Notes under the pieces: generated by a model | The model's input: the letters and a program-made list of their open reading frames with translations, nothing else | What the model was told of the DNA's origin: nothing | Databases searched by the model: none | Made by a program: the position numbers and the translations under genes | Shown: positions 1 to 49,106 of the stretch, in pieces | Layout of the letters: the number at the start of each line of letters is the position of its first letter | Numbering within the stretch: position 1 is the first letter of the stretch | Origin: an uncultured Anaerofilum sp. | Lineage (GTDB): Bacteria > Bacillota > Clostridia > Oscillospirales > Ruminococcaceae | Length of the DNA: 49,106 bases | Direction of reading: 5' to 3' | Assembly (NCBI GenBank): GCA_944385945.1 | Contig: CALWZD010000066.1 | Coordinates: 1 to 49,106, forward strand

Positions 1-518
1 GAGTATTCTTCCAACTGGAATTCGCCCTGATAGAGCAAACTGCCGTCGTAACGGTACAATTCGCCGTTCCCGTTGATACGGCCATTTTCCATCCGACCAC
101 AAAAAATCACCTGGTCGTTGGTTCTGGTCAGCAACTCTACCTTTCCGCTATACCCCAGCATTTCTGTGCTGTTTATGTACATCCTTTTGACAAAAAATTG
201 TGCCTGCACCGCCGGAAAAACAAACTTGACCAATAAAACGACTGCCACCAAAGAAATCGCTGCCACCGTAAAAACCAGTTTTTTTGCAACATAGCGTTCT
301 CCAATGGCTACATAGCCTTTGAGCGTTTGGGGCGGTTTGGCGATCTGTTTTACATTTTGGTCGATGTCGCCTACGACCTTGTTTACAAAGCTGTTTGGGT
401 TAAGGGCAAAACGAATCTTTCGGTACAAGTGATTGATGGGGCGTGTAAGTGTACGGGACAGACGCTGTGCGCCGTATTTCAGCACCTGATTTAGATTGAA
501 ATTATTCTGAAATTTCAT
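1..518 (-). CDS. Membrane protein with MORN-like repeats, last visible gene of the eCIS operon (3' end outside window)
   Basis: The reading frame starts at an ATG at 518-516 and stays open to the window edge (172 codons seen), so the C-terminus is missing. The first 80 residues are basic and presumably cytoplasmic. Residues 81-101 form one strong transmembrane segment. From about residue 119 the chain reads as MORN/YwqK-like repeats (GYSGKVEL, GRMENGRINGNGELYRYDG, LYQGEFQ). It follows the pseudokinase-like membrane gene by 10 bases and is probably in the same transcript. I infer a membrane-associated accessory or anchor of the contractile system, with repeats outside the cell. No specific function is recognised. 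A secreted-domain or immunity role is an alternative. Confidence 0.7.
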   Translation of the reverse strand, partial: MKFQNNFNLNQVLKYGAQRLSRTLTRPINHLYRKIRFALNPNSFVNKVVGDIDQNVKQIAKPPQTLKGYVAIGERYVAKKLVFTVAAISLVAVVLLVKFVFPAVQAQFFVKRMYINSTEMLGYSGKVELLTRTNDQVIFCGRMENGRINGNGELYRYDGSLLYQGEFQLEEY

Positions 519-528
519 TTCACGCCCC

Positions 529-1395
529 CTACTCGGTGATCTGAAGTGTGCCGATGTAATCGAATGTTTCGGCACCGCTTACCGCAGTGTTATCCTTATC
601 CATCATAAAAATCAAGTACACAAGAATGGCGATCAACACACCTGCTGCCAAAACCGGACGAAGCACTCGTCCTATCTGCTTGACCGATTCCCACACACGA
701 AACGGCATTCCTGTTTGCGGTACCGGTTTTATGGGGCCTTGCAGCTTGTTGTAAAGCTTTACAAACTCTTGGTAAAGGTCTTGCAGCCCACCGTAAAATT
801 CCGCCAAACCATTGATAAACTTTTCCAGTTCCGCACAGCTGCGCTGCTCCAATTCTTGGGCAAAAAGCTGTTCCAAAAAGCTCCACAGCGAATCGGTGAC
901 CATTGCTTGCGTTACATCAAAATACCGCTCAAAATCCTGTAATTCGTACCGAAAGCCGATCTCCATCGACGGGGATACACACACCCTGTCCATATCAAAA
1001 ATATGCTGTTGAAAGTACAGTGGCATTTTGTATAAAATCATTTTTTGCAACAGGTTCAGTACGATCTGCATTCTTTCACGCAGGTCGCAGTGTTCCCGTT
1101 CCATTTTTTCGGATAATGTGGGGAAATCGCTGTATCGAAACACCCCGTACAGGCTGTCTTCTTGCGGAAAACTGCCTGCAAAATCCAGAAAGGTCTTTTC
1201 CCTGTCCAATTCCAAAAATATCGGAACAAGTTTTTGGGCAAGGGATTGATTTTTAATTTTCACCAGCAGATAATCGCTGGGAGGCTGCTGGTCGTAGTCA
1301 CGGCAGAGATAGCTTTCTGTCGCTTCACAGCGGTTTCGTAGTTGGATCACCGTGAATGTTTTTTCCAGCGATTGTATCAGCATCGTAACAAGCAT
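529..1395 (-). CDS. Pseudokinase-like single-pass membrane protein (EssB/YukC-like layout)
   Basis: This 288-residue protein has a kinase-like fold order: an N-terminal beta-rich part, a hinge-like stretch (YGVFRYSDFPTLSEKM), a helix (ERMQIVLNLLQKMIL), then a degenerate catalytic-loop region (VCVSPSMEIGFRYEL) without the HRD and DFG residues an active kinase needs. Helices follow, then one transmembrane segment at about residues 244-265 and a 23-residue tail. The same order (pseudokinase, helices, one membrane pass) is known for EssB/YukC of type VIIb secretion. I see the layout only; homology is not proven. Its place at the end of the eCIS operon suggests it links the machine to the membrane. 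Start is uncertain: the ribosome site is 1 base from the ATG at 1395 and 13 from an in-frame ATG at 1383. Confidence 0.65.
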   Translation of the reverse strand: MLVTMLIQSLEKTFTVIQLRNRCEATESYLCRDYDQQPPSDYLLVKIKNQSLAQKLVPIFLELDREKTFLDFAGSFPQEDSLYGVFRYSDFPTLSEKMEREHCDLRERMQIVLNLLQKMILYKMPLYFQQHIFDMDRVCVSPSMEIGFRYELQDFERYFDVTQAMVTDSLWSFLEQLFAQELEQRSCAELEKFINGLAEFYGGLQDLYQEFVKLYNKLQGPIKPVPQTGMPFRVWESVKQIGRVLRPVLAAGVLIAILVYLIFMMDKDNTAVSGAETFDYIGTLQITE

Positions 1396-1414
1396 TCCTT
1401 TCTCAAGATGGCGG

Positions 1415-3193
1415 TCAATTCATCTTTAACTGTTCCCGCACAACGACAAACGCCGAAGCAGTCATTTCGGGGTTCGCCATTGATTGTGCCGTGATCTCGT
1501 ATACACCGGCAGTATTGGGTGCGGTGTACATTCCGTTTTTGTCGATCACACCTCCGGCGGGATGTTTTACCGACCATCGTATGCGGCTGTCCTGCATTTT
1601 GGGGCAGACCGCCTCAAAACAAACCGTTTCCAACGTGTGGACTTCGGTCATATTGGGTTTAATGAACAGACTGGTTTTTTCGCTTTCCTGCAAAACATCT
1701 GCCATATCCCGAATGGCAGTCCAGTGGATCTTCACATACCGCTGTGGCGATGTTGCCGTTAGGCGCAGACCCACCTTAAACGTTCCCTCTGCCATATTCA
1801 ATTTCAATGCCAGCTCTGCACCGAATTGTCCGTTTTCCTCATCAAACACTTCCGAAGAACCTGCGTACACATCTTTTCCCTGTGCTGTGACACTTTCCAT
1901 CGACAACAGGATCGTTACCATGCCAAGCCCCAGCCCATGGGAAATATCGTTGGAGAAGAAACGCTCGCCTTTTCTTCCGCCCAACCCCAAGTCGATCAGC
2001 ACTGTGCCTGTATTCATCTGCAACGTCTGCTTGCTGTTTTGGGGCTGTGGAACATTTGCCACTGCCGAAACTTCCTGCTTGTTTGCCCGCAGCTGCTGCA
2101 ACTCCTGTTCTGTGATTTGGTTGAGGACAGAGGAAAGCGGAAGATTCAAAATCGGCTGTTGTGCAGCCAAATTTTCCACCTCGCTGATAGAATACCGTTT
2201 TCCGTTGCGGATCAACAAGATCCGTGCCAAATAGATGCTTTGTTGGTCGTTGTTTTCTACAATTTCCTCCATCGCACTGTTGTAATATTGGCGCATGATC
2301 TGCTGTTTTACGCTGCCTGCGATGATATTCGTGCGGTTTTCGGCAGACATCTCGACATCCAGTTGTGTCGAACCGATCCACAGTTTTGCACTGCCCTGTT
2401 TTACCGACAAAATGCCGTTGGTATCCTGCACCGACATCGCTTTTACCGGAAAGCGCAGTTCGTACCGTGTATTTTTTTCCAGCTTGCTTTCGTCAAATTC
2501 TACTTCGATACGGTTACTGCCCTGATATTGCAGATAGGTCAGTTCCAGTTGGTAGGAAAATTTTACCGGCTGGTTTTGCCCCAGATTTTCCACGACGACC
2601 ACCAGTTCCATTTCTCGCTGAGTGGTCAGATACTGAGGGCAGATCTGGCTGATCTTCACTCCGTTGTCCCAGTACAGGGTTTGAATATTTTGATAGCTGC
2701 TGATGGCACCGAACCGCTTTTCGTCGGGACCTTTTTCGGTGAGGAACAGCCGATAGCCCTCCCGATACTTGTTGTATTCCACCTGCTGCAAAGAAGCTCC
2801 GCTGCCTGCAATATTGTGTACGGGGTCTTTTTCGGTTTCGGCATATTCCACGCACAAATACAAGATCTCGTTTGCATTTCCACTTTGCTCCAGCGACATA
2901 TCTTCTGTGGCTTGGAACCCGTCGATCAGCTCCAGCTTTTTGATGATGGGCATATCAATAACGATCTCACGCCCTGCAAAGTCCAGTGCAAGCCCCATTT
3001 CGATCGAGATGCTTTTGGTGTCTACCTCTACCACATTCATACCGCACACGATGCCTGTTCCCATCAAAAAGCGGTTTATCATACGGCGTTTATCGTTCAT
3101 GTATTTTTGCTCGGTTTCAAAATCATCTACCGTAAGCAGTTTTCCGTAAAAGTAACGATTTCTTTCAAAGGGAAAATACTTTAAGTTTTTCAC
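1415..3193 (-). CDS. eCIS baseplate-associated protein with C-terminal Ig-like domain
   Basis: This 592-residue protein opens with a conserved block (NLKYFPFERNRYFYGKLLT, then KRRMINRFLMGTGIVCGMNV) that I associate with a large uncharacterised protein of Gram-positive eCIS clusters. The middle is beta-rich. The last ~90 residues read as a bacterial Ig-like (Big_2-type) domain, with WSVKHPAGGVIDKNGMYTAP and GVYEITAQS. The start is GTG at 3193, overlapping the stop of the upstream gene by 4 bases, with an AAGGA site 8 bases away, so it is translationally coupled to the tail-protein-I-like gene. Likely role is a peripheral baseplate or receptor-facing component. That role is inferred from position and the Ig domain. 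Confidence 0.7.
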   Translation of the reverse strand: MKNLKYFPFERNRYFYGKLLTVDDFETEQKYMNDKRRMINRFLMGTGIVCGMNVVEVDTKSISIEMGLALDFAGREIVIDMPIIKKLELIDGFQATEDMSLEQSGNANEILYLCVEYAETEKDPVHNIAGSGASLQQVEYNKYREGYRLFLTEKGPDEKRFGAISSYQNIQTLYWDNGVKISQICPQYLTTQREMELVVVVENLGQNQPVKFSYQLELTYLQYQGSNRIEVEFDESKLEKNTRYELRFPVKAMSVQDTNGILSVKQGSAKLWIGSTQLDVEMSAENRTNIIAGSVKQQIMRQYYNSAMEEIVENNDQQSIYLARILLIRNGKRYSISEVENLAAQQPILNLPLSSVLNQITEQELQQLRANKQEVSAVANVPQPQNSKQTLQMNTGTVLIDLGLGGRKGERFFSNDISHGLGLGMVTILLSMESVTAQGKDVYAGSSEVFDEENGQFGAELALKLNMAEGTFKVGLRLTATSPQRYVKIHWTAIRDMADVLQESEKTSLFIKPNMTEVHTLETVCFEAVCPKMQDSRIRWSVKHPAGGVIDKNGMYTAPNTAGVYEITAQSMANPEMTASAFVVVREQLKMN

Positions 3194-4341
3194 ACTGATT
3201 TCTTCCTTTCTTCTGTTCCACCGACAGTGGTCAGGGGCACTGCAGATTGCCCGTTCAACTGCAACGGCTGATACTGTCCCAATACGCTGTTGATACCCAG
3301 ATAGGAATAGCTATCCAGAAAAATATAAGGCTTCAATACGATCAGATTGATCTCCACCTGTGCGGGTTTCACGGTTTCGATCAGTTTCAAAATGGTCTGA
3401 TACATTCGGTTGGAAGTGGCTGCGTCGCTGGGCAAGCAAACCGTGACCATGCTGGGATGTTCGCCGTATAATTGACGCAGCAATTTCATGCGTGAGATGT
3501 CCTTGCAAAACGGCTCTATTTCATACTGTTCCACCACATACGGCAGTTGCCCTGTTTTAAGCTGAACGATCTGCTTTAAAGACTCCACCGTTCCCTTGAT
3601 GGAATATAGATACATTGCGTGGTGAAGTAACTGCCGAAGATTTTCTTCCTCCCACAGATAGCTTGCTTCTACACCAAGCCATTGAGCAAGCCAGTTCAAA
3701 AACTCCTCGTCGGCTGTGTCGATCTCCAAGTAGGAGGAAACTTCACGGATATTTTTATCCAAATCTTCGTACAACGATTGAAAAATACCGAGATAGCGTT
3801 CCAGAAAACTTTGGTTTTCGCCCTGATAGATTTCCGGCAGGTACTGCGTCCAGCTTCTTTTGGGAAAGGACAGCTGCACCTGCTTTACGGCTGGCGAGAG
3901 ATTCCCTTGCCCAAACATCTGAATTTCGAACCAGACATATCTGCCTTTTATCTGGTGCAAAAGTATGTCCTGCGGATTTTGAACTTTCGCTGCCAAAAAG
4001 GGACGAAATGCCTGTTCTTTTTCCCAAATCGGGGCGTCACTTTGGAGATATTCTTCCAAATTTCGCACTGCTCCATGATAGTCGGTGACAAAAAGGCTGT
4101 CTGTGGAGTAAAAGCAGAACAGGATGGAGGCATCGCCCAAACTTTGGCTTTTTATCATTCCACGGTGCCAGATCGTCTGCTGTTCCAAGCAGTCGAGTAC
4201 AGGGGAAAAGAAGACGCCACGTTCTCCGCTTTGCGGGTCTTTCAGACAGAGCCCTTTTTCATCCCACATCAGATTTTGCCAGAATCCTTTTTCAAAATCC
4301 GACGCTTTATTGAGCAAAAAATATTTTTCAGACTCTCTCAT
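3190..4341 (-). CDS. Phage tail protein I-like baseplate protein
   Basis: 383 residues. The central block (LPEIYQGENQSFLERYLGIFQSLYEDLD), then LNWLAQWLGVE and YSIKGTVESLKQIVQLKTG, is the hallmark of the P2 gpI / TIGR02242 tail-protein family. In eCIS and T6SS-like machines this protein joins the baseplate wedge next to the two J-like proteins. The gene follows the J-like gene by 9 bases, with an AGAGGTG ribosome site, and overlaps the next gene by 4 bases. The N-terminal ~150 residues are extra compared with phage gpI and may bind neighbouring baseplate parts. Confidence 0.85.
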   Translation of the reverse strand: MRESEKYFLLNKASDFEKGFWQNLMWDEKGLCLKDPQSGERGVFFSPVLDCLEQQTIWHRGMIKSQSLGDASILFCFYSTDSLFVTDYHGAVRNLEEYLQSDAPIWEKEQAFRPFLAAKVQNPQDILLHQIKGRYVWFEIQMFGQGNLSPAVKQVQLSFPKRSWTQYLPEIYQGENQSFLERYLGIFQSLYEDLDKNIREVSSYLEIDTADEEFLNWLAQWLGVEASYLWEEENLRQLLHHAMYLYSIKGTVESLKQIVQLKTGQLPYVVEQYEIEPFCKDISRMKLLRQLYGEHPSMVTVCLPSDAATSNRMYQTILKLIETVKPAQVEINLIVLKPYIFLDSYSYLGINSVLGQYQPLQLNGQSAVPLTTVGGTEERKKSV

Positions 4342-4350
4342 TCTGCACCT

Positions 4351-6429
4351 CTATTCTCCATCGAAAAGGTTATACTGCACACTGTTCAAATACACCAGCC
4401 CGTTGGGCGGCAGCAGTACATCGCCGCTGCGGTTTCGGTTGATATTGGCACCTTTTGCGTCGATTGCCAAAGAATCCACCGACAGCACACACTCCAAACG
4501 GTCGATAACGCCGTACAGTGTGCTGTATTGCACCGGATCGCCAAACACCCACTTTGCGGTATTAAAAAACTCCTGCACGGTTTCTTGTATCATGCGGTCG
4601 GCATTGTGGTAATATGGACGAATGCGGATCTCGGCAAAAATACTGATACCGACGTATTCGGGCGAAAGGACCCGAACTTTTGTGCCCATCAGACGGCACC
4701 GATCCAAAAGGGCATACAGATTTTGGCGGTATGCCTCGTTCAGCTTTTCCCGTTTTCCGTTCGAAAACGGCTGTACTACGATGTTCACGGTATTTTCTTC
4801 CCGATGATTTTCTGCGCCGTTCAACTTGGCGGAGGGAACACACCGACAGTTTTGAATCATCAAACCGGCGGCTTTTTTGACCTGCTGCTCGTAGTCTTGA
4901 TAAGTGACCGCTCTTTGGGAGCGACGCAAGCAGACCCTTGCCCGCAAAAAGCACTCCTGCAAGCTTTCGGCTTGTTTTCCACCTGTGGCCACCCAATAAT
5001 TCGTCATTCTCGTCTTTGGCAAATCCACAAGACCTTTGGATATTTGATGCTGTTTTACATTTCCGTCTATGCCTTCACTGGTCACCGCCTGTACCAGATA
5101 GATCGCACCTGTGGGAGCCATACCATGCTCGCCATCTCCAAACAGCAGCCTCCCCGACGATTCTTCGAAGCAATAATGGCGACTTTCCGGCAAAGATGCG
5201 TCAAAATCCATGACCTGCTGCCAGCAATACCACGCTCCATCCGGCTCCTCCACCATCACCTGCAAACGATCGCCCAGTATGTTTTCGATATTCACCTGAT
5301 AGCTCTGTTTTGGGAATCCGTTGCCCACTGCCACCTTTAGATCCGCTGCATAACGCCCGTTTTGGTACAGTGTGCGTATCTGGGTCACTTCTTCGTCCAG
5401 TTCCAATTCTGCCAGCAGCATTCCGTTTTGTTGGGGGAGTTTGGTAATTTTTTCGGACGGTATTCGTTTATATCCCCCTTGCTGTTTTTGAAAAAATTTG
5501 ACATCATCACACAAGCGATGCTGTAACGATACACTGACCCTTGGCGAACCGTCGACCACAAAATCTTGGTGATCTGCCAGCGTGTTACACTGCACCACCT
5601 GCAACATATTCGTATAAATGCCGGTAATCAGTGTCGGCACTTCGTACCAGCTTTGCTCCAACACGACCCGCAGCCAAAACACACCTTGCTCATCTTGGAG
5701 CATCGGTTCTTTCAATTCCAGTTCTACAAAACCGTTTTGCAAGAACTGATGCGAACCGTCTGCCACCACATTCGCTTGTTTCCAACCGAAAAACGTCCAA
5801 TACTCCCAGCGCAATCTTGCCAACGGATAGAATTTATCCTCGTCTGTGATGGCATTTCGCTGCACCTGATAGTCGTTAAAAATGCGGAAATAGAGTTTGA
5901 ACGAATGATGCGCAGGCAAAGGGCTGTCGAATCCGATCAAAAATTCGTTACCGACACAAGGTTCTGTGCCAAACGGCAAAAAGCGGAACTCTGCCCCCTG
6001 CTCCATGCCGAAAAGATTCAACTCCTGTTGTACTTTACCGCAACGGGTACGCAGAAGCATCGGTCTTGCCTGTATCAACTGTTCGGTCTGGGTGGTTTCA
6101 AACGGGATCGTGTCGGCAAAAAACTGCTCTCTATTCTGCAAAATACGATCCTTTTCCACATTCGATATATGTAGCAGTGCTTCGGCAGGCTGCACCGACT
6201 GGGGAACGATCCCCAATAACTTTAAGAATTTGCGCTCGTTTTTTTCTCCGATTTGGTCTAGGTGATACTGCTGCATCTCTTTCAGCCACGAGAACAGCTC
6301 CAAAAATGTGATTCCGGGATCAGCTTCGTTGTAATTCGTCCATCGAGGATAAACACGGGCGATTTGATTTTTGGCATCCTCTAAAATTTCTTCAAAGCTT
6401 TGCTGATCCAGCTCAATTTCCGGCAGCAT
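4351..6429 (-). CDS. Baseplate J-like assembly protein (first of two paralogues)
   Basis: 692 residues of the TIGR02243-type 'putative baseplate assembly protein' (gpJ / T4 gp6-like). Signature blocks are NEADPGITFLELFSWL near residue 40, the core FGDGEHGMAPTGAIY followed by EGIDGNV near residue 430, and the RAVTYQDYEQQVKKAAG motif near 510. It should form the baseplate wedge that changes state to trigger sheath contraction. The start is ATG at 6429 behind a perfect AGGAGGTGA site. It corresponds best to the Afp11/Pvc11 position. Confidence 0.88.
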   Translation of the reverse strand: MLPEIELDQQSFEEILEDAKNQIARVYPRWTNYNEADPGITFLELFSWLKEMQQYHLDQIGEKNERKFLKLLGIVPQSVQPAEALLHISNVEKDRILQNREQFFADTIPFETTQTEQLIQARPMLLRTRCGKVQQELNLFGMEQGAEFRFLPFGTEPCVGNEFLIGFDSPLPAHHSFKLYFRIFNDYQVQRNAITDEDKFYPLARLRWEYWTFFGWKQANVVADGSHQFLQNGFVELELKEPMLQDEQGVFWLRVVLEQSWYEVPTLITGIYTNMLQVVQCNTLADHQDFVVDGSPRVSVSLQHRLCDDVKFFQKQQGGYKRIPSEKITKLPQQNGMLLAELELDEEVTQIRTLYQNGRYAADLKVAVGNGFPKQSYQVNIENILGDRLQVMVEEPDGAWYCWQQVMDFDASLPESRHYCFEESSGRLLFGDGEHGMAPTGAIYLVQAVTSEGIDGNVKQHQISKGLVDLPKTRMTNYWVATGGKQAESLQECFLRARVCLRRSQRAVTYQDYEQQVKKAAGLMIQNCRCVPSAKLNGAENHREENTVNIVVQPFSNGKREKLNEAYRQNLYALLDRCRLMGTKVRVLSPEYVGISIFAEIRIRPYYHNADRMIQETVQEFFNTAKWVFGDPVQYSTLYGVIDRLECVLSVDSLAIDAKGANINRNRSGDVLLPPNGLVYLNSVQYNLFDGE

Positions 6430-6448
6430 CGCATCACCTCCTATAAAG

Positions 6449-9400
6449 TTACCCTACGGTCAAATACAGGTCGTGCTGACCGCTTACAGGTAACGCAAAC
6501 TTGTATTGATCCTGATGTTCCAAACTGATCTCTGCCCTTCTTCCGCTTTGCAGCAGATACACCGACAAAGACACTGATTTTATCTGTTTGATATTCGGCA
6601 CACTCTTTAGCACATTGGTCAGCTGGGTCAAATTGGGCAAAACGCCGATCGTCCAGCCGTTTCCGTCAAAGTTTCCATCAATGGGATTTATAAAATCGGA
6701 CAGCTTTTTTTCGGCGATGTTCTTCACTTGAAAAATTCGGTCGAAGCTGTCTACCGAGATCTCTGCATTGACACAGATCTCCAAAAATTGCGGCTCTGCA
6801 ATAAAAAGCTTACCGCTTTCGATCAACTGACGGCTCACCTTGTCTTTCAGGTAGTTCATCACCTGCTCCTGCACCATATCGAAATATTTTCTTCCGCCGA
6901 AATAATCTTTTTGCAGCAAAACAAGGGTCACTGCACCGGGCATTCTTCTTCCAAGTCCATCTAGCCCCGAAAAACATTTCACCTTGTATATCGTCCTGCT
7001 TGCCTCACGGGCTAGGCTTTCGTAGTCACTGGCAGTCACCGCTCTTGCACGGTGGCTGAAAAATGCAGCCATCCTTGCCATCGCCTCTGCGGCTGTTTCG
7101 GGATCGCTGCCACCCACTGTGGGTTCCGGATTGCTGACCCCGTGGATATAGGCGATGGTTCGGTTTAGACGGTTGATCTTTCCGGTTTTTTGATTGCCCG
7201 CTTGCCCCCCACTGGTGGAATAGCGCACAAGGATGCTTTCGTACTGTTGGGCAGTCGGAATTTTTCCGCATTTTCCGTCCGAGAAGAAAATCTTCCCCTC
7301 ATTTCGGTCTACCCGATACCATCTGCTTGTTGGTTTAGCAAGTACAAAGTCCTCTGTTTCCTCCCAAAGTACCCAAACATCGGTGACCATTCCTGTTTCG
7401 TCGACCGTTTTCTGCACACGGTTTTGTTTTTCCAGACGCTCGAGTTCCTTATCCTCGATTTGACCTGTTTCGCACACCCACACCTCTACTTGATAGAGAT
7501 GTCTGTCAGGCAGTTGACATACTTTATATTCCTCATGTGGCTGGATGCGGAACCGTTCTTCTTCTCGGCTGCGAATGTTCAGAATGCGTGTGGTATTCAT
7601 CACGATCTGATCGACACAGGGATATACATTCGCTTTGTGATAAGTATCCTCAATATCGGTCACTCTCATCCAGTACATCTCTCTCGCAAACAACATACAA
7701 CGCTGAAAATCCGATGCTCCCATCATGGTAACGATACCGCTTTTGGTCAAGCCTTGCGTTTCGTCCGCCAAATTCACTTCCCGCCAGCCTTTATGGCTGT
7801 AATATTCCCAGCGTAGGTTTGCAGACAGCCCCGGCAGTGTATTTTTCATTTGGAAAAACAACTTGATGGGGCCACCCTGCGGAGGAAATTCGAAGCCCAG
7901 ATAGATCGTCCTCTCGGTCGTTTCCAACCTTTGGAACGGTCGCAGAGACACTTCCCGTTGTTGCAGTTGATGACCGGCTGTTCCGTGTTGTTCTAGCTGA
8001 TTTTCCCATTCCACCCATAACGGCATCAAGCCTTGTGTGGGGTATGAATAGGAAAAACTGGTTTCTGACAGCAAAGGCGAGATGAAATTGCCCTTTGTTT
8101 TATACAGATTGTTGATTTTCAGCACTCTGGCACGGATAAAGAATGTATCGTGGGAATTGATAACGATTTTCTGCATATCCATCGGACAGCAAAAATCCAT
8201 AATTTTCAGCTGCCCGATCGTTCCATATTTGGTAGTGAAAATATCACTGTATCGGTTATCCGCAAACAGCCGACCCCAGCCCTGACCGTTATAATACTCC
8301 CAAATCACTTCTTCTATGGTAATATCGTATTCCAAGTCGGGGCGAAAATCCGACTTTTTCATTATCATCTTCCAGTTGATCTCGGGGTTTTGGGGGTCGA
8401 TCTCGACCGGAAATTTGAGAAAATCCATGTTGAATTTTAGCTGTATCTGTGCGCCTGCTTTGCACAAAACTTCCTCACAGCCAAAATATACCACATCATA
8501 AATGCCCATCCGTTCTCCAAAAGGTAGATATTCCGCCAAATTTTGGTCAACTCCGGAAGCATGAATCACATCCGGCAGCAATTCTTCAGCACGGGCACGT
8601 AAGGTTATTTTGTCGATGAATACTTTTTCAAGCTGAAAAACATCTTTTGCCTCGCAGCGCAGCCAGTACCCCTGTTTCCCAAAAAACTCCGCTTGTGCAA
8701 ATGCGGGCGCACCGTCCGGACGGACAAGCAAAAGCTCTCGTTTTGCACCTGCCGTTTGCTGAATGGGCATCCATCCCTGCTCGGTGTAATAGCAAAATTC
8801 TATATTCCGTGCATCCAACATGGTACGATATAGTTCCAACATGGCAGGGGCTTTCAGCTGCGAACCAAAGTCCACCTCGATCGCCGAACGCTGGGTTAGT
8901 TTAAGGACGGTATCGTGGCAAAAATATAAAAAATGGCTTTGCAGGTTGCTGCCCGACGACTCGAACAAGCAAAAGGGAGCCGGATGCTCCTGGAAATTTT
9001 TTCTTTCGTAGCAATGGCAGATCGTATCGTTTTTTCCGTCGGTTTCGTAGATGGCTTCTATCCGAGCCGGAGTCACATACAAGTCGTTGACCGTTTCATA
9101 AATAAGGTCTTCTTGTTGGTCGTCGCTTTCTGCCACGGCTTGTGTTCCACGTGGAATTTCCACTCCCTGTTCCGCCTGTTCCCCCAAAAAGAAGGTAAGG
9201 TATCCATAGGCAGGCACTGCGGGGCGAATCTGCGCCTGTAAATGATTGAAAAACGAAAGCTGATTTTTTTCGGCAGACTGGTTGAACAGACGGATGGTCT
9301 GGGAAAACATCTCTGCGTAAACCATTCCCAAAGCCGAACCAATATCGGGATTTTCTTGGTCGAACCGCCACTCGGGTGTATAACTTTCCGAAAGAGAATG

Positions 9401-9454
9401 CAGTTTTTCCAGTATATCTTGCTTGGTTCGTTTATCAATGTCAGGAATTTTCAT
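6449..9454 (-). CDS. Baseplate J-like protein, large (second paralogue)
   Basis: 1001 residues. The N-terminal block (NPDIGSALGMVYAEMFSQTI) matches the wedge-protein start seen in the neighbouring paralogue. Near residues 720-830 are a degenerate FSDGKCGKIPTAQQYESILV core and RARAVTASDYESLAREASRTI, both typical of baseplate J. This is the Afp12/Pvc12-like giant wedge component. The GAGGAGG site sits directly against the ATG at 9460 and 6 bases from the ATG at 9454, so I chose 9454. It lies between gp25 and the smaller J-like gene, the usual eCIS order. Confidence 0.85.
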   Translation of the reverse strand: MKIPDIDKRTKQDILEKLHSLSESYTPEWRFDQENPDIGSALGMVYAEMFSQTIRLFNQSAEKNQLSFFNHLQAQIRPAVPAYGYLTFFLGEQAEQGVEIPRGTQAVAESDDQQEDLIYETVNDLYVTPARIEAIYETDGKNDTICHCYERKNFQEHPAPFCLFESSGSNLQSHFLYFCHDTVLKLTQRSAIEVDFGSQLKAPAMLELYRTMLDARNIEFCYYTEQGWMPIQQTAGAKRELLLVRPDGAPAFAQAEFFGKQGYWLRCEAKDVFQLEKVFIDKITLRARAEELLPDVIHASGVDQNLAEYLPFGERMGIYDVVYFGCEEVLCKAGAQIQLKFNMDFLKFPVEIDPQNPEINWKMIMKKSDFRPDLEYDITIEEVIWEYYNGQGWGRLFADNRYSDIFTTKYGTIGQLKIMDFCCPMDMQKIVINSHDTFFIRARVLKINNLYKTKGNFISPLLSETSFSYSYPTQGLMPLWVEWENQLEQHGTAGHQLQQREVSLRPFQRLETTERTIYLGFEFPPQGGPIKLFFQMKNTLPGLSANLRWEYYSHKGWREVNLADETQGLTKSGIVTMMGASDFQRCMLFAREMYWMRVTDIEDTYHKANVYPCVDQIVMNTTRILNIRSREEERFRIQPHEEYKVCQLPDRHLYQVEVWVCETGQIEDKELERLEKQNRVQKTVDETGMVTDVWVLWEETEDFVLAKPTSRWYRVDRNEGKIFFSDGKCGKIPTAQQYESILVRYSTSGGQAGNQKTGKINRLNRTIAYIHGVSNPEPTVGGSDPETAAEAMARMAAFFSHRARAVTASDYESLAREASRTIYKVKCFSGLDGLGRRMPGAVTLVLLQKDYFGGRKYFDMVQEQVMNYLKDKVSRQLIESGKLFIAEPQFLEICVNAEISVDSFDRIFQVKNIAEKKLSDFINPIDGNFDGNGWTIGVLPNLTQLTNVLKSVPNIKQIKSVSLSVYLLQSGRRAEISLEHQDQYKFALPVSGQHDLYLTVG

Positions 9455-9469
9455 CTGCATCCTCCTCGC

Positions 9470-9886
9470 TTAGTCGGTTCCCTCGTTCAGGTAAAACGGA
9501 TATACCAGATTGTAGGGATTGTTGGTAGACCTTACGATATAGCTTACATATATGTTCAGTTTTGCGGCATTTTCGCTGTCCACCTCGATATGTACCCGCA
9601 AATCGGTGATCCGTGGCTCCCAACGAATGATCGAAGATTCTACTTCCTGTTCCATCTGCACTAAGGTCGTGTAGTCAGTTTCTCCAAACATATACTTTGA
9701 CAGACCACACCCAAAATCGGGGTTCATCATGCGTTCGCCTTTTCTGGTCATCAGAATAATGCGGATGGATTCAGCCACATTCTCCTCATAACCAGAAATC
9801 TGCATACGGCCTGTTACAGGGTCGACTTGAGGCGGAAACTTCCATCCCACCCCCAAAAACTCTTTTGCTTGTTCTCGCTCCAACAT
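9470..9886 (-). CDS. GPW/gp25-like baseplate wedge protein
   Basis: 138 residues. The block ESIRIILMTRKGERMMNPDFGCG, with LSKYMFGETD after it, is the gp25/GPW family signature, including the Glu-Arg pair of the EPR-like wedge motif. It is the Afp9/Pvc9 equivalent and nucleates sheath polymerisation on the baseplate. I place the start at 9886 because a GGAAGGGG site lies 6 bases upstream; an upstream in-frame ATG at 9934 has no such site. It follows the spike gene after 59 bases. Confidence 0.88.
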   Translation of the reverse strand: MLEREQAKEFLGVGWKFPPQVDPVTGRMQISGYEENVAESIRIILMTRKGERMMNPDFGCGLSKYMFGETDYTTLVQMEQEVESSIIRWEPRITDLRVHIEVDSENAAKLNIYVSYIVRSTNNPYNLVYPFYLNEGTD

Positions 9887-9945
9887 AACGATCCCCTTCC
9901 TTGCATCTGTCCTAAAACAGGCTTTTTGGATCAAACTTCAACAGC

Positions 9946-10764
9946 TTAGTTGATTTTCACCATGCTGCCCTTTATTTCCAACATCCCCGAACTTTCCACA
10001 CCGGTTTTGGACATTCCTTTGATGGTCGTGGCACTTCCGCTTGCTTCCAGTGTACCACTTGCATTCAATTTCATCGAATCGCCCTTGATTTCGGTGGATT
10101 TCCCCTTTATTTGCAAACTGGAGTCTGCTTCTATCTGCACATTGGCTGCATTGGCTTTGATTTTTTTTCCTTCGCCGTCCAACAGCAGCAACTCTTTTCC
10201 CGCTGCCTGAAACGAGATCTTTTTTTCTGCCTGCACTGTGATAGCACCATTTTGACAATCCAGTTTCAAAAGATTTTTTCCGTCTTTATCTGTAATGGTG
10301 ATGATTTGAGGCTTATCCTCTAATTTCATTTTCAATCCGGTCGCTGTTTGCACACAGATATTTTCTGCATCTTTTGTTTCTTCAAAAATGATTTCGTGCC
10401 CGCCCTTGGTACGGATCTTTTTTATTTCGTTTTTTTCCTTTGCGGTATTTTCCGGCAGTTTGTTTTCTTTGTTCCATATACTTCCAATGACGAACGGAAA
10501 CTCCGCCACACCGTTGTCATATGCAACAAGCACTTCATCGTTTACCTCGGGGTGAAAGTACAATCCATACTGTAACCCTGCGTAAGGGGTCGCTACCGGA
10601 ATCCAATCGGTGATATTTTCTTCTGATTCTTCCAGATGGATCTTCACCCTTACCATACCCGGATGGTCTTTATCCCAGTTTTGCACAACGGTGCCTGTGG
10701 TCATATGGTTTCCGCTTTGATTCACTTTTCGGCTGGACTTTTGCAGCTCGTCATACATCCCCAT
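9946..10764 (-). CDS. Spike protein, gpV/gp5-like (VgrG C-terminal type)
   Basis: 272 residues. An OB-fold occupies about residues 20-100 (GTVVQNWDKDHPGMVRVKI, WIPVATPYAG, PEVNDEVLVAYDNG, FVIGSIWN). After it comes a long run of short beta repeats ending in KGSMVKIN, as in the triple-stranded beta-helix needle of gpV/VgrG. It sits on the hub and pierces the target membrane. No lysozyme domain is present, and no PAAR tip gene follows in this window. The AAAGGAG site is 7 bases from the ATG. With the next upstream gene it forms a split VgrG. Confidence 0.9.
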   Translation of the reverse strand: MGMYDELQKSSRKVNQSGNHMTTGTVVQNWDKDHPGMVRVKIHLEESEENITDWIPVATPYAGLQYGLYFHPEVNDEVLVAYDNGVAEFPFVIGSIWNKENKLPENTAKEKNEIKKIRTKGGHEIIFEETKDAENICVQTATGLKMKLEDKPQIITITDKDGKNLLKLDCQNGAITVQAEKKISFQAAGKELLLLDGEGKKIKANAANVQIEADSSLQIKGKSTEIKGDSMKLNASGTLEASGSATTIKGMSKTGVESSGMLEIKGSMVKIN

Positions 10765-10778
10765 CGCTTTTTCTCCTT

Positions 10779-11849
10779 TTATCCACCAAGGTCAAGTTTT
10801 GTGATAAAGCCGGACGAATCCACGCTGTGCTCCACCTTTTTGATATAATAGTTTCGATTGAGCGGCGGCCCCAGACGGTCGCATTTGATAAACCGTCCCG
10901 GCACCAATTCCGGCAGTCCCATACAGGTGAGATTTGCATTGATGCCGTTTTCTTTTTCCTTACGGATGGCATCTTCGATCCAATCTTCTGCCTTTTTTCG
11001 GCTGTCGATACTGGGTGACGCATACACGGTTGGAGGCGGCGCACTTAGCTCCAGTTTTTCTACAAATTCCGACTGATAGGTTTTGCTTACATAGATCTCC
11101 TTTTGAGAATCCGGTTCTTTACCGATGACCAAAAATTTTTTTACCTGATAGTTCATGCTGGTAGAAAACGACACGATGCCACCACCCATCCATGTAAGCG
11201 TCAGGATGGGGCTGCTGTTTTTTGTTTTTTCCTGATAGTATACGTCTTCTCCCAAAACAAAAAAATCTTTGCCCATTTCTCTGCTCATGCGCATGACGAA
11301 ATCGTAATCCGATTCTTTGTCTTGTTTTAGATGAAACGGCTCCGATGCTGCCGTATCTGCCTGCACATTCAAGGTTCCGTACAGTTTGCGGTATGGCTCC
11401 AACACTTTTTTTACAGCATCAGACGGAGATTTCACCTCGAGTTGGCGCACACGATTCGACTCCATCATCAATTTGCGCAAGTCCATCATCGTTATCCGCA
11501 GGGTGGGTGCCATGTTATACTCTATCTCTACTTCTGTGATAAAACCGACAAAAATCAGCGTCATCGAAGAATCATACCCGATGTCCACCTCTACTTTTTG
11601 CCCCACACACAGTTTTTTTAAAATGTCGGGGTAAAATCTTGATGTTGTTCGATCATACGCATTTGCCACTGTAAAATTACAGGTACTGGCACTGTCATAC
11701 GAAAGCGAGATCCGCAACTCCTGCACCAAAATTTTTCCGGATTGGGTGATTTCGGTGCCATCGGCACGGATACGAAAAGCAGGATTTAAAAAATTTTTGT
11801 ATTTTTGCACCAGCTTTTGATAGGTGTAACTACTCGTCATTAAGCTCAT
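10779..11849 (-). CDS. Hub protein, phage late control gene D-like (VgrG N-terminal type)
   Basis: 356 residues of the gpD / gp27-like hub family. Visible marks are FVGFITEVEIEYNMAPTLRI, the linker DAVKKVLEPYRKLYG, KQDKESDYDFVMRMSREMGK (typical of the gpD/VgrG hub), and the closing GRFIKCDRLGPPLNRNYYI. The hub trimer adapts the sixfold tube to the threefold spike encoded 14 bases downstream. Start at 11849 behind AAGGGAATGA. A nearby in-frame ATG at 11840 is possible. Confidence 0.87.
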   Translation of the reverse strand: MSLMTSSYTYQKLVQKYKNFLNPAFRIRADGTEITQSGKILVQELRISLSYDSASTCNFTVANAYDRTTSRFYPDILKKLCVGQKVEVDIGYDSSMTLIFVGFITEVEIEYNMAPTLRITMMDLRKLMMESNRVRQLEVKSPSDAVKKVLEPYRKLYGTLNVQADTAASEPFHLKQDKESDYDFVMRMSREMGKDFFVLGEDVYYQEKTKNSSPILTLTWMGGGIVSFSTSMNYQVKKFLVIGKEPDSQKEIYVSKTYQSEFVEKLELSAPPPTVYASPSIDSRKKAEDWIEDAIRKEKENGINANLTCMGLPELVPGRFIKCDRLGPPLNRNYYIKKVEHSVDSSGFITKLDLGG

Positions 11850-11884
11850 TTTTTCTGCTCATTCCCTTTCGCAATATAAAAAAC

Positions 11885-12547
11885 TTACAGCGCAGGGATC
11901 TTCAGCACCTGCCCCGGATAAATATCCAACGGATTCATGATTCCGTTTGCCTTTGCAATAATGCGCCACGCTTCCTGATCGCCATATTCTTCCAAGGCTA
12001 AGTTCCAAAGCTGCATCCCTGCCGTAACGGTTCTGCGTTTGGTGCGGTCGGGCGACTCCAACGGCTGCCGACGTTTTCGTGCCGCAACATCCAAAACGGA
12101 TTTCAGTGTCAGATCCAACTTCGCCCGCACCGGCGTCCCATCACTGGTAAACATGGTGTAACTTTGACTTACATCTGTCACCACGCCGTAAAAATTCAGG
12201 TCGCCCCATGAAAATTTCACTTCGGGGGGGCGGTGCAGATTCCCCTTGATATAAAGCAGATCGGTGATTTGTCGCACAACAGAGGCTACACTTTTGCTGG
12301 CGATCACTTCTACTTCATGGTTGGCTTTCATCACTCTACGCTCATTGGTATCGAGTTGCAAGCTAAGGGTCAGGGTTTGCAGGTTTCCGGCAACATATTG
12401 CATGATAGGGCCATCTATTCCCGGAACGACTGTTTCGGCATAATTTGCCGACTCGGAAAGATTATACTCGGTCGGATTGAACATGACCTCGACTTCTTCG
12501 GTCTTATTCTCGCCGTATATATACAATTTTGCCTTTTTTAAAGCCAT
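11885..12547 (-). CDS. CIS tube/adaptor protein with LysM domain (Afp7-like)
   Basis: 220 residues. The N-terminal ~150 residues match the contractile-injection-system tube protein family (KAKLYIYG, VMFNPTEYNLSESANYAE, WGDLNFYGVVTDVSQSYTMF). The last ~50 residues form a LysM domain (RRTVTAGMQLWNLALEEYGD, ending NPLDIYPGQVLKIP). It corresponds to Afp7/Pvc7, which caps the tube-baseplate joint; LysM may contact peptidoglycan or the tape measure. Ribosome site GAGGGG. It precedes the hub by 35 bases. Confidence 0.88.
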   Translation of the reverse strand: MALKKAKLYIYGENKTEEVEVMFNPTEYNLSESANYAETVVPGIDGPIMQYVAGNLQTLTLSLQLDTNERRVMKANHEVEVIASKSVASVVRQITDLLYIKGNLHRPPEVKFSWGDLNFYGVVTDVSQSYTMFTSDGTPVRAKLDLTLKSVLDVAARKRRQPLESPDRTKRRTVTAGMQLWNLALEEYGDQEAWRIIAKANGIMNPLDIYPGQVLKIPAL

Positions 12548-12574
12548 ACATCGACCCCTCTTTTTGTGCTGAAA

Positions 12575-15500
12575 TTATCCGCCTCTGCGTTGACGTTCCA
12601 GCCGCATTTGTCTTTGGATCTCTTTCATGATCTGGTCTGCCAACTGGTGCGAACTTGGGATTTTGGGTTCCGAAACAGAATTACGACGCATCAGCTGTGT
12701 AATTTGTTCTTCTTGCTGTTTTAGTTGCTTTTCCAGCTTTTTCAAGGCACCCGTTTGCTGTTCCAGCTCTTGTGTCTGTTCTGTTTGCTCCTTTTTTATG
12801 GTACGCAGCTGATTTTGTGCCTCGATGGTCGGCTGTTGTGGCGGAGCATCCTGTTTTTGTGTCGTGCGACGATAAGAAAGTTCGCCCCTATCCGGATAGG
12901 AAAACGGTGAACTCCCCGAACGATTGCGCAAGGTCGATGCTTGCACCCCTGCTGCCTCCACCGCTGTCGATCGTACCGACAGATGATGGTGGATCGTTGT
13001 TATTTTGTTTGTCGAAGGCAACAGATTGCGATAGGCAGTTGTATTTTGCATTTTAACAAGCACATTTTGCTGCATGACCTGATTGATTCGGTGAAATTCG
13101 TTTCGGCTGAAAAGTTCTTTTACACCGTTTCCGACCAAACTTGCGCCAGACTTTTCCAACTCAACCAAAAATTTGCTCCACTGCTGCTGTGTTTCCAACG
13201 TTTTTTTGAGTAAGGTCACATTTTTTTCTGTGTTCTGTTTTTGTGGATTCAATTTACTTGTCGGCAGATTTGCAGATGGCTGTTTTCTCTCCGCCAGAGG
13301 CAATGTGCTGTGTTTTGGTGTAAATGTCGTTGTGCGATGTGCGGTTTGTGCTGCAGCTGTTTGTGGGTAAGTAAATCGTGATGGTTGCACCGAAGGCAGC
13401 GGTACTGATTTTTCATTTGACCGCTCGGATGCTCTGCTGGGCGACAAAGTTCCGTGCATTTTTTCGGCTTGCTTTTGAAAAATCACTGTCGGAACGTCTA
13501 TTTTTTGAGCATTCAACACGGAACGTTGTGGCAATGCCGCTGTTTTTGGCTGTCTTTGTTGCGCAGAACTTTGAACCGATTTGCCTACAAAATTCTTCAA
13601 AGAAAAACTCTGCTTTGCCTGTTCGCTTATTTTATGTGTAGTAGCGATGCTGTTTTTAAAAAGCGTATGTGTTTCGGTGTGCCTTGTTGTCAATGTTGGA
13701 AACTGCCCCAACAAAGGTGTTATTTGCAGATATGGCACCATGACAAAGCTTTTTTCATCATAAAAAATGTTTTGTCCATTGTTTATTGCAGGTTGCTTAT
13801 TCGACACGCTCCATTTTTGATTGTCTTTTGAAGAATCTCTATCCCTTTTTACAAAGTTTTGCGATGTTGAAGGTGTCACCTGATGCTGAATGTGACCTAT
13901 TGTAAAATGATAAACAGCATTGTTCGTTTTTTCGGTTACTCTTTGCAGCAACTCCCGCTCTCGGACAAACCTTTCCCGATGGCTTACAGGCAAAAGCGAT
14001 TCTTTTCTATGGAAAGGATTCGGCAATCCCTGTTGCACCGCTTGCATTTGCCGTACTGTCATGGGGTAAAACACATTTTGTGTTGACCACTCGTTACGGC
14101 TTGCAAACACATTCCACGCCTGTTGCTGCATACTATAGCGGTTCAACACGGTTTCGGCTTTTCCTCGTGCTTGATCTGCAACGACAGGAAAGTTTCCACT
14201 TTCTCGGCTACGGAAAGATGTGGTCGGCGCAGTAGGCACGGCTGTTTCCTTTGCCGGCTTCTCTGCCGATACAGTTTCTGCCATCACTGCATTTTGTGCA
14301 GCTTTGGGGATAACGTTGGTCGTACCACTTTTTTCGGAAACAACGATTGTTTCCCGTCGATTTTCTTGCACAAGGTTTTGCTGCAACGAAATATGATATG
14401 CTTCGCTGTTCGTTTTTTCGGTTACCCTTTGCAGCAACTCTCGATTTCGCACAAAGCTTTCCCGATAGCTTACAGGCAAAAGCCATTCTCTCTTGTAGAA
14501 CGGATTCGGCAATCCCTGTTGCACCGCTTGCATTTGCTGTACTGTCATGGGGTAAAACACATTTTGTGTTGACCAATCGTTACGGCTTGCAAACACATTC
14601 CACGCCTGTTGCTGCATACTATAACGGTTCCACACGGTTTCGGCTTTTCCTCGTGCTTGATCTGCAACGACAGGCAAAATCCTGTTTTCTCCACTACGCA
14701 AAGACAGGGTCGGCACAGCAGATACAGCTGTTTCTTTTTCCGTTCGTTCAGACCGGACATATTGCATCAATGGCAAAATGTCTTTCTGCTGATTAGGAAC
14801 TGCTGAAAAAGTTGTTGTGAAAAGGTTCGAAATGGTCGATACAGGATTTTGAGAGCGTATTTGATAGACGGCACCCTGTTTTTGAGGCGGTTCCGTATCA
14901 TATTTTAGGATATAGTTGGGTTTTGCATCGTTTGAAATCGCAGGATCTGTTTTGTGAATTACCTGCTGTTCTTTTACAAAACCACCTACTTTTTGTACTA
15001 AACTCGGATAGATAAAACTTTCGAAAGGTAAATTTCGACCGTTTTCGCTGTTGTGTAGGTGCAGAAGCTTCGTAAAAACACTGTTATTCAGAATTTCTAC
15101 GGTATCCCCACTCTGGGAAAGTTTTGAGGCGTAATGTTGCAGAATGTTTTGATTGTACGCTTCAAAAAAAGCATTGCTTTTGTACAGTCGTTGTGCATTA
15201 TGCTGTTGAATTTGATGGTACCATACTGCCAAATTCTGTGTAACATGGTTCTGTTGAGCCGTGTTTTCCACAAGATTCGGCATGAATTGTTGAAAAAAGT
15301 TCGTTTCCCATCCAAAAACTCGGCGTATGAGTTCTATATTTTTCTGCACACGATAGATGTCGTATTTTTGGGCAGATAGAAAAAACGCCTCGTCTTTTTT
15401 CGTATCATGCAAAGCGATAAAAGCATTTTGATGGTGGTATATCTTTGCATCAAACCTTGAGAAAACGGAACGCTTGCTCTCTTTGTTCCACGATAAATGC

Positions 15501-16183
15501 TGAACCGAAGAAACAACAGGCGGACCTATGCGCAATGTTTGCTGTGTAGAAAGCTGTTGTACCGACAGAGCATTGGTTTTATAGGAATTTTTTTGCTGCT
15601 GGGTATAAAATCGGTTTGCTGTGTAGTTGTTTTGATCTGTTTTAAAAACGGTGTTTTTTATGTTGATTTGTGGCGACCGACTGCGTATTTGATCGTTCGG
15701 CAAAGTGGGAGAAGAAAGTTGCAGATATTGCTGCAAAATATGCTGTATCGTTGCAGCCGTCGTCTGCTGTGATACTGCGGTCGTATGGTGTGCATTTTCG
15801 TACAAGATTTGACGCATTGTAGAGATTTGCCGTTGAATCGCATAGATCTGCTTATTCACGACCGTTGTGTTGTTTTGCTGTGTGGCAGATGAAAAAAACG
15901 TGTTTTTATTTAAAAAACTTTGGTAATAGGAAAGATTTTGAAAAATATTTTCCAAAAAAATGCGTGGATTCCCAATCCAAACATTCTCCCGATCGGTCGA
16001 GAGCTGTTGCAAAAGGACAGAAAACTCCATCAGTACATTTGCAAACACACCCTGTTCTTCTTCCGCAGGCTGGGATTGCAAAAAAACCAAACTTGGTGAT
16101 TCCACCAAAGAGGGGGAAACATTGGTATATTTTTCGATGATCCCAAGGGCAAACAAGCTGTTTTGCATCCCCAATCCACTCAC
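12575..16183 (-). CDS. Giant repeat-bearing protein of unknown function in the eCIS operon
   Basis: 1202 residues, the largest gene here, between the second tube protein and the LysM protein. The start is GTG at 16183 with GGGGAG 8 bases upstream. The N-terminal ~30 residues look ordered (NSLFALGIIEKYTNVSPSLV). Most of the rest is Gln-, Ser-, Thr- and Asn-rich and low in predicted folded structure. It contains an internal duplication with a 162-codon offset. The last ~100 residues contain a coiled coil (EQTQELEQQTGALKKLEKQL) and a basic tail. I recognise no family. Candidate roles are tape measure, internal scaffold, or a cargo/loading protein packed in the tube. The place does not match the usual Afp14 tape-measure position. 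Confidence 0.75.
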   Translation of the reverse strand: MSGLGMQNSLFALGIIEKYTNVSPSLVESPSLVFLQSQPAEEEQGVFANVLMEFSVLLQQLSTDRENVWIGNPRIFLENIFQNLSYYQSFLNKNTFFSSATQQNNTTVVNKQIYAIQRQISTMRQILYENAHHTTAVSQQTTAATIQHILQQYLQLSSPTLPNDQIRSRSPQINIKNTVFKTDQNNYTANRFYTQQQKNSYKTNALSVQQLSTQQTLRIGPPVVSSVQHLSWNKESKRSVFSRFDAKIYHHQNAFIALHDTKKDEAFFLSAQKYDIYRVQKNIELIRRVFGWETNFFQQFMPNLVENTAQQNHVTQNLAVWYHQIQQHNAQRLYKSNAFFEAYNQNILQHYASKLSQSGDTVEILNNSVFTKLLHLHNSENGRNLPFESFIYPSLVQKVGGFVKEQQVIHKTDPAISNDAKPNYILKYDTEPPQKQGAVYQIRSQNPVSTISNLFTTTFSAVPNQQKDILPLMQYVRSERTEKETAVSAVPTLSLRSGENRILPVVADQARGKAETVWNRYSMQQQAWNVFASRNDWSTQNVFYPMTVQQMQAVQQGLPNPFYKREWLLPVSYRESFVRNRELLQRVTEKTNSEAYHISLQQNLVQENRRETIVVSEKSGTTNVIPKAAQNAVMAETVSAEKPAKETAVPTAPTTSFRSRESGNFPVVADQARGKAETVLNRYSMQQQAWNVFASRNEWSTQNVFYPMTVRQMQAVQQGLPNPFHRKESLLPVSHRERFVRERELLQRVTEKTNNAVYHFTIGHIQHQVTPSTSQNFVKRDRDSSKDNQKWSVSNKQPAINNGQNIFYDEKSFVMVPYLQITPLLGQFPTLTTRHTETHTLFKNSIATTHKISEQAKQSFSLKNFVGKSVQSSAQQRQPKTAALPQRSVLNAQKIDVPTVIFQKQAEKMHGTLSPSRASERSNEKSVPLPSVQPSRFTYPQTAAAQTAHRTTTFTPKHSTLPLAERKQPSANLPTSKLNPQKQNTEKNVTLLKKTLETQQQWSKFLVELEKSGASLVGNGVKELFSRNEFHRINQVMQQNVLVKMQNTTAYRNLLPSTNKITTIHHHLSVRSTAVEAAGVQASTLRNRSGSSPFSYPDRGELSYRRTTQKQDAPPQQPTIEAQNQLRTIKKEQTEQTQELEQQTGALKKLEKQLKQQEEQITQLMRRNSVSEPKIPSSHQLADQIMKEIQRQMRLERQRRGG
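13921..14188 (-). repeat. In-frame internal duplication, copy A
   Basis: About 268 bases that are nearly identical to 14407-14674, with an exact 486-base (162-codon) offset. The encoded unit includes DQARGKAETV, RYSMQQQAWNVFASRN, STQNVFYPMTV, QMQAVQQGLPNPF and RELLQRVTEKTN. Weaker similarity continues on both sides, so the duplicated unit is probably the full 486 bases, with one part kept more conserved. Confidence 0.9.
14407..14674 (-). repeat. In-frame internal duplication, copy B
   Basis: Partner of 13921-14188 inside the giant eCIS gene. Differences are scattered and mostly conservative (for example WSTQ kept, Q/R and K/H changes), as expected for an older duplication under selection or repaired by gene conversion. 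Confidence 0.9.
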
Positions 16184-16205
16184 AACCTGTTCTCCCCTTT
16201 CTGTT

Positions 16206-16634
16206 TCATCGTACTTCTTTCAACCCACTGTGAGCAATTTCTATTTTTTCAATCAACATTTCTCCCGATAGTGCGTCCAAATGAGAAAGTTCCCATTTTA
16301 CCACGACCGCCTGTTCACAACTGAATATTCTTGCCAGTTCGTTAGAAAAATCGTTGACCATAAGGACGATGCCGCCTTGGATCTCGGTTCCAGGCAGCAA
16401 CATTAATTTTTCCCCAAACAAAGGACGCATCTGTGCCCCTTTTTCCAAGGTCAAGGTATGAACCTGCTGCGAAGGCTTCAGCCATATCCACGGAGAATCG
16501 TTGAGTCCACCCTCCACATAGGTGTCGTATTCCACAGAGTTTTCCAAATTGGACGCTTTGGAGAACCCCAAAACATAGTTGCCGATCACTACCTGAAAAC
16601 GATTTACCGGCAGCATCTCTTTGCGTTCTATCAT
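16206..16634 (-). CDS. Second tube protein (T4 gp19-like, Afp5-type tube initiator)
   Basis: 142 residues of the gp19 tube family: NRFQVVIGNYVLGFSKASNLE, TLTLEKGA and the closing WELSHLDALSGEMLIEKIEIAHSGL. It is divergent from the main tube protein at 17329-17754 and likely forms the first tube ring(s) on the baseplate, as Afp5/Pvc5 do. I chose the ATG at 16634 (11 bases from GGAG) because the ATG at 16643 is only 2 bases from the site. The ribosome site overlaps the stop of the small -1 frame segment upstream. Confidence 0.85.
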   Translation of the reverse strand: MIERKEMLPVNRFQVVIGNYVLGFSKASNLENSVEYDTYVEGGLNDSPWIWLKPSQQVHTLTLEKGAQMRPLFGEKLMLLPGTEIQGGIVLMVNDFSNELARIFSCEQAVVVKWELSHLDALSGEMLIEKIEIAHSGLKEVR

Positions 16635-16649
16635 GGGCAGCATTTCTCC

Positions 16650-16844
16650 TTACACGTCAAAAATATTGGGTTTTTCATCGTTGAGTTCACGATTGATTTT
16701 GGAAATTTCGTTGCACCAGCGAATCCTGTCCCTATGGCTCATTTGCATGATCTCTGATTGGCTCCAATGGAAATAATACCCAATAAATGCCGTTTCTTCG
16801 TAAATTTTATCTTCGGGATATAATTCTATAGACTGGTTTCCATA
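16650..16844 (-). CDS. DUF6760-like segment, probably made by -1 frameshift from the chaperone-like gene
   Basis: A 64-codon open frame with family-like content (LYPEDKIYEETAFIGYYFHW, then MSHRDRIRW and EISKINREL). It resembles the small DUF6760-type proteins found in many eCIS clusters. There is no ATG, GTG or TTG in frame before the conserved part; the only in-frame ATGs fall in its middle. It lies in the -1 frame relative to the gene ending at 16826 and overlaps it. A frameshift at 16844-16850 would give one ~182-residue fusion. If so, the operon makes both a short and a long tail-assembly-chaperone form, as phages P2 (E/E+E') and lambda (G/GT) do. Use of a rare ATA or CTG start is the alternative. 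Confidence 0.72.
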   Translation of the reverse strand, partial: YGNQSIELYPEDKIYEETAFIGYYFHWSQSEIMQMSHRDRIRWCNEISKINRELNDEKPNIFDV

Positions 16845-17197
16845 AAATTTACGGGCACTTCTACCTCCTCGCCACAGTGAGGGCAGATGGTTTTATACAT
16901 GGGGGCTTCCATATTGTTGATGCGCTGGTACAGATCCTGCAAATATGCCAGATCCATTGTAAACAAGCCTTCGATAATGCGGGTATCTACCGCAGGCAAA
17001 GAGCCTAGTTTGGTTACTACCCTTGCCAGCAAAATGATGCTGAGATAGCCCGGATTCTGCTGTACACGGGGGTCACGCAGCGGAAGGATCTCGTCTGCTG
17101 CGTTTGCCAGACGCATCACGCCCTCACGATGCAACATTCCGCTATTATCTACGTATCCTTTTGGAAGAACAAAAGAAAACTCTGTCTGAAATTCCAT
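16826..17197 (-). CDS. Tail assembly chaperone-like protein
   Basis: 123 residues. The opening QTEFSFVLPKGYVDNSG and the blocks HREGVMRLANAADEILPLRD and ILLARVVTKLGSL are typical of the phage-tail-assembly protein encoded after the tube gene in eCIS clusters. A CPHC pair near residue 105 suggests half a zinc site. Position between the tube genes matches where tail phages encode their chaperones. It overlaps a -1 frame that may extend it by frameshift. Probable role is guiding tube or tape-measure assembly; it may not be part of the final particle. The ATG at 17197 follows AAGGTGAG. Confidence 0.78.
   Translation of the reverse strand: MEFQTEFSFVLPKGYVDNSGMLHREGVMRLANAADEILPLRDPRVQQNPGYLSIILLARVVTKLGSLPAVDTRIIEGLFTMDLAYLQDLYQRINNMEAPMYKTICPHCGEEVEVPVNFMETSL
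16844..16870 (-). promoter_or_regulatory. Candidate programmed -1 ribosomal frameshift site
   Basis: On the minus strand, the heptamer A AAT TTT (16850-16844) fits the X XXY YYZ rule in the reading frame of the chaperone-like gene. A strong Shine-Dalgarno-like GAGGAGG (16870-16864) lies 13 bases upstream, like the stimulator of dnaX frameshifting. Zero-frame translation ends 5 codons past the site, while the -1 frame runs on for 64 codons. Confidence 0.65.
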
Positions 17198-17278
17198 AGT
17201 TCACTCACCTTCTCTATTTTTGCAATAAATCTTGTTAAGATATTGTTTTTACATAGTTTCCCGTAAAACAGGAGAATC

Positions 17279-17312
17279 TTTGACAGGTACCCCAAAAGGA
17301 TACCTGCCAAAG
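17279..17312 (-). other. Stable intercistronic hairpin after the tube gene
   Basis: A near-perfect stem (about 11 pairs including G-U wobbles, TTTT loop; one arm reads GGCAGGTATCC on the minus strand) lies in the 131-base gap after the tube stop. No U-run follows, so it is not a full terminator. It probably protects the upstream sheath-tube mRNA from 3' decay or partly attenuates, keeping sheath and tube in excess over baseplate parts. Confidence 0.6.
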
Positions 17313-17328
17313 ATACGAAACGATCGTG

Positions 17329-17754
17329 TTAAGAAACACGGGTCATGCCCTCATGTGCAACCTCGAGAGTTTCGATAGCTACTTCCGAAGACGTTGCATT
17401 GAAGTCAGGACCGGTATATTTTACAGGCCATGCGTTGATGATCTGCCAAGAAGCAACGGGGCTTTCGGTCTGATCGAGCAAGGTGATGGTGAGGGTCTTG
17501 CGCTGCACCTCTCCCTCGATGCCTGCGGTGATCCAATCGTACAGAACGGTGGTATCTGCCAAACCTTTTTTGAGGGTGATGTTGCTGTATTTTTTCAAGC
17601 CGGGCATTTTCATGGGGGTTTGTACCATATCGCCCTCACGGTATTCCATAACATCAATCGATGCATCAAAACCCGTTACTTCGGAAAATCCGCCTGCCTC
17701 CAAGCCGTCGATCTCCACCTTAAATCTAAATCGTCCATGCTGATAGCTTGCCAT
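17329..17754 (-). CDS. Main inner tube protein (T4 gp19-like)
   Basis: 141 residues. HGRFRFKVEIDGLEAGGFSE, VTGFDASIDVMEYREG, NITLKKGLADTTVLYDW and the closing ETLEVAHEGMTRV are hallmarks of the phage-tail tube family (Afp1/Pvc1). It polymerises as hexamer rings to form the injected tube. It lies 16 bases downstream of the sheath gene with a strong AAGGAAGGAG site, consistent with very high expression. A stable hairpin follows the gene. Confidence 0.93.
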   Translation of the reverse strand: MASYQHGRFRFKVEIDGLEAGGFSEVTGFDASIDVMEYREGDMVQTPMKMPGLKKYSNITLKKGLADTTVLYDWITAGIEGEVQRKTLTITLLDQTESPVASWQIINAWPVKYTGPDFNATSSEVAIETLEVAHEGMTRVS

Positions 17755-17770
17755 GGTTTATTCTCCTTCC

Positions 17771-19510
17771 TTATTCTGCTTCACCGGTTTTTTGAGAAAT
17801 TCTAAAGATAACAAACTCAGCAGGCTTTACAGGAGCAATGCCGATAACGCAAACCAGCCGACCATTATCAATATCATCTTGGCTCATGGTATCTCTGCCA
17901 ATATTAACAAAGAATGCCTCCGAAGTAGAGCTTCCTGCCAACGAACCACTTCTCCACAATCCGGTGAGGAACACTTCGATGGTACGTTTTACACGCACCC
18001 ACAAAGCCTCGTCATTGGGCTCGAATACGACCCAGTTGGTGTTTGCTTTGATGGTTTCTTCCACAAAGATAAACAGGCGACGTACGTTGACATACTTCCA
18101 GCTGGGGTTGCTGGTTGCAGTTCTTGCGCCCCAAACACGGATGCCCTGCCCGGGGAATGCACGGATCAGGTTTACGCCCTTGGGATTCAGAATATCCTGT
18201 TCGCCCTTGTTGAACTGACAATCCAACCCTACACAAGCACGTACAACTTCGTTTGCAGGTGCCTTATGTACGCCTCTGGTGTTGTCTGTACGAGCATAGA
18301 TGCCCAAAACAGAACCGGAGGGAGGAATGGGAATGTTTTTCTTATCCAGTGGGTCGAATACTTCCAGCCAAGGATGATAGAATGCTGCATAGTGGCTGTC
18401 GAAAATATTGCGATGGGTCAGGATGTCCTGCACTTTCTTTGCATCTTTGGGCATATCCAAAACAGCAAAGCGACTGCCCAGATTTTCACAGTGACTTACC
18501 AAAGACAGCTGTACATTGGGATCGGTCAAGCCGGGAACTGCCATGATGGACACAACGTCGTTGTCCAAAAATGCCTGGATACCGGTACGCTGTCCGGCAC
18601 CGTTGTCAACACCGATAAAATCGGCAGGCGACAGGGAGGCAACCGAACCATTGCTGCCCTCTGCCAGCGAAATTGTCAAGAACGACTCGCTCTCTTGTCC
18701 GGCTGCCAGTTCTACAAAGGGTGCAACCGGCTGCTCGGCAGCTGTTCCTACATAATGAACGCTGACCAAGTCGGACTTCGACAGCTTTTTGTCTACATAG
18801 TTTGCTGTTTCGATGTTGAAAGAAAGGTTCTCGTAAAATTCTTCAGTATCTTCGTACTTTACTTCCAGATTAAACTCACAAGTAGCAAGCAGTTTGCTGG
18901 GAACAAGGTTTTTGTCCACAACGTTCTGGGTAAATTCCTGTGCAAACTGGATCAGGTTATCCTGCACTTTCACAATGCGGTTGTATACTTTTTCATTTTT
19001 GTCTGTGAATACAACTACATCGCCGGCATTAAAACCTGCTGCATTTTTTACCAGATATTTTTTTCCGTTGTTGGTTTCTACTTCCTCCAAAATCTGGGTC
19101 TTTGCTTTGCTTGCAGGAGTGATGATGACACGAACGTTATCGCCCCATGTACCCGGATTCTTTGCAGTGATTTTCAGCAAAGGAGCTTCTTGGGAAGGAA
19201 CAAAGCCTTTTGCACATTTTGCATCTCCCGGTGCTACACGGGCAACAAAGCAGCGTGAACCGCCATTGATGAAGAAATGTTCCACTGCATATGCCAAAAA
19301 GCGGTATTCGCCATACTCGCTTTCGGACAGATACCCGCCGTACTTTCTGCGAAAATCGGCAAAGTTGGTGATCAGCTCAGGAACACCTTTCACGGGGCCT
19401 CGCTCTGCCAAGCCTACAAATCCTGCTGTGCTGGTGCCTACGCCCTCTACGGGCTTTCCACCTGATTCAAATTCTTCTACATAAACTCCCGGTGATAAAT
19501 ACTCAGCCAT
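17771..19510 (-). CDS. Contractile tail sheath protein
   Basis: 579 residues. The N-terminus (LSPGVYVEEFESGGKPV, TSTAGFVGLAERGP, YGGYLSES) and the C-terminal block (FLTGLWRSGSLAGSS, EAFFVNIGRD, PAEFVIFRI) are the core sheath domains of the Afp/Pvc/phage family. The middle is the variable surface domain. Only one sheath gene is present; Afp and PVC have three. Contraction of this sheath drives the tube into the target. The start region is unusual: the AGGAGG site is 33 bases from the ATG, with a hairpin in between. Confidence 0.94.
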   Translation of the reverse strand: MAEYLSPGVYVEEFESGGKPVEGVGTSTAGFVGLAERGPVKGVPELITNFADFRRKYGGYLSESEYGEYRFLAYAVEHFFINGGSRCFVARVAPGDAKCAKGFVPSQEAPLLKITAKNPGTWGDNVRVIITPASKAKTQILEEVETNNGKKYLVKNAAGFNAGDVVVFTDKNEKVYNRIVKVQDNLIQFAQEFTQNVVDKNLVPSKLLATCEFNLEVKYEDTEEFYENLSFNIETANYVDKKLSKSDLVSVHYVGTAAEQPVAPFVELAAGQESESFLTISLAEGSNGSVASLSPADFIGVDNGAGQRTGIQAFLDNDVVSIMAVPGLTDPNVQLSLVSHCENLGSRFAVLDMPKDAKKVQDILTHRNIFDSHYAAFYHPWLEVFDPLDKKNIPIPPSGSVLGIYARTDNTRGVHKAPANEVVRACVGLDCQFNKGEQDILNPKGVNLIRAFPGQGIRVWGARTATSNPSWKYVNVRRLFIFVEETIKANTNWVVFEPNDEALWVRVKRTIEVFLTGLWRSGSLAGSSTSEAFFVNIGRDTMSQDDIDNGRLVCVIGIAPVKPAEFVIFRISQKTGEAE

Positions 19511-19551
19511 ACTCGCCCCAGTTTCGCATTGGAAACTGGATTCCTCCTTTT
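19511..19551 (-). promoter_or_regulatory. Sheath translation start region: SD and ATG separated by a hairpin; short leader ORF
   Basis: On the minus strand AAAAGGAGG is followed by a perfect 8-bp stem (CCAGTTTC / GAAACTGG) and then GGCGAGT and the sheath ATG. Folding would shorten the effective spacing to about 10 bases. The loop also holds an ATG that opens an 8-codon peptide, whose stop overlaps the sheath start, so translational coupling is a second possibility. Confidence 0.55.
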
Positions 19552-19619
19552 CATTGTTTTAGTTTATTGTGTATTTAAATTGCTTTCGCAATAAAAACCG
19601 AATTTTGTTTCGCACGACC

Positions 19620-22199
19620 TCAGATGACCTGTCGCTGTGCCATTTCGTAAAAATATCCCTTTTTTTCCATCAGTTGCTGATAGTTTCCTTCTTCCACCAA
19701 TCTGCCTTCGTCCAATACCAAAATGCGGTCGCATTTTTCCACTGTGCTTAGACGATGCGCCACCACGACCCGTGTAGCTCGCAGTTTTTCCAAACTTTTG
19801 CAAACGATGTTTTGTGCAGCGTTATCCAGTGCAGAGGTAGCCTCGTCAAAATATAATATCTTGGGTTTTGCAATGATGGCACGTGCGATCAAAATGCGCT
19901 GGCGTTGTCCACCCGAAATGGTGCGGCTGTTTTCGTCCAAAATCGTATGCAAGCCCATCGGCATTCGGGCAATGTCATCCTGTAAGTCCACGTCCCGAAG
20001 TGTTTTTTCCACCAGTTCTATCGGGGCACCCGGTGCCATGACCGTGATGTTTTCATATACACTTCCTGCAATGAGTTTTCCGTCTTGCAATACCACGCCG
20101 AACTTTTTTCGCAGTTCACGTTTATCCAAACTGTCTATATCTCTGCCGTCGTAGTAGATCCGTCCATTTTGAGCCTGTTCAAAACCCAACAGCAATTTCA
20201 ACAACGTTGACTTTCCGCTGCCAGACGAGCCCACGATGCCCACATATTCGCCCGAGCGGATATGGAACGAAAGCCCTTTCAAAACCTGTTCTTCCCCATT
20301 TTCATAGGAAAATTGCAGGTTATTCACTTCAATATCACCGGTCAAGTTCCCCGGCATATGTTGTGCTTCCGTTGTTTCAGACTCTCCCTCCGGCAGCGTA
20401 TTCAGCAATGGTTTACTGCGTCGGTACAGCGGAACCATCTCTGTCATCTTTACCAAAGCCGTTGCAAATTCCAGCAATGCACCGGAAACTGCTCCAAAAG
20501 CGGTCGTAAATCCAACAAAAGCACCTATGCTGATGTTTGAAAAAGCTTCTTGGGACAAAACCATATAAATCATCAAGAGAAACACTGCCTGCGCACTGCC
20601 CTTGATGGTCTGCGCTGCCAGCTCCAGCCGCTGTTTTTTTGCACCGAGGGATTTCATGCGGGTGTAAGGTTCCAGATATTCCCGAACTGCTCGATTCTCC
20701 ACACCGGCGACACGTATCTTTGAGATGCCGTTCATAAACTGGTACATCACCGAGCTGCTTTTGCTTTCCAACTCTGCTACTTGTTGCTCGTATCGCATTT
20801 GACAAACGCCCAACAGAACAAAGATCGCCAAAAATACAAACATCGCCACCAAGGCAACGCCCGACAGACTTGCAGAAAATTGCATCATTTTTCCAAAATA
20901 GAAAAATGAGAATACCGCCGTTAGAAAAAAGCCACTGTATACCTGCGCCAGTTTTTCAAACAAGATCGTGATACCAATGGCACGTTGTGCCAAATCTGCC
21001 GAATCGTAACGGGATAAAAAACTTTCCGGCAACCGAAACATACGGTCGTACACTGCATTTTGCACGGCGTAACGCATGGTGGAGGTGCCACGAAATGCCG
21101 TAAAATTCTTTACAATGGTAAACAGTAAGTTTCCGAAAGCACACGCCAACAGCACGGCGCAAAGTTGCAAAATGGAGTTATCGCTGTGCAAAGGAATCAG
21201 CCTGTCGTAAACCAGCTGATTGACGGTCGGCAACAGCAATCCAATCAAAACTGCCACCAATGCCAGCGACCAGCTGACAACCCAATCTCTGCGATAGCTT
21301 TGCGAAAAGCCAAATCGAACCAGATCCCACAAATTCATCTTTTTTGAGGGGAATGGTCGGTAAACCATCTCTGCTCGGTCTTGCAAGGTTTCGGCATAGG
21401 CATCATCAATGCGAACTTTCGTGCCTTCTGCAAGGTTATACGCATCGTACTTTCCGGGGCTTCTGGGCAAACATACCACCGGTATCCCACGTTCTTTGGT
21501 ATAGGCAAGCAAAGCACCACTGTCCTGTCGATGCCAGCCTGTTTCCAGTTGCACCTCTCGGCAGCTAAAATGTGATACTCGTGCAACGCCTTTTAAATCG
21601 AATCGTCTTCCGCAGCAGTCACGCACTGTTTCGAACGATGCGATGGAGATATTCAGCTTTTGGCAAAGGAACGCAGCTGCATCATAGATACGGTTGCCCG
21701 ATTCTTCAAGCTGTCCCAATTCGGACTGATGGAATAATTGCAGGATCATCCCCAACACTTTTTGCTGGGTAGCCTGCTGCTCTTTTGCGCTGGCGTAGAA
21801 GTACACTTCCTCTTTTACCAGATTCATGTTGTACTTTTCTACCATCTGTTCCTCAAAGGCAGAGGGGTCAAACATTTTCAGTCCTGCACAGGTTGCAAAT
21901 TCTGTGCAGATGTCCTCTGTTTGCTGCCTATTCTGGGCTTGATGCAACTGCAAAACAGCACTATCCAACGCAACAAGACCAAAGACCCATTGCGTCTGCT
22001 GTTCATCTTTCCAGCAGAGAGTCGGTATTTTTTCTTCGGGCGCAGCTTGATGGATCAAAAACCGTCGCCCGGGCGTTTTTTCCTTGTAAGGCAACAGATA
22101 AACCAGAACTTGCCCTTCGATGACCTGATAGAATCGGTTCGGCTCTTGTGTAAAATGGCATTCACCGCCCCGAAGTTCGATCTTATCCATTACGACCAC
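19620..22199 (-). CDS. NHLP-type export ABC transporter, permease/ATPase subunit
   Basis: 859 residues. The N-terminal ~130 residues look like a cyclic-nucleotide-binding or cupin-like fold (MDKIELRGGECHF, YQVIEGQVLVYLLP). A degenerate peptidase-like region follows, then a six-helix membrane domain from about residue 310 and an ATPase domain from about 620. The ATPase has Walker A (GSSGSGKST), signature (SGGQRQR), Walker B (ILYFDEATSALD) and H-loop (VVAHRL). This order matches the second ABC subunit of NHLP bacteriocin exporters. The start is GTG at 22199 with GGAGG 5 bases away. It lies 21 bases after the C39 transporter and 110 bases before the sheath gene. No NHLP-leader precursor gene is seen nearby. 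Confidence 0.85.
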   Translation of the reverse strand: MVVMDKIELRGGECHFTQEPNRFYQVIEGQVLVYLLPYKEKTPGRRFLIHQAAPEEKIPTLCWKDEQQTQWVFGLVALDSAVLQLHQAQNRQQTEDICTEFATCAGLKMFDPSAFEEQMVEKYNMNLVKEEVYFYASAKEQQATQQKVLGMILQLFHQSELGQLEESGNRIYDAAAFLCQKLNISIASFETVRDCCGRRFDLKGVARVSHFSCREVQLETGWHRQDSGALLAYTKERGIPVVCLPRSPGKYDAYNLAEGTKVRIDDAYAETLQDRAEMVYRPFPSKKMNLWDLVRFGFSQSYRRDWVVSWSLALVAVLIGLLLPTVNQLVYDRLIPLHSDNSILQLCAVLLACAFGNLLFTIVKNFTAFRGTSTMRYAVQNAVYDRMFRLPESFLSRYDSADLAQRAIGITILFEKLAQVYSGFFLTAVFSFFYFGKMMQFSASLSGVALVAMFVFLAIFVLLGVCQMRYEQQVAELESKSSSVMYQFMNGISKIRVAGVENRAVREYLEPYTRMKSLGAKKQRLELAAQTIKGSAQAVFLLMIYMVLSQEAFSNISIGAFVGFTTAFGAVSGALLEFATALVKMTEMVPLYRRSKPLLNTLPEGESETTEAQHMPGNLTGDIEVNNLQFSYENGEEQVLKGLSFHIRSGEYVGIVGSSGSGKSTLLKLLLGFEQAQNGRIYYDGRDIDSLDKRELRKKFGVVLQDGKLIAGSVYENITVMAPGAPIELVEKTLRDVDLQDDIARMPMGLHTILDENSRTISGGQRQRILIARAIIAKPKILYFDEATSALDNAAQNIVCKSLEKLRATRVVVAHRLSTVEKCDRILVLDEGRLVEEGNYQQLMEKKGYFYEMAQRQVI

Positions 22200-22220
22200 T
22201 GCTCCCTCCTTTTTTAAAAT

Positions 22221-24407
22221 TTATACCATGCACAACTCATCGTCTGCTTTTACATCGGACAAGTCTGTTTGAACCAGTCGCTGATAATGCCCCTGTTGCC
22301 GGATCAGTTCGGCATGGCTGCCTCGCTGAACGATCTTGCCGTTGTCCATAACAACGATCTCGTCGCAATCTCGAATTGCCGAAAGACGATGCGCTACAAT
22401 AATGCAGGTACAACCTCTGCGCTTGATATTATCTAAAATGCGCTTTTCTGTGATCGGGTCCAATGCCGACGTTGCCTCGTCCAAAATCAAAATGGTGGGA
22501 TTGGTGACCAACGCTCTGGCAATTTCCATACGCTGTCGCTGACCGCCCGAGAGGTTGCGCCCTTCTTCGGTCAACCGATATTCGTAAGCCCCCGGCTTTT
22601 TGGTAATGATTTCGTGAATGCAGGCATCTTTGGCTGCCCGAACCATGTCTTCTTCCAAAATGCTGTGGTTCCACATGGTAAGGTTTTCCCGAATCGTTCC
22701 GGAGAACAGCATAATATCCTGACTTACGCTCGAGATACTGGAAAAAATGACCTCTTTGGGAAGTTTTTTAAACGGAACGCCATCAAAGCATATCTCGCCC
22801 TGCCACGGCAGATACAATCCGCCAAGAAGCTTGGAAACGGTAGACTTGCCACACCCCGAACTGCCGACAAATGCAATGGAACTTCCACAATCAAGCCGGA
22901 AAGAAAAATCCTCGACAAGTGGCGGTTGCAATCTGCTGTAACCAAAGGAGATATTTTTCACCTCCACCTGTCCCGACAATTTTTCTGCCATATTCACTTT
23001 TTCTTCTGTCTGGGTATACAGTTCGTCTTGTTCGTATTGTAAAATATCCTGCAACTGTCCCATTGAAGATTTCATTTCCTGAATTTGCTGGATAAACTTG
23101 ACCAACTGTTCTACCGGAGCCGTAAAACTTGCCAAAAGCCCTGTAAATGCCACCAACATTCCGACCGTCAGCTGTCCATTGATAATTTGGATACTGCCGA
23201 TCATCAGCACTAATATAGATGCTAACTGAGAAGTAAAAGTAGGCACTGCATCCAAGATGCCCTGCAATCTGCCCAACACCTGCTCGAGCCGAATGGTTTT
23301 TGCATAATGCCCCTGAATACGGTTCACATATTCATTCTCGGCTCCGGACGCTTTGAGAGTGCTTGTAATGCTGAGCCCTGCATAAATTGCGCCGATAAGT
23401 TTGCCTTCATCCTGCTGCATTTTGATGGTATTATTTGCCACTGCGGATGCAGTCAACTTCATTACAATAAGGTTGACTGCCACGGCGACCAGCCCCACCA
23501 AAGTGAGTAAAGGGCTGTAAAGCAGAAGCAACACCAAATAAAAGCAAGCAGTAAACAGATTTAAAACCGTTTCTGCCAAGTCGCCTGCCAAAAACTCGCT
23601 TACTCTGTCGTTGTGTCCCACACGTTCCGCTAGATCACCTGCATATCGTTGGTCGAAAAATTGGATCGGCAAGCGAAACAGATGGTTTAGTAGTTGATGG
23701 CAACTAACCAGCGACAACTTGTTTTGCAGCCTGTCCAACAGCCAACCACGGTATACATGGAGCCAAGCCTGAAAAAGGATCGTGGCAAATACCAAAACGA
23801 AAAAACCTTGCGCCCAGTGGTGATTTTTAGCCAGTAGAATGTTGTCTACAAACAGTTGCGACAGCAAGGGTAGCAATAATCCCGGAAATACCAGAAAAAA
23901 ACCGATAGCTGCGATGGCTGTCAGTTCTCTGTACTGCCCTTTCAAACGTTGCTGTACAAAACGCATGAAAGTGCGCTGATTTTTTTCGGGCTGGATATGT
24001 TCGCCTGCCTGAAAAGTAAGCACCACTCCTGTGAAACCCTCGTCGAGTTCCTGGATAGTCAGCTTTCGTCTACCCACGGCAGGGTCGTTTAGATATGCGC
24101 TGTTGCCTTTTCTTCCCTCATAGACCACAAAATGATTAAAATTCCAATGGATGATGCACGGAGGTGTACATTCCAAAAGCCCCTGCAAGCCTTTTTTATA
24201 TCCCTTTGCTTTCAGCCCCATATTCCGAGCCGCTCGCAGCAGATTTGCCGCATTCGACCCATCACGGGAAACACCGGTTTCTACCCGAACCTGTTCCAAT
24301 GGCTTATAAATTCGGAAATACGCCAGTATCATCGCTAAAGAAGCTGCTCCGCATTCTCTCGCTTCCATCTGGAAGATGGTGGGAACTTTTGCATATTGCT
24401 TTTTCAA
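22221..24407 (-). CDS. NHLP-type peptidase C39/ABC transporter
   Basis: 728 residues. An N-terminal C39 protease domain has Gln13, Cys19 (EARECGAASLAM), His92 (NFNHFVVYEG) and Asp108 (LNDPA), so all active residues are present. A membrane domain (about 160-440) and an ATPase domain follow (GSSGCGKST, LSGGQRQR, ILILDEATSALD, IVAHRL). Such proteins cut leaders after double-glycine sites and export the peptide. The start is TTG at 24407, overlapping the stop of the adaptor gene (TTGA), with GAGGGGG upstream, so it is translationally coupled. Confidence 0.88.
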   Translation of the reverse strand: MKKQYAKVPTIFQMEARECGAASLAMILAYFRIYKPLEQVRVETGVSRDGSNAANLLRAARNMGLKAKGYKKGLQGLLECTPPCIIHWNFNHFVVYEGRKGNSAYLNDPAVGRRKLTIQELDEGFTGVVLTFQAGEHIQPEKNQRTFMRFVQQRLKGQYRELTAIAAIGFFLVFPGLLLPLLSQLFVDNILLAKNHHWAQGFFVLVFATILFQAWLHVYRGWLLDRLQNKLSLVSCHQLLNHLFRLPIQFFDQRYAGDLAERVGHNDRVSEFLAGDLAETVLNLFTACFYLVLLLLYSPLLTLVGLVAVAVNLIVMKLTASAVANNTIKMQQDEGKLIGAIYAGLSITSTLKASGAENEYVNRIQGHYAKTIRLEQVLGRLQGILDAVPTFTSQLASILVLMIGSIQIINGQLTVGMLVAFTGLLASFTAPVEQLVKFIQQIQEMKSSMGQLQDILQYEQDELYTQTEEKVNMAEKLSGQVEVKNISFGYSRLQPPLVEDFSFRLDCGSSIAFVGSSGCGKSTVSKLLGGLYLPWQGEICFDGVPFKKLPKEVIFSSISSVSQDIMLFSGTIRENLTMWNHSILEEDMVRAAKDACIHEIITKKPGAYEYRLTEEGRNLSGGQRQRMEIARALVTNPTILILDEATSALDPITEKRILDNIKRRGCTCIIVAHRLSAIRDCDEIVVMDNGKIVQRGSHAELIRQQGHYQRLVQTDLSDVKADDELCMV

Positions 24408-24994
24408 TGCTTCGCCCCCTCAATACCCTGCAAGGTCTGCATCCCCACTGTTAAAGGAAGCAAGAACGAAAACGGTGCTTTTTCTTCCAGCACGATACTG
24501 CAATCCAACAGTGTTCCCTCAAGAAGTTGTACCTGCTGCCCCTTGGTGATCTCACACTCCACCGCTACCACAGGACCATTGCTCAAAAAATATTCCACAA
24601 GAGTTTCGTTATCCAGTTGATCTTGCATTTCTTCCCTTGTGCTTACATAGGGTTCAACCGCAACGACCTGTGCCGTTAACTCCGTTTGACTTTGTGAATC
24701 ATCCGCCGATGGCTGCAACACTACTTTCATACCTTGCTGTACCTGTTTTGCAGATTCTAAAGAGAGGTAGCAAAATACCGTTTGATTATTATTGGCATCC
24801 GCCTTTAGAATGCCTGTTCCATCTACGCATAAAGGCAATCTTCCAAAAACTGCCCACATCAACGCTGCCACAACGATCATTGTTGCAGCAAAAAACACCA
24901 ACCAAAAAGACGGTTTCACGATGGTGATCATTCGATCTAATTGATCGGTAGAAACAAGTTTTTCCAGCGATTTTTTTCTGAAGATGTCTGCCAT
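24404..24994 (-). CDS. HlyD-like adaptor, NHLP export system
   Basis: 196 residues starting MADIFRKKSLEKLVSTDQLD, which matches the opening of NHLP secretion adaptors. One membrane segment lies at residues 30-50. The rest is a small beta domain without the long coiled coil of Gram-negative HlyD proteins, as expected in a one-membrane cell. I chose 24994 by family similarity; a longer frame to 25030 exists. The 4-base overlap with the C39 transporter supports one export complex. Confidence 0.8.
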   Translation of the reverse strand: MADIFRKKSLEKLVSTDQLDRMITIVKPSFWLVFFAATMIVVAALMWAVFGRLPLCVDGTGILKADANNNQTVFCYLSLESAKQVQQGMKVVLQPSADDSQSQTELTAQVVAVEPYVSTREEMQDQLDNETLVEYFLSNGPVVAVECEITKGQQVQLLEGTLLDCSIVLEEKAPFSFLLPLTVGMQTLQGIEGAKH

Positions 24995-25109
24995 AATGAT
25001 TGAAACTCCCGTATAGTTTAGAAACATCACAGTTTTATTGGCGGTTGTCGTTTTTCGGCATTTTCCCTTAAAAAATGTCAGATTCTGTCTAATTCTATCG
25101 TTGTAATTA

Positions 25110-25139
25110 AGTATACTTTAAATTTGTTTCAGTTGTCCA
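25110..25139 (-). promoter_or_regulatory. Sigma-A-type promoter for the export (and possibly eCIS) operon
   Basis: On the minus strand, TGGACA (25139-25134) and TATACT (25115-25110) are 18 bases apart. Transcription would begin near 25103, giving a ~108-base leader before the adaptor start. It is the only good minus-strand promoter I see upstream of the export genes. Confidence 0.6.
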
Positions 25140-25152
25140 TATCATACAGATA

Positions 25153-25183
25153 TGTTGGTAAAAATACCATAAATTCACCAACA
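25153..25183. promoter_or_regulatory. Nested inverted repeat upstream of the export promoter
   Basis: TGTTGGT and ACCAACA form a 7-bp inverted repeat with a 17-base gap; inside it TGGTA-AAAA-TACCA is a second palindrome. It lies 14 bases upstream of the -35 box, a common activator site position. Confidence 0.4.
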
Positions 25184-25407
25184 AAAATCCAAGTAATTTT
25201 ATCTATATACACAAACGAATTACTTTATACTGTTAACTATTTAAACAAAAAGTTCTTTCTGTTGTATGTTGATTTTAGGGAAGATTTCTTTTTACTCTGA
25301 AAACGCAAAATATTCTGTGTTCTCGGTGTATATTTATGCTTATCATCTGCCCCCAAAAATGCTAGGCAATATACCATCTCCGTTCAATAATACTGTACAA
25401 AAAAATG

Positions 25408-25443
25408 ACCTACTTTCATCCTATGCAATGGATAAAAGTAGGT
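25408..25443. other. Hairpin of unknown role in the 25031-25506 gap
   Basis: ACCTACTTTCATCC pairs with GGATAAAAGTAGGT (one mismatch) around an 8-base loop. No U-run follows. Apart from this, the promoter, the inverted repeat and the terminator, I see no gene in this AT-rich gap; a 69-codon plus-strand frame there has no ribosome site. Confidence 0.45.
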
Positions 25444-25473
25444 TGGGGCTGATGTATCAATTTTTTCAAAGAT

Positions 25474-25508
25474 AAAGGCACGTGCAATGTACTGCACGTG
25501 CCTTTTTT
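25474..25508 (-). terminator. Original tRNA-fMet terminator, now separated from its gene
   Basis: A perfect 13-bp stem (AAAGGCACGTGCA on one arm) with loop ATGTAC. It lies directly beside the left 13-bp repeat that copies the tRNA 3' end. If the element were removed, the CCA end of tRNA-fMet would sit immediately before this hairpin. It also has a T-run on the plus strand, so it may stop transcription in either direction. Confidence 0.7.
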
Positions 25509-25519
25509 GGTTGCGGGAG
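25507..25519. repeat. attL, left direct repeat
   Basis: TTGGTTGCGGGAG, identical to 32730-32742. Similarity stops right after it (TGCG here, CCGG at the tRNA), as expected at an integration junction. Confidence 0.85.
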
Positions 25520-25610
25520 TGCGATTGCTCTTTTACCTACGATTTTATTTTTTTACAAAGCGTAAAATCCTAGCAAAGCGGCTATCAGTTCCCCGCTTTG
25601 AAACTTTTTC

Positions 25611-25723
25611 TTGCTTTTGGTGGGCTGTTTTGATACAATAAAGGCAGCAGAGAGGCTAATTTGTCGGTTTAGTCCTCTGGTTTTGGGTGGTTAGCTATTG
25701 CGAGTAGCTAGCCACTCTTTTTT
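25611..25723 (+). ncRNA. Candidate ~78-nt antisense RNA 1 with promoter and terminator
   Basis: TTGCTT (25611) and TACAAT (25634) are 17 bases apart, giving a start near 25646. A Rho-independent terminator follows: stem GTGGTTAGCTA / TAGCTAGCCAC and six Ts ending at 25723. The RNA is antisense to the 3' end of the 31-residue minus-strand gene at 25691-25786, a type I toxin-antitoxin-like layout, although that peptide is not hydrophobic. Confidence 0.45.
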
Positions 25724-25786
25724 ATATTCATCAAAAGCGGCTTGTTTTTGGTCGGCGGTTAAGTTCTGCCATTCCTTAAACTTCAT
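25691..25786 (-). CDS. 31-residue small protein at the left end of the element
   Basis: A short hydrophilic peptide (begins MKFKEWQNLTADQ, ends KKEWLATRNS) with a perfect AAAGGAGG site 6 bases from its ATG, which is strong evidence that it is translated. It has no membrane segment; two amphipathic helices are likely. It is transcribed divergently from the HTH gene at 25967, and its 3' end is overlapped by a candidate antisense RNA. Function unknown; a small regulator, or a protein controlling the element, is possible. Confidence 0.6.
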   Translation of the reverse strand: MKFKEWQNLTADQKQAAFDEYKKEWLATRNS

Positions 25787-25834
25787 GGCAACCTCCTTTC
25801 CGCCTCTCTGCTGTGATTATATTATACTCTTTTT

Positions 25835-25927
25835 AGCGTGTATTTTCTATTGACAAACGGCACAAACATACACTCCAAAATGTGTTTATATTGTACACTT
25901 GATAGCGTGTATAGTTTGTGTTATAAT
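25835..25927 (+). promoter_or_regulatory. Promoter of the small HTH gene with a repeated TAGCGTGTAT operator
   Basis: TTGATA (25899-25904) and TATAAT (25922-25927) are exactly 17 bases apart. TAGCGTGTAT occurs twice: near 25834-25843, upstream of the divergent small gene, and at 25903-25912 between the boxes of this promoter. A regulator bound to both copies could control both directions. Confidence 0.6.
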
Positions 25928-25966
25928 GATTACAGTGGAGGAGTACACCCAAAGGAGGAAATAGCC

Positions 25967-26176
25967 ATGCCCATGAAATACGACAAGCTGTTTGCCCTCA
26001 TGAAAGAAAAGGGGCTTACAACATACCGTATACGAAAGGAAAAAATCATTTCAGAAGGAACCCTTCAAAAGCTGCGGGAAAACAAGCCCGTAACCACCGA
26101 CAGCATAGCCGCTTTGTGCGAAGTTCTATGCTGCCAACCGGGTGATATTATGGAATATGTCCCCGAAGGTCAATGA
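25967..26176 (+). CDS. Small Cro/C1-type HTH regulator
   Basis: 69 residues, start ATG at 25967 behind AAAGGAGG. The whole chain is one HTH domain of the YozG/'helix-turn-helix XRE' short type: LFALMKEKGLTTYRIRKE, ISEGTLQKLRENKPVTTDSI and LCEVLCCQPGDIMEYV. Its own promoter overlaps a repeated 10-bp sequence, suggesting self-regulation. A bidirectional terminator follows. Confidence 0.82.
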   Translation: MPMKYDKLFALMKEKGLTTYRIRKEKIISEGTLQKLRENKPVTTDSIAALCEVLCCQPGDIMEYVPEGQ

Positions 26177-26191
26177 AAGCACAACAAAATC

Positions 26192-26236
26192 CGCCTGCCA
26201 TTCTGCCGATCCGGCCGCTTTGGCGGGCGTTTTTTA
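26192..26236 (+). terminator. Bidirectional terminator between convergent genes
   Basis: CGCCTGCC pairs with GGCGGGCG (one G-U) and is followed by TTTTTT on the plus strand. The minus strand also has TTTT after the stem, so it serves the HTH gene and the convergent regulator gene. Confidence 0.7.
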
Positions 26237-26242
26237 TATCCG

Positions 26243-26701
26243 TTATTCAAAGCGGCTTTTCTTCTTGCGCCTTTGCCTTTCTTCCGCTTTTAAAAACCTT
26301 TTGTGCGCTATTCGTACACCTTCAGCAGTGTTTCCACCTCCAATGTTCATGGCGACCTGCACCCAGTTGTATCCGTTGATGTAACGCAATACAATAATTT
26401 GGCGCATAAAATCATCTTCTATCCCTTCAATGTATCGGCACAAACGGGCGTATTCCTCTATGTTTTTCTTCCGCTTTGCATCAAGAATCCGTTTGCATTG
26501 CTCAATTATCGCCGCCGTTTCTGGGGATAGTTTTTCTTCATAATACAACCCGCTGATGCTATGTTTTTCAAATTCCTGCAGGCGTTCGGCATCCTGTTCT
26601 ATTTCAGTTTTTAAGTAGCGAATCTGTGATAATTCTTTTTGTGTCACTTCGTTTTTCCCCTTTTCATACAAATCTCGGCAGAGTTGGAAAGACTTACCCA
26701 C
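26243..26701 (-). CDS. Sigma-70 region 4-like phage regulator (ArpU/DUF1492-like)
   Basis: 152 residues. The N-terminal half is a charged helical region (YLKTEIEQDAERLQEFEKH). The C-terminal half holds a region-4-like HTH (ARLCRYIEGIEDDFMRQII, LRYINGYNWVQVAMNIGGG, AEGVRIAHKRFLK), as in late-gene activators of phages and satellites. The GTG start at 26701 lacks a clear ribosome site, so the start could be further downstream. It is the last gene of the minus-strand operon of the element, suggesting control of late or replication functions. Confidence 0.65.
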   Translation of the reverse strand: MGKSFQLCRDLYEKGKNEVTQKELSQIRYLKTEIEQDAERLQEFEKHSISGLYYEEKLSPETAAIIEQCKRILDAKRKKNIEEYARLCRYIEGIEDDFMRQIIVLRYINGYNWVQVAMNIGGGNTAEGVRIAHKRFLKAEERQRRKKKSRFE

Positions 26702-27010
26702 GCCAGTAAAGCGGGATATTTCCCCTTTTTCCTGTGGGTAGGGGGGTATCGCGCATGAGAGAGGAAAAATAAACTACACCCGCCGGTCTTTCAACAGTCC
26801 ATTTTTCATTCGATAAGGGGGGAATACTTTCGTTTTCCGCTTTGTATGTTTTTATGGTGTAATCGGTGTACCTTTACCAATATACCCCACCCCCTTGCGT
26901 GTATTTACAATCGGTTTTACAGATGAGAGGCTTACGGTCTTTTTACCCCCATTTCATTTTTCCATCCCCCGGGGGTGTGCTCGTTGCGTTCCCTCTTATA
27001 TAACCGTCAA
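26702..27010. other. Gene-free 309-base stretch after rep
   Basis: No credible gene. It holds runs of G and C (GGGGGGTATCGCGC near 26742; a perfect CCCCCGGGGG palindrome near 26965) and AT-rich parts. A replication origin or nick site for the neighbouring Rep is possible but not shown by any known origin sequence. Confidence 0.3.
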
Positions 27011-28048
27011 TCAGATCTGCACCACCACCAACGAAACAGCCGGCAGCCACGCCACACGGTTTCCTGTTCGTACCTGCGCCCATGGTCTTCCGCTGCGCTG
27101 CGCAAGCTGCTGCACCTGCCATATATCCCGCCCACTTCCCGGAAGGCGTACACCGTCCAGAAGGTCAAAACACACGGTCACATAATCGCCCGGCTGGGCT
27201 TTCCGGCGCATTTGAACATATACATACAACAGTTTATTTGTCGGATTGCAGCGCACTTCGCCGCCCTCGTACCAGTAACCGGGGTACTTTCTTTCCATCC
27301 GCTTTGCAATTTCTTTCTTATCCTGCGCCATCTTCTTGACGGCAGCAGGGCCAAAGTCGCTGTGATTCTTGCGCTCTCTGGGTGGACGCAAGCCCTTTGA
27401 TGCACACCACTTCTTTTTTCCTTTGGGCGCTTTTGTAATGTACATACCAAGCCCAGAAAGCCCGTGGCGATCAAGATCTAACCGGCGCACCTGATTGCGG
27501 CACCCCAATTTCCAAAGACTTTCTACCTCATCCATCGGCAGCAAGCCATCCATAACAATATGATGATGGCAGCGGATTTCTTCAGCATCTTCCCCGCCCT
27601 CTTGCCATTCGGTCACATATACATACCGTACAGCAGGCAAGCCCGCTTTCTTTCGGCGATAATTCAATCTCTTTATGTACCGGCTGATGTTTCCCTGTGC
27701 TTCCTCAAAGTCCAGCGGCTCTTTTCCGGGTGCATAGGTGAAAGTAGCCCACAAATCATTGGGGCCAAAGTTCTCATTGATGATACGGGTACAGGCTTTA
27801 CGGCTGTTACGCTCGTTTAGATCACGCTGGGCGGCAAGGTGCTTTTCTCGCTTTACATTGGCGGGCAAGCGGGTAAATTCCGGGTATACCTCTACTTCCA
27901 TCTGGCTACCTGCTTGTATGGTCTTGGTTGCGTATACATACCGCTTTTGGCTGTTCAGAAGATTGTCCAACTGGTTTGCGTTCAGTTCTTCAATGCGGTT
28001 GTTGTTAAGTCCTTCGTAATTGTATGGAATGTACTTCTTCTTTTTCAT
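27011..28048 (-). CDS. HUH-type rolling-circle replication initiator
   Basis: 345 residues. Three Rep motifs are visible: motif 1 LWATFTYAPGK (residues ~99-109), the HUH metal site CHHHIVMDG (His161-163), and the tyrosine motif GMYITKAPKGKKKW with Tyr203 as the likely nicking residue. Such enzymes nick one strand and start rolling-circle replication. The ATG follows AAGGAGG by 9 bases. No helicase domain is present. The leader upstream contains an antisense RNA candidate, as in RCR plasmids. This implies the element replicates when excised, or that Rep moves it by nicking. Confidence 0.82.
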   Translation of the reverse strand: MKKKKYIPYNYEGLNNNRIEELNANQLDNLLNSQKRYVYATKTIQAGSQMEVEVYPEFTRLPANVKREKHLAAQRDLNERNSRKACTRIINENFGPNDLWATFTYAPGKEPLDFEEAQGNISRYIKRLNYRRKKAGLPAVRYVYVTEWQEGGEDAEEIRCHHHIVMDGLLPMDEVESLWKLGCRNQVRRLDLDRHGLSGLGMYITKAPKGKKKWCASKGLRPPRERKNHSDFGPAAVKKMAQDKKEIAKRMERKYPGYWYEGGEVRCNPTNKLLYVYVQMRRKAQPGDYVTVCFDLLDGVRLPGSGRDIWQVQQLAQRSGRPWAQVRTGNRVAWLPAVSLVVVQI

Positions 28049-28119
28049 GCCGGGTATCCTCCTTGTTTTTGTTCCTTTATGGCTTTCGCCTTGTGTTAGG
28101 ATTGATTACAAGCCCGGCA

Positions 28120-28233
28120 TTGACGTGCAGCGCACGCCATGTTATACTATTCGCATATGGTTGCTTTACTGGCTTGCCGGCCTTGTAGGTAATCTTTCCC
28201 CGCCCGGTGTTCGCTTTTCGGGCGGGCTTTTTT
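28120..28233 (+). ncRNA. Candidate counter-transcribed RNA of rep (antisense RNA 2)
   Basis: TTGACG (28120-28125) and TATACT (28143-28148) with a 17-base spacer predict a start near 28155. The terminator CCGCCCG / CGGGCGG plus TTTTTT ends it near 28233, giving ~79 nt. It is antisense to the mRNA leader just before rep (start 28048), where RCR plasmids such as pT181 place their copy-control RNA. Confidence 0.6.
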
Positions 28234-28267
28234 CTTAATGCGGTACAAAGCGACTTTACGGTATATT

Positions 28268-28336
28268 CCGCTTTGCACTCGGATGCAAAACAACCCCAGC
28301 AGCGACACCGGTATATATCCGGGCAAGCCACTGGGG
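28268..28336. repeat. Structured repeat R1 (copy near rep)
   Basis: Begins CCGCTTTGCACTCGGATG and folds by CCCCAG...CTGGGG with an inner CCGG...CCGG stem. A related sequence with the same fold is at 31076-31141. It lies between the 97-residue gene and the rep leader. Confidence 0.55.
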
Positions 28337-28400
28337 CATTGACATAGGACGGAATCGCAAAATCCTATGGGCTGTTCTATTTGTCGAAACAGGTCTATCC

Positions 28401-28694
28401 TTAACAGCCAACCGCTTTCTTGTTTATTTTGTTCTGGGTCATGTTATCAATTTTCACCGCATAAGTAAGCAGCCTTTTAAGCTCTTGCCCATTCATCCGG
28501 CGTGCAATATCGTATATATCCCGCCGGGCTTGCTCGTCTTTGGCTGCCTGCTGCATTTCTTTAAGCTGCCCTTCATCATCCAACGGCGTAAAGGATAACC
28601 GCAAAAGCTCAGCTTGATGTGGATCCAGCTTGCGCCCTGTCATATGTTCCACAAAAACCTTTGTTGTTTCAACCTGCTGGAAGGTATTCATCAT
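28401..28694 (-). CDS. 97-residue element protein of unknown function
   Basis: A soluble, helical, charged protein (TFQQVETTKVFVEHMTGRK, QLKEMQQAAKDEQARRDIYD). The start ATG overlaps the stop of the gene before it by 4 bases, so both are in the minus-strand operon. No family recognised. It is the last gene before the structured rep leader. Confidence 0.65.
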   Translation of the reverse strand: MMNTFQQVETTKVFVEHMTGRKLDPHQAELLRLSFTPLDDEGQLKEMQQAAKDEQARRDIYDIARRMNGQELKRLLTYAVKIDNMTQNKINKKAVGC

Positions 28695-28912
28695 GCCCGC
28701 CCCCCTTCGCTGTTGTCTATGTACAGGTTTTCCAGTTCATCTATCAAATTGTTCAAATCCTCATATATACCATACAGAGCCAAGCTGTAACCATTGTTCG
28801 GCATATCTCCTGCGGCGCTGGCTACTTGAACAGCGCATACCATTTCCGTGATACATTTCAGGCGGTCGCAGTATTCTTCCACCGCAACTGCGGATACATT
28901 GTTTTTAAGCAT
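28691..28912 (-). CDS. 73-residue element protein of unknown function
   Basis: Starts at the ATG at 28912 because GGAGG lies 10 bases upstream and the earlier ATG (28933) is part of that site. The sequence is helical and mildly acidic (VEEYCDRLKCITEMVCAVQ, YEDLNNLIDELENLYI). Four-base overlap with the downstream gene. Related small proteins are common in Firmicutes integrative elements, but I know no function. Confidence 0.65.
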   Translation of the reverse strand: MLKNNVSAVAVEEYCDRLKCITEMVCAVQVASAAGDMPNNGYSLALYGIYEDLNNLIDELENLYIDNSEGGRA

Positions 28913-29017
28913 TGCTTTTTTCCTCCAAATCATGTATGATAGAGGCTGTAAACAGTCCGTTTTTAATCTGTTTCAGCCTGACCGTTCCGATGCTGCAACA
29001 TCGGGGCGGTCTTTTTT
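28912..29017 (+). ncRNA. Candidate ~70-nt antisense RNA 3 with promoter and terminator
   Basis: TTGCTT (28912-28917) and TATGAT (28935-28940) are 17 bases apart; start near 28947. The terminator GACCG..CCGATG / CATCGG..CGGTC with TTTTTT ends near 29017. It is antisense to the 3' end of the 71-residue gene and the gap before the next gene. Confidence 0.35.
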
Positions 29018-29178
29018 GTTTTCTGTTCAAAAATCACAGCCGGTCCGAACCTCTCTATCAGAAAGCGGGCTATCAGATCGGCGGGCATTTCCTCATATTC
29101 GGCGCTTACGATTTCCGCTTTGCCATCTTCTACAGTGATAACAGCCGACAACGGAACCCTACACATTGCCTCATTCAT
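28963..29178 (-). CDS. 71-residue element protein of unknown function
   Basis: Start at 29178, with AAAGGAGG 7 bases before the ATG, overlapping the antirepressor stop by 4 bases (translational coupling). A compact alpha/beta protein (PLSAVITVEDGKAEIVSAEY, ADLIARFLIERFGPAVIFEQ). Its last ~12 codons overlap a plus-strand terminator stem, so the tail may be shaped by the RNA element. No known family. Confidence 0.65.
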   Translation of the reverse strand: MNEAMCRVPLSAVITVEDGKAEIVSAEYEEMPADLIARFLIERFGPAVIFEQKTKKTAPMLQHRNGQAETD

Positions 29179-29888
29179 TGCTTTCCCTCCTTTATTCCCG
29201 GCAAAGCGGCTACACTGGCGGCTCGCTGGGCGCATTTCTGGTAGATCTCTTTATAGGGCAAGCCCTCTGCCATGCCCTCGATCAGTGCGGCATCTATCAC
29301 TCGTTCGACTATTTGCAACAAAGCAAGGTTGCCGGCATATGCCTGATTGCGGTTTTCAACCTCTGCCGCTTTGTTTGCCAGCATGGAAAGGCTGGTATAA
29401 TAGCGGTCTGCGTGCCCGCTGCCTTGCGCTCTGGCATACTCTACAAACTGCTTGATTGTCTGACCTTCGGCTTTGCGGGTTTCAATGCCGGACGCTCTGG
29501 CAGCCTTCCAAAGCGGCGTTGTCTTGTGGGCTTGCAATTCCAGATACCCCAGCCGCAGCCCTTCCAGCACCTCATATACGCAATCATAGAACGCATCCGC
29601 TTTGGGCTGGTTGCTGTGCCGGCATATCTCGTACACGCCACGGGAAGAATAAAAAACTACTTCACGGTTCTTGCCGTCAACTGTCGCCGTTTTGACGACA
29701 GTTGAAAATGGGTCAAGCCGCTTTTTACGGCGCCGGTGAATAGCATCGATAGATTGTCTGGGGTGCGGGTACTCCAATGCCTGTCCGATCTGCTCACGGG
29801 TCATGTAGAAGTTTCCGCAATCGTCTGTGTAACAATCCACAAGCAGAGAGCCGAAAGGGGCGCGTTTTACAAGAGTTAGGTTTTTCAT
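29175..29888 (-). CDS. BRO-N/antirepressor family protein
   Basis: 237 residues. The N-terminal ~110 residues are a Bro-N domain (VDCYTDDCGNFYMTREQIGQ, LEYPHPRQSIDAIHRR, VVFYSSRGVYEICRHSNQPK). The rest is helical and element-specific. Phage antirepressors of this class lift repression by the immunity repressor. It lies in an operon with a small HTH protein, opposite the repressor gene at 30305, fitting an induction switch. Confidence 0.8.
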   Translation of the reverse strand: MKNLTLVKRAPFGSLLVDCYTDDCGNFYMTREQIGQALEYPHPRQSIDAIHRRRKKRLDPFSTVVKTATVDGKNREVVFYSSRGVYEICRHSNQPKADAFYDCVYEVLEGLRLGYLELQAHKTTPLWKAARASGIETRKAEGQTIKQFVEYARAQGSGHADRYYTSLSMLANKAAEVENRNQAYAGNLALLQIVERVIDAALIEGMAEGLPYKEIYQKCAQRAASVAALPGIKEGKQ

Positions 29889-30100
29889 GTTTGTTGCACT
29901 CCATTTTGTTGATCAGGCTGCCCAATCAATTCTTCCAAAGCGGCACAAAAACGCTGCTCTGCGCCTTTCGGGGTTCGGTGACCGTTAAGTACAGTACTGA
30001 CATATTCAGGTGTATACCCCATAGCATCCGCTAAGCGAACTCGTGAAATTCCGTATAGGTGTAACTTCCCTATAACTTCTGCTGTCCATTGTGCAGGCAT
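29885..30100 (-). CDS. Small HTH DNA-binding protein (Cro-like)
   Basis: 71 residues with one HTH: LYGISRVRLADAMGYTPEYV and STVLNGHRTP. It is first in the minus-strand operon, divergent from the larger repressor gene, with a 4-base overlap to the antirepressor. This is where phages place Cro or an early regulator. Ribosome site AAAGGGAG. Confidence 0.75.
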   Translation of the reverse strand: MPAQWTAEVIGKLHLYGISRVRLADAMGYTPEYVSTVLNGHRTPKGAEQRFCAALEELIGQPDQQNGVQQT

Positions 30101-30182
30101 ACAAAAATCACTCCCTTTTCATTCTTTTTGTTGATTTTCTTAAACTTTAATGTTATTATCAAATTGTGAATTACAAGAACAT

Positions 30183-30245
30183 AAACTAAGCTAAAGAACA
30201 TCAACTTTATAGACACATTATAGCTTAGTTTGTTTAACTTTGCAA
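30183..30245 (-). promoter_or_regulatory. Early promoter of the element with a paired operator
   Basis: On the minus strand, TTGCAA (30245-30240) and TATAAT (30222-30217) are 17 bases apart. AAACTAAGCTA (30183-30193) and its inverse TAGCTTAGTTT (30221-30231) form a long inverted pair; the second copy lies inside the promoter spacer, so bound repressor would block it. It lies in the gap before the repressor at 30305. Confidence 0.65.
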
Positions 30246-30304
30246 GATAAAAAGTTTTTATTCCTAAACTTTTGCATTTTGCACAAAGAAAGTGAGGCTT
30301 TATT

Positions 30305-30919
30305 GTGTTCTATGATATATTTGTTGAACTTTGTGCCAAAAAAGGTGTAAAACCTACTCGAGCCGCTTTGGATATGGGGCTTAGTAAAGCAACCCCTACG
30401 CTTTGGAAAAACAAGGGGTACACCCCACGTGGAGATATTATTAACAAAATTGCCGCTTACTTCGGCGTATCTGTAGACTACCTGTTGGGCAACGATGTAC
30501 CTTTTGATCAATTGCAATCAACTTTCCCTGATACAGTCGGAAAGCGATTGGAGTTAGTGAGAACAAAGCGCAATGTTTCTGCGTCTGAATTGGCACAGTC
30601 GGCATCCATTCCAGAAGAAGATCTATTGCAAATGGAAAGAGATGAAAAAGAAATCCGCTTTGATATTGCATATAAGTTTTGCAGTCGATTGGGCATGGAC
30701 TATCACTGGTTAATGACAGGAGAGAACAGCGATGCCCATGACAAGAAGATGGAAGAATATCTGGGGCCCTCAGAAACATTTGAAAATCACGCAAAAGAAA
30801 AGCTATTATCAGCATTTTCAAAATTGAATTTGACAGGTCAATTTATAGCTGCTGCCAGAGTAGAAGAACTAACTCAAATCGAAAAATACTGTGTAACTTT
30901 TTCGGGTAGTGGAAAATAA
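30305..30919 (+). CDS. Immunity-type repressor with HTH domain
   Basis: 204 residues, GTG start at 30305 with GAGG 8 bases upstream. An N-terminal HTH (TRAALDMGLSKATPTLWKNK, DIINKIAAYFGVSVDYLLGN) is followed by a second HTH-like domain (KRLELVRTKRNVSASELAQS, IPEEDLLQMERDE). No LexA-like autocleavage Ser-Lys pair is visible, so induction probably needs the antirepressor at 29175. It is divergent from the element's main operon. Confidence 0.8.
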   Translation: MFYDIFVELCAKKGVKPTRAALDMGLSKATPTLWKNKGYTPRGDIINKIAAYFGVSVDYLLGNDVPFDQLQSTFPDTVGKRLELVRTKRNVSASELAQSASIPEEDLLQMERDEKEIRFDIAYKFCSRLGMDYHWLMTGENSDAHDKKMEEYLGPSETFENHAKEKLLSAFSKLNLTGQFIAAARVEELTQIEKYCVTFSGSGK

Positions 30920-31285
30920 AATATTCGCACAAAGCGGAACCTTGACATTTCTTAGCCCTGCCTTAACATTTCTTAACATCCGGGCACGATTCCCCAGCTT
31001 GTTAGGGAAAACCATTTCGGCAATGTCACCGAGATGGTTGAAATCGGTTCAAACGCACGAAACTAAAATAACACACCGCTTTGCACCCGAATACAAAAAC
31101 CCCCGAAGGCAGCCGGCACATGATCGGCAGCCCATCGGGGGACAGATAAAGCAAAAACCGCCCAGGCGGCAACCTGAGCGGCTTTAAGGATATAGCTTAC
31201 CCACAAAGGATAATCAAATCAGACACTTGTATTATACCTTCTGCGGGCAGGCTTGTCAAACTGTACCATCAGGAGGTATTTTTTT
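30920..31285. other. Gene-free stretch upstream of the integrase
   Basis: No convincing gene (an open frame at 30909-31187 has no ribosome site and overlaps repeat R2). It contains structured repeat R2 (31076-31141) and a stem CCGCCCAGG / CCTGAGCGG (31158-31181) that reads as a terminator on the minus strand. Confidence 0.4.
31076..31141. repeat. Structured repeat R2 (copy near integrase)
   Basis: Begins CCGCTTTGCACCCGAATAC and folds by CCCCCGA...TCGGGGG with an inner GCCG...CGGC stem. Compared with R1 (28268-28336), the lead sequence and fold order match while stem bases differ in a paired way. Confidence 0.55.
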
Positions 31286-32730
31286 ATGAAAAATGCAGCA
31301 ATTTACGCCCGCTTTTCCTCTGACAAACAGACAGAGGACAGCATCGAGGCACAGTTGCGTGCCTGCCGTGAGTATGCAGCCGCCCACGGGCTTTTGGTAG
31401 TGGGGGTATATGCAGATGAAGGCATCAGCGGCAAAGGCAGCAAGACAGCACAGCGCCGCCAGTATCAGCATCTTCTGCGGGACGCCGAGCGGGGCGCCTT
31501 TGATATTATCCTCATCCACAAATACGACCGGATCGCCCGCAACCTGGGCGAGCATGTGAACCTTGAAACAAGGCTGGAAGGTTATGGCGTGCAGCTGATC
31601 GCCGCCGCTCAGGACTTCGGCAACACCAACGAGGCAAAAATCATGCGTGCCTTGATGTGGTCGCTGTCCGAGTATTACATCGACAATCTGGCAGCGGAAA
31701 CCCGCAAAGGGCTACTGGAAACCGCTTTGCGTGCCGAACATACAGGCGGCGTGCCTTATTTTGGTGTGGATGTGGTAGATAAAAAGTATGTGCGCAACGA
31801 GATTGAGGCAGCTTATGTGCAAAAAATGTTTGATGCAGCACAAAGCGGGCAGGGCTTTCGGGCGTTGATAGAAGAAATGGAGGCTGCCGGAATTACCGGC
31901 AAGCGCGGAAAGCCCATTAAATACCCCCAAATTTACGAGATATTGAGAAACGAGAAATATACAGGGGTTTACCTGTACAGCCCCACAGAGGCTAAAAAGC
32001 GCACCGATCGGCGCACAAAGCCGGACGCCGTGCGAATTGAAGGGGCATTGCCGGTCATCATCACCAAACAGCAATTCATGGAGGTGCAGAAAATCATGGA
32101 GCAAAGAAAACATACCGGGCGCAAGGCTGGATATTTGTGCAGCGGGCTTGTATACTGCCGCTGCGGTGCCAAAATGCACGGCATGACCAGTAAACGCAAA
32201 GGGCATGAATACCAGTACTTCACCTGTTCCAAGCACTGCGGCGCACCGGTGGTTCGTATGGAGGATGTGGACGCTGCCGCTACACGGTATTTGAAACAGC
32301 TGCTTTCAGAGGAAAACCAGCTGATTATTGCAGCCGCTTTGCGCCAATATCAAGCCGGAGCCGGCAGCCGTATGACTGAATTCAAGCAGGCTGTGAAAAA
32401 GCGGATACGGGAAAAGCAAGCCCAGTATGACGCTCTGATGAGCAACATGGCAGGCGGAACCCTGCCGGCTGAAGTTTTGACCGATATGGGGCGCCGAATG
32501 CAGGAGATCAAGGCGGAAATCGCCACGCTGGAGCAAGCACAGCCGCCCAAAGACTTTACCGCCGAAACGGTACAAGGCTGGCTGCAATCGCTGCGAAACG
32601 CCCCCGATCAGGCAGCAGTACGGCTTTTAATTGAGCGCATTGATGTGCTGCCGGCTGCCGAAAATGCCGACGACAAAGAAAAAACCGCTCTCAACATACA
32701 AAGTACATTGAAAACGGTTTTAAGAAATAT

Positions 32731-32752
<22 letters not shown>
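31286..32752 (+). CDS. Large serine recombinase (integrase) of the element
   Basis: 488 residues from the ATG at 31286 (AGGAGG 9 bases upstream). The resolvase domain shows YARFSSDKQTEDSIEAQL with the catalytic Ser, then a recombinase domain (GGVPYFGVDV) and a zinc-ribbon (SGLVYCRCGAKMHG, CSKHCGAPVV). A coiled-coil region (residues ~370-440) is typical of directionality control. The last codons (GCGSRI) and the stop lie in the tRNA-fMet 3' end, so the C-terminus is set by the integration junction. Confidence 0.93.
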
Positions 32753-32807
<55 letters not shown>

Positions 32808-32839
32808 ATATTTAGAGCCGCACCGCTTGGTGCCTAATT

Positions 32840-32868
32840 ATAATAACACAAACACCAAGCGATGTCAA
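32840..32868 (-). promoter_or_regulatory. Strong promoter of tRNA-fMet
   Basis: TTGACA (32868-32863) and TATTAT (32845-32840) are separated by 17 bases; the start is expected near 32833, 25 bases before the tRNA. Confidence 0.8.
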
Positions 32869-32902
32869 CCCTTTTTTTTAAATTTTTTATCCTTTTGAAA
32901 AA

Positions 32903-34258
32903 TCAGCTTTTACGTTCGGCGACGATCATCATACCATTGCCATCAATGGCATAAATGGTCACCTTTCCGTTGCTTTCCATGGCAGTGCTAGGCAGTTGAA
33001 AACCACCGTTTTCGCTCACTTTCATATATCGGAACGCTTTGTGCGCTGTGGTGGCATATGCAATTCCATCCTGAATGGTAAAGCACAAGGTTCCGTGCGG
33101 ATCTTCCGGAGTACCCAAAAAATCTGATTTCAACAGATATTCGCTGCCTTTCATTTCAAAGGTGTATTCGCCCAGCTGTTCGGTTGCTCGCAGCCGTGCG
33201 CCAACACGCTCGGGCTTGGCAAATCCGCCGTATTTGTGTTTGGGATGTACTACATATGCCACACGATTCCATGCACTTAAAAATTCATTCAGTTGATACT
33301 TCCGTTCAGCAGCAGCATCCCCTGCCGCATACGAATCGTTTACGATCACATATTCTACACCATTCTCCTCGCAGAATCCACGCACCGCTATCAGATGATT
33401 TTTTGCTGTGGACGGTGTTCCTTTTACAAGTGGCAATCCCTGCTCCTTTGCGACCTGCGGATCGTTTGTGTAGGTAAGACAAGTACCGACTGAATACCCT
33501 AAATAGATCTGTTTTCGCAGTTGCTCCAAATCCATATAGCAAGCATATGCACGATACCCAAAACTGCCCGCAGCTGCCACAGCAAACGACCAGTTATTGA
33601 ATCCATGATACCCATTGTCATAGCAGATATGCGCCATTTCTTCGGGCAAAACATCCTCGCCCCATCGGTTGATGAGCATGGTCACCACGACCGGACTGCT
33701 GATATTTTGCCCAATCGCCGGATCTCGATTCAGCTGAGAATAGGCAGGAAGATACAACTGGCGCAGCACCTGTTTGCCCTCTCCCTGTTGCCACTGCATG
33801 GGTCGAACACTTACTCCTAACAGGCGTACCTGTGGCCCAACCTCCACCGAATCTGTATATAAGTACACCCGCAACTGCACATCCTTTGCTCCATTCTCTG
33901 AAGCAACGGTAAGTACATCGGCATCTATTTTTGCCAATCCGCCGTCTTCTGCACTGCTTTTTCGGCTTAAAAAGGGGCTCCACTTTCCGAAACTCAGCCA
34001 CTTGCTCCACTGTCCGTCCACCAGAACACGTCCCTCTACTTCCACCACAGTTCCACGGGGAGTGTCTGCGTTCCAGCTTACCATTACCTCTCGAAAGGTA
34101 TCCATACGCATGGGTTTTGTGGTGTAACAGCCATTATATACCCTTCTGCCTCCCGACTGCTCCAAAACCAGACAGCCGTTTTCCAGTGCAGTATTTTCAA
34201 AATCACCTTTACTAAACGCTTCGGCACCCTCAATTAGGTACAGATTGTTGGTTTTCAT
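32903..34258 (-). CDS. C39-like peptidase family protein lacking the expected catalytic cysteine
   Basis: 451 residues, no signal peptide. An N-terminal beta domain (~1-160) precedes a C39_2-like domain (about 170-345). Members usually read CSPTS at the active site; here the same place reads ISSPVV (Ser187-Ser188). The NNWSFAVAAAGSFGYRAY block, His288 (KNHLIAVRGF) and Asp308 (VNDSYA) are kept. The last ~90 residues form a beta domain. It may be a binding protein or use Ser. Position between the tRNA and rnf gives no hint on function. Confidence 0.7.
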   Translation of the reverse strand: MKTNNLYLIEGAEAFSKGDFENTALENGCLVLEQSGGRRVYNGCYTTKPMRMDTFREVMVSWNADTPRGTVVEVEGRVLVDGQWSKWLSFGKWSPFLSRKSSAEDGGLAKIDADVLTVASENGAKDVQLRVYLYTDSVEVGPQVRLLGVSVRPMQWQQGEGKQVLRQLYLPAYSQLNRDPAIGQNISSPVVVTMLINRWGEDVLPEEMAHICYDNGYHGFNNWSFAVAAAGSFGYRAYACYMDLEQLRKQIYLGYSVGTCLTYTNDPQVAKEQGLPLVKGTPSTAKNHLIAVRGFCEENGVEYVIVNDSYAAGDAAAERKYQLNEFLSAWNRVAYVVHPKHKYGGFAKPERVGARLRATEQLGEYTFEMKGSEYLLKSDFLGTPEDPHGTLCFTIQDGIAYATTAHKAFRYMKVSENGGFQLPSTAMESNGKVTIYAIDGNGMMIVAERKS

Positions 34259-34343
34259 GGGCAGTCGTCCTCTCTTTTTCGGAATCTCTCTTTTCTAAAA
34301 CTATATCGCAGATATTGCACCATTGTCAAGGCACTGTGTGGCA

Positions 34344-34375
34344 AAACACCCCCTCTTTCACACGGAAAGAAGGGG
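34344..34375 (-). terminator. Terminator after rnfB
   Basis: CCCCTTCTTTC pairs with GAAAGAGGGGG on the minus strand; a short T-rich tail (GTTTTG) follows. It ends the rnf operon 20 bases after the rnfB stop. Confidence 0.6.
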
Positions 34376-34394
34376 CGCAAAATTCCTTTATTTT

Positions 34395-35186
34395 TTAAAA
34401 ATTCGCAGGATTTTTGATGACATTCTTCGGGCATACCTCTACGCAGGTGTTGCAGCCGGTGCATTTGTCATAATCAATGCGAGCGACAAAGTTGTTTACC
34501 TTGATCGCCTGTTCGGGGCAGTTCTTTTCGCACTTCATGCAGCCGATACAACCCAACGAACATTCTTTGTTGGTGATGGCACCTTTTTCGTGGTTCGCAC
34601 ACAGCACCACCGGTTTTTCACCGCTGCTATGCATCCAGATGATTTTCTGGGGGCAGGTTTCCTTACACATACCGCATCCGGTACATTTTTCGGGGTCTAC
34701 CTTTGCCAGCCCGTTCTCAACGTGGATGGCATCGAACTTGCAGGCAGACACGCAGTCACCAAATCCCAGACAGCCAAACGGACAGGCATACGGCCCTGCA
34801 AACAGCGCATGAGCTGCACGACAGCTGGAAACGCCCTCGTAATCATATTTACGCTTACAGATCTCGTTTGCACCTTGGCAGCCGACCACCGCTTTTATCA
34901 CAGCGGTATCCCCTGCCGACACGCCCATCACGGCAGCTGCGCCCGACGCAGCAGCGGCACCACCCGGCAGACATTTATTGACCGGCGCACCGTTTACGAT
35001 AGCTTTTGCATAATCGGCACAGCCTGCATATCCACAGGCACCACAGTTTGCACCAGGCAGACACTCCTGCACCTGTGCGACACGGGGGTCTTCTTCTACG
35101 TGCATATACTTGGCTGCCAGTACCAAAATCCCGGCACCGATCAGGCCAACAACGGTCACGACCAAAACGGCAATTACAATACTCAT
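34395..35186 (-). CDS. rnfB: Rnf complex subunit B, iron-sulfur protein
   Basis: 263 residues. An N-terminal membrane anchor (residues 3-25), then a 4Fe-4S domain (ANCGACGYAGCADYAKA), a Cys-rich linker, and two ferredoxin-type pairs: CTGCGMCKETCPQ plus CIGCMKCEKNCPEQ, then CTGCNTCVEVCPKN. RnfB takes electrons from reduced ferredoxin into the complex. It is the last gene of the rnfCDGEAB operon, the clostridial order. Confidence 0.95.
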   Translation of the reverse strand: MSIVIAVLVVTVVGLIGAGILVLAAKYMHVEEDPRVAQVQECLPGANCGACGYAGCADYAKAIVNGAPVNKCLPGGAAAASGAAAVMGVSAGDTAVIKAVVGCQGANEICKRKYDYEGVSSCRAAHALFAGPYACPFGCLGFGDCVSACKFDAIHVENGLAKVDPEKCTGCGMCKETCPQKIIWMHSSGEKPVVLCANHEKGAITNKECSLGCIGCMKCEKNCPEQAIKVNNFVARIDYDKCTGCNTCVEVCPKNVIKNPANF

Positions 35187-35198
35187 TGCAGGCCCTCC

Positions 35199-35795
35199 TT
35201 ACGCAATGTTGAAAATATTTTCGATGATGCCACCGAAGCCCATGAAAGAGATACTGGTGATGGCGGCGGAAACCAAGGTGATGGGCAATCCTTCAAAGCA
35301 TTTGGGAGGCTTTGCATCTTCCAACCGCTTGCGTACACCCGAGAACATGACCATCGCCAGCATAAAGCCAAAACCGGCACCCAACGCACACACGATGCTT
35401 TCGACAAAGGTGTAACCGTTGTCGATGTTCAAAATGGTAACACCCAGTACAGCACAGTTGGTGGTAATCAAGGGCAGATACACGCCCAATGCCTGATGTA
35501 GGGGGGGCATATATTTTTTCATAATGACCTCTACCAACTGTACCAGAACGGCGATGATCAAAATAAATACGATGGTTTGCAGATAGCCGATATCAAACAG
35601 ATTCAGCAACTGCTGCATAGGCCAAGTAACAGCAGTAGCGAGGGTCATAACGAAGATGACCGCACAGCTCATGCCGAATGCCGAGTTCAGTTTTTTGGAA
35701 ACGCCCAAGAACGGACAGATACCCAAAAACTTTACCAAAACATAGTTATTGACCAGAATCATGCTGAAAAAGATATAAGCGAGCTTTGCAGCCAT
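35199..35795 (-). CDS. rnfA: Rnf complex subunit A
   Basis: 198 residues, six membrane segments. The opening YIFFSMILVNNYVLVKFLGI and the block LGVYLPLITTNCAVLGV carry the Cys/Asn residues that coordinate the membrane Fe-S cluster with RnfE. Overlaps rnfE by one base; 12 bases from rnfB. Confidence 0.95.
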   Translation of the reverse strand: MAAKLAYIFFSMILVNNYVLVKFLGICPFLGVSKKLNSAFGMSCAVIFVMTLATAVTWPMQQLLNLFDIGYLQTIVFILIIAVLVQLVEVIMKKYMPPLHQALGVYLPLITTNCAVLGVTILNIDNGYTFVESIVCALGAGFGFMLAMVMFSGVRKRLEDAKPPKCFEGLPITLVSAAITSISFMGFGGIIENIFNIA

Positions 35796-36475
35796 TACTT
35801 ACACTCTCCTTTCGACTGGCACACTCCTGCCGAGGGACAGCCCTCGCATCCGATGGCACGTTTTTTCTTTTGTCCCAGTTTGGTTTCTACAAAGATGACC
35901 AGTGCCATCAATACACCAAAGGTCAAAAAGCCTCCCGGAGGGGTCGTCATGATGCTGATACGGTCGATGGATTCGGGAATGATGGTCACACCGAACAGAC
36001 TGCCTGCGCCCAAAATTTCACGGATCGCCGACATCAGCAGCAAGGTGAAAGTAAAGCCGATGCCCATGCCCAAACCGTCCAATGCCGAGTCCAGCACATT
36101 ATTTTTGGAAGCGAACATTTCCGCACGACCCAAAATGATGCAGTTTACAACGATCAGGGGCAAAAATACGCCCAGTGCGCTGTACAGGTCTTGTGCATAC
36201 GCTTTTACCAGCATCTGCACGATGGTAACAAAGGTCGCAATGACGGTGATATAGGCAGGCAGACGTACTTTATCGGGGATGATTTTACGCAGTGCGCTGA
36301 TAACCATATTGGAGCATACCAAAACAAAGGTCGCTGCAACGCCCATGCCCAAACCGTTGAAAGCAGCGGTAGTGACTGCCAATGTGGGACAAGTACCCAG
36401 TACCAACCGCAAAACAGGGTTTTCCTTGATGATACCGTTGGTAAGCACCGAAATTTTATTCTGTTGTGCGCTCAT
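35795..36475 (-). CDS. rnfE: Rnf complex subunit E
   Basis: 226 residues, paralogue of RnfA (KENPVLRLVLGTCPTLAVTT, GVFLPLIVVNCIILGRAEMF). The C-terminal ~30 residues are a Cys-rich tail (CEGCPSAGVCQSKGECK) not needed for the core fold and found in some clostridial RnfE. One base after rnfG. Confidence 0.94.
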   Translation of the reverse strand: MSAQQNKISVLTNGIIKENPVLRLVLGTCPTLAVTTAAFNGLGMGVAATFVLVCSNMVISALRKIIPDKVRLPAYITVIATFVTIVQMLVKAYAQDLYSALGVFLPLIVVNCIILGRAEMFASKNNVLDSALDGLGMGIGFTFTLLLMSAIREILGAGSLFGVTIIPESIDRISIMTTPPGGFLTFGVLMALVIFVETKLGQKKKRAIGCEGCPSAGVCQSKGECK

Positions 36476-36476
36476 T

Positions 36477-37019
36477 TCACTGTGCCCCCTTTACTTCGTT
36501 ATAGCCTGCAATGGCAGCATTGATGGCTTGTACCGCTGCTTTGCTGGAGGTGGTCGCACCCGAAATAGCGTCGATCTCAGAAATGGTGAAAGACTCAGCA
36601 GGCATTCCTGCAAACTGGGTCGACCATTCCGGTTCTTCATACAAGCGACTGCCAAACCCCTTGGTTTCGTTATTTTCTAAGAATTTTACGGCAGAGATCT
36701 GACCGTTTGCGTCAAACGCCACAACTACCGGCACTTTACCGCCATAGCCCTGTCCCTGTGCTTTTACCACATATCCGTTGCCGGCGGGGTCTTTTACAAT
36801 TTCCAGCACATCGGCAGTGGTATATCCGGTAATGGTTTCAAAGGTTTCGGCAGCAGGCAACACCTCGTGGTAGGCAGCCTGTGCCACACGGCGTTCATTT
36901 TCTTTTATCACCGGTGCGGTAAAAGCATTGGTGATGCCCAACAGCAGCGAGGTAACGACACAGATCGCACCCAAAACGGCGATGGGCTTGCCGTATTCGT
37001 TAAACTGTTCTTTTGTCAT
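36477..37019 (-). CDS. rnfG: Rnf complex subunit G, FMN-binding
   Basis: 180 residues from the ATG at 37019, chosen because GGGAGGTG precedes it and it overlaps the rnfD stop (ATGA). One membrane anchor (residues 12-32), then the FMN-binding domain with DAISGATTSSKAAVQA; the Thr of SGATTSS is the covalent FMN site added by ApbE. Confidence 0.94.
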   Translation of the reverse strand: MTKEQFNEYGKPIAVLGAICVVTSLLLGITNAFTAPVIKENERRVAQAAYHEVLPAAETFETITGYTTADVLEIVKDPAGNGYVVKAQGQGYGGKVPVVVAFDANGQISAVKFLENNETKGFGSRLYEEPEWSTQFAGMPAESFTISEIDAISGATTSSKAAVQAINAAIAGYNEVKGAQ

Positions 37020-37951
37020 TTTTTCTTTGCACCTCCCAGCGGTTTCTGACGGGTGAGGTCGTTGATATACGGCACGAACAGGTTCATCAGCAAAATCGCA
37101 TAGGAAACGCCCTCTGCCATATTGCCCCAGTAACGGATCGCCCATGTGATAACACCCATGCCGATACCAAATACAATTTTACCTTTCAGGGTAAAGGGAC
37201 TGGTGACATAGTCGGTCGCCATAAAGACGGCACCAAACAGCAATCCACCGCCCAGAACGTGCAGCATCACATGGCTGGGGCCGATAAATACCAACGCCAG
37301 CACGGCGACCGTACCCACATAGGTGACGGGGATGGCGGGCGAGATGGTTTTGGTGGCTACGAGATATACAAAGCCCAGCAAAATCGCCAGCGAACAGGTT
37401 TCACCCAATACACCGCCGTGGACGCCCAAGAACAAATCCAAAACCGGCAGCGGTGTGGTCTGTCCTGCAACCAACGGGGTAGCACTGCTCAGCGCATCTA
37501 CTCCCGACAGGCTTTGGGGGAAGACCCATTCGGTCATACGACCGGTGAAAGAGGTGAACAGAAACAAACGTCCCATCAGTGCAGGGTTTGCCAGATTGAA
37601 GCCGATACCGCCAAACAGCTGTTTGGTGATAACGATGGCAACGAACGAGCCAAGCACTGCGATCCATAAGGGAATGGACACGGGCAGATTCATTGCCAAA
37701 ATCAAACCCGTGACGACTGCCGACAGATCCCCTACGGGAATCGGCTTTTTCATCAAATAACAATACAAATACTCAAATGCAACACACGCAAACACGGTCA
37801 CTGCCTCGACCAACAGCGCACGAAGACCAAAAATCAAAACACTTGCCAGCACACTGGGCAGCAGTGCAATGATAACGTTCCCCATCAGCTTTTGGGTCGA
37901 GGAGCGGTCGACGATGTGCGGAGATGCAGTTACGATCAGCCGATTTTCCAT
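37016..37951 (-). CDS. rnfD: Rnf complex subunit D, FMN-binding membrane protein
   Basis: 311 residues from ATG 37951 (MENRLIVTASPHI), which overlaps the rnfC stop (TGATG). Many membrane helices; the flavinylation motif is ALSSATPL. GGIGFNLANPALMGRLFL is the RnfD signature. A longer frame to 38059 would need to overlap rnfC and is not credible. Confidence 0.94.
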   Translation of the reverse strand: MENRLIVTASPHIVDRSSTQKLMGNVIIALLPSVLASVLIFGLRALLVEAVTVFACVAFEYLYCYLMKKPIPVGDLSAVVTGLILAMNLPVSIPLWIAVLGSFVAIVITKQLFGGIGFNLANPALMGRLFLFTSFTGRMTEWVFPQSLSGVDALSSATPLVAGQTTPLPVLDLFLGVHGGVLGETCSLAILLGFVYLVATKTISPAIPVTYVGTVAVLALVFIGPSHVMLHVLGGGLLFGAVFMATDYVTSPFTLKGKIVFGIGMGVITWAIRYWGNMAEGVSYAILLMNLFVPYINDLTRQKPLGGAKKK

Positions 37952-39273
37952 CAGTTGCTGCCTCCTTTTCGTTTCAGATAGTCTTTTGCCAATGCCATCG
38001 TTTGGGAAACGGGGCGTTTTGCAGGGCAGACGAAAGTGCAGGTGCCGCAGGCAATGCACAAGTCCACCATCATCGCATTCAGGCTATCGGTATCTTTTTT
38101 GTTATATGCGCCTGCAATCTCGACCGGCGAAAGTCCCATCGGGCAGGCATAAATGCACCGACCGCAGCGGATACAGGGCTGTGGTGCAGGCAGATGTGCC
38201 ATTTTTTCGCTCAGCAGCAATAGACCGTTGTTCTGCTTGAGAACAGGGAAATCGAGGCTGACCTGTGCCGTACCCATCATCGGGCCGCCGGTGATGACCT
38301 TTGCAGCCGACACTTTGGTACCACCGCAAAATTCCAGCACATCTTTCAGCGGAGTGCCAATAATCACATTCACATTCTGGGGTTTTGCCACTGCATCGCC
38401 CTCGACCGTTAGCCGCTTTGTGGTAAGGGGCATACCGGTTTCGAGGAATTTGCCAATGGTAGACACGGTGGTGACATTCAGCACGATAACGCCTACATCA
38501 CTGGGCAAACCGCCACGGGGAACTTCCCGTCCGGTGGTGCGCTCGATCAGCACCTTTTCTGCGCCTTGCGGATAGCGACTGGGCAGCGGAACGACCTTGA
38601 TGGCGGGTTCGTCCTTGGTCAGGCTGAACATCAAGTCCATCGCTTCGGGCTTATTTCGCTCGATGCCAATATAGCAGGTGGCAATATTCAAATACTGCAT
38701 CACTGCCTTGATGCCTTTCAGCACAGTATCGGAATTTTCCAAAAATTCACGGTTATCAGCGGTCAGGTACGGCTCACACTCGGCACCGTTGATGACCAAA
38801 CTGTCCACTGCCTCCAAGTTTTTAGGCGAAAGTTTGACAGCCGTGGGAAATCCTGCACCGCCCAAACCGACCAGTCCACATTTCTGTACCGCTGCAATAA
38901 AGCTTTGGTAGTCGGTCACCTGCGGTTTTTTCACCGACGGATCGACAGTTTGCAGGCCGTCGGTTTCGATGACAACGGCATCTACTTTTGCACCGTTGGG
39001 ATATTGAATGCTCTCGATACCGGTCACAGTACCAGACACACCCGAATGGATGTCGGCACCTACAAAGCCCTGTGCTTTTCCCACAAGACTGCCCACCATG
39101 ACCGAATCTCCTTTTTTCACCACCGGCACACATGGTGCGCCGATATGCTGCTGCATACTCAGCACGATCTTGGGGGCTACCGGCATCTCTACCGTTTTCA
39201 TCCCCGCCGTTCCCTTGCCATGTGGCACAGCGGCACCCAGTGCTGCACGTGACAATTTTTTGAACATGAACAC
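37951..39273 (-). CDS. rnfC: Rnf complex subunit C, NADH and Fe-S subunit
   Basis: 440 residues. An N-terminal barrel-sandwich domain (HIGAPCVPVVKKGDSV), a nucleotide/FMN part (GLVGLGGAGFPTAVKL, NGAECEPYLTAD) and two 4Fe-4S motifs (CIRCGRCIYACPMGL, CIACGTCTFVCPAKR). It passes electrons to NAD+, closing the ferredoxin:NAD+ reaction that pumps Na+ or H+. First gene of the operon. Confidence 0.95.
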   Translation of the reverse strand: MFMFKKLSRAALGAAVPHGKGTAGMKTVEMPVAPKIVLSMQQHIGAPCVPVVKKGDSVMVGSLVGKAQGFVGADIHSGVSGTVTGIESIQYPNGAKVDAVVIETDGLQTVDPSVKKPQVTDYQSFIAAVQKCGLVGLGGAGFPTAVKLSPKNLEAVDSLVINGAECEPYLTADNREFLENSDTVLKGIKAVMQYLNIATCYIGIERNKPEAMDLMFSLTKDEPAIKVVPLPSRYPQGAEKVLIERTTGREVPRGGLPSDVGVIVLNVTTVSTIGKFLETGMPLTTKRLTVEGDAVAKPQNVNVIIGTPLKDVLEFCGGTKVSAAKVITGGPMMGTAQVSLDFPVLKQNNGLLLLSEKMAHLPAPQPCIRCGRCIYACPMGLSPVEIAGAYNKKDTDSLNAMMVDLCIACGTCTFVCPAKRPVSQTMALAKDYLKRKGGSN

Positions 39274-39366
39274 AACTCCTCCATTCTACTCGAATTGCAG
39301 TGTTACAAAAGGTGCTGTTTTTATTTCCTTATGAAACCCTCACAGATTCTTTCTCGTATAAAATTT

Positions 39367-39395
39367 ATTGTAACATTCTACAAACCACACTGCAA
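39367..39395 (-). promoter_or_regulatory. Promoter of the rnf operon
   Basis: Minus-strand TTGCAG (39395-39390) and TACAAT (39372-39367), spacer 17. Start near 39360, leader of ~87 bases. The rest of the 39274-39586 gap holds this promoter and the divergent one at 39520; no other gene is seen. Confidence 0.7.
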
Positions 39396-39519
39396 GAAAT
39401 GTTATTTATTTAACGCATTTATCGCAACCGGTCTTGCGCATAGTATTGGTTTTGAAACTTTGAATTTATATCAAAAGATTGAAAGTTTGTCTTTTTGTAT
39501 TTTTATTCAGTAAAATCTG

Positions 39520-39528
39520 TGTTATAAT
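39520..39528 (+). promoter_or_regulatory. Extended -10 promoter of the small membrane peptide gene
   Basis: TGTTATAAT is a full extended -10 element. The -35 region is AT-rich without a good box, normal for this promoter class. Start near 39535. Confidence 0.5.
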
Positions 39529-39586
39529 GCTCCCATGGAAAAGGATGCCGTTCATTCCTAATTATAACGCAGGGGGAGGTCTTTTT

Positions 39587-39700
39587 ATGAAACAACTGCT
39601 TCGCATTTTTTTGCTGCTCACTGCCGTATTCGCTGTGTTTGCACTGGTAGCACAGCAGACCCATCATGTCGATTACGTTGACCTGTCGGAAAATCTATAA
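39587..39700 (+). CDS. 37-residue membrane or secreted peptide
   Basis: ATG at 39587, with GGGGGAGG 9 bases upstream. MKQLLRIFLLLTAVFAVFAL is a signal-like or membrane segment; the short tail is polar (QQTHHVDYVDLSENL). It has its own promoter, so it is likely real. Function unknown; transcribed away from rnf and toward the dipeptidase. Confidence 0.6.
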   Translation: MKQLLRIFLLLTAVFAVFALVAQQTHHVDYVDLSENL

Positions 39701-39728
39701 AAATGCTGTGGCTTTTGCAAAAGCAAAA

Positions 39729-39753
39729 ACCCGAACCGTCGAACGGTTCGGGT
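39729..39753 (-). terminator. Terminator of the dipeptidase gene
   Basis: Perfect 11-bp stem ACCCGAACCGT / ACGGTTCGGGT with a 3-base loop; on the minus strand it is followed by TTTTTG. Convergent with the small peptide gene. Confidence 0.85.
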
Positions 39754-39760
39754 CGGAAAA

Positions 39761-41164
39761 TCACAGTTCGATCTCCTGCAATGCCAGTACGCTGAGCAGA
39801 TAGATTTTTAGTGCTTCTACCAGCTGGGTCAGGCTTGCGCCCTCGTTGGGTCCGTGTACACTGCCCACGAATGCCGGCACATCGGCGGGCATCTGTCCCA
39901 TCGTGGGTTCGGGGCCAAAGCTTACTGCCAACGGGAAATGACGGGCATAGGTACCGCCACCCATTGTAAACGGCTTTGCCTGCTGACCGGTCACGCTGTT
40001 GTATACCCCCAGCAAGGTCTGGATAGCAGGATGTTCTGCACTGATGTAAAACGGTGCGCTTTCACGGTCTGCTTTTACCTGTGCTGCATCGCCTGCCGCT
40101 GCTTGCAGCTGCTCGGTGATGGTTTTCGCACTGGTCGAGGTGGGATAACGGCTGTTCAGATTCTGCACCAGTCTGCCGTCCTCCATGCGGATCATACCGC
40201 CGATAACGGTCAGAGGATCAAACAATCCGTCGTCGCTTGCAATCCCGATGGTGCTGCCGTCGGTGGAAGCCAGCAGCTTCTGCACCAGTTCAAGGTATGC
40301 TTTTTCACTTTCGGCATACAGCTTGTTTTCCAGCAGATAATCTACGATCAGACCAATGGCATTGATGGTGCCTGCCGGGAATGCTGCATGACCTGCTTTT
40401 CCCTTTGCTTCGATGCGTGTTAGCCCCTCACCTGCTTCGGTGATGATCAAACGCTCTTTTGCGGGCAGTTCATTTGCGTTCGCCTTGATGATGCAATATG
40501 CCAGATCCGGCACTGCATTGCTTGCCACGCCACCCGAAAAATCGACGATATTTCCGTTCAACACATTGCTGATGAGGTCGGCACTGTATACCCCCTTTTC
40601 ACCGTTGCAAACGGGGAACTCGGCATCGGGCGAGAAGCAGAAATCGGGTGCAGAATAGTTTTTGAGGTAATACTCAACATCTTCCATACCGGTTTCTTCG
40701 TTGCAACCCAGCAGTACACGGAAATTGTACTTGGGAGCAATGCCCTGCTCTTTCAAAAATTTTGCGATATACAGGCACAGTACACTGGGACCTTTATCGT
40801 CCAGCACACCACGACCGATCAGCCAATCGCCCTCACGGCGCATTTTGAAAGGATCTGCATCCCAACCATTGCCCGCAGGTACAACATCCAGATGGGTAAT
40901 AGTCGCTACTGTTTTATCGGTCGCACCCTTCACCTGTGCCCAGCCAATATAATTTTCGGCGTTGTATGTTTCCAGCCCCATTTCGGCTGCCATTTTCAAC
41001 GCTTCTTCCAGCACTGCTTTTGCACCTGCACCAAACGGCGCATCGGGCTGTGCGGTGTCTTCTACACTGGGAATATCCACCAGACGTTTGATGTCACGTG
41101 CAATGTTCTCGGTGTTCTCCTGTACAAAACGCTCGACTCTATCGTTCCATTTCGACAAATCCAT
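39761..41164 (-). CDS. M20 family dipeptidase (PepV/Sapep-like)
   Basis: 467 residues from ATG 41164, with AAAGGAG 8 bases upstream (a GTG at 41173 overlaps that site). Zinc and catalytic motifs: HLDVVPAG (His and Asp), LDDKGP (bridging Asp), NEETG (general base Glu), FSPDAEFPV and the late MGGGTYARHFP. It removes amino acids from dipeptides in the cytoplasm. Single gene with its own promoter. Confidence 0.92.
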   Translation of the reverse strand: MDLSKWNDRVERFVQENTENIARDIKRLVDIPSVEDTAQPDAPFGAGAKAVLEEALKMAAEMGLETYNAENYIGWAQVKGATDKTVATITHLDVVPAGNGWDADPFKMRREGDWLIGRGVLDDKGPSVLCLYIAKFLKEQGIAPKYNFRVLLGCNEETGMEDVEYYLKNYSAPDFCFSPDAEFPVCNGEKGVYSADLISNVLNGNIVDFSGGVASNAVPDLAYCIIKANANELPAKERLIITEAGEGLTRIEAKGKAGHAAFPAGTINAIGLIVDYLLENKLYAESEKAYLELVQKLLASTDGSTIGIASDDGLFDPLTVIGGMIRMEDGRLVQNLNSRYPTSTSAKTITEQLQAAAGDAAQVKADRESAPFYISAEHPAIQTLLGVYNSVTGQQAKPFTMGGGTYARHFPLAVSFGPEPTMGQMPADVPAFVGSVHGPNEGASLTQLVEALKIYLLSVLALQEIEL

Positions 41165-41232
41165 GGTTGTCACTCCTTTTGCTTTTGATGGGGAAAGTTT
41201 CTTTTCTCCCTGCGCACAAAGTCGCTGATGTT

Positions 41233-41260
41233 ATTGTATCATATTTTGCATCGCTTACAA
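41233..41260 (-). promoter_or_regulatory. Promoter of the dipeptidase gene
   Basis: Minus-strand TTGTAA (41260-41255) and TACAAT (41238-41233), spacer 16. Confidence 0.55.
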
Positions 41261-41343
41261 CCGTTTTTTGTCAACCAATCAAAAAACCATGCTGCCAGCC
41301 CTTGTGCAAGTGGTTGTATAAAATAAAGAAAGGACCTTTTTCC

Positions 41344-41673
41344 ATGAAACAATCATTCGTAAAAAACTTTGTATTCTGTGTCATCATTCTTGCTCTGGTG
41401 GGCATCTTCGTCATGCTGCCCAGAGAGTCGGGCAGTTCTGCTGTGGTAAGTCTGCCGGACGGTGAACAGGTCATCATCCCTTTGGACGAGGACAAACAGT
41501 ATGATTTCGAAGCAGGTGAATACACAGTACACCTGCTTGTAGACGATGGTTCTATCCGCTTTGTCGACTCGGAGTGTCCCGACCATGTATGTGAGGAGTT
41601 CGGCAAGCTTTCGATGGACAACGAGCAAGCCAGTTGTGTTCCTGCCGGTGTAACGGTAGTCATCACCCAGTGA
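41344..41673 (+). CDS. NusG domain II-containing membrane-anchored protein
   Basis: 109 residues; an N-terminal membrane anchor (FCVIILALVGIFVMLP), then a NusG_II-type beta domain (VVSLPDGEQVIIPLDED, SECPDHVCEEFGKLS, VPAGVTVVI). The CPDHVC pair is typical of the family. Such proteins are often encoded with Rnf or FMN-transferase genes; rnf lies 2 kb away here. Exact function unknown. Ribosome site AAAGGA. Confidence 0.8.
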   Translation: MKQSFVKNFVFCVIILALVGIFVMLPRESGSSAVVSLPDGEQVIIPLDEDKQYDFEAGEYTVHLLVDDGSIRFVDSECPDHVCEEFGKLSMDNEQASCVPAGVTVVITQ

Positions 41674-41679
41674 TACCGC

Positions 41680-42627
41680 TCAGAACAATCCATTAGGAAT
41701 GCAAATATCCTGCTTCGGCAGCTTTTCCCATGAAAACTCAGCGATCAGTTCAGGCAAACTTGCCGGTTCGGGGCGGTCGATGAGCCCTGCCAACCATGCC
41801 AGCTTGCCTAAAATCTGCTCAGCTGTGTAACGACTGCGCAGATTGTCCAGAGAAAGCGCACCGTCCCGTTTGGAAAGGCGGTCACCGTTTTGGTCGAGCA
41901 GCAGCGGAATGTGTCCGTATGTCGGTATTTGTTGTGCGCCCAACTGCTGCGCCAACCAGATCTGCCGTGGGGTAGAACCAAGCAGATCTCGCCCTCGTAC
42001 CACCTGCGTGACCCCCATGCGCAGATCATCCACCACCACCGCAAGCTGATAGGCAAACACGCCGTCGGCACGGCAAATCAGGAAATCGCCTGCTTCTTGC
42101 GCAAGGTTTTCTCCTTGCTGCCCATAAAGCAGGTCGCAAAACGAAATTTCAACATCTGGCACACGCACACGCATCGCCGGATGTTTTTCTTTTGCTTTTT
42201 GCTGTTGTTCTTGCAAGGTCAGATTCCGACAAGTACCGGCATAGAGGTATCGACCATCCGATAAATGGGGTGCATTGGCGGCATGAAGTTCGGCACGAGA
42301 GCAAAAGCAGGGGTATACCAACTGCTTACTTTGCAACTGCTGCAACGCCTGCCGATAGATGTCCCCGCATTGGCTTTGGCAATAGGGCGGATGTTCTCCG
42401 CCTAAGTCACCGCCCTGCTCCCACGTCAGCCCAAACCAAATAAGTTCCTGTTGCATGATGTTGGCAAATTCTTTTCGGCTGCGCTGTGGGTCTAGATCCT
42501 CGATGCGCAGCACCATCGTCCCGCCCTCTTTTTTTGCTGCAAGCCATGCTAATTCTGCGCAAAATAAATTCCCCAGATGCATTCTGCCGCTGGGGGTAGG
42601 GGCAAATCGCCCAACTGTCTGTTTCAT
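41680..42627 (-). CDS. gluQ: Glutamyl-Q tRNA(Asp) synthetase
   Basis: 315 residues from ATG 42627 (GGAGG 7 bases upstream; overlaps the previous stop). Class I motifs: RFAPTPSGRMHLGNLFCAE (HIGH) and RLSKRDGALSLD (KMSKS). CFCSRAEL is part of the zinc site. The protein lacks the anticodon-binding domain of GltX, which marks GluQRS; it adds Glu to queuosine in tRNA-Asp. Confidence 0.9.
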   Translation of the reverse strand: MKQTVGRFAPTPSGRMHLGNLFCAELAWLAAKKEGGTMVLRIEDLDPQRSRKEFANIMQQELIWFGLTWEQGGDLGGEHPPYCQSQCGDIYRQALQQLQSKQLVYPCFCSRAELHAANAPHLSDGRYLYAGTCRNLTLQEQQQKAKEKHPAMRVRVPDVEISFCDLLYGQQGENLAQEAGDFLICRADGVFAYQLAVVVDDLRMGVTQVVRGRDLLGSTPRQIWLAQQLGAQQIPTYGHIPLLLDQNGDRLSKRDGALSLDNLRSRYTAEQILGKLAWLAGLIDRPEPASLPELIAEFSWEKLPKQDICIPNGLF

Positions 42628-43532
42628 TCGGTTTCCTCCGCAGTTTCTTCCACGCACAAAACGCCGCTGTCGTAGCTGATGTTCCCGATCGTTTCTGCCA
42701 GACGTTCAAACGACATCTCGCCGTTGTGCCATGCAAGATATGCCTGCAACAGTTCTTGCGCACGTTGCTGTGCCTGCTGCAACAGCTGGTATACATCTCC
42801 CTGCATCGGCTGCTGTGTAGTAGGATGAGTCCACTGGGTAGGCAAACCGCTTTTTAGCTTTGCCGGACTGATATGACTGGTAACAAAGCCGGCACTGCGC
42901 AGCACAAGGCGTTCTGCCAGCCAAAACACTGCCCATTTGATGCGCCATCGAGAGATAAACATTCCCCGAAAAAAACGGGTGCTGTGGTAAGCTTCGGCAA
43001 TTTCCAACGGCTGAAGCTCGGTGCCGTATACCTCGTTGATGCATCGGCACAAAAGCCCTGCGATGTCGGCAAGTTCCTCTGCTTTCAGCTTGGGGTAAGA
43101 ATGCGCCAACGGAACGGCACCATCGCCAAAATCGGCACGGTGCAACTCGCTGTCTACCGCAATCTCAAAAAATCCGTGTCCGCCTTTCATGCCATACAGC
43201 TGGTCGGGTTTGGTCACTGCGTACACATAGGGGTGCAGCTGACAATCCACCGCATAGTGGCATAAAAAACCGGCAGCGTAACTGCGTTGCAGGTCGGTTT
43301 TTGCATTTTTTAGCAAAGCACACAGAAAGGCACCTGTTTTCTCCAGATGCATTCGATTGCCCAGTGACGGCAAATCGGGCTTGCGATCTGCTTTTTTTCG
43401 CAAAATTTGATAGCAGAACAGAATATCGGGTCCCTGACAGCCCACGGCAAAAACATCCGTACTGCTTACAGGAAATCCCAGTTCCTCTGCTGCTTTTGTT
43501 CCGACACGGGTATGGGTATACGCTTCGGGCAT
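42624..43532 (-). CDS. Zn-dependent phospholipase C-like (PF00882) protein
   Basis: 302 residues. MPEAYTHTRVGTKAAEEL and FAVGCQGPDILFCY match the opening of this family; CHYAVDCQLHPYVYAV and SELHRADF supply the His/Asp metal ligands. No signal peptide, so it acts in the cytoplasm and the substrate is unclear. Coupled by 4-base overlap to gluQ. Confidence 0.82.
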   Translation of the reverse strand: MPEAYTHTRVGTKAAEELGFPVSSTDVFAVGCQGPDILFCYQILRKKADRKPDLPSLGNRMHLEKTGAFLCALLKNAKTDLQRSYAAGFLCHYAVDCQLHPYVYAVTKPDQLYGMKGGHGFFEIAVDSELHRADFGDGAVPLAHSYPKLKAEELADIAGLLCRCINEVYGTELQPLEIAEAYHSTRFFRGMFISRWRIKWAVFWLAERLVLRSAGFVTSHISPAKLKSGLPTQWTHPTTQQPMQGDVYQLLQQAQQRAQELLQAYLAWHNGEMSFERLAETIGNISYDSGVLCVEETAEETE

Positions 43533-43541
43533 TGCAGTGAC

Positions 43542-44891
43542 TCAGCTCCTTTTTTTGAGATACTTGGGCAGGCAAACGAAATAGAACCATGCACCAATGA
43601 GGAAAATGACCAACACGCTCAATACGCCCCACGGTGCAGCACGGCGGGAAACTTCGGTGAGCACTTCAATGGAAGCATCGCTGGGAATGTTCTCTTTTTC
43701 ACGGATGACCTGTGCTGCCAACCCACTTGTAAACGCCACCAACGAGGGACCCATGATTGCAGAAAATTTTCCGAAAATATCGTAAAATCCAAAAAATTCG
43801 CCGCTGCGTTTGGGGTCGGGGATCATCTTGCCGAACATACTGCGGGACAACGCTTGGATGCCGCCTTGACTGGTGGAAACCAAAATCGCCAGCACCCAGA
43901 ACTGCCACACTTCACGCACGAAAAAGCCGAAGATCGAAATTCCCATGTAGATACAGATACCCACACCGATCATGGTACGTGCGCCGAACTTTTCGGAGCA
44001 TTTGATATACAGCAATCCGAACGGCAAGCCCAAGATCTGCACCAGCAACAGTGCCAGCAGCATATCCGTGCTGCCCAGGCCCAACGTATCACCGTAACTT
44101 GTGGACATATGGATGATGGTATTTACACCGTCGATATAGAAGAAGTATGCCAACAGGAAGAAAAACATATCCTTGTGGTGGAAAATCTCCTTTACGGTTT
44201 TGCCCAGACCCTTCATTGCCTGTACAATAGCACCTTTTTCACGTTCGGCATAGCTTTTCTGCTGTACATTTTTCAGCAGAGGAAGGCTGAACACCAACCA
44301 CCAAACTGCGGTCAGCCCAAACACAAAGGACAAGCAAACCAGCATATCGACGCCGATGCCTGCTAAAATCAAAAACAGCAACAGCGGAATGGTAGAGCCG
44401 CCGATATATCCCATCGCATAACCCATCGTGGAAACCCGATCCATACGTTCTTTGGTGGTAACATCGGGCAAAAAGCTATCGTAATACAGATTGGCACCCG
44501 AAAAACCGATCTGACTTGCAATATACAAAAGCAGTACTTGGATGCCTACCTGTTCCGCCACCTGCGGATTGACAAAATCGAGCAACGGCGTAACGGCAAG
44601 TACTGCACAGGAAAGCACACCCACTGCCAAAAATACGCTGAAAAGCCGTTTGCGCAATCCACGAAAATCGCCCAGCACACCCATGATCGGTGCCATCAAA
44701 GCGATCAACAGCATTGCTGCACTGGTGCAATAGCCCCATGTGTTCATGCTGGATGCAGCATCAGGCGTATATTCTGCCACCGTATTGTAAAAAATCGGTA
44801 AGATCGTCACGATAACGACCGAGTGCGCCGAGTTCGCCCAATCGTAAAGCATCCAGCTTTTTTCTTCTTTTGTATATCCTTTTAAAAACAT
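43542..44891 (-). CDS. UMF1 family MFS transporter
   Basis: 449 residues, twelve membrane segments. SWMLYDWANSAHSVVIVTIL is the UMF1/Atg22-like opening. FLPDVTTKERMDRVSTMGYA and LSRSMFGKMIPDPKRSGEFF are family blocks. Substrate unknown. ATG 44891 behind GAGGTGA. The PLPC-like gene starts 9 bases after it, so the three genes to gluQ may be one operon. Confidence 0.9.
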   Translation of the reverse strand: MFLKGYTKEEKSWMLYDWANSAHSVVIVTILPIFYNTVAEYTPDAASSMNTWGYCTSAAMLLIALMAPIMGVLGDFRGLRKRLFSVFLAVGVLSCAVLAVTPLLDFVNPQVAEQVGIQVLLLYIASQIGFSGANLYYDSFLPDVTTKERMDRVSTMGYAMGYIGGSTIPLLLFLILAGIGVDMLVCLSFVFGLTAVWWLVFSLPLLKNVQQKSYAEREKGAIVQAMKGLGKTVKEIFHHKDMFFFLLAYFFYIDGVNTIIHMSTSYGDTLGLGSTDMLLALLLVQILGLPFGLLYIKCSEKFGARTMIGVGICIYMGISIFGFFVREVWQFWVLAILVSTSQGGIQALSRSMFGKMIPDPKRSGEFFGFYDIFGKFSAIMGPSLVAFTSGLAAQVIREKENIPSDASIEVLTEVSRRAAPWGVLSVLVIFLIGAWFYFVCLPKYLKKRS

Positions 44892-44911
44892 TGCGGTCAC
44901 CTCACACAAAT

Positions 44912-44930
44912 AGACCACACAAAGTGGTCT
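44912..44930. promoter_or_regulatory. Palindrome in the UMF1 leader
   Basis: AGACCAC-ACAAA-GTGGTCT, a perfect 7-bp inverted repeat between the -10 box and the ribosome site. It could be a repressor site or an mRNA hairpin masking the start. Confidence 0.5.
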
Positions 44931-44939
44931 GTCTGTATC

Positions 44940-44968
44940 AGTTTACCATGACAAACAGAAGAATGCAA
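44940..44968 (-). promoter_or_regulatory. Promoter of the UMF1 transporter gene
   Basis: Minus-strand TTGCAT (44968-44963) and TAAACT (44945-44940), spacer 17. Confidence 0.5.
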
Positions 44969-45030
44969 CATGGTTCAATTTTTTTAATCTTTCTTTACAT
45001 ACTTCTTATTTTTTCTGTACAAATGCCCGC

Positions 45031-45070
45031 AAAAAAACACCGCCTCGTCCGTATTCGACAAAGCGGTGCT
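45031..45070 (-). terminator. Terminator of the sigma factor operon
   Basis: CACCGC and GCGGTG close a hairpin followed by TTTTTTT on the minus strand, 11 bases after the last small gene. Confidence 0.75.
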
Positions 45071-45080
45071 TGAAACGATT

Positions 45081-45182
45081 TTACGATGTTCCCAGTAGCA
45101 TCCAAACTACACCTGCACCAAATGCTACGGCAGTTGCAGCTACTTTAAACGGTTGTACAGCACGGTCGATCACTTTACTCAT
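45081..45182 (-). CDS. 33-residue membrane peptide, last gene of the sigma operon
   Basis: ATG 45182 with GGAGG 8 bases upstream, overlapping the end of the previous gene by 8 bases. Begins MSKVIDRAVQPFKVAAT; residues ~13-31 form a membrane helix. Likely real from the site and overlap. Unknown role, perhaps a small partner of the upstream membrane protein. Confidence 0.6.
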   Translation of the reverse strand: MSKVIDRAVQPFKVAATAVAFGAGVVWMLLGTS

Positions 45183-45714
45183 GGTAGATGCCTCCTTCAA
45201 ACGGATCAGAAGTGTGATGGTTGGACTTGGTGTGCTTTCCAAAAGCCAAACGGAAACCGGCGTAAATCACCAGTACGCCGATCACCAAAGTGGGCAGATT
45301 GCGGTAAAAGGTATAATAATACAGATCTCGTACACCTGCCATTACTGCCATTTCGTACAGTACCGGTGCAACAAATGCATCGAACAGCACCCATGCCCCC
45401 AGCAACAGCAGCAACCCACCCGACACCATCGGACGTTTATACAGCACTTCCCGAATTTTCTGCACTTTGCCTTCGGAAAGCAGATAGTGATCCGGTTCCA
45501 TCAATGCACCGTTGCGGATGTTGAATGTATCAAAAAAAGAATACATCCATATGATGGGGCACAGCACTGCCGCATACGAAAAAATTGCTGAAAACACGAT
45601 ACTCAGGCAAAAAAATGTGATGAGCGAAAGCCCACGTTTCATATATCCCTGATACATTTGCCCTGCGCCCGGTACGAACGCACAACAGAAAGTTAAAAAG
45701 CCGCTTTTCTTCAT
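45175..45714 (-). CDS. Polytopic membrane protein of unknown function (TM2-like)
   Basis: 179 residues. FCCAFVPGAGQMYQGYMKRG is similar to TM2-type membrane proteins; about four membrane segments follow. It is 3 bases after the anti-sigma gene, so it is probably regulated by, or part of, that envelope response. Confidence 0.75.
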   Translation of the reverse strand: MKKSGFLTFCCAFVPGAGQMYQGYMKRGLSLITFFCLSIVFSAIFSYAAVLCPIIWMYSFFDTFNIRNGALMEPDHYLLSEGKVQKIREVLYKRPMVSGGLLLLLGAWVLFDAFVAPVLYEMAVMAGVRDLYYYTFYRNLPTLVIGVLVIYAGFRLAFGKHTKSNHHTSDPFEGGIYHE

Positions 45715-45717
45715 ACA

Positions 45718-46242
45718 TCATTCCCCTTTGCTTTCTTCAATGTCAGACCGTTCCGTGTGTTCTTCATTTTGCCCGGCGGTCGCTTTTGGTTTTTGTTCGG
45801 CAAGCGTCAACCCTCGAGAAAGTTCATTCACCATATCGTTAAACCCATCCGATACGCTCCAGAACACCTGCTTTAAATGGAAAGAATTTGCAGCGTAGTA
45901 GGAGGGTCTGCGAGCGGGCGGATGCGCTTTCAAAATCGGAAATGCACCTGCCGACCACAGGGTAAAGGTGAGCATCACAGCAGCGGCGGCGGTCGCATAT
46001 CGCCCTGTTACCACACGCCACAAGCGGCGGCTTCGCACACTGTGCATGACCGGAAGAACCATATCTCTTGGTGGCTGCTGACATACTTCTTCTGTAAGAA
46101 GATCGGTGTACCGCATCAGGCACTGCTCGCAGCTGCTCAAATGCTCTGCCACTTGCAGCCGTTGCGCTTCGTCCAGCGTTCCATCCATCAATGCCTGCAA
46201 GCACTGTTCACTTAGGTGTCCATTTTCCAAAAACAAGTTCAT
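45718..46242 (-). CDS. Anti-sigma factor with zf-HC2 domain
   Basis: 174 residues. His9-Cys14 and HLSSCEQC (His34, Cys38, Cys41) form the zinc anti-sigma domain. One membrane segment at about residues 83-104, then an outer tail. It overlaps the sigma gene by 4 bases and should hold it at the membrane until a signal arrives. Confidence 0.88.
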   Translation of the reverse strand: MNLFLENGHLSEQCLQALMDGTLDEAQRLQVAEHLSSCEQCLMRYTDLLTEEVCQQPPRDMVLPVMHSVRSRRLWRVVTGRYATAAAAVMLTFTLWSAGAFPILKAHPPARRPSYYAANSFHLKQVFWSVSDGFNDMVNELSRGLTLAEQKPKATAGQNEEHTERSDIEESKGE

Positions 46243-46763
46243 ACCCTCACTCTCCTCTCCAAAATGCTTTGCTGCAACTGCTTTCTGGCTCGATGCAGCT
46301 GTGTATGTACTGTTTTTGGGGGGCGTTCCAAAATGTTTGCAATTTCATCCACCGACTTTTCCTGTAAAAAATAAAGCTGTGCCACCATGCGGTAGGGCTC
46401 TTTTAGGTCAAGCACCAACTGGCGAATCTCCTCGGTGCCTGCTGCACTTACCGCTGTTTCTTCGGGGGTGGGTTCGGGCAGAATGTTCAGCACTGCGCTT
46501 TCGTTCATTCCGTCCTCCTCCATTGCACAAACACGGCGGTTATACGCACTTTTGAGGTAGTCCTTTGCTTTGTTCGCTGCGATGCGTGCAAGCCACGGAC
46601 GGATGCTGTCGTTGCAACAGTTGTCGATATGGCAATACGCCGAAAGGAAGGTTTCCTGCACAAGGTCTTCTGCAACGTGATGATCTTGCACCAGCTGATA
46701 GCAGACCGTGTACACCAATCGCTGATACTGCTCCACCACACGGCTAAACTGCGCAGCTGTCAT
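46239..46763 (-). CDS. ECF-type RNA polymerase sigma factor
   Basis: 174 residues from ATG 46763 (GGGGGG 9 bases upstream). Region 2 reads LVYTVCYQLVQDHHVAEDLVQ and FLSAYCHID, with RPWLARIAANKAKDYLKS; region 4 reads LDLKEPYRMVAQLYFLQEKS and ERPPKTVHTQLHRARKQL. A TGAA...CGTTTT pattern upstream may be its own promoter (weak evidence). Confidence 0.92.
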   Translation of the reverse strand: MTAAQFSRVVEQYQRLVYTVCYQLVQDHHVAEDLVQETFLSAYCHIDNCCNDSIRPWLARIAANKAKDYLKSAYNRRVCAMEEDGMNESAVLNILPEPTPEETAVSAAGTEEIRQLVLDLKEPYRMVAQLYFLQEKSVDEIANILERPPKTVHTQLHRARKQLQQSILERRVRV

Positions 46764-46840
46764 GCACCTCATCCCCCCTTCTGATAACTAAAACGATTTT
46801 ACAGGCTCGATTTCTTCAAATCGGCAAAATTTTTTCAAAC

Positions 46841-46870
46841 AAAAAACGGGTACCCATCGGATACCCGTTT
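46841..46870 (-). terminator. Terminator after the small export protein gene
   Basis: AAACGGGTA / TACCCGTTT stem followed by TTTTTTG on the minus strand. Confidence 0.8.
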
Positions 46871-46878
46871 AAAATCCA

Positions 46879-47364
46879 TCAAAACAGCATTCCCAGTGCG
46901 CCGAACACACCGCTGGATACCAGCCCCATAATAACGCCTGCCAGCATTACGCCACCGGCTACTGCCAAAAGGCTGGGGAAAAATTTCAGATCCAAAATGG
47001 TCGCAGCCAGCGCGCCTGTCCATGCACCGGTGCCGGGCAGAGGAATGCCCACGAACAGGAACAATGCCCAGTAGATACTGGTACCTGCTTTTTCTTGCAG
47101 CTTATCGCCGCCCTTTACACCCTTTTCCCAAATTTTCTGGAAAAATCCGCCCACCTTGGGCAAACGGGTACACCACAGCAGCACCTGCTTTGCAAACAGC
47201 AAAATTACCGGAACCGGCAAAATATTGCCGATCACTGCGATAATATAGGTCGGAACCAGCTCCAGACCCATTCCAACACCGATGGGGACCGCACCACGCA
47301 ATTCGAAAAGCGGCACCATAGACACAATAAACACCCAAATATAATTTTTCAACAGTGTAAGCAT
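46879..47364 (-). CDS. Small multidrug export family membrane protein (COG2426)
   Basis: 161 residues with about four membrane segments: FIVSMVPLFELRGAVPIGVG, LFLFVGIPLPGTGAWTGALA, SLLAVAGGVMLAGVIMG. This matches the small-multidrug-export family, whose real substrate is uncertain. AAGGAG ribosome site. Single gene. Confidence 0.85.
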   Translation of the reverse strand: MLTLLKNYIWVFIVSMVPLFELRGAVPIGVGMGLELVPTYIIAVIGNILPVPVILLFAKQVLLWCTRLPKVGGFFQKIWEKGVKGGDKLQEKAGTSIYWALFLFVGIPLPGTGAWTGALAATILDLKFFPSLLAVAGGVMLAGVIMGLVSSGVFGALGMLF

Positions 47365-47481
47365 TCAATTTTCTCCTTTTTGTGTGTAAGATCGTTGTTT
47401 ATAGCTATGTTTACAGAGTTGCATCTTTAACTATACTTGATTTTACGCAAAATGGCAATCAATTTTTGAGGAAAACACAAA

Positions 47482-47525
47482 AAAATTGCATCCCTTTTGA
47501 GATGTCCCGAAAGAGATGCAATTTT
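47482..47525 (-). terminator. Terminator of the P-type ATPase gene
   Basis: AAAATTGCATC pairs with GATGCAATTTT; a TTTTTTT run follows on the minus strand. Confidence 0.8.
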
Positions 47526-47566
47526 CATTCAATCAGCCTGCTGCTTTCAAAAGTATACAGCGGGTA

Positions 47567-49106
47567 TTATTTACGAGAAATTACACGCCCCAACTGGATC
47601 AGGAAGGTGGGTGCAAATGCCAGACCCAAGACTTGCAGGTACTGTACACCGGACAGAGCGGTGACCATGAACAGACCCTCGAAAACGGGAATGAGCAGTA
47701 CAGCCAACAGCAGTACGACACCGCCCGCGAATGCCATAACGGAATATTTGTTGCTTCCAAGCCCCAGTTTGAAGATAGATTCCTTGCCACGGCAGTTGAA
47801 GCCATGGAACAAACGGGCAAGGGTCAAGGTCGAGAATGCCATGGTGCTTGCCATGCCTGCACCGCCTGTACTGTTGCCCAGATAGAAAGCGGTCATGGAT
47901 GCGATAGCGATGAGCAGACCCTGCCACATGATCTTGAACATCAGTTCTTTATCCAAAATAGATGCTTTGGGGTCACGGGGTTTCTGGTCGAGCAGACCTT
48001 TGCGGGCAGGCTCCATGCCCAATGCGATAGCAGGCAAGCTATCGGTGAGCAGGTTGATAAACAGCAGGTGTACCGGCTGGAACGGAATCGACAGACCCAT
48101 GACCGATGCATATACTACCGACAAAATACCCGCCATATTGCCCGACAACAGGAACTGGATGGCATTTTTGATGTTGGTGTAAACACCACGACCATTTACA
48201 ACAGCCTTTACGATGGTTGCAAAGTTGTCGTCTGCCAAAATCATCGCAGCAGCGTCTTTACTTACTTCGGTACCGGTGATGCCCATTGCAACGCCAACGT
48301 CGGCTTTTTTCAGGGCGGGGGCATCGTTCACTCCGTCGCCGGTCATTGCAGCAATGCAGCCACGACGCTGCCATGCGCTGACGATGCGAATTTTATGTTC
48401 GGGAGATACACGGGCATATACCGAGATATGAGGCAGCTTTTCATCCAGCTCGTCATCAGTCATTGCGTCCAGTTCAACGCCTTCCAGTGCCATATCGCCT
48501 TCTTCAAAAATACCGATCTGTTTTGCGATGGCTGTTGCAGTTACCTTGTGGTCACCGGTGATCATTACGGTGCGGATACCGCCACGCTTTGCGTCGGCAA
48601 CTGCCTGTTTGCTTTCCTCACGGGGCGGGTCGATCATAGATACCAGACCAACGAATACGAAATCGGTTTCGTCTTCCAGTGTCAAATCACGCTGTTCGGT
48701 CATGGGGCGGTAAGCAAATGCCAACACACGCAGACCGTTCTCGGAGAACTGACGGTTGGCTGCCTCAATTTGCTCACGCAGTTCGGCGGTAAGGGGTTTT
48801 ACTCCCTCGGCAGTAAGGATATTTTGGGTGCGGTCGAGCAAAACGTCGATTGCACCTTTGGTCAGCATCATCAACTGTCCGTCGATATTGTGCAAGGTAC
48901 TCATCAGCTTGCGGTCAGAATCGAATGCAAGCTCTGCCAAACGGGGCAGTTCGCTGCGCACACGGTTTGCGTCCAACTGATGCTGTGCGCCCCAGTTGAT
49001 GAGTGCGATCTCGGTGGGGTCACCGACCGAAGCACCGGTCGAAAGGTCTACGGTAGCAGCGCTTGCCAGCAAGCCGATCTGCATCAGCCACTTTTGTACA
49101 GGATTG
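47567..49106 (-). CDS. P-type cation-transporting ATPase, C-terminal part (5' end outside window)
   Basis: At least 512 codons seen, open to the right edge. The N domain, hinge (MITGDHKVTA; MTGDGVNDAPALKKADVGVA) and the C-terminal membrane domain (SGNMAGILSVVYASVMGL, LLFINLLTDSLPAIALGMEP) are PMCA/SERCA-like, so Ca2+ is the likely ion. The phosphorylated DKTG part lies outside. Confidence 0.92.
   Translation of the reverse strand, partial: NPVQKWLMQIGLLASAATVDLSTGASVGDPTEIALINWGAQHQLDANRVRSELPRLAELAFDSDRKLMSTLHNIDGQLMMLTKGAIDVLLDRTQNILTAEGVKPLTAELREQIEAANRQFSENGLRVLAFAYRPMTEQRDLTLEDETDFVFVGLVSMIDPPREESKQAVADAKRGGIRTVMITGDHKVTATAIAKQIGIFEEGDMALEGVELDAMTDDELDEKLPHISVYARVSPEHKIRIVSAWQRRGCIAAMTGDGVNDAPALKKADVGVAMGITGTEVSKDAAAMILADDNFATIVKAVVNGRGVYTNIKNAIQFLLSGNMAGILSVVYASVMGLSIPFQPVHLLFINLLTDSLPAIALGMEPARKGLLDQKPRDPKASILDKELMFKIMWQGLLIAIASMTAFYLGNSTGGAGMASTMAFSTLTLARLFHGFNCRGKESIFKLGLGSNKYSVMAFAGGVVLLLAVLLIPVFEGLFMVTALSGVQYLQVLGLAFAPTFLIQLGRVISRK

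Follow-up and report, generated by a model that had tools for sequence, protein, structure and literature searches.

Candidate programmed -1 frameshifting between the tail assembly chaperone and DUF6760 in contractile injection system clusters of Bacteria and Archaea

In the window, the whole stretch of 49,106 nt from an uncultured Anaerofilum sp. that was analysed here (GenBank assembly GCA_944385945.1, contig CALWZD010000066.1), the gene of a tail assembly chaperone is overlapped at its 3' end by a second reading frame, in the -1 register, which encodes a DUF6760 domain. Judged from the sequence and its relatives, it is very likely that programmed -1 frameshifting at this overlap gives rise to a 123-aa chaperone and a rarer 182-aa chaperone-DUF6760 fusion, in the manner of G/GT of phage lambda. 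The overlap and its phase, the slippery motif, the open -1 frame, the missing start codon and the conservation of the arrangement can be read directly in the loci compared. The chaperone (123 aa, phrog_508, with a C-terminal CPHCG knuckle) is encoded in the zero frame of the minus strand, from an ATG at 17197 to 16826, and its gene ends in GAG GAG GTA GAA GTG CCC GTA AAT TTT ATG GAA ACC AGT CTA TAG, the stop codon at 16828-16826 closing the short form. The slippery heptamer A AAT TTT (16850-16844), identified from the sequence and the homologues, lies in zero phase 22 nt ahead of this stop, and an SD-like GAGGAGG (16870-16864), a possible frameshift stimulator, ends 13 nt before it. From 16844 to 16650 on the same strand, the -1 frame comprises 64 codons and a TAA (16652-16650) and reads AAA TTT TAT GGA AAC CAG TCT ATA GAA TTA from the heptamer into the domain; the predicted fusion junction is ...VPVNF followed by YGNQSIELYPEDK. 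The frame matches DUF6760 (PF20546) with an E-value of 8.9e-16 and 58.2 bits, against a curated cut-off of 27. The codons from heptamer to domain include no ATG, GTG or TTG; the sole, unusual, start candidate is an ATA overlapping the TAG. The first-pass annotation had already described a DUF6760-like 64-codon -1 frame that overlaps the chaperone end with no usable start, and a correctly phased A AAT TTT with GAGGAGG 13 nt upstream; coordinates, codons and the Pfam match bear out these points.

Homologous loci were collected with searches keyed on DUF6760 and not on the frame relation, and thus without bias toward the -1 arrangement. Whole-genome PF20546 searches (E-value of at most 0.001) gave matches in 15 of 197 genomes in the window's family, 21 of the 394 searched in the order and 13 of the 398 in the phylum, these sets overlapping. 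To those were added the best 80 of 579 confirmed stretches from a scan of a genome collection with the DUF6760 alignment, and 18 of 34 plasmid records. Both chaperone and DUF6760 were recognised by profile in 147 of 149 loci; the two outside are L038, where DUF6760 falls below the Pfam cut-off and is not found by our own profile, and L039, with no chaperone. The latter (about 1446-1647) is a second DUF6760 copy in its genome (G330) and stands after an apparent tube gene, with no chaperone by profile, having its own ATG and GGGAGGA upstream. DUF6760 lies in the -1 frame of the chaperone in 143 of the 147 loci. Two of the remaining four look like one-base indels (L051, L137), and in the other two, from two cyanobacterial plasmids (L146, L147), the profile picked a second chaperone-like gene, while inspection by eye places a G run before the DUF6760 start; in these plasmids two chaperone-like genes stand close together upstream of DUF6760. 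Near-duplicates were merged, which removed 19 of the 143 and left 124 non-redundant loci from Bacteria and Archaea.

In 115 of these 124 loci the final 45 nt of the chaperone gene contain a slippery motif in zero phase, against 9 and 6 loci for the other two phases. The concentration at the gene end is pronounced, with 126 zero-phase sites in 1860 positions there versus 20 in 13244 positions in the rest of the same genes, and other long ORFs of the same loci and strand (at least 120 aa) carry such a motif near their end in only 2 of 407 cases. Counted by source among the -1 loci (overlapping sets, near-duplicates included), the motif is present in 15/15 loci from the family, 18/20 from the order, 12/12 from the phylum, 15/16 from plasmids and 71/79 from the genome collection. 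The motifs take several forms (AAATTTT, TTTTTTN, GGGGGAA/G, GGGGGGA and similar) and were assigned to three classes, AAATTTT (class A), TTTTTTN (T) and a GGGGG run (G), which were defined after inspection of the junctions; L037, counted as motif-less, bears A AAC CCT in this stretch of 45 nt, a heptamer that none of the three classes covers. Within the window's family, all 15 PF20546 loci combine the -1 overlap with a slippery motif, AAATTTT in 14 and TTTTTTA in one, and the earlier expectation that the heptamer itself would be conserved in relatives thus holds at this range, whereas at more distant loci AAATTTT is mostly swapped for another slippery motif. A relative of the same genus has a junction sequence identical to that of the window. 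On a quick tree the motif class, absence counted, switches at least 22 times. Since the motif changes while its phase and place stay, a single conserved peptide cannot account for it. Codon choice can be compared where the peptide does stay: every Asn-Phe encoded in the final 45 nt of the 124 chaperone genes is written A AAT TTT (41/41, the cases being related and not independent), whereas elsewhere in the same genes AAT stands to AAC as 85 to 74 and TTT to TTC as 151 to 37. AAATTTT also occurs in genes with a GC3 of up to 0.89.

From the motif to the domain, the -1 frame is open in all 115 motif loci. No ATG, GTG or TTG lies in this interval in 90 of them, and 15 have no table 11 start codon whatsoever before the domain. 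Over all 124 loci, 91 have no ATG, GTG or TTG before the domain and 33 have one (25/115 with the motif and 8/9 without), and homologues in which DUF6760 could use its own start, the situation that the first-pass annotation had named as contrary to frameshifting, therefore exist as a minority. In the window's family, the absence of a start is kept in 13 of 15 loci, the other two having one of these codons. Cultured relatives whose junction has none of the three are Anaerotruncus colihominis DSM 17241, Heliobacterium mobile and Methanosarcina sp. DH2. At the motif-less loci, the ATG, GTG or TTG overlaps the chaperone stop in 7 of the 8 cases, for instance in Brevibacillus and Tumebacillus, where an interrupted T run goes together with an ATG that overlaps the TGA. 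The association between motif and start is strong when kinship is ignored (Fisher p 9e-5), and a kinship-aware test, with 1 supported pair only, had no power. At two loci (L021, L026) the -1 linker exceeds its usual length by about 35-47 codons, is still open, and has an ATG near the domain; the T run of L026 is broken.

These start codons bear on translational coupling, according to which terminating ribosomes would initiate a separate DUF6760 protein where its first codon overlaps the stop, with ATA in that place in the window and GTG or ATG in other loci, and which we regard as unlikely. At the chaperone stop, 57 of the 115 motif loci have ATA as the overlapping codon, usable if AUA is read as a start, and 24 have CTG, GTG or ATG, but 34 have GTA, CTA or TTA, which speaks against coupling, as do the 15 motif loci devoid of any table 11 start. 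Coupling gains some support from public annotation, in which DUF6760 starts at ATA in Nostoc, at CTG in S. cadmiisoli and at ATT in Pseudanabaena. Among the nine plasmid records that annotate the frame, four start it at ATA (L053), CTG (L140), ATT (L145) or a TTG inside the domain (L055) and five at ATG or GTG; for L146 no DUF6760 gene is listed, in a gene table stated to be incomplete. Coupling would also suit Streptomyces, Haloferax, Brevibacillus and Tumebacillus, where ATGA or GTGA overlaps offer plausible starts, and the 25 motif loci that have an ATG, GTG or TTG; in five Streptomyces-type motif loci, where a GTG overlaps the TGA (GTGA), reinitiation would suffice, and frameshifting and reinitiation are consequently indistinguishable there. 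The prevalence of ATA can, on the other hand, be explained by the peptide alone. In 83 motif loci the overlap codon is the third before a conserved Tyr-Pro and, because of the overlap, can encode only I, L, V or M, which makes these loci unusable as evidence of peptide conservation; of the 32 motif loci free of this forcing, 27 still have one of these four residues at the third position ahead of Tyr-Pro, for the most part encoded by ATC, ATT or CTG. A hydrophobic residue is kept within the translated peptide, and ATA (Ile) is thus explicable with no role as a start. AUA start reading is weakened by the start-less loci, by the GTA, CTA and TTA overlaps and by this peptide conservation in the unforced loci, and coupling also leaves unexplained why the -1 frame is open from the motif onwards and why the motif is placed in zero phase.

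Slippage of the transcript on a homopolymer run, in place of ribosomal slippage, could also join the two frames, and runs of seven T (L082, L083, L087) or of five to six G in some relatives would lend themselves to it; we consider it highly improbable, given that AAATTTT in the window contains no run longer than four and that the dependence on zero-frame phase fits ribosomes. The remaining reading, which takes the DUF6760 frame for the decayed remains, or a misassembled copy, of a formerly fused or separate gene, retains next to no probability: the window does come from a draft assembly (149 contigs, 80% complete), but the comparative data, with the same arrangement in 143 of 147 loci, among them that of Anaerotruncus colihominis DSM 17241 (L085), whose genome is complete, and a conserved DUF6760 frame, rule it out. 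Beyond the window, chaperone -1 frameshifting is probably old and general in the contractile injection systems of Bacteria and Archaea that bear DUF6760, kept through replacement of one motif by another and exchanged for an overlapping start in a few lineages (Brevibacillus, Tumebacillus, Corallococcus, perhaps Streptomyces and Haloferax); these lineages may use the overlapping start in place of the frameshift.

Elements that could stimulate slippage were compared between the motif classes. SD cores stand at -20 to -6 of the slip site in 13/34 class A loci (4.4 expected), 15/24 class T loci (2.3 expected) and 42/57 class G loci (7.4 expected), the expectation being computed from the same chaperone genes. 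For classes T and G the commonest spacing is 10-11 nt, and class A, to which the window with its 13 nt belongs, has spacings of 13-16 and 7 nt. Near the slip site Glu is preferentially written GAG (123:53, vs 406:416 elsewhere in the same genes; p 8e-7). As a conserved Glu-Val contributes part of the SD-like sequences near the site, we take the SD enrichment as supporting and not as decisive. In the window, GAGGAGG upstream of the heptamer would probably help a slip. Downstream RNA folding exceeds chance mainly in class G, with class mean z values of -0.84 (A), -0.72 (T) and -1.62 (G) and values below -2 in 22/57 G, 6/34 A and 5/24 T loci; at the window site we found no downstream structure beyond chance (folding z +0.59 and -0.41). 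The slippery heptamer of E. coli dnaX is A AAA AAG. The present sites share with dnaX an internal SD upstream of the slippery site, which here lies 10-11 nt away in loci of classes T and G and 13 nt away in the window, whereas neither the dnaX heptamer nor its downstream structure has a counterpart in the window. The dnaX-like layout proposed at first can therefore be kept for the upstream GAGGAGG and not for a downstream RNA structure.

For the two proteins, alignments were built from 55 sequences each, the window's own and 54 of 65 offered. All 55 chaperones match the tail assembly chaperone family phrog_508 at an E-value of at most 0.001 (best 1e-11; window member 3.1e-4), and on this sequence evidence the protein is homologous to phage tail assembly chaperones. 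Its AF2 model (mean pLDDT 82.7) was searched by fold against BFVD and gave 8 matches at E-values of at most 0.001, of which 2 are named T4-like baseplate hub assembly protein; with an rmsd of 7.5-10 these matches superpose in part only, and the predicted fold may be called similar to some phage baseplate assembly proteins. T4-like phages are said, to go by the title of a 2022 report by Vladimirov, to use a mechanism other than frameshifting. Four of the 55 chaperones match phage Mu gp41 (PF23746, Gp41_Mu; best 5.5e-4), and the two relatives differ in their shift, which is -1 in the eCIS genes and -2 in Mu, the latter according to the KS10 paper (PMC2628397). No significant match among solved structures was obtained by sequence for either alignment (best E 0.1 and 0.21), nor by fold for the chaperone, the only one of the two searched in this way. 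DUF6760 is modelled by AF2 as a small three-helix domain (mean pLDDT 84.1); its fold has no match at an E-value of at most 0.001 among predicted viral structures, and the domain has none at an E-value of at most 0.1 in 50,697 phage records. Among its 55 members, 4 match the tail protein family phrog_1756 (best 2e-4) and 23 match phrog_10636, the function of which is not known.

The genes around the overlap follow the order sheath, tube, chaperone, DUF6760 frame, second tube protein, 1202-aa protein, CIS_tube, hub-like, spike and baseplate; the coordinates given below are on the minus strand. The tail sheath protein (17771..19510; PF04984, E 1.6e-19; PF17482, E 3e-18) and the tail tube protein (17329..17754; PF06841, E 2.1e-47) are encoded upstream of the chaperone. 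Downstream of the DUF6760 frame comes the gene of a second tube or CIS5-like protein (16206..16643; PF06841, E 4.2e-13), whose matches to TIGR02241 (E 5.5e-11) and CIS5_fam (E 3.4e-6) are both under the curated cut-offs. It is followed by the 1202-aa protein (12575..16183), a putative tape measure judging from its position; it gave nothing over the curated cut-off in Pfam or NCBIfam and no PHROGs match, and a stretch of about 70 residues is present twice in its translation. In tail phages the chaperone gene lies between the tail tube and tape measure genes; here a tube gene is upstream, and downstream a second tube gene precedes this long protein with no family match. With a CIS_tube protein carrying LysM (PF19266, E 5.8e-34), this gene order and the lack of any Pfam capsid match in the 18 frames scanned, a subset of the window's ORFs, the cluster looks like an extracellular contractile injection system (eCIS). 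Adjoining it are two ABC exporters (within 19620-25030, minus strand), one of which has a C39 bacteriocin-processing peptidase domain (22221-24407), and near these lies a 208-aa ORF (24404-25030, minus strand) with no Pfam match. Farther along the same strand, an ORF at 27011-28048 has a replication-associated domain (PF23343, REP_ORF2-G2P; E 1.1e-8), hinting at a mobile element near the eCIS cluster.

The P2 genes E/E+E' are a further case of a tail assembly chaperone frameshift. With P2 and with lambda G/GT the present arrangement shares a chaperone gene after the tail tube gene, a -1 overlap, a slippery site near the stop and a start-less downstream domain; unlike them, it stands in an eCIS-like cluster, its chaperone has a CPxCG knuckle, its DUF6760 extension is absent from the phage records searched, and the next gene in the window is that of the second tube protein, ahead of the putative tape measure. 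For lambda, PMC5009743 gives a gpG to gpGT ratio of 30:1 and describes the role of both proteins in tail assembly. GGGGGAA, the 'fivetwo' motif of PRFect, is the commonest motif of the eCIS G class, whereas the window and 14 of the 15 family loci use AAATTTT; in SEA-PHAGES genomes it accounts for about a thousand annotated sites, and nearly all frameshift genes annotated there are tail assembly chaperones (PMC10885494). Phage tail assembly chaperone frameshifts are accordingly a known kind, as PMC10885494, PMC5009743, PMC3711429 and PMC2628397 attest. The first-pass annotation knew of no description of such a frameshift for eCIS, and the literature searched, a body outside which most subscription papers lie, yielded none either, nor any paper naming DUF6760; in PMC13222765, PMC8528098 and PMC8718954 'frameshift' concerns other matters.

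In the model that we infer from these observations, for slippage itself, its frequency and the role of each form, one mRNA would give two proteins. Most ribosomes would terminate at the TAG and release the 123-aa short form. A smaller share would move back by one base on A AAT TTT, probably aided by the upstream GAGGAGG, and continue in the -1 frame to yield the 182-aa fusion of 118 chaperone residues and 64 residues with DUF6760. Short form and fusion would be made in a set ratio, like gpG and gpGT of lambda. By the same analogy, during assembly the short form may coat the protein that determines length or nucleates the tube, while tube subunits may be recruited by the DUF6760 part of the rare fusion.

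The setting of tube length and the assembly of the particle are largely unsettled in eCIS. The conserved frameshift supplies a definite model open to mutational tests, in which a chaperone is accompanied by a less abundant fusion with DUF6760. Such a frameshift would also account for the odd starts given to DUF6760 in public records (ATA, CTG, ATT and a TTG within the domain), and cloned clusters in which the overlap has been recoded would lose one of the two products.
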